Assembly: GCA_015489315.1 (NCBI GenBank)
Contig: WFZZ01000085.1
Location: 1 to 32,707, forward strand
Direction of reading: 5' to 3'
Source: Deltaproteobacteria bacterium
Lineage (GTDB): Bacteria > Desulfobacterota > Dissulfuribacteria > Dissulfuribacterales > QOAL01
Length of the DNA stretch: 32,707 nt
In this document: in pieces, positions 1-32,707 of the stretch
How positions within the stretch are numbered: the first letter of the stretch is position 1
How the letters are laid out: each line of letters begins with the position of its first letter
Notes under the pieces: model-generated
Database searches by the model: none
Seen by the model: only the letters and a program-made list of their open reading frames with translations
Told to the model about the DNA's origin: nothing
Translations under genes and position numbers: made by a program

Positions 1-1013
1 ATATCTGCCATTTCCTCTGAGAATTTTGAAAACGCACTTAGCACCATTTCCTTTGCTTTATTCCATGTTACTTCCCTATCAGGAAGCCAGGGAAGGGGGG
101 CATAACGGTCATAATCATAAAGCTCATCAAGGCCAAGAAGCCTTTTCTTTAAAAGGTAGTAGCGTTCAACAATGTCATATCTTTTGGTGGACGCAGAGAT
201 GAGGGCTTCAACTGTCTCGTCTTCAAGTTCATTTGAAAGGTTCATGGAGCTAATCCAGGAGGGATATTTCCTGATTCTATCTTCAATCATTTTGTCTGCA
301 AGGACCGTATTAAATGTATGGGTAAGGACAAGAAGGTCATCCCTTAACCCCTCTGTAAGCTCTAGACTTGCAGCCTTTCTCTTTTCCCTGTCAGGAAGAT
401 AAAGGTCCTTTAATACCTCCTCCTGGGTGCGTTTTTTGGGCCCATAACGCTGAAAGGAAAGGACCTTGTCAAAAAGGTTTACCCAGCTTGACCTTCCCAC
501 CGGGCTTATCTCCACAAGAAGCTGTTCTTCTTTTTCCGACAATAAATGGGGTCTATAGCGCCTTAAGGACCTTAGATAATGCCCATAGTGAGAAAGAACA
601 TTTTCAGAAAGAAGTTTTTGGGCCTTGTCGTCAGGAAGATTTGCCCATTCAAGCTCAAAAAATACAAGCTCTTTGGATATCTGGCTTACGGCTTCCTTTA
701 TCCGTTGTAAAAATGCGCAAGTCTTGGGATCTTCAGTATTTGTAGAAAAGTTTAGATATGAAAATGCACCTATCTTTCCAAGCCGTTCAGACAAAAGCTC
801 AATGGCCTTTACAAGCTCAAAAAGCCCATCTGAATCAAGATCCTTGATCCTTCCTGCATACTGCTTCCTTATCTCTTGTGCCTTTTTCTGGCAATCGCCA
901 AGTTCGGTATCTATCTTTGGATCATCAATTGACTCAAAAAGGTCCCTTAGGTTCCAAAGGACATGTCTTGTGCCAAGCCTTTCATTGATATCTTTACCCA
1001 TCTCCATCTCCAT
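1..1013 (-). CDS. pepF: M3-family oligoendopeptidase F-like peptidase, N-terminal part (truncated by window edge)
   Basis: My own minus-strand translation (not in the ORF track because it has no stop in the window): MEMEMGKDINERLGTRHVLWNLRDLFESIDD...RYYLLKKRLLGLDELYDYDRYAPLPWLPDREVTWNKAKEMVLSAFSKFSEEMAD. The DRYAPL region and the VLSAFSKFSEEMA ending are typical of PepF/M3 proteins. The catalytic HEXXH lies outside the window. Confidence 0.85.
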   Translation of the reverse strand, partial: MEMEMGKDINERLGTRHVLWNLRDLFESIDDPKIDTELGDCQKKAQEIRKQYAGRIKDLDSDGLFELVKAIELLSERLGKIGAFSYLNFSTNTEDPKTCAFLQRIKEAVSQISKELVFFELEWANLPDDKAQKLLSENVLSHYGHYLRSLRRYRPHLLSEKEEQLLVEISPVGRSSWVNLFDKVLSFQRYGPKKRTQEEVLKDLYLPDREKRKAASLELTEGLRDDLLVLTHTFNTVLADKMIEDRIRKYPSWISSMNLSNELEDETVEALISASTKRYDIVERYYLLKKRLLGLDELYDYDRYAPLPWLPDREVTWNKAKEMVLSAFSKFSEEMAD

Positions 1014-1032
1014 CTCCTCTCCATTTTTTGAT

Positions 1033-1431
1033 TTATGGTAAGGTCTTTTCTATTATCCTGTCACTTCCCCTTTCCTTATATCGTATCTTACATTTTATTT
1101 TTGAAAGGGTCTTTTTTTCAATTGCTTCAAAGAACTCAACCTTTATCCTTTTTTTACCGTGTGAAAAGCCCTTTAAGAGCCACTTGGCCTCTCCCTTTTG
1201 GGGAATGACTTGTGAAATTTTAGGCTCTGCACCTTTAATTTGAAGGTCCTTGGGGTAATTAATCAAAAGGATCATGGTCTTTGGAGAAGTTCCCTTTGTT
1301 TTAAGTGTTATGGAAATGGCATTTTTACCAGTCAATTCCATTCTTCCTTCAATTTCACAAAGGGCAGTGCCAATAAAAAATAAAAGAAAAAAAGCAACGA
1401 AGGTAGAAATATATGGCCCTTTTCTTTTCAT
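1033..1431 (-). CDS. small secreted protein, possibly Ig-like beta-sandwich; paralogous to the ectodomain of the upstream HTH protein
   Basis: 132 aa ORF with N-terminal signal-like hydrophobic stretch (STFVAFFLLFFIGTALC). Start overlaps the stop of the upstream gene by 4 nt. Confidence 0.7.
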   Translation of the reverse strand: MKRKGPYISTFVAFFLLFFIGTALCEIEGRMELTGKNAISITLKTKGTSPKTMILLINYPKDLQIKGAEPKISQVIPQKGEAKWLLKGFSHGKKRIKVEFFEAIEKKTLSKIKCKIRYKERGSDRIIEKTLP

Positions 1432-2378
1432 TTTAAATCCCCTTTTCCCTTGATATCTGATCCAGGCAAAAAACGCCCTATTTTTTTGTCAAAGTGATAT
1501 CCTCCTTTAGCCCAAAGCTCTTCTACCTGCTCTAAAATACCCTTTAGGCCAGAAACACCAGAGAGGAGGTCATAGGCATCAAGTATCTCCTCATCCTCTA
1601 TTTGTCTGTTACAGTTTTTGTCTGCCCAGTGGCATTTATCAATTAAAAGGTGACTGTCCCCAGAGGTTTCAATGGAAATGGCTTGGTTAGATTTAATGGT
1701 TATCTTTCCTCGAAACCTTAAGACCTTCTTTTTTATACTTTTTTTTAGTTGGCAGATATAGACAAATTTTTTTCGTCCAACTTCTCCTTGGTGTAACCAT
1801 TTTAATTTACCTGGCCTTTTGGAAGAACTTTTTGGAACAGCCTTTGTTATTAAAAGGCTTCTTGGCGTATCTTCACTAACTAAAAGGGCTATATTTGTCC
1901 TTGGATGAATTGATATATTTAAGACAACTGGGAATTTTGCATAGGGCCAGCACCTTTCCGGAAGTATCCTTTGGGCTGATATGGAAAGCTCTCCCTTTGT
2001 CTGGGAGTAAGATAGATAAAATCCCAGAAGGGCCCCTAAAATAAAACCAACAACTAGTAGAGATAGACTTTTCCAGGACCAGGGTCTTTTTCTTATCTCA
2101 CTTTCTTGGATATCTTTATTTTCTTGGTTTTCTTCATGAACTTTTTTTTCGAGGATGTCTTCAAGGCTTACGCCAAGGGTTTCTGCAAGCTTTATGGCAT
2201 TTTCTCGCTTTATGCTAGGGTATCTTTTGTTTTCCCACCTCGAAATAGTATCAGTAGTGACTCCAACAACAGTTGCCACATAGAGTTGAGTAAGTCCCCT
2301 TTCCTCCCTGATCTTTTTAACCCTATGGCCATCAAGGCTTACTGTGGCAGAGTTTTGGTTTAGAGCCATTTCGAGCAA
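1428..2378 (-). CDS. membrane-anchored XRE/HTH transcriptional regulator with extracytoplasmic Ig-like and dockerin/EF-hand-like C-terminus
   Basis: 316 aa; N-terminal HTH_XRE (VKKIREERGLTQLYVATVVGVTTDTISRWENKRYPSIKRENAIKLAETLGVSLEDIL), single TM (SLSLLVVGFILGALLGFYLSY), C-terminal DKNCNRQIEDEE calcium-loop-like motif. Confidence 0.8.
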   Translation of the reverse strand: MLEMALNQNSATVSLDGHRVKKIREERGLTQLYVATVVGVTTDTISRWENKRYPSIKRENAIKLAETLGVSLEDILEKKVHEENQENKDIQESEIRKRPWSWKSLSLLVVGFILGALLGFYLSYSQTKGELSISAQRILPERCWPYAKFPVVLNISIHPRTNIALLVSEDTPRSLLITKAVPKSSSKRPGKLKWLHQGEVGRKKFVYICQLKKSIKKKVLRFRGKITIKSNQAISIETSGDSHLLIDKCHWADKNCNRQIEDEEILDAYDLLSGVSGLKGILEQVEELWAKGGYHFDKKIGRFLPGSDIKGKGDLK

Positions 2379-2536
2379 ATTTTAACCTATTGAAATTAAA
2401 GATATTTTAACCGACATGGCCTACATCTAGTCGTCATATCACTGTATCTATAGGCATTTAACCCGATGTCCATTGTTTTATCAAATTTTTAAGCCTATGG
2501 TCAAATCAAAAGTAATATCAAAAAGGAGGAAAAATT

Positions 2537-3046
2537 ATGAAGAGAAAAGAAATGAAAAGAATGGAAGAAAAGAAGGTAATTCCAAGGATCAGAAAAGGTG
2601 TTTTGGGTGTTGTTCTGTCAGGTCTTTTAATGGCAGGTTCTGGAGCAGTTTTGGCAAAAGATTCAAACTCAACCTCTAAAATTCCTGATGTCATAAACAT
2701 AAATACTCAAAAGGCCTGTCCTGATCTGGAAGGAATAGGCAAGGATAAAAAGAGTGTTGAAGGATTTACGCATAAGGCACACATTCAGTTTTTGCAAAAG
2801 GAAGAAAAAAATGCCTTTGTATGCGCCACTTGCCATAAAGGAGCAAAGACAGAAGAAGAGATTATTAAAAGTGATAAGTGCAAGAGGTTGTCAGATGAAT
2901 TTAAGGAAGTGGGTGGTGCATCCCATTTCATGAAGTACTTCCATGACAGTTGCAAAAACTGCCATAAAAGCCGCAAAAAAGAGGGCAAGGCCACAGGACC
3001 AGTTTCCTGTAAGGGTTGCCATGCTAGAAAAGGAGGTGAAAAATAA
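2537..3046 (+). CDS. periplasmic multiheme (three CXXCH) class III-like cytochrome c
   Basis: 169 aa; signal peptide; CATCH, CKNCH and CKGCH motifs plus candidate distal His ligands (FTHKAH, SHFMKYFH). Strong RBS aaaggagg at about 2520-2528. Confidence 0.85.
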   Translation: MKRKEMKRMEEKKVIPRIRKGVLGVVLSGLLMAGSGAVLAKDSNSTSKIPDVININTQKACPDLEGIGKDKKSVEGFTHKAHIQFLQKEEKNAFVCATCHKGAKTEEEIIKSDKCKRLSDEFKEVGGASHFMKYFHDSCKNCHKSRKKEGKATGPVSCKGCHARKGGEK

Positions 3047-3531
3047 TGAAAAGGTCTAAAAAGACAAGTTTAGGATATATTACGCTTTTTGTTTCACTTT
3101 TTCTTGTTTGCCTTTTATCTGCAAACGTCTTTGCTGGAAGCAAGGTAAGGGGTGAGGTGTCTGATGTAATTAATGATAAGGCAACTTGTGAGAAAAATGA
3201 GGATTTAAAGGCAAAAGGCCTTTGTGAGATTTTGTATCAAGGTGAAAAGGGCCCTTCTTCCATAATAATTTTAGGAAAAAAGGAGATATCCCTAGAAGAA
3301 GGAGACCCAATCATCCTTAAATCAAAAAAGAAGGGAAAGACAACTGCCAAACTGATTGGTGAAGTAGGGAAAATTGATAAAGAAAAGATCAAGGAGTGCA
3401 AGGAAATAATAATATGGAAGACAAAAGAAAGGCTTTTTTTCATTGAGCCTTCAAAGGAGTTTACCCTTAATAAAGGTGATATTGTCCGTATGAAGGTAAA
3501 AAGGAAGGTTCAAAAGGTGGAAGGTTGTTAA
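3046..3531 (+). CDS. hypothetical secreted protein, likely co-transcribed with the cytochrome
   Basis: 161 aa; signal-peptide-like N-terminus; start overlaps the last base of the cytochrome gene; no recognised family. Confidence 0.65.
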   Translation: MKRSKKTSLGYITLFVSLFLVCLLSANVFAGSKVRGEVSDVINDKATCEKNEDLKAKGLCEILYQGEKGPSSIIILGKKEISLEEGDPIILKSKKKGKTTAKLIGEVGKIDKEKIKECKEIIIWKTKERLFFIEPSKEFTLNKGDIVRMKVKRKVQKVEGC

Positions 3532-3568
3532 AAAAGGGCTGGTATAAAGTGGCTAGCAGGTGTCTTTT

Positions 3569-3594
3569 GGGGGCTTTATGCCCCCTTTTTTATT
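3569..3594 (+). terminator. Rho-independent terminator after the cytochrome operon
   Basis: GGGGGC-TTTAT-GCCCCC perfect 6-bp stem followed by TTTTTTATTT. Confidence 0.85.
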
Positions 3595-4774
3595 TCTCTT
3601 TAATGGAAATCGAGCCTATAAAGGCTCTTATGGTCCTAATTGAAGGAGAAAATCCGCTTTTTTCGTATTTTGGAAGTTCCCTTTGAAGGATTTCAATCTG
3701 TTTCTTTAGACCCTTTACAGTCTGGTCGCAATCCCATAAATAATCAGGAACATCCTTTAGGACCTTTAATTTAACTTCAAGGTCAATGATATATTTTTGA
3801 TCATGGCTTAGACCCTGATAAAAGTATTTTAGTTCATCCTTATTAACGCACAATAAGTCCTTTGTAAGCCTTCCAATGAAGCCAACTCCTGTCCCGTTTT
3901 TAAATGAAATCTTTTCAAATAGGATGGAAAAATCATTTAGTCCCGGTCTTGGAGGAAGGATGTCCACAGGGGCCCTTAAATAAATTCTGTCTCCTTTTAA
4001 TGCCCGTTTGAGCCTTTCAACTGCAATTTTTACAGTTAAATCCCCTTCCCTAAGCCACATATCAAGAAATTCCTTTAAGGGGATTACTCTTAAAATGATT
4101 GTTTTATCCATTGAAAAAAATAGACAGTGGGAAGGGCAGGGGGTCTTCCCCTTTTTGCCATGAGAAGAAAATGATACCCTCGGAACCACTCTCTTAATAA
4201 GCCTTTTCCCAATAATTTTTTCATTTAATGATATTTCATCTGGGAAAATGGGTAGGGTGCTCAAATGAATTGGATTTAGCTTTTTCCCCCTTATTTCATA
4301 TACCCTTAAAATCCTTTTGGTCGGACAGCAAAGGGGCTCATCCTTTTTATGTTCAATAAGGCCAAGATAGATACGGCCATGATTCTGCAAGGAAAGGTAC
4401 CTGACTTTGACTCTGTCACCAAGGTCCTTATAGCAAAGAGGTTTCCAGATATTTTTCTCATTTTTTAAAATGAAAAGCCTCTTATAAACCCCACTGCCCC
4501 CAAGATTATAAAAAAGGACCACAGCCGCTATCTTTTGACCACCCCAATCTGTTATCTCATAGACTGGTTCAATTCCTGCAATTATCCCTTTTTCTTTAAG
4601 CTCCCAGTCCTTTAACGTTATTGTACCATCCTTTATTTCCTTTAATGGTAAGGTAAGGCTTTTAAAGGGAAAAGCCTCTGAAAAGGAAGATGATGTTAAC
4701 AGGAAAAAATCATTTAAAACAATAAAAATCATAGAGAAAAGAAGAAATCTTAAGAGTCGTCCATTCTCTTTCAT
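3590..4774 (-). CDS. hypothetical exported protein
   Basis: 394 aa with N-terminal hydrophobic segment and secreted-type character; no family recognised. Confidence 0.65.
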   Translation of the reverse strand: MKENGRLLRFLLFSMIFIVLNDFFLLTSSSFSEAFPFKSLTLPLKEIKDGTITLKDWELKEKGIIAGIEPVYEITDWGGQKIAAVVLFYNLGGSGVYKRLFILKNEKNIWKPLCYKDLGDRVKVRYLSLQNHGRIYLGLIEHKKDEPLCCPTKRILRVYEIRGKKLNPIHLSTLPIFPDEISLNEKIIGKRLIKRVVPRVSFSSHGKKGKTPCPSHCLFFSMDKTIILRVIPLKEFLDMWLREGDLTVKIAVERLKRALKGDRIYLRAPVDILPPRPGLNDFSILFEKISFKNGTGVGFIGRLTKDLLCVNKDELKYFYQGLSHDQKYIIDLEVKLKVLKDVPDYLWDCDQTVKGLKKQIEILQRELPKYEKSGFSPSIRTIRAFIGSISIKEK

Positions 4775-4914
4775 ATTTAATCTCCAAAATTTTTTGAGGA
4801 ACTTACATCAGCCAGTGGAGAAATTAAAGTCATATTGACTTTTTTGGAATATTGACTTCATCCTTGTTGCAATCTTTTTTAAACCACTTAAAATAAGACT
4901 TGTCTTTTCAAACA

Positions 4915-5000
4915 GCCCGGGTGGTGGAACTGGTAGACACAAGGGACTTAAAATCCCTTGGGGCTTTGTCCCCGTGCGAGTTCGAGTCTCGCCCCGGGCA
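4915..5000 (+). tRNA. tRNA-Leu (anticodon UAA)
   Basis: Acceptor GCCCGGG/CCCGGGC, anticodon arm AGGGA-CTTAAAA-TCCCT, long class II variable arm, T arm GCGAGTTCGAGTCTCGC. CCA not encoded. Confidence 0.95.
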
Positions 5001-5009
5001 ATATCTTTT

Positions 5010-5876
5010 TCATCCCAGACAGATCAAAAATACTCCGCAAACCATAAGAGATGCACCAAAAAGTCTGTTTAAAAGGCCTGGTTCTTTAAAAAATATACAG
5101 CCTATCAAGACCCCAAAAAGGGCACTCATCCTCTTTACTGCAATCATCAAGGCCGCAGGAGCAAGGCTAATTGCCCACATATGGGTTATCACCATTAAGG
5201 ATTGGGTAATTCCAACAAGGATTACGCCTTTTGTGGATTTTTTTACAATTTCGACAGGATTTATCTTAAAAAGGAAAGACAAAATAAAGGTTGAAAAAAG
5301 TCCATGGGCAATAAAGTAGAAGCTTGCAAAGAAGATGGGGTTTGAGTGCAAAATGGCAAGTTTTCCAAGGACAGATGTAATTGAATAAATAAAGGCCACA
5401 AATAGCATGAGTATCGAACCCTTTTCTTTTATCATCGCCCTAAAAGGTCCAAAAAGCCCTGAACTCAAACTTGGTAGATAAAGGGTGTAGCTGCCAATAA
5501 CTATTAGGAGAATTCCAGCGATTCCATTTAGGTTCAGGTGTTCATTTAGAATAATTGCCCCTGTTAAGATCATAAATGCAGGCGTAAAGGCAAGAAATGG
5601 AATTGTTAACGAAAGGGGAGATATTCTTAATGCCTTCATGTATAGGATAAGGGCCAAGGTTTCTAGGGGAAGCAATATGAAAAGGGTTTTCCAAAAGGTA
5701 TGGTCTAGAGCCGGAAAACCCTTAAGTACCAGCAGTGGAGCTAGAAAAAGGACTGGGGCAATGACACGTCCAATAGCCATCTTAATGGTGCCAAGTGGCC
5801 TTAAATAGGCCTTTGTAAGGGCATCGCTAGTTGCAGTAAAAAGTGCAGTTCCAAGGGCAATAGGTAACCAATACAT
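5010..5876 (-). CDS. DMT superfamily (EamA) transporter
   Basis: 288 aa, about 10 hydrophobic segments, EamA-like duplicated architecture. Confidence 0.8.
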   Translation of the reverse strand: MYWLPIALGTALFTATSDALTKAYLRPLGTIKMAIGRVIAPVLFLAPLLVLKGFPALDHTFWKTLFILLPLETLALILYMKALRISPLSLTIPFLAFTPAFMILTGAIILNEHLNLNGIAGILLIVIGSYTLYLPSLSSGLFGPFRAMIKEKGSILMLFVAFIYSITSVLGKLAILHSNPIFFASFYFIAHGLFSTFILSFLFKINPVEIVKKSTKGVILVGITQSLMVITHMWAISLAPAALMIAVKRMSALFGVLIGCIFFKEPGLLNRLFGASLMVCGVFLICLG

Positions 5877-6015
5877 TGCACAATTTTTAAATTTTCCAAA
5901 AATTATGTTATTAAAAATTCAAAGTAGTCCTAATCCTTAAGTAATCCAAATTATCTTCCGTTTATTAAATAAGAGCAATTAATTTCCCTGGCAGTATATT
6001 CGGAGGATATTAGTC

Positions 6016-7167
6016 ATGTCTTCAAACAATGTGGTTTTTCTTAAAGTATTGGAATGGTTTGATCAGACAGGCAATGAAGTATGTCACAGGCTTCCACAGG
6101 AAGGGTCAGGGGAATTCAAGCTTGGGGCTCAGGCAATAGTAAGGCAAAATCAGGCAGCCGTTTTCTATTCCCAAGGGGTTGCATGTGATGCCCTGGGGCC
6201 TGGAAGGCACACCATCTCTACCTTAAATATTCCCATTCTCACAAAGCTTCTGTCACTCCCTTGGGGATTTACTAGCCCAATTAGGGCAGAGATATATTTC
6301 GTAAATTTAAAAATATTTACCAATCTTAAATGGGGGACAAGAGATCCTGTGGCCTTTAGGGACAAGGAACTAGGGCTCATAAGGCTTAGAGCCCATGGGA
6401 TATTCAACATTCAAATTAGCCAGCCTGTACTTTTTGTAAATTCTCTAGTAGGGACAAGGCCCTCCTTTTGGATAGAAGAACTTGAAGACTTCTTAAGTCA
6501 GGTAATTGTCTCAAGATTAAATGATTACCTTGGTGAGAACCTTGAAACACTGTTTGATCTGCCTCAAAATTATGCTGAATTTGCAAGTGGACTTTCAAAA
6601 GAATTAACTAAGGACTTTTCATCCTATGGGATTTCCTTAAAGGACCTTTTTATAAATGCAATAACTCCTCCAGCAGATGTCCAAAGTGCAATAGATGACA
6701 GAACAAGACTTGAACTTCTTGGAAATAACCTTAAGGGCCTTATGAAAATGAAGGCTGCAATGGCCCTTGAAAATGCATCTCAAGGTGAGGGACTGGCCCA
6801 GGGAGGTATAGGCATGGGCCTTGGTCTCATGATTCCAGGACTTTTGAGCTCTACTAATCTTTTTGATAAAGGTTTATCGGGAACAAGTGTTGAAAATTTG
6901 CCGCCCTCAAAGGAAAAGGGGCAAAGATGCCCTGAATGTGGTTTTTTTATGGACCCTGCTTCCAGGTTTTGCCCAAACTGTGGCCATCAGATACTGGTGT
7001 TTAGAAGATGTTCAAATTGTGGAAAGAATCTCACTCCCAAGGCTAAATTTTGCCCTTATTGCGGAACACCGGCTGGTAGCGAACCACTTCCAAAAATATG
7101 CCCTCATTGCAATACAAAAAATCTGCCACAGGCCAGATTTTGCAATAACTGCGGAAAACGCCTATAG
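6016..7167 (+). CDS. SPFH/Band-7 domain protein with three C-terminal zinc ribbons
   Basis: 383 aa; N-terminal SPFH-like region (GSGEFKLGAQAIVRQNQAAVFYSQGVACDALGPGRHTISTLNIPIL), six C-terminal CXXC half-motifs (CPEC, CPNC, CSNC, CPYC, CPHC, CNNC). RBS cggagga upstream. Confidence 0.9.
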   Translation: MSSNNVVFLKVLEWFDQTGNEVCHRLPQEGSGEFKLGAQAIVRQNQAAVFYSQGVACDALGPGRHTISTLNIPILTKLLSLPWGFTSPIRAEIYFVNLKIFTNLKWGTRDPVAFRDKELGLIRLRAHGIFNIQISQPVLFVNSLVGTRPSFWIEELEDFLSQVIVSRLNDYLGENLETLFDLPQNYAEFASGLSKELTKDFSSYGISLKDLFINAITPPADVQSAIDDRTRLELLGNNLKGLMKMKAAMALENASQGEGLAQGGIGMGLGLMIPGLLSSTNLFDKGLSGTSVENLPPSKEKGQRCPECGFFMDPASRFCPNCGHQILVFRRCSNCGKNLTPKAKFCPYCGTPAGSEPLPKICPHCNTKNLPQARFCNNCGKRL

Positions 7168-7175
7168 ACAGTGAT

Positions 7176-8459
7176 ATGGAAAGTGCCAGGGGATTTTGCC
7201 CTCAGTGTGGTGGAAAAGTCCAATTAGAAGTATGCGACCCATTACTTAAGTGTTCCTTTTGAAAAACAAATCTCTATATAAGGCCAAAGGATGGCATCTT
7301 TTGTTATTTTTTGGACCAGGCTGAAGAAAATATAAATTTAAATGGGGAAAGTATATATATCCCTTACTGGCGTATTAAAGGAATTCGTTTGAGGATATTA
7401 AATGACGGTTCCATAAAAAAAGATAGAATAGACGCCTCTCTTCCGGCCATAAAAGGATTTCTAGGCCTTCAATCCCTCGGGCTTTCCACAGAACTTTCAA
7501 AAATGCAATTAAATATCCAGCCCTTAAACTTTAAGAAATACCTTTTGCCCGCAAAAAAGGCCTTGAAGATAATTGATTCTCGCATTGAAAATGTCCTTAT
7601 GGAACACCCCGCATCAAGTGTTATTTTTGGAGAAAAAGTAACCCTTATTCTGGCTCCTTTTAGAATGGTCAGAAAGGATACAGAAATTTTCTTAAGACCT
7701 ATGTGGACAAGGTATGGAAGTTATACAAAGCTAAAAAATGACCATGAAATCCATGCCATTTTAAGGGAACTTAAGAAGATTTCCAAGAATGATGAAAAAG
7801 GCAATGGAATAGATTTTATTCCATTAATCTGTCCTGAATGTGGAAGTGATATTCCAGCCCTTTCAAAGGCCTATGCTCTTTTTTGTAAGTCATGCAAAAG
7901 ACTCTGGGCTGTTGGCAATGGAAAAATGTTGCATCAAAAGGCAAGGATCATGGCCCATGAAGTAGAAAGAAATATGCTCTTTTTACCCTTTTACCATTTT
8001 TGTCTGAAAATTACTGGGCTTCCATTTAACAACAGGCTCTCCTTTTTAAAGGCCGTTTTCCCCTATAAGGAATTTCCTGATGACCTTTCAAAGGAGCCAG
8101 TCCAGATAGTTATTCCAGCATTTAGTCTTGGTCCATCACTTTATCTTCGCCTTGCACAAAGGATGAGCAGCTCTGACTTATCATTTTTAAGAAAAAATAG
8201 AGAAATAACCTCATCAATGATCAGGACCCACTGCATCAACGTAAGCCTTGAGGCTGCCTTTCAATATCTTCCTTTTTTGTTGTTATCAATTTTTAAGAGA
8301 CGTAAGAAATTGAAAAACATCCTTTTAAGAACCGAGATTTCCATTACAGATATCAATCTCTTTTTTATTGGTTTTAAAGAGACAGGAAGGGATTTGATTG
8401 AAAAAAAGACAGGACAGGCCATACAAATGGCTTCCATAAGATATGGCCTGAATCTTTAG
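7176..8459 (+). CDS. zinc-ribbon protein with an in-frame TGA (7260-7262), putative selenocysteine protein
   Basis: ATG at 7176 is in frame with the track ORF 7311-8459 (135 nt apart). Translation: MESARGFCPQCGGKVQLEVCDPLLKCSF(TGA)KTNLYIRPKDGIFCYFLDQAEENINLNGESIYIPYWRIKGIRL... Second zinc ribbon CPECGS...CKSCKRL further on. The TTG start in the track at 7311 would remove the conserved-looking N-terminal ribbon. Confidence 0.7.
7285..7303 (+). promoter_or_regulatory. candidate bacterial SECIS hairpin downstream of in-frame TGA
   Basis: 5'-CAAAGGAU-GGC-AUCUUUUG-3': continuous 8-bp stem (one G-U) with a GGC loop; loop begins 30 nt after the TGA. Folded by eye only. Confidence 0.5.
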
Positions 8460-8463
8460 AACC

Positions 8464-8979
8464 TCAGGCAGCTCTTAGGTTCAAAAGAGGGACCTTTGCT
8501 TCTACTTCTCTTTTTAGCATTTCAATGAGAATTATGGCCCTATCCTTTCCATCAAGAGCCTTAAGCACTCCTTCAATAATGGTATCATTTGGCCCTTTAA
8601 AACGAACCTTATCTCCAGGGCTAAAGCCATATTTTTCCTTCATGCCAACCGGTATTATCCCCTTTTCATTAGCCCTTTCCATAAGGCCTTCAATAAACCA
8701 GTCTGGTACTGGAGGATAATAATTTCCAAACCTCACAGGGCCAATAGCTCCCCTTGTGCTGGAAATGGTAATCCAGTTCTCCTCACTCTTGGCAAGATGA
8801 AGAAAAAGATAGCCAGGAAAAAGTGGAGAAAGGGTTTCTTTCACCTTTCTGGCATGTCTAACAATTCGAATGGTTGAAGGAAGAAAAACTCTAAAGGATT
8901 GGTTTTCAAAGTTTTGCTTTGCAAAAAATTCTTTTCTAGGATGTGTCCTTACGGCATACCATCTTCTTAATTCTTCCAT
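8464..8979 (-). CDS. NusG-like / RfaH-type specialised transcription antitermination protein
   Basis: 171 aa; WYAVRTHPRKEFFAKQNF..., LFPGYLFLHL, RGAIGPVRFG, C-terminal KOW-like GDKVRFKGPNDTIIEGVLKALDGKDRAIILIEML. Confidence 0.85.
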   Translation of the reverse strand: MEELRRWYAVRTHPRKEFFAKQNFENQSFRVFLPSTIRIVRHARKVKETLSPLFPGYLFLHLAKSEENWITISSTRGAIGPVRFGNYYPPVPDWFIEGLMERANEKGIIPVGMKEKYGFSPGDKVRFKGPNDTIIEGVLKALDGKDRAIILIEMLKREVEAKVPLLNLRAA

Positions 8980-9055
8980 AGCCTTCCCAAACCCCTTTTT
9001 AAAAAATTTTCCTTACCAGAATACTTTTCGAAAAAACAGGCTATGTACTTAAGCC

Positions 9056-11479
9056 CTAATGGGCTGCAGGTATGCCCTCTTCCATCTCCTTTTCAGAAAA
9101 CCAATTTGGAGGTTCAAATTCCTGCAAGTTTTCAAACAGCTTCTCTTTCCCCTCCAAAATTAAAGCCCTATTCAAAACTTCATCCATATGTTCAACGCAA
9201 ACCATTTCCAAAGACTTTAAGAGCCTTGGCTGTATCTCTTTCAAATCCTTTTCATTTGCCTTTGGAATAAGGCAAGTCTTTAGATTCATACGCCTTGCAG
9301 CCAAAAGTTTTTCTTTAAGGCCACCTATTGGAAGAATTCTGCCCCTCAGGGTTATCTCACCGGTCATTGCAATATCGTGCCTAACTGGAATCTTCAGAAG
9401 GGCTGATACCAGGGCAGTTGCAATGGTAATTCCAGCAGAGGGCCCATCCTTTGGAATTGCACCCTCTGGCACATGGACATGTACATCCACCCTTTTATGA
9501 AAATCAAGTGGAAGACCGATTTGATGGGCCCTTGCCCTGACGTAACTCATGGCAGCCTGGACGGATTCCTGCATAACGTCACCTAGCTTTCCAGTAATGG
9601 TAAGTTTCCCCTTTCCTGGCATTACCGCCACTTCAATCTGCAAAAGCGTGCCACCGGTCTCGGTCCAGGCAAGGCCGTTTACTACTCCAATAAGGTCCTT
9701 TTCTTCAGTGGCAGAATGTTTGTATTTTGGAACCCCAAGATATTTGTTTAGCGAAGAACGGGTAATCTTAATGCATTTGTCCTTGTTTTCACCCTTGGCA
9801 ATCTGCCTTGCCGCCTTTCTGCATAGTGCAGCAATGGACCTTTCAAGGTTTCTTACGCCTGCCTCCCTGGTGTAAAGGTGAATGATATCTTCAAGGGCAC
9901 CTGTGGTAATCTCTATCTGTTCTTTTCCTAGACCATGGGCCTCAAGTTGCCTTGGAATAAGATGTCTTTTGGCTATCTCGATCTTTTCTTCCTCTGTATA
10001 ACCAGGAAGCTCAATTATCTCCATCCTGTCCTGCAGGGGAAGTGGGATAGTATGTAGGGCATTGGCCGTTGTAATAAACATTACGTTTGAAAGGTCATAA
10101 TCAAGGTCAAGATAGTGATCGTTAAAGGCATAGTTTTGTTCCGGATCAAGGACCTCCAAAAGGGCTGAAGCCGGATCGCCCCTGAAATCAGAACTCATTT
10201 TATCCACTTCATCCAGACAAAAGACCGGGTTTATTACCTTGGCCTTTTTCATGGACTGGATGATCTTTCCAGGCAGTGCTCCAATATAGGTCCGCCTGTG
10301 ACCTCTTATCTCTGCCTCGTCCTTTACCCCTCCAAGGGAAAGCCTGACAAAATTTCTGCCAAGGGCCCTTGCAACTGACTTTGCAAGGGAGGTCTTTCCA
10401 ACTCCAGGTGGGCCCACAAGACAGAGTATCGGACCCTTTATCTTATTTGTAAGTGTCTTTACTGCAAGATATTCAAGAATCCTTTCCTTTGGCTTTTCAA
10501 GCCCGTAATGGTCTTCATCAAGTATCCTTTCCGCCTTTGAAAGGTCGGTATTGTCCTTAGTGCGCTCAAACCATGGAAGGGCCAAAATCCAGTCAATATA
10601 GTTTCTCACAACTGTGGCTTCGGCAGACATGGGAGCCATGAGTTTTAGTTTTTTAAGCTCCTGCCTGACCTTATGAGCAGCCTCTTTGGGTAGCCTTTTC
10701 CTCTTTATGCGTTTTTCAAGCTCTTTAAGTTCGCTTTGGGCATCGTCTTGCTGGCCCATTTCCTTTTGTATGGCCCGAATCTGCTCATTCAGATAATAAT
10801 CCTTCTGGTTTTTTTCCATCTGCTTTTTAACACGTTCCTTGATCCTTTGCTCCACCTTTGCGATTTGGGTCTCAGTGGACATAAAGGTATAGAGCTTTTC
10901 GAGCCTTTTTACAGGATTAAGGGCCTCAAGGACTGCCTGTTTATTGGCAACCTTCAAGGAGACATGTGACGCAATGGAATCTGCAAGCCTTGAAGGGTCT
11001 GTAATTGAAGAGATAGAAACTGCCACTTCAGGTGGGACCTTTTTATTGAGCTTACAATATTCATCAAAGGCAGAGATGGTGAGCCTTATCAAGGCATCCA
11101 CCTCTGGGCCAGAGACACTTTTTTCAGGAAGTTCTTCTACCTGAACTAGAAAGTAATTTTCTTCAGGTAAAAAGGCCTTAATCTCTGCCCTTCTTTTTCC
11201 TTCAATTAAGGCCTTTACAGTTCCATCAGGTAAACGCAAAAGCTGTAATATGGTTCCAATGGTGCCCACCCTGTAGATATCCTTTTTTGTGGGCTCATCT
11301 ACCTTTGCATCCTTTTGTGCAGAAAGAAATATTTCCTGTTTATCCTCCATGGCCCTTTTTATGGCCTCTACAGACTTTTCGCGGCCAATAAAAAGTGGTG
11401 CTACCATTTGAGGAAAAAGCACCATGTCCCTCAATGGCAAAAGAGGTAATGTCTTTAATCTTTTTTCTACAGTGTCCAT
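9056..11479 (-). CDS. lon: ATP-dependent endopeptidase Lon
   Basis: Walker [20 protein letters not shown]; catalytic [19 protein letters not shown]. Track ORF extends to 11524, but ATG at 11479 ([18 protein letters not shown]) has RBS AGAGGA and avoids the overlap with clpX. Confidence 0.97.
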
Positions 11480-11495
11480 ATGTCCTCTTTTTTTC

Positions 11496-12761
11496 TTATG
11501 ACGCCTCAGCCTTTTTATTTTCATAAATAAGTATGGGTTCGGCCTTGTTCAAGATCACATCTTCACTAATTACACACTCTTTTACATCCTGTTTGGATGG
11601 AAGATCATACATGACATCTAGCATGGCCTTTTCCAATATGGCCCTAAGACCTCTTGCCCCCGTCTTTCTCTTGATTGCCTCCCGTGCAATGGCCTTCACT
11701 GCCCCGTCTGTAAAGTGAAGGTCAATGTTGTCCATAGCAAAAAGTTTTTGAAACTGTTTTACAAGGGCGTTTTTGGGTTCTTGTAAGATTCTTATAAGAT
11801 CTTCTTCTTTAAGTTCATCTAAGGTTGCAACAACAGGAATCCTTCCAACGAGCTCAGGTATAAGACCATATTTTATAAGATCTTCTGGCTCAAGATTTTT
11901 AAGTATTTGGCTATAGGTAAGTTCCCTTGCTCCTTCCACATTTGCACCGAATCCAATGGAATATTTTCCCAACCTTTCTTTAATTATGGAATCAAGGCCA
12001 ACAAAGGCACCGCCAACTATAAAAAGGATATTTGTAGTATCTATCTTTACAAATTCCTGCTGGGGATGCTTTCTACCCCCCTTTGGAGGCACATTTGCCA
12101 TTGTTCCTTCAATAATCTTTAAAAGGGCCTGCTGGACACCCTCTCCGGAGACATCCCTTGTTATGGAAGGACTGTCTGATTTTCTTGCAATCTTATCTAT
12201 TTCGTCAATATAAACTATACCACGGCTTGCGAGCTCAACATCATAGTCTGCTGCTTGGAGAAGGTTTAGGATGATGTTTTCCACATCCTCTCCAACATAA
12301 CCTGCTTCAGTGAGTGTGGTAGCATCTGCAATGGTAAAGGGGACATTTAGTATTTTTGCTAGGGTTTGGGCCAAAAGTGTCTTACCGCTTCCTGTCGGCC
12401 CAATAAGCATGATATTACTCTTTTGAAGCTCAACATCGTCAAGAGAGACATTTGATTCAATCCTTTTATAGTGATTGTGTACAGCAACTGAAAGTATCTT
12501 TTTCGCCTGTTCCTGGCCAATTACATATTGATCGAGAAGATTTTTTATTTCAGCAGGCTTTAAAATGGAGGTTGAGGCACCCTGTGCCTCTTCTCCACCT
12601 TCATAATCTTCAGCAATAATATCATTGCAAAGGTCAATGCACTCATCGCAAATATAGACATTTGGACCTGCAATGAGCTTTCTGACCTCACCTTGTCCCT
12701 TTCCGCAAAAGGAGCAACTAAGATCTCCAGAGCTTTCGTAATCGTCTTTTTTCTTACTCAT
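11496..12761 (-). CDS. clpX: ATP-dependent Clp protease ATP-binding subunit ClpX
   Basis: N-terminal zinc finger CSFCGKGQ...CDECIDLC, Walker [19 protein letters not shown], typical ClpX sequence throughout. Confidence 0.98.
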
Positions 12762-12763
12762 AG

Positions 12764-13363
12764 CTATTCCTCCTTGGAGGTCTCTGGTCTTTTCTCCAAG
12801 ATTTCATCCACAAGGCCGTAATCCTTGGCCTCATGGCTACCCATAAAATAATCCCTTTCTGTGTCAGCCTGAATTTTTTCAATTGGCTGACCCGTATGTT
12901 TTGCTAGGATTTCGTTTAACCTTTTCCTGAGTTTAAGGATCTCTTTTGCATGGATATCAATATCTGTTGCCTGTCCTTGAAATCCACCCATTGGCTGATG
13001 GATGAGCACCCTGGAGTTTGGAAGACAATAGCGTTTTCCAGGCGCACCAGCTGCAAGAAGTAGCGCACCCATAGAAGCAGCCTGCCCAAGACAAAGGGTG
13101 CTTACATCTGCCTTAATGTATTGCATTGTATCGTAAATTGCGAGCCCAGCAGTAACCACACCACCTGGTGAATTTATATAAAGGGTGATGTCTCTATTGG
13201 GATCTTCCGCCTCTAAAAAAAGAAGTTGTGCAATGACTAGATTGGCAATTTCATCATTAATGGCTCCACCAAGAAATATGATTCTTTCCTTTAGAAGCCT
13301 TGAATATATATCATAGGCCCTTTCACCCCTAGGGCTTTGCTCTATTACAATTGGAACTAGCAT
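12764..13363 (-). CDS. clpP: ATP-dependent Clp protease proteolytic subunit ClpP
   Basis: [41 protein letters not shown]...[32 protein letters not shown]. Confidence 0.98.
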
Positions 13364-13387
13364 GTCTTATCACTCCTTATCTTCGCT

Positions 13388-14728
13388 TTACTTCTCTGGT
13401 GTTTTCTCTTGCTCTTCACTCTCAGATTCTTTCAATTCATCTTCTTCCTTAATCTTTACATTCTTCAATAAAAAGTCTAGGGTCTGCTTTGCCCTTAACT
13501 TGGGAAGGACGGATTCAAAGACCGCTGACTCCAATTGATTTCTGTCAACATTCAATTTCTTATATTGTTCATCGACATAATCCTTATATTGTTTGAGCTC
13601 TTCTGTAGGAATTTCTACCTTTTCTTCATCTGCAATCTTATCAAGGATAAGCTCTGTCTTTACCTGTCTTATTGCATCCTCACGAAGCTTTTCTCTAAGT
13701 CTCCCCTCGTCAATCCCTGCCCTTTCAAGGTTTGCACCTCGCTCTTGCATGTGTCCAGCAATGTTATCCACCATTTGATCAAGCTTTTTTTCAATGAGTC
13801 TTTCTGGCACTGGAAAATCTGCATTTTCAAGGAGCTTATCAAAAAGCTGTTGTCTGAGGACGGATTCCGCTGCTTCTTCTTTTTCCTTTAAAATATGTTC
13901 TCTGAGCTTATTTTTTAAATCTTCAACGGTTTTTAAACCTATCCCAAATCTTTGGGCAAATTCATCATCAAGTTCTGGCATGACTCTTTTTTGTATGGCC
14001 TGAAGGACTACTTTGTATTTAACTGTCTTTCCAGCAACTAGTATGTTAAGGGCATCTTCAGGATATGTTACCTCTATTTCCTTTTCTTCACCCTTTTTCA
14101 TTCCGATTATGCTCTTTTCAAGGGTTTCATTGAAATTGCCACTTCCAATCTCAAGGAAATATGCTTCATTGGCCAGCTCTTCCACTTCCTCTCCATCTAT
14201 AAAGGCCTTGTAATCAATTATTACCAGATCTCCTTCTTTAACAGGCCTTTGCTCTTCAACTGTTTCTATGCTTCCGAACTGCTTTCTAAGGGCCTCAAGC
14301 TGTTCCTCCACTTCCTCATCAGTAACTTCTATTTTTGGTCTAACCAGTTCAAATTCTCTAAAGTTTGGAATTTCAATCTCTGGCTCAATATCCATCAATA
14401 CACTATATTTAAATGGCTCTCCCTTTTTAACTTCACTGGAAGAATCTAGTTGGGGCTCAAGGAGCATTACTATTTCACTTTTTTTAATGGCCTCTCCTAT
14501 AGTATTCTCAATGAGATTTTGAAAGACTTCACCCCTTATTTCTTTATTGTACTCCCTTTCAATAATACTTTTAGGAACCTTCCCCTTTCTGAACCCAGGA
14601 ACTGACACAACCTTTTTCAACCGTTCAACGGTCTGATTGATTTCTTCATCAACCTTTTCTGCTGGTATCTCAACATTTAGGCGTTTTTGAATTGGGCTTA
14701 CATCTTCTACTGTTACCTTCATTTCCAT
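13388..14728 (-). CDS. tig: trigger factor (peptidyl-prolyl isomerase chaperone)
   Basis: 446 aa; VPGFRKGKVPKSIIEREY ribosome-binding signature; position directly upstream of clpP. Confidence 0.97.
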   Translation of the reverse strand: MEMKVTVEDVSPIQKRLNVEIPAEKVDEEINQTVERLKKVVSVPGFRKGKVPKSIIEREYNKEIRGEVFQNLIENTIGEAIKKSEIVMLLEPQLDSSSEVKKGEPFKYSVLMDIEPEIEIPNFREFELVRPKIEVTDEEVEEQLEALRKQFGSIETVEEQRPVKEGDLVIIDYKAFIDGEEVEELANEAYFLEIGSGNFNETLEKSIIGMKKGEEKEIEVTYPEDALNILVAGKTVKYKVVLQAIQKRVMPELDDEFAQRFGIGLKTVEDLKNKLREHILKEKEEAAESVLRQQLFDKLLENADFPVPERLIEKKLDQMVDNIAGHMQERGANLERAGIDEGRLREKLREDAIRQVKTELILDKIADEEKVEIPTEELKQYKDYVDEQYKKLNVDRNQLESAVFESVLPKLRAKQTLDFLLKNVKIKEEDELKESESEEQEKTPEK

Positions 14729-15049
14729 GACCTTTATGATCCTTCCTTATTAGATTTTTATTTTGATAAGGGCTTATCTATCTGATATCACCAAAGGGCA
14801 CCCATAAATTTAATACTTTTAAATTCTGGGAAAAGACCTTGGTGGGTGTGTAAGCAGTGGCAAGAAGACATTGATAAAAATCCATTGAATTTAGGCCACT
14901 GGTCTCTAAATTGTCCATTACATCACTTTTTTATTCACCGTATGAGAAAAATTGTAGAACACTTTATAAAGGAAAAGCCAGAAAATATCAACAAAAATGA
15001 GGAAAGAGAAAAGGACTTAAAATGACACATGAGGAGTTTGTTTAATAAT

Positions 15050-15135
15050 TGGTGCGAGAGGGGAGACTCGAACTCCCACGGCCTGGGGCCACTAGATCCT
15101 AAGTCTAGCGCGTCTACCAATTCCGCCACTCTCGC
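15050..15135 (-). tRNA. tRNA-Leu (anticodon UAG), CCA encoded
   Basis: Reverse strand GCGAGAGTGGCGGAATTGGTAGACGC...CTAGA-CTTAGGA-TCTAG...GGGAGTTCGAGTCTCCC...CTCTCGC-A-CCA; class II variable arm. Confidence 0.95.
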
Positions 15136-15207
15136 ACAAAGTCGGGATGGAATATTTATGTGGAATTAATTTAATAGGGTAAAAAAATGAAGTCAATGTT
15201 TAACCAT

Positions 15208-16392
15208 CTACAGCAATATCAGTGAAGATATTCCACCAGCTACCAGTACTACCCAAAGGATATCTATTCCATAGTAAAGGGCAAGAAAGGAAGAAATGCC
15301 GATTACTGCATGGGGAATGTCCCAGTAAATTCCAAAGAAAAAGCTCAAAAATACTGCAAGAAGGAGTCCAACAAAGGATGCAAGAACTCCACGCATTGCC
15401 CTTTTAAAGGGAAGCACGTCCTTAAAGCTGTCATAAAAGGGGGTAGTTGAAAGTAAAATTAAAAGGGATGGGGTGAAAATGGCCCAGCTACAAAAAACTG
15501 CTCCGACTATTCCCTTAAGTATAAAGCCAACAAAGGCAGCAGTTATAACAATAGGCCCTGGAGTAATTTGCCCGAGGGCAATTCCATCCATAAAAACCCG
15601 CTGGCTAAGAAGATGCCTCTTATCAACAATTTCATGAAGCATAAGCGGTAGTGATGCATATCCGCCACCGTAAGCAAAAAAATCCACCTTCATCATTATG
15701 AGGCAGAGCCTAAAAATATCAGGGAAAAAGGAAAAGAGAAACAGTAAAATGAACAAGACAACGGCAGATAAAAGGGCTGTAAACTGCAATAATTTTTTTG
15801 TGGAAGCTGAAAAAAGAACATTTTTAAAGGAACTGGTATCATGGGAGGCAGGGTCTTTGATGATCTTATTGTATAAGAAAAGTCCCATAAAAGCACATAT
15901 TCCAATTATAAGGACCGGGTTTTGTTTTTCATAAAAAAGGATTGTAGAAAGAACGAATAGAAAAATATCCTGAGATGTCTTTATAATCTTTTTACCAAAA
16001 GAGATTGTGGCATTTGCAACAATTGCAACCACAACCACCTTTAGACCTGAAAAACATGCAGCAATGGGTCTTATGTCAAGGGCATATTTGTAGGCATAGC
16101 TTAAGGCCAGCATCAAGAAAAAGGCTGGAATTGCAAAGCCTGTAAAAGAGGCGATGGCCCCAGGTCCTCCTGCAGTTTTAAGGCCAGCATAGGCAGCAGC
16201 CTGCATAGCAGTTGCACCTGGTATGGTCTGAACAAGGGCAATGCCGTGGTCAAATTCCTTTTCGTCAACCCATCTATTTTTTTTACAGGATAGGTCCTTT
16301 ATGTATCTAACCATGGCAGGCCCACCAAAGGCAGTAAGCCCTAGCCTTAAGAAGGCGAAAAATATTCGGATTAGACCTGGACGCCTTTCCAA
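15208..16392 (-). CDS. chrA: chromate transporter (ChrA family, two-domain)
   Basis: 394 aa; LRLGLTAFGGPAMVRYIKD and repeated half KVDFFAYGGGYASLPLMLHEIV...ALGQITPGPIVITAAFVGF. Confidence 0.93.
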   Translation of the reverse strand: MERRPGLIRIFFAFLRLGLTAFGGPAMVRYIKDLSCKKNRWVDEKEFDHGIALVQTIPGATAMQAAAYAGLKTAGGPGAIASFTGFAIPAFFLMLALSYAYKYALDIRPIAACFSGLKVVVVAIVANATISFGKKIIKTSQDIFLFVLSTILFYEKQNPVLIIGICAFMGLFLYNKIIKDPASHDTSSFKNVLFSASTKKLLQFTALLSAVVLFILLFLFSFFPDIFRLCLIMMKVDFFAYGGGYASLPLMLHEIVDKRHLLSQRVFMDGIALGQITPGPIVITAAFVGFILKGIVGAVFCSWAIFTPSLLILLSTTPFYDSFKDVLPFKRAMRGVLASFVGLLLAVFLSFFFGIYWDIPHAVIGISSFLALYYGIDILWVVLVAGGISSLILL

Positions 16393-17303
16393 ATTTCCTT
16401 AAGCTCCTCAACCATTTTTATATCTTCTGAAGGAAGCCTTCCCCTTGTAGTAAGATAACCTCCAATGAGCATTGCATCTGCACCAGACATGAAGGCTAGG
16501 GTTTGAAAATCCCCAAGCACCACTTCCCGGCCTCCTGCCATCCTGATGGCGGCACCTGGAAGAAGAAGCCTCATAAAAGAAATGGTTCTAAGAACTTCCG
16601 ATATGGATAAAATTTTTTGATTTTCAAGGGGGGTTCCGCTTATTGGCACAAGGATATTTAAAGGGCTTGATTCAACCAGAAGCCCTCTTAAAACCTCTAT
16701 CATTTGAAATCTATCTCTTTCATCTTCGCCTAGGCCAATGATTCCACCTGCACAAGCCTCAAGTCCCACTTCCTTAATTGCTTCTATGGTCTTTACCCGT
16801 TCCACAAAGGAGTGGGTGGTGCAGACCTTGGGATAATATCTTTCAGATGTTTCAAGGTTGTGATGGTATCTTGTAAGCCCTGCCTCTTTTAAAAGCTTAA
16901 GACCTTTCTTATCGATTATTCCGAGGGATGCACAGACCTTTATTCCAACCTTTTCTCGAATCTCATGCACATATTCTGCTATTTTTTCAAGAAGCCTTTC
17001 ACTGGGTCCCTTTCCACTTGTCACAAGGCTGAATCTTTGGGCTCCATTTGTCTTGGCCTCCCTTGCCTCCTTTAGGATTCTATCAAGTGGCTTTAAAGGA
17101 TATTTTTCAATTCTTGCCCTTGAAATGGCCGATTGTGCACAAAAGGTGCAATTTTCACTGCAGTTTCCACTTTTGGCATTTGTTATTGTGCAAAGCCCGA
17201 ATTTTGTACCCCTTTCTCGGAGTTTAACCTTAAGAGCCATATTGCAAAGTGCCCAAAGGGGCAAATTTTTTATATCTTCGTAGGTAATTTCTTTTTGTTT
17301 CAA
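16371..17303 (-). CDS. bioB: biotin synthase BioB
   Basis: Radical SAM motif CSENCTFCAQS; typical BioB segments. Confidence 0.96.
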   Translation of the reverse strand: MKQKEITYEDIKNLPLWALCNMALKVKLRERGTKFGLCTITNAKSGNCSENCTFCAQSAISRARIEKYPLKPLDRILKEAREAKTNGAQRFSLVTSGKGPSERLLEKIAEYVHEIREKVGIKVCASLGIIDKKGLKLLKEAGLTRYHHNLETSERYYPKVCTTHSFVERVKTIEAIKEVGLEACAGGIIGLGEDERDRFQMIEVLRGLLVESSPLNILVPISGTPLENQKILSISEVLRTISFMRLLLPGAAIRMAGGREVVLGDFQTLAFMSGADAMLIGGYLTTRGRLPSEDIKMVEELKEIWKGVQV

Positions 17304-18670
17304 AGGGTCTTTTCCACCTCTTTTAAGGTCTCTTTTGTCCTAAGAATGATATCATCAATCTCTTCCCTTTTTGTACAAAGGGGCAAAAATAAATATATTA
17401 CATCTGAAAGGGGTCTAAGTATCAGTCCCCTTTTAAGGCCGGCAAGATAAACCTGCCAGCCAATACGTTTTTTTGAAGGAAAGGGCTCCCTAGTTCCTTT
17501 GTCCTTTACTAGTTCAAAGGCGCATACCATTCCAATCCCACGGATGTCTCCCACGATTTCAAGTTCAAAAAGCTCTCCCTTTTTTTCCTGAAGGTATTGA
17601 ACCCTGTCCCTTAATTTTGAAAGAACATTTTCCTCTTTAAAAACCTCAAGGCTTCCAAGGGCAGAGGAGACACAAATGGGGTTTGCAGTAAAGGTGTGTC
17701 CGTGGAAAAAGGTCTTTCCCTCAGAATAGTCTGCATAAAAAGCGTCAAAAATTTCCCTTTTTGTTACTGTAACTGCAAGGGGAAGGGTGCCTCCTGTGAG
17801 TCCTTTTGAAAGACAGAGAAAGTCGGGCACAATTTTCACATGGTCCATTGCAAACATCTTTCCTGTCCTGCCAAAGCCTGTTGCAACCTCGTCAAGGATC
17901 AGATGAATGCCATATTCTTCTGTAATATCTCGAGCCCTTTTTAGATATTTCTTTGGATATGTAATCATTCCTCCTGCGCCCATCAAAAGGGGTTCAAGGA
18001 CAAGGGCGCAAATCCTCTCTCTGTTCTCTTTAATGGCCCTTTCAAGAAGATCAAAACATTCAAGGGAGCATTTTCTCCCCCTCTCAGGATCGTAATTTTT
18101 ATAGTCGATGGGGCACCTGTAACAATATGGTGGAGGAACCTTGATGGATTTGAAGGTTATTTCAGAAAAGGGGCCTTCAAAGGCAGGAACACCGCCAAGG
18201 CTCATGGTCCCTATGGTATCTCCATGATAGCCTCTTTCAAGGGAAACAAAAAGGTGCCTTTTTTCCTCTCCCATTTGCTTGAAATATTGCAAAGACATTT
18301 TAAGGGCCACTTCAACTGCTGTGGAGCCATTGTCAGAAAAAAAGAACTTTGAAAGCTCGCCTGGAAGATACTCCTTTAGGTTTTTACAAAGGATTATGGG
18401 GCCTTTGTGTGTTGTCCCTGCAAAATGGACCTGATCAAGCCTTTCAAGTTGATCTTTTATGTGTTTTCTTATAACTGGATGGTTGTGGCCATGGGTGATG
18501 CACCACCACGAGGAAATGGTGTCATAGTATTTTTTGCCATCTATATCAAAAAGATGAATCCCTCTGGCCCTGTCCACAAACAACAAGTCCCTTTTTTCAA
18601 AGTCTTTCATCTGGGTATAGGGGTGCCAGATGAGTTCTTTATCTAGTCTTTTAAGCTCCTTAATATCCAT
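17300..18670 (-). CDS. bioA: adenosylmethionine-8-amino-7-oxononanoate aminotransferase BioA
   Basis: IWHPYTQM..., SSWWCITHGHNHP, GYHGDTIGTMSLGG, LILDEVATGFGRTGKMFAMDH, LSKGLTGGTLPLAVT. Confidence 0.97.
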   Translation of the reverse strand: MDIKELKRLDKELIWHPYTQMKDFEKRDLLFVDRARGIHLFDIDGKKYYDTISSWWCITHGHNHPVIRKHIKDQLERLDQVHFAGTTHKGPIILCKNLKEYLPGELSKFFFSDNGSTAVEVALKMSLQYFKQMGEEKRHLFVSLERGYHGDTIGTMSLGGVPAFEGPFSEITFKSIKVPPPYCYRCPIDYKNYDPERGRKCSLECFDLLERAIKENRERICALVLEPLLMGAGGMITYPKKYLKRARDITEEYGIHLILDEVATGFGRTGKMFAMDHVKIVPDFLCLSKGLTGGTLPLAVTVTKREIFDAFYADYSEGKTFFHGHTFTANPICVSSALGSLEVFKEENVLSKLRDRVQYLQEKKGELFELEIVGDIRGIGMVCAFELVKDKGTREPFPSKKRIGWQVYLAGLKRGLILRPLSDVIYLFLPLCTKREEIDDIILRTKETLKEVEKTL

Positions 18671-18699
18671 TCTTTGTGCCTTTTTATCCTGCTGGATTT

Positions 18700-21600
18700 T
18701 TAAAGATCAATCAACTGGACATAACTTACTTCTTTCAAAAGGGCATCTGTTACATGGGGATGGCACGTAAAAAAAAGTATCTGCCTTTTTTGGGAAAATT
18801 CCCCTATTGCCCTTGCTGCAAGCCTTGTTCGTTGAGGGTCAAAGTTTACCATTATATCATCCATAATGACAGGTATTGTTTCACCTTCTGGTTCAAGGGT
18901 TGATATTATGCCAAATCTTAGGGAAAGATAAAGTTGCTCCTTTGTTCCCTGGCTTAGGTTTTGAGGTGAAACAAGCATTCCATCCCTGCGCATAACAAAA
19001 ATTTGTGCCTTTTGCCTATTTTCATCTTCACCTGCACGAAAAAGTATTCTTTCATATCTTCCGTTGGTAATGGTGGAAAAATAGGTGGATGCAATTTCAA
19101 GGACCTTTGGCTGGTTTTCCCTTTCAAAACGCTCTTTGGCCCTTTTAAGAATTATTTGAGATATCTTGAGCCTTGCCCATCTTCTTGAAAGTTCAAAAAG
19201 CTCGTTTTCTAAGGCCTCTTTTCTAAACAAAAGCTCCTGTCTTTTATCAGAAGTCATAAGGCCTTTTATGACCTCACGGCAACGGCCGATCTCCTGATGT
19301 TTATCTTCGATTTTTCTTTTAATATCTTCTGCCTGTCTATTTAATTCATTGATCTTTGATTCTATCTCTGGAAGGTTTGTCCTGGAATATACTTCGACTG
19401 CCTCCTTTTCGCTTACTCCAAGACCTGAAGACAGCCTTATGAGAATGGCTTCTAGTTCCTTTTTGAGCCCTTCCAAAAATTTCCCCTTCTCATACCTTTT
19501 CTTGAGGGAATGCAAGTCCTTTACATGAAACTCATCAAAGGTGCTTTTTAGTTGGGCCAAAAGGGAATGGCGTTTTTGAGTAAGGTTTTTTAGACCATCA
19601 TCCACAGCCTTTAATTTTTCCTTTAGGATCAATAGATTTGTAATTTTTTCCTCTTCCCTTTGTAAAAGGTGTTCCAATATTTCAAAAATTCCTTCATTGA
19701 CTTTTGGTCTTTCATCAGCAAAAAGCCTTGAAAGAATATCTTTTAAGGCCCCTTCAATTGACGATTTTTCTGCCTTATATTGTTTTAATATGTCTTGTTC
19801 TTGCTCCTTTTCATCAATAAGTTCCCTCAATTCCTCTATGAGTTTTATGTATTGAATGGCTATATCAGGGGAAATGAAGGAAGGAAGCCCACTTTTCTTT
19901 AAAAAAACTTGCCAGTTTTGAGTTTCATCCTTGATTTTTTGGGAAATTTCCTCCTTTTTTTTGTCTAAATCAGCTATTTCACTTTCAAGCCCTTTCTTTT
20001 CTTCTTTAAAGGCCTTTAGCCTTTGAGCCTTTAAAAGCCTTTCTTTTAATTCCTGGGAACCCTTGATTAAATCCTCCCTTATCTCCAAAACTAAATCCCT
20101 TATGGCCTTTGTATCCTCTGTGCCAATAGGTCTTTTGAAAAATTCAAGCCCCTTTTTGATACCATTATCAATTCTTTCTAATTCTTCTTCTAGTTCTTTT
20201 AGCCTTATGACCTTTTCTTTTATGAGATTAAACCCCTTTGTAAGTTCATAAAAATCCTCTTTTTTTAACTGTTCATCCAGGGAATTTTCCTTCAAAAAAT
20301 CCTTCCATCTATCCTCAAGTATCCTTTCTTTTTCTTTAACCCTACTTATTGAAAGTTCCGTCTCTTCTTTTCTTGAAATTATATCTTCAAGGTCTTCATT
20401 TAAGGTTTTCATCTCCTTTTTGATCTTTTCCTCTTCCCTTAAGGCAGAAATTACATCCTCGATTCTATTCAAAAGCCCGGAATAATAGGGCTCATCATAG
20501 TCTTCGTGAGAAAGGCCAAAAAGTATGGAAAGCCTTTGGGTGTCTTTAACTATGTTTTCTAAAAGGCTGTTTAAAAAATCGGTTTCCTTTGAAAGAGAGG
20601 CAATTTTCCTTTTAGTAGAACGCAAGGATTCTTCCAGCTCCTTTAATGCCTTTTTAATCCTTTTCCTAAAAAAGAGGAAAAGAAAGATGGAAACCGGCAG
20701 GAGGGAATAAAGAAATATTCTTATACCTTCATCAGAATCTTTAAGGGAAAAGCCGGATATGAGGGCAAAAAGCCCTAAAAATGGGATTAAGTAGTTTAAG
20801 TGTTTAAAAAATAAAAGCCTTTTTTGAAAATAGAATCCTTCCTTTAGGCGATTTTCATGGGTTTCTAATTGAATTTCTAGCTGATTTTTTTGACTCTTTA
20901 TGGAGGAAATCCTTGGAAGGCCAATTTTTAGCCCTGAGCAAAGCCTAATAAGCTCTTCTTTTTTGTCTTTATCAACTGGAAGGCTTGTGTTGAGCTCATC
21001 CAGCCTTTCCTGGCGTCTTTTTATCCTTGCCTTGTAGGCATCCTCATCTTTTTTTATCTGGGCTAAGATGGACTTAAGAAATAGAATTTCTTTTTTAAGG
21101 CTGTCAAGCCTTTCAAGAATTTCATTTCCCCTTTTTGAGATTTCATCTATGGAAAATATGTCACAGATCGAAACATCAATTTTAAACCTTTTTTGGAGCC
21201 CCTTTAATTCATTTTTTAATCCATTGATCCTTTCGGAAAGTTCCTCTCTTCTAAAAAGGTCATCTTCGATACGGGAAAGCCTTTTTAATTGATTGTTAAT
21301 CTCAGAAAGCCTTCTATTAAGTTCGACTGGCCCTTCTTTAAGGTCTTTCTCAAGTTTTTTTATTGTTTCATTTAATTGCGAAAGGTCCTCTACCCTTATT
21401 TCATATCTTTTAATTATTTCAAGAAAGTCTTCATTGACCCTTTTTAGACCTTTATTATATTCTTCTATCTTTTCTTCAGTATGTATTCCAACCTTGAAAT
21501 TTTTAAGTTCTTCCTTGTCGAAAGCTTTACCTATCTTATTTTCAATTTCTTTAATCTTTCTTCCAATTTTTTCGATTTTTCTTGTCCTTAATGGTATCTC

Positions 21601-22626
21601 TTCCCTTAGAAAGATATACCTTTCCTTAAGTGAACATATCTCTTTTATCTTTTGCTTATTTTTTACAACTTCGCTTTTAACATGAGTTTTTGAGATGGCA
21701 ATCTCAATTTCTGTTCTTTTTTCTTTAAGCCCTTTTATTTGGTCATCCAGGTCATTTAATTTTTCATTTGTTTCATTGGCCTTGAAAAAAGTTTCATCAT
21801 CAGGAAATTGGTAATTAATCCTTTCTTCCAAAAGCCCTCTTTTAATTTCTTTAAACCTCAAAAAGTCATTCCATCCTTCCCTTAGGGTCTTATGCCAGTA
21901 AAGATCCTTTTCTGTTTGCGTCCGCAAGTTTTCAAGGGATTCAAGCTCTTTTTCCTTCCGGGCGATTTGTTCTTTCATCTCCCTGTATTTTTCTATTTCA
22001 TGCCCTGATCCGGAAAGCTCCTTTTTTATTTTCTTTATCTTTGAAATGGTCCTGTTGATCTTCTGCTTTTTTCCCCTTGGTTTAAAAAGTTCGTCAAGGC
22101 CCTTTTCAAGAAATTTCTGCGCCCTTGATAGGGCCCTAAAGGATGTGCCAAAGCCTACTCCATAAATTGCATCCTTTACTCCTTCTTCATTGAGGCTATC
22201 AAGTTCCTGAAGTTCCTTGAGGCTAAATGCAAATATATTTTCATAAACCTTCTGGGTAATTCCTCCAAAAATCATCTTGGGATCAAAAAGACCTGGTTCA
22301 CTCCCAAGCCTTAAAAGTTTAAAATCTGTCTTTTTAATACTTTTCCCATTGAAGTAGGAAAGCCTTTCAAATAAAAATCTCTCTCCCTTTTTATCCTCGA
22401 TTATTATTCTTCCGCCATAAGGTCCATTTTTTATTGGAAGGTAGGAAGGCCTGTTTTCCTTTCTATTATTTGAAAAGCCAAAGAAAATCGTCCTTATAAA
22501 GGAAAGGATGGTTGACTTTCCTGCTTCATTTTTTCCTTGAAAAATTACAAGTCCATCTTCAAGGGGGCCGATTTTTTTATTATTAAAAAGGCCAAAGCCT
22601 TCTATTTGAATCTCCCTAATTTTCAA
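18700..22626 (-). CDS. AAA/SMC-like ATPase (YhaN/SbcC-like), DNA repair associated
   Basis: 1308 aa; MKIREIQIEGFGLFNNKKIGPLEDGLVIFQGKNEAGKSTILSFIRTIFFGF N-terminus, long coiled coil, C-terminal LSQGTKEQLYLSLRFGI and PVIMDDIMVNFDPQR. Confidence 0.92.
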   Translation of the reverse strand: MKIREIQIEGFGLFNNKKIGPLEDGLVIFQGKNEAGKSTILSFIRTIFFGFSNNRKENRPSYLPIKNGPYGGRIIIEDKKGERFLFERLSYFNGKSIKKTDFKLLRLGSEPGLFDPKMIFGGITQKVYENIFAFSLKELQELDSLNEEGVKDAIYGVGFGTSFRALSRAQKFLEKGLDELFKPRGKKQKINRTISKIKKIKKELSGSGHEIEKYREMKEQIARKEKELESLENLRTQTEKDLYWHKTLREGWNDFLRFKEIKRGLLEERINYQFPDDETFFKANETNEKLNDLDDQIKGLKEKRTEIEIAISKTHVKSEVVKNKQKIKEICSLKERYIFLREEIPLRTRKIEKIGRKIKEIENKIGKAFDKEELKNFKVGIHTEEKIEEYNKGLKRVNEDFLEIIKRYEIRVEDLSQLNETIKKLEKDLKEGPVELNRRLSEINNQLKRLSRIEDDLFRREELSERINGLKNELKGLQKRFKIDVSICDIFSIDEISKRGNEILERLDSLKKEILFLKSILAQIKKDEDAYKARIKRRQERLDELNTSLPVDKDKKEELIRLCSGLKIGLPRISSIKSQKNQLEIQLETHENRLKEGFYFQKRLLFFKHLNYLIPFLGLFALISGFSLKDSDEGIRIFLYSLLPVSIFLFLFFRKRIKKALKELEESLRSTKRKIASLSKETDFLNSLLENIVKDTQRLSILFGLSHEDYDEPYYSGLLNRIEDVISALREEEKIKKEMKTLNEDLEDIISRKEETELSISRVKEKERILEDRWKDFLKENSLDEQLKKEDFYELTKGFNLIKEKVIRLKELEEELERIDNGIKKGLEFFKRPIGTEDTKAIRDLVLEIREDLIKGSQELKERLLKAQRLKAFKEEKKGLESEIADLDKKKEEISQKIKDETQNWQVFLKKSGLPSFISPDIAIQYIKLIEELRELIDEKEQEQDILKQYKAEKSSIEGALKDILSRLFADERPKVNEGIFEILEHLLQREEEKITNLLILKEKLKAVDDGLKNLTQKRHSLLAQLKSTFDEFHVKDLHSLKKRYEKGKFLEGLKKELEAILIRLSSGLGVSEKEAVEVYSRTNLPEIESKINELNRQAEDIKRKIEDKHQEIGRCREVIKGLMTSDKRQELLFRKEALENELFELSRRWARLKISQIILKRAKERFERENQPKVLEIASTYFSTITNGRYERILFRAGEDENRQKAQIFVMRRDGMLVSPQNLSQGTKEQLYLSLRFGIISTLEPEGETIPVIMDDIMVNFDPQRTRLAARAIGEFSQKRQILFFTCHPHVTDALLKEVSYVQLIDL

Positions 22627-23866
22627 GGTCTCTTTCCTCTAAAAGTTCTAAAAGGAGATATTTTGCCCTTTCCACTATCTCCAAAAGCTCGTGGTCATCA
22701 GGTACAATAGAAGATAGCTCGGGCCTTTTAAAAAGTTCCTTAATATCATCATGTCCTCTCAGGTGTTCAAGAGTTATTGATTCGGCCTCTCTAAGACAAT
22801 ATCCAGGAAGGTCCTTTACTTCCATTCGGTTAGATAGATCGGCCTTTGGAGTGGTAAAGTTTCTTATTTCAACCACATAGACCAGAGGCTCCTGGTTTTC
22901 CATTTCCTCTTTTACGGTTTCATGGAGTTCCTGTAATTTTTCATCTCTTAAGAGCATTCCGGCCAGTGTGCTTTGGCCTTTTAGTAAAAGCCTTATTAAA
23001 AGGTCTTTTCCCTTGTATCTTTTTTGTTCATCTTCAATGGATTTAAATATTTTTGACAAAAGTTCCTGTGTGTTTGTTATATCAAAAAGATCAATTTCTA
23101 TTTCACTCCAAACAATTTTTGATGTTGAGAGAAATTCTGCCTCAATCTGTCCATCTTCTACCTTTACAAAATAGCATCCCCTTTCACCAGATTCTTTAAA
23201 GTGTCGCCCCTGAATGTTGCCTGGGTAAACTATATAGGGTTCCTTTGAAATTATCCGTGGTATGTGTATGTGGCCAAGGGCCCAGTAATCGGCCCTATGA
23301 TCAAAATCCGAAATATTACAGGGTGCATAGGGTATGTGGCCCTCTTGAGAGCCAACGGTTACGTGAAGTAGGGCAATTTTAAATAAGTCTTCTTCAAAGA
23401 CTGGAACAGACCTAACGAGATTTCCAAATTCTTTTTCCTTCTTAAAACTTTTTCCAAAAATTGCAATCTCTTGTCCGGAAGGAAGTTTTATCCGTTCCCA
23501 GTTGGTGTTTTTTGGCGAAAATACAGTGCAGTTTTCAGGAAATTTCCAAGCCCCTGAAATCCTATCATAGGGGTCATGGTTCCCATGAATCAAAAAGACC
23601 TTTATTCCGTGCTCTTTAAGTTTTTTAAAGCCCTTGTGGATGTGGGAAAGGGGTCTTAAGTTTTGATCTTTGGTATCAAGCAGGTCTCCAGCCACAAGGA
23701 CAAAATCTGCTTTCTTTTCAATTGAAAGTCTTATCAGTCTGTCAAAGGCCTCATATGTTGAATCAAGAAGCTTTATATACAGGCCTTCGTCCACGTCCTT
23801 TATGCCTTTAAAGGGCGAGCCAACATGAAGATCAGCACAGTGAATGAATTTAAAATTTTTATTCAT
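22616..23866 (-). CDS. DNA repair exonuclease, SbcD/Mre11/YhaO-like metallophosphoesterase
   Basis: 416 aa; FIHCADLHVGSPFKG, VAGDLLDTKDQNLRP, LIHGNHDPYD, YWALGHIHIPRI. Confidence 0.94.
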   Translation of the reverse strand: MNKNFKFIHCADLHVGSPFKGIKDVDEGLYIKLLDSTYEAFDRLIRLSIEKKADFVLVAGDLLDTKDQNLRPLSHIHKGFKKLKEHGIKVFLIHGNHDPYDRISGAWKFPENCTVFSPKNTNWERIKLPSGQEIAIFGKSFKKEKEFGNLVRSVPVFEEDLFKIALLHVTVGSQEGHIPYAPCNISDFDHRADYWALGHIHIPRIISKEPYIVYPGNIQGRHFKESGERGCYFVKVEDGQIEAEFLSTSKIVWSEIEIDLFDITNTQELLSKIFKSIEDEQKRYKGKDLLIRLLLKGQSTLAGMLLRDEKLQELHETVKEEMENQEPLVYVVEIRNFTTPKADLSNRMEVKDLPGYCLREAESITLEHLRGHDDIKELFKRPELSSIVPDDHELLEIVERAKYLLLELLEERDLEN

Positions 23867-24047
23867 AGTTTATGGAAGAAATTATTTTTACTTAGAAGAA
23901 AAAATGTGTAAGATTTCAAACTGTTTTAATTGCCTGTCTCGTAAAACATTATTGTAGGAAGAATATAGGCTAAAATGGTTTTTTAGGAAAGAATAGCAGG
24001 GTATTTTGTAGCTTTTTATAAAGCCAAAATAGACAGGAGTAAGTTTC

Positions 24048-24686
24048 ATGTGTTCCATTTTAAAGGGGCTTTCAGGGCCTGAAATCGAGGCCCTTAGTAT
24101 GAAGATTATTGAAAAGGAGCTTGGGCCAACGCCCTTTTCAGAGGATGAGCTCAAGGTGGTTAAAAGGGTCATTCATGCAACTGCAGATTTTGAATTTGCA
24201 AGAACCATAAAATTTAAAAATAGTCCCATTTCTGAGGGTATAAAGGCCCTCAAAAAGGGCCTTCCCATAGTAACAGATACACGCATGGCCGCCTCGGGCA
24301 TCAGCAAAAATCTTTTCCCTAAAGAAGGACCAGAAATAATTGTTCCAGCCTTATTGCCTGAAGCCAAGAAGTTTCAAGAAAAAAAGGGAGGCACCCTTTC
24401 AGAGGCCGCAATGGAGCTTTGTGTTAAAATAAGGCCTGGAATAATAATTATAGGAAATGCCCCCACAGCCCTTTTAAAGGTCATTCAATTGATAAATGAA
24501 AAGAAAATTTCACCGCGGCTTGTAATTGGTGTTCCTGTTGGCTTTGTAAATGCCAAGGAGTCAAAGGATATGCTCTTTGAAATGGAGAATCAGCCCCTTA
24601 TAACATGTCTTGGTAGAAAGGGCGGGACTCCGGTGGCCGTTGCCATAATCAATGCAATTATTCGTCTTGCCTTTAGGACAGAATAA
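24048..24686 (+). CDS. cbiC: precorrin-8X methylmutase / cobalt-precorrin-8 methylmutase
   Basis: 212 aa; VIHATADFEFARTIKF, VTDTRMAASGISK, IGNAPTALLKVIQLI, VIGVPVGFVNAKESKDML. Confidence 0.95.
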   Translation: MCSILKGLSGPEIEALSMKIIEKELGPTPFSEDELKVVKRVIHATADFEFARTIKFKNSPISEGIKALKKGLPIVTDTRMAASGISKNLFPKEGPEIIVPALLPEAKKFQEKKGGTLSEAAMELCVKIRPGIIIIGNAPTALLKVIQLINEKKISPRLVIGVPVGFVNAKESKDMLFEMENQPLITCLGRKGGTPVAVAIINAIIRLAFRTE

Positions 24687-25347
24687 CTGCAATTATTCCT
24701 GCTAGAAATACGCCGTCAAAGGTCCCTGCACCTCCTATGGAGGCAACTGGTGCATGTACTTTTTTTAGGTCCTTTATGTGAAGGATGTCTGCTCCCAAAA
24801 GGGTGCCCATGGTGGCGGAGATATATGCCAGCGCAGGAGCATGCATTGAGGACGAACCGAGGGCCAGTGCCATAAGGGCTGCAATAATGGGTGGGATAAA
24901 GACAGGGATTGCTATCCCGACCCCTGGGACAGGTCTAGCGAAATGATAAGTGATGGCCGCAACAAGAAGTGTGGAAAATATAGGCTCAAAAAGCATTTGC
25001 CACTTTATCATGAGATAAAGGGAAAGGACTATTGGAATTACGGCACCCCCCATATTGATGGCAATGATCATGTTCTTTCTGGTTAGTCGAGGGATCTGAT
25101 AAACCATTCCAAAAAAATGAATGGAACTGGGAAGTGGCTCAAAGTCATCCACCTCAATCTTTTTTATGGGAATATTGATGCCGCTTCCAAGAAGGGACAA
25201 AAGAAGAAAGCTAAAGGTCTGAATCTCGTTAAGTCCAAGCCTTTCAAAGACAATGGTTATGAGCCCAAGCTGAATGAATACAAAAAGAAAGATGAATACA
25301 AAGATGAGTAGAAAAAATACTATTAGGCCAAAGGGATTAAAAAACAT
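24673..25347 (-). CDS. DUF1614-like membrane protein
   Basis: 224 aa polytopic protein with GGAVIPIVLSLYL and SIGGAGTFDGVFLAGIIAVIL; family assignment from memory. Confidence 0.75.
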   Translation of the reverse strand: MFFNPFGLIVFFLLIFVFIFLFVFIQLGLITIVFERLGLNEIQTFSFLLLSLLGSGINIPIKKIEVDDFEPLPSSIHFFGMVYQIPRLTRKNMIIAINMGGAVIPIVLSLYLMIKWQMLFEPIFSTLLVAAITYHFARPVPGVGIAIPVFIPPIIAALMALALGSSSMHAPALAYISATMGTLLGADILHIKDLKKVHAPVASIGGAGTFDGVFLAGIIAVILS

Positions 25348-25348
25348 T

Positions 25349-27997
25349 TCATTCTCCCATCTTTTCTATAAGGTCAATGGCCTTTTTAAGGGCCTCATCT
25401 ATTCTCGATATATCCTTTCCTCCGGCCTGGGCCATATCTGGCCTTCCGCCACCTCCGCCCTTAATAACAGGGGCTATTTCCTTTATAATGTCACCTGCCC
25501 TGTACTTTTGTATCAAATCCTTTGTAACCATGCAAAGAAGCATGGCCTTATCTTCATTCTGGGAGCCTAAGCAGAGGATACCGCTTTTAAGCCTGTCCCT
25601 GATTTTATCTCCAAGCTCCCTCAATGCCTTTGCATCCAGTCCCTTGGCCTTATAGGTTACCACCTTTATCCCATTTACATTCACAGCGTCTTTAAGTATG
25701 TCATCAAGGCTTGAAACAGCCCTTGTTGCAGAAAGGGTATTTATCTTATTTTCAAGCTCCTTGATCCTTTTTTGAAGGCCTGAAATCCTGCTCTTTATTG
25801 CATTTACCGGGCATTTTAGGGTAGATGCAATCTCAAAAAGCTCATCTTCAATGCCCTGAACTGTATCAACTGCAATTTTCCCTGTTACTGCTTCAATTCT
25901 TCTAATACCTGACGCAACGCTTGATTCAGAAACGATTTTAAAAAAGCCAATCTGGCCCGTAGAAGAAAGGTGTGTGCCTCCGCATAGCTCCATGCTAAAA
26001 TCAGGGATGGTCACAACCCTTACAACATCTCCATATTTTTCACCAAAAAGGGCCATAGCGCCCAGCTTTATGGCCTCTTCATGGCTGTGGAAACTTGTTT
26101 TAACTGGCAGATCAGCCCTTATCTTCTCATTAACTATCTGTTCAATGGCCTTTATTTCATTCCTAGAAAGGGCGGAAAAGTGCGTAAAGTCAAATCTGAG
26201 CCTCTCTGGTTCCACAAGGGACCCGGATTGCCTTACATGTTCTCCAAGGACCTTTCTTAAGGCTGCATGAAGAAGATGGGTTGCAGTATGGTTCCTTGCG
26301 GTATCAAGGCGCCTTTCCTCAGAAACCAAAAGCTCAACTTCATCCCCTTGCCTAATCTCACCCCTTGTTACCCTGGAAAGATGGCAAATCAAGTCCCCTC
26401 TTTTTTGGGTATCAATAACCTCTGCCTCACCAGACGGGCCAACAATTTTGCCCTTATCCCCAATCTGCCCTCCTGATTCTGCATAAAAAGGGGAGCTGTC
26501 AGTTATGATCTCCACCTCTTTTCCTTCTTTAGCATCTTCAAGGGCCTTTCCTCTTTCGATTATTGTAAGGACCTTCCCCTTTGCTTTTGTTGTCTCATAG
26601 CCTGTAAATTCACTCTTTATTCCGTCATCGATAAGGGCTTTGATGGCCTTTGGTATCTTTTCAATTATAAGTTCTTTCAAGGATGCCTTTGAACGCTCTC
26701 TTTGCTTAAAAAGCCTTTTTTCAAAGCCAATCCTATCAAGCCTAAATCCCCGTTCCTTTGATACATCCTGGACAATATCAACAGGAAGGCCATAGGTGTC
26801 ATAGAGCTTAAAGACAAAATCTCCGTCAATTGTGTCTTCCCCTTTATTTTTAAGGGACTCCAGGTAGTCATCCAGCATCTTAAGACCCTGCCCAAGGGTC
26901 CTATTAAAGCGCTCTTCCTCATGATCGAGGATATCACAGATAAATTCTTCGTTTTGTTTAATCTCAGGATAGATAGGCGACATGTCCTCTATGACTTGTC
27001 TTGCAACAACTTTCATAAATCTTTCAGAAAGCTCCAGGACATGGCCATACCTTATTGCCCTTCTTATTATTCTTCTAAGCACATATCCGCGGCCTTCATT
27101 GGAAGGAATCACCCCGTCTGATATAAGAAAGGTACTCGCCCTTGCATGGTCTGAGATGACCCTCATGGCAACATTTGTAGGCTCATCCTGGCCATATTTT
27201 TTCTCTGAGATGGCCTCAATTGTCTTGATCAGGTTTTCAAATATGTCTGTATCAAAATTGTTAAGTTTTCCTTGGCATACGGCGGCGATCCTTTCAAGCC
27301 CCATGCCCGTATCAATACAGGGCTCTGGAAGTGGAGAAAGGCTTCCATCTTCATCCCTGAAAAATTGCATAAATACCAGGTTCCATATCTCAAGAAACCT
27401 TCCACAGTCACAATCAACCCCACAATCTGGCCTTCCACACCCAACATGCTCCCCCTGATCTAAAAGGATCTCTGAACATGGGCCGCAAGGGCCAGTATCT
27501 CCCATTGCCCAAAAGTTGTCCTTTTCATCAAGGCGAACAATCCTTTGCGGCGAGATACCGGTAAGTTTCGGCCAGAGTTCTGCCGCCTCGTCATCCTCTC
27601 TAAAGACCGTAATCCAGAGCTTTTCCCTGGGAAGGCCAATATTTTCCACCAGAAATTCCCAGGCAAACTCTATTGCCTCTTTTTTGAAATAGTCTCCAAA
27701 GGAGAAGTTTCCAAGCATCTCAAAAAAGGTGTGATGGCGTGCAGTATAGCCGACATTTTCAAGGTCGTTATGCTTTCCACCAGCCCTTACACATTTCTGG
27801 CAGGTTGCAGCCCTTTTATAGGGCCTTTTTTCTTCACCAAGAAATACCTTTTTAAACTGGACCATGCCTGCATTTGTAAAAAGAAGGCTTGGATCATCTG
27901 CCGGCACAAGGGATGAGCTTGGAACAATTTCATGGCCTTTTGAGGAAAAGAAATCCAAAAAGGCACTTCTTATTTCATGACTTTTAAGGGGCTTCAT
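25349..27997 (-). CDS. alaS: alanyl-tRNA synthetase
   Basis: 882 aa; [68 protein letters not shown]. Confidence 0.98.
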
Positions 27998-29055
27998 GAA
28001 GAGGCCTCCTCTTTGTTTTCTTCGGCATCTTCATCTCTGTTCGGGGTTTTAAGACCGTAGGCCTCTCTCACCTTCTTTTCTATCTCTTCCGTAAGCTCTG
28101 GATTCTCTTTAAGAAACTGACGGACATTTTCACGCCCCTGTCCAAGCCTCTCTTCATTGTATGAATACCAGGAGCCGCTTTTTTCAATGATGTCAAGGGC
28201 AACTGCAAGGTCTATCAGCGAGCTTTCCCTGGAGATTCCCTCGCCATAATAGATGTCAAATTCTGCCTGTTTAAAGGGAGGAGCAATCTTGTTTTTTACA
28301 ACCTTGACCTTGGTCCTGTTCCCAATGACATCCTGTCCTTCCTTAAGGGCAGTAACCTTTCTGATGTCAAGCCTCATTGTGGCATAAAATTTCAAGGCGT
28401 TTCCGCCAGTTGTGGTCTCGGGGTTCCCAAACATGACTCCAATTTTCATCCTTATCTGGTTGATGAAAACTAGGGCAGTGCTGCTTTTATTGAGGTTTGC
28501 GGTTAGCTTTCTTAGGGCCTGAGACATGAGTCTGGCCTGAAGGCCAACGTGGCTGTCCCCCATCTCGCCTTCTATTTCGGCCCGTGGGACAAGGGCTGCA
28601 ACTGAATCCACCACAATAAGGTCAACCGCACCGCTTCTTACAAGGGCATCTACAATCTCAAGGGCCTGCTCGCCATAATCGGGCTGAGAGATCAAAAGGT
28701 CATCCGTATTGACCCCAAGTTTTTTTGCATATACCGGATCAAGGGCATGTTCTGCATCTACAAAGGCAGCGATGCCTCCCTGTTTTTGTGCCTCTGCAAT
28801 CATGTGAAGGGCAAGGGTGGTCTTTCCCGAAGATTCTGGGCCAAAAATTTCAATTATCCTTCCCCTGGGGATTCCACCAATTCCTGTGGCTATGTCAACG
28901 GCAAGGCAGCCTGTGGGAATTACGGGGATGTCTTCCACCTTTCCCCTTTCACCAAGCCTCATTAAAGAGCCCTTGCCAAATTGTTTTTGAATCTGGTTAA
29001 GTGCTATTGACAGGGCCTTTTCCCTGTCCTTAAGTTCATTTCTTGTATTCATCAA
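27994..29055 (-). CDS. recA: recombinase RecA
   Basis: 353 aa; Walker [44 protein letters not shown]. Confidence 0.98.
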
Positions 29056-29156
29056 TTCCTCCGGATCTTTATTTCAGAATTTCATTTTTACATAATAGTT
29101 TCATTGTTGGCAACTGGGGCTTTTCTTGAACAACTGGTTAGAGTATATATGCCTTT

Positions 29157-31979
29157 ATGGGAAAGCGCTATATAGTTGGAATAGACCTTGGGACCACAAA
29201 TTGTGCTGTAGGCTATGTTGATCTTCATGAGGTCTCACCCGGCTCAATAGAGATAAAGTCCTTTGAAATACCCCAGCTTATGGGAATGGGAAGGCTTGGG
29301 AAATCAAAGACCCTGCCCTCCTTTTTGTATTTGCCAACAAGATTTGAAAGTGAAAATACCGTCTTTGCCCTTCCCTGGGATGAAAAAAGGGATTATGCAG
29401 TCGGTGTTTATGCAAGGGATCAGGGTGCCTTGGTTCCCAAAAGGCTGGTCTCTTCGGCAAAGAGTTGGCTCTGTCATGGAGGGGTAGATAGAGACGCCCC
29501 AATCCTTCCTTGGGGCGGAGGAGATGATGTAAAAAAGGTCTCTCCAATAGAGGCATCTTCAAGATACCTTCAACACATTAAAGAGGCATGGGAATATGAA
29601 ATGAAGGTCCCCCTTGAAGAGCAGGATGTAATCATCACTGTTCCTGCCTCCTTTGACCAGGTTGCAAGGGAGCTTACCCTTAAGGCCGCAAAAAATGCGG
29701 GGTTTAGGGATGTAATCCTTTTAGAAGAGCCCCTTGCATCCTTTTATGCATGGCTTTCCCAGCATGAAGGGGACTGGACCGAATTTTTAAGTCCAGGGGA
29801 GATCTTGCTTGTATGTGATGTGGGGGGTGGGACTACTGACTTTACACTCATTTCCTGTGAAAAGGGAGAAAAAGGCCCGAGACTTGAACGGATTGCAGTG
29901 GGGAATCATCTTCTTTTGGGTGGCGACAATATTGACCTTGCCATCAGTGCAATATGTGAAAAAAGGATAGGAAAGGAACTTACAACTGCCCAGTGGCAGA
30001 ATCTCTTTCATCAGGCTCGACAGGCAAAGGAAAGGCTACTTTCTGAAGACGGAATAAATGAGACATCGGTTCGGCTAATTGGAAGGGGAAGGTCCCTTGT
30101 GGGCGGGACCTTGACCATCACCTTAAAACGCGAAGAGGTGGAAAGGGCAATCCTTGATGGATTTTTTCCTGAAATCGAGCTTGATCAAAAATTAAAGGAA
30201 GAGCCTTCGAGGGAAGGCCTACGGGAGATGGGGCTTCCCTATGAAAAAGACCCTGCTGTCACAAGACACCTTGCCCGCTTTATCCTAAGACAGGGTGAGG
30301 GGAAGCTTCCAGATGTGATCCTTTTTAATGGTGGGACCTTAAAGCCCCTTTCCATAAGAGATCGCATCTCAAAAGTCCTTTCAAATTGGAAGGGGAAAGA
30401 GGTCTCTGATATTGAAAGCCAGTCACTGGATTTAGCCATCTCTGTGGGGGCTTGTTACTATGGCCTTGTGAGAAAAGGGCTTGGCTTAAGGGTCGGAGGC
30501 GGGATACCAAGGGCCTATTTTATAGGTCTCACAACCTCTGATAAAGACACAAAAAAGGCCCTTTGCCTTCTGGAAAGAGGTAGTGAAGAAGGAAAGGAGG
30601 TAGAGGTTCAAAGGGAATTTAAGGTCCTTACAAATAGACCCGTCAAGTTTACCCTCTTTAGCTCAACCACAAGGCGCGGGGATAGGCTTGGAGATGTGGT
30701 GGAGATAAATGAAAAGGACTTTGTAAGGCTTCCTCCCCTAAAGACTGTATTAAAATACGGAAAGCGCTCAGAGGATAAGGCCATTCCAGTAAGGGTGGGC
30801 TCTGAGATTACTGCCATCGGAACGTTAGAGCTATTTTGCCGCTCCCTTGTCTCCCCCCACAAGTGGAGGCTTCAGTTTGATCTAAGGGGAGAAGCTAAGA
30901 AAAAAGAGGGTAAAGGCCATCAGTATCAGGTTGAAGGCATAAGGATTGCAAAGCCTAAGGAGGATAAGTCAAAAAAGAGGCTTTCTAAGGAGGACCAGGC
31001 TGCTTTAAAGGAGGCAGAAGGGGTTTTAAGGTCATGTTTCGGTCAAGCAGAAGGCCAGAAGGTTTCTCCAAAGGAGCTAACTTCAAGACTAACTGCCATT
31101 TTTGGCATGGGGAAAGAGCTTTGGTCCATACCAGTTTTAAGGGGCCTTTCAGACATCCTTTTGGAGCTTATGGAGGGAAGAAAAAGGGATTTCATGTATG
31201 AGGCCAGGTGGTTTAATCTAACAGGTTTTTGCCTTCGTCCTGGCTTTGGGGACGAGCTTGACCCCTGGAGGATGAAAAAGGTCTGGCCCCTTTATTTTAA
31301 AGGGCTTTTTCACGTAAAAAAACTTGAGACAAGGCTTCAGTGGTGGATATTCTGGAGAAGGGTTTCAGGGGGGTTAAGTTCTGGCCAGCAGACCCAGCTT
31401 TTTTCCATGGTAAGGCCTGTTTTGATTCAACAAAAGAAGGGAAGGCGCAAAAAGGGAAGGCAAAAGGTAAAGACCTTTAAGCCCCAGACAGAAGAGGCAA
31501 GACAGATGTGGCTTTTTGCTGGAAATCTTGAAAGGCTCGATGTCGAAAACAAGGTTAGCCTCGGGGACGAAATCATCTCCAGCCTTCCACGGTCTTCTTT
31601 TAAAAAGGATCTTTTGTGGGCATTATCCAGAATTGGCGCAAGGATCCCCCTTTATGGCCCGGCAAATAAGGTGGTTTCCCAAGCAATTATCAAAAAGTGG
31701 ATTGAGGGGCTTAAAAAAATGGATGTCCATAAAGAGTTTTTGAGGCCCCTTATTAACTGCGTTGTGTCTATGGCACGAGTCAGTGGAGACAGGGCAAGGG
31801 ACCTTTCCTCCAAGGATCGGGAGGGCATTTGTCTCTGGCTTGAGCTTTTGGGGGCAAAGGATAAAGATATTTTGCCCGTAAAGGAATATCAGGAGCTTCA
31901 AAAGCAAGAAAGGGACGCTGCCTTTGGAGAGCACCTTCCAGAGGGGCTGATTCTTTTTGAGAGTGAGGAGGGAATGTGA
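29157..31979 (+). CDS. Hsp70/DnaK-family ATPase with long non-canonical C-terminus (DUF3731-type architecture, from memory)
   Basis: 940 aa; GIDLGTTNCAVGYVD, PASFDQVARELTLKAAKNAG, LLVCDVGGGTTDFTLIS; C-terminal about 350 aa unlike DnaK. Confidence 0.9.
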   Translation: MGKRYIVGIDLGTTNCAVGYVDLHEVSPGSIEIKSFEIPQLMGMGRLGKSKTLPSFLYLPTRFESENTVFALPWDEKRDYAVGVYARDQGALVPKRLVSSAKSWLCHGGVDRDAPILPWGGGDDVKKVSPIEASSRYLQHIKEAWEYEMKVPLEEQDVIITVPASFDQVARELTLKAAKNAGFRDVILLEEPLASFYAWLSQHEGDWTEFLSPGEILLVCDVGGGTTDFTLISCEKGEKGPRLERIAVGNHLLLGGDNIDLAISAICEKRIGKELTTAQWQNLFHQARQAKERLLSEDGINETSVRLIGRGRSLVGGTLTITLKREEVERAILDGFFPEIELDQKLKEEPSREGLREMGLPYEKDPAVTRHLARFILRQGEGKLPDVILFNGGTLKPLSIRDRISKVLSNWKGKEVSDIESQSLDLAISVGACYYGLVRKGLGLRVGGGIPRAYFIGLTTSDKDTKKALCLLERGSEEGKEVEVQREFKVLTNRPVKFTLFSSTTRRGDRLGDVVEINEKDFVRLPPLKTVLKYGKRSEDKAIPVRVGSEITAIGTLELFCRSLVSPHKWRLQFDLRGEAKKKEGKGHQYQVEGIRIAKPKEDKSKKRLSKEDQAALKEAEGVLRSCFGQAEGQKVSPKELTSRLTAIFGMGKELWSIPVLRGLSDILLELMEGRKRDFMYEARWFNLTGFCLRPGFGDELDPWRMKKVWPLYFKGLFHVKKLETRLQWWIFWRRVSGGLSSGQQTQLFSMVRPVLIQQKKGRRKKGRQKVKTFKPQTEEARQMWLFAGNLERLDVENKVSLGDEIISSLPRSSFKKDLLWALSRIGARIPLYGPANKVVSQAIIKKWIEGLKKMDVHKEFLRPLINCVVSMARVSGDRARDLSSKDREGICLWLELLGAKDKDILPVKEYQELQKQERDAAFGEHLPEGLILFESEEGM

Positions 31980-32440
31980 GGTTTGTTGCGCTCATATTTT
32001 CTTTTTTGGGACTTTGGTGTCTCTTTGTTGGACTTTCAATGGGCCTTGAGGGAATAAAGGCCAGAAACTGGCCCAAGGCCAAGGGGCGGATTATAAAATC
32101 CAAGGTTTCAGAGTTTCGCACTCCCAAAAGCAAGATACGAATAGCAAGGCTTTGTCTTGAGCTTGATTATCTCTATATGGTCGGAAAAGACATCCTCGAA
32201 GGCCACAGATTGGATACAGGATGGAGATGTTTTGCATCAGAAGATCACATAAAAGAAATTGTAAAAAAATATCCAGTTGGGAAGGAGGTCGAGGTCTATT
32301 ATAACCCTCAAAATCCAAAAAGGAGCCTTCTTGAACCGGGCCTTAATTGGTCAGTCTTTTTGATGTCAGGCCTCGGGGTAATCACCCTTTCAATTACATA
32401 TCCTTTTTTGAAAAATATGTTTAGGCTCAGGCGGGCTTGA
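31976..32440 (+). CDS. DUF3592-like membrane protein
   Basis: 154 aa; two TM segments, central KGRIIKSKVSE...VGKEVEVYYNPQNPKRSLLEPG typical of DUF3592; GTG start overlaps the Hsp70 stop. Confidence 0.8.
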   Translation: MRFVALIFSFLGLWCLFVGLSMGLEGIKARNWPKAKGRIIKSKVSEFRTPKSKIRIARLCLELDYLYMVGKDILEGHRLDTGWRCFASEDHIKEIVKKYPVGKEVEVYYNPQNPKRSLLEPGLNWSVFLMSGLGVITLSITYPFLKNMFRLRRA

Positions 32441-32455
32441 ATTAATAGGTATAAA

Positions 32456-32707
32456 TCAGCCAAAGTTTTTCCAGAAAAGAGATTGAATAACCCGTCTTAA
32501 ATCTGCATCCTGTTCAGGGCTAAGTTCTAAGAATTTGATTCCCAACAGATTTCCCAGCCCCTTTTTTTGACGCCATTTTGTAATGCCAGAAAGTTTTAAA
32601 GGCGGTTTTGTATCAAGGCTTACCACAACCTTTGAGTTGATAGGTATATCATCTATTATATGAAGTCTTAATCCTCCAGGACTTAAATCAAGACAGTAGC
32701 CTTCTAA
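32456..32707 (-). CDS. PilZ-domain protein, C-terminal part (truncated by window edge)
   Basis: My minus-strand translation: LEGYCLDLSPGGLRLHIIDDIPINSKVVVSLDTKPPLKLSGITKWRQKKGLGNLLGIKFLELSPEQDADLRRVIQSLFWKNFG*. D-L-S-x-G-G and G-I-x-F motifs. Confidence 0.8.
   Translation of the reverse strand, partial: LEGYCLDLSPGGLRLHIIDDIPINSKVVVSLDTKPPLKLSGITKWRQKKGLGNLLGIKFLELSPEQDADLRRVIQSLFWKNFG

Follow-up and report, generated by a model that had tools for sequence, protein, structure and literature searches.

An in-frame TGA at an invariant zinc-ribbon cysteine codon of an SPFH-operon gene in a Desulfobacterota genome is probably an ordinary stop

The gene for a two-zinc-ribbon protein at positions 7176–8459 (forward strand) of the window, the 32,707-nucleotide stretch of contig WFZZ01000085.1 analysed here, is interrupted once, by a TGA at codon 29 (7260–7262, forward strand) in place of the fourth cysteine of ribbon 1. 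We infer that this TGA is not recoded and is most probably an ordinary stop codon, produced either by a recent nonsense mutation or by a sequence or assembly error. The likelihoods attached here to the three readings of the codon (a stop, a selenoprotein and a short product) are judgements and not computed values.

Direct reading and translation of the window from the ATG at 7176 give MESARGFCPQCGGKVQLEVCDPLLKCSF-TGA-KTNLYIRPKDG..., with the TGA as the sole stop ahead of the TAG at 8457–8459 and with 398 open codons beyond it, as the original prediction had described; the product would have 427 residues if the TGA were read through. It had also been foreseen that an automatic caller would start at the TTG at 7311–7313 (forward strand), and a bacterial ORF caller indeed places the gene start there, with the loss of ribbon 1. 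The gene directly upstream (6016–7167, forward strand) ends 8 nt before the ATG and encodes an SPFH (Band_7_1) protein with C-terminal zinc ribbons (PF13421, E = 5.9e-56; DZR, E = 7e-20), which agrees with the described placement of the ribbon gene right after an SPFH/zinc-ribbon gene. Since the two-ribbon gene is immediately preceded by an SPFH gene in 75 of the 79 homologous loci, it is very likely that the two genes form a real operon.

The TGA falls where the second CXXC of the CxxC...CxxC ribbon needs its last cysteine, as had been proposed, and homology to the aligned proteins extends to either side of the codon. The ribbon 1 residues C8, C11, C26 and C29 and the ribbon 2 residues C219, C222, C237 and C240 are invariant in an alignment of 22 sequences, into which the protein's own sequence was entered with cysteine at the TGA, and the same eight zinc-type cysteines are still invariant in a broader alignment (n = 39). 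Among the homologous loci of GTDB species genomes the codon-29 residue is cysteine in 79 of 79, bearing out the earlier expectation for this column, and neither selenocysteine nor TGA occurs there in any of them. In a survey of the phylum, for which 396 Desulfobacterota genomes were drawn and in which the ribbon gene was present in 107, the other 106 gene-bearing genomes contained no TGA in the gene, leaving the window genome alone. In the closest relative, G005 (94% amino-acid identity; public record JALXCD010000048.1, with a contig coverage of 2.06 given in its name), codon 29 is TGT and no stop is present, and the 48 nt after codon 29 are identical between the two genomes. Apart from the TGA the frame is free of lesions, as the original prediction had noted.

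The position of the TGA at a zinc cysteine is notable and is the main evidence for selenocysteine. In this Cys-rich gene about 12–14% of the single-base changes that make a TGA land on one of the eight zinc-type cysteine codons, and 3–4% of those that make any stop in the ribbon gene give a TGA at a zinc cysteine, a figure that counts against an ordinary stop. This evidence is weakened because a scan would select just such cases.

In the comparison with G005, the dN/dS of the ribbon gene is 0.32, against 0.11 for its operon partner; most neighbours have values of 0.00–0.12, and one large AAA gene has 0.27. When changes were polarised against six genus members, seven derived residues fell on the TGA lineage and eight on that of G005. 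The ribbon gene has therefore been under equal constraint in the two lineages, and the TGA is recent, or an error, or recoded. Since the TGA lineage has not gained more derived residues than that of its relative, the gene cannot be an old pseudogene, a possibility that was rejected (26 non-synonymous changes on both branches, against about 39 expected on one neutral branch, with the derived residues even); the original prediction had named further decay as the mark of a pseudogene, and no extra decay is seen. The same evenness speaks against an ordinary stop, as does the finding that, in sampled stretches set against G005, amounting to about 102 kb and 90 genes, this TGA is the sole clear mid-gene nonsense codon of this genome in a gene of more than 150 codons, so that stops are rare in the assembly. 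The ribbon gene is, on the other hand, patchily distributed, being missing from one of nine genus members and, at the level of the class, from 25 of 49 genomes. A mid-gene frame change was observed in two homologues, both from MAGs (L078, match 3001–4243, genome G020; L089, match 633–1789, genome G040). Given these damaged copies and the patchy occurrence, loss or error in the ribbon gene is not unusual.

The genome is able to make selenocysteine. The original prediction had tied its reading to selA, selB, selC and selD, and all four are accounted for: a tRNA-Sec scores 74.4 bits and is also called by ARAGORN, and SelA, SelB and SelD are encoded, SelD with an in-frame TGA of its own. Three further genes of known Sec families in the same genome (two Fdh and one FlpD) contain a TGA. 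With this machinery, SelB could bring Sec-tRNA to codon 29 and yield a CxxC...CxxU zinc ribbon, with a hairpin at 7285–7303 serving as the SECIS element. The invariant cysteine column and a frame that is intact and constrained in both lineages are in keeping with such a reading, but it is unlikely when the RNA downstream of the TGA is compared with that of genuine Sec genes. The reference set comprised 31 Sec-TGA sites of the SelD, Fdh and FlpD families from genomes of the genus and family, four of them from this genome. A G-loop hairpin with its loop starting 16–23 nt after the TGA is present in 31/31 of these sites, whereas none was found at 16–24 nt after the candidate TGA; the base after the TGA is C or G in all 31 and A in the candidate. 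The FlpD (L151), SelD (L055) and two FdhA (L159 and L168) sites show clear G-loop hairpins 16–23 nt past the TGA and constitute a usable SECIS reference set for the genus.

The candidate's only good G-loop hairpin, CAAAGGAU-GGC-AUCUUUUG, has 8 bp, a spacing of 30 nt from the TGA and a stability of -4.2 kcal/mol, is rich in AU and GU pairs, and occupies positions 7285–7303 (forward strand; CAAAGGAT/GGC/ATCTTTTG). The general bacterial SECIS model (4–16 bp, a G in the first two loop bases, a spacing of 16–37 nt and an MFE <= -7.5), outside which a subset of accepted elements falls (PMC13188914), is matched by this hairpin in its geometry, including the loop G and the spacing, but not in the energy rule of -7.5. 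The hairpin is overlapped and outcompeted by the strongest downstream hairpin (CCAAAGGATGGCA/TCTTT/TGTTATTTTTTGG, 7284–7314, forward strand), which has 13 bp and a UCUUU loop without G and, at -12.3 kcal/mol, is far more stable in the TGA species. In the Cys species G005 the spacing-30 hairpin is identical and is part of the favoured fold, and hairpins that score as well are found after the codon-29 cysteine in 14% of Cys homologues; in the genes of the window, 6.7% of codons overall are followed by one. The strong fold downstream (-15.4 kcal/mol over 55 nt), which about 6% of background codons equal, was considered as a SECIS element in its own right and rejected on account of its UCUUU loop without G. 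No SECIS match was obtained in the window with Rfam at the gathering score, and a permissive search gave nothing for the candidate; two genuine Fdh sites themselves reached only 25.3 and 23.4 bits for SECIS_3, where the cut-off is 63, and Rfam thus lacks the power to settle the question. Set beside the SECIS hairpins that the genus has in its genuine Sec genes, the RNA after the candidate TGA looks different; the signal is poor, and the evidence on a SECIS element leans negative. At codon 46 the TTG of this genome corresponds to CTA in G005, with both differences synonymous; the TTG version strengthens the downstream hairpin and creates a TTG start that is absent from the Cys species.

The original assignment of the TGA to selenocysteine also runs against the lack of any Sec homologue among the 79 homologues and the 106 other gene-bearing genomes, and against the TGT and shared 48 nt of the 94% identical relative; moreover, at a structural zinc ligand it is hard to see what Sec would add in redox terms. 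It is quite improbable that this species alone has a selenoprotein with Sec in place of one of the four structural cysteine ligands of a zinc ribbon in an SPFH-operon protein, decoded through an unusually long-spaced SECIS element that chance had already provided in the Cys ancestor. Were it true, a Cys-to-Sec switch would have been captured inside a single genus at a structural zinc position, from which the origin of SECIS elements could be studied.

Translation from the TTG at 7311 or from a later start, with codons 1–28 as a small leader ORF, would give a functional protein without ribbon 1. The gene body is constrained, and the TTG is CTA in G005, so the possible start is not common to the relative; however, no good Shine–Dalgarno sequence precedes 7311 (the closest AAGGA lies at a distance of about 18 nt), codons 1–45 are conserved between the window genome (G000) and G005 like the rest of the gene, with one amino-acid change besides the stop, and ribbon 1 is invariant across homologues. 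This short product is very unlikely.

The ordinary stop is thus the favoured explanation. A change of one base, TGT to TGA, would have struck an accessory gene of an SPFH operon, the one for the two-zinc-ribbon protein, either as a recent nonsense mutation, possibly confined to the sampled strain, or as an error in the consensus of a draft genome that was probably assembled from a metagenome. If the stop is real, the ribosome would halt after 28 residues and the product would be lost, or downstream re-initiation may give a shorter protein lacking ribbon 1. This explanation agrees with the TGT and unchanged flank of G005, the uniform cysteine of the homologues, the single occurrence of the TGA among 107 genomes, the patchy and twice-broken gene, the lack of a native-like SECIS element, the A after the TGA and the higher dN/dS than in the operon partner. 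A TGA at an invariant cysteine in a Sec-using genome is insufficient for assigning a selenoprotein; this also takes a signal after the TGA like those of the genome's genuine Sec genes, and a second species.

The protein itself, the second of a conserved SPFH operon, has no match above cut-off in Pfam or NCBIfam; its AlphaFold model is confident (mean pLDDT 87.7), and a PDB fold search with this model returned no match reaching E 0.001, small domains such as 2hf1 aligning weakly.

Among known systems, the SelD, two FdhA and FlpD genes of the same genome resemble the candidate in that their frames are open except for a TGA at a Cys/Sec position, but their TGA is common across the genus and is followed by a G-loop hairpin 16–23 nt downstream, and the candidate has neither feature. 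The original prediction knew of no description of Sec in a zinc ribbon, yet a zinc-ribbon selenoprotein has been published: `hypothetical protein DG' is among the new Sec candidates of the deep-Sep paper (PMC12013277), and, to judge from its name, NCBIfam model NF049953, `zinc ribbon-containing (seleno)protein DG' (172 positions, cut-off 130 bits), presumably represents the same protein, so the candidate would not be the first zinc-ribbon selenoprotein. Like the candidate, DG is a zinc-ribbon protein of Desulfobacterota with Cys homologues and a TGA proposed to encode Sec, but its homologues in other species include some with TGA and a SECIS-like structure has been reported for it, whereas the candidate has no TGA homologue. 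The two are different proteins: NF049953 did not match the candidate (P0001) at E<=1, and no NF049953 members were found in the window genome. For the operon, the YdjGHI/PspA operon of B. subtilis provides an analogy only, in which an SPFH protein, YdjI, is likewise encoded beside partner proteins and, together with YdjG and YdjH, connects PspA with the membrane (PMC8581546); the conserved gene order here suggests that the ribbon protein may be a cytoplasmic partner of its SPFH protein.
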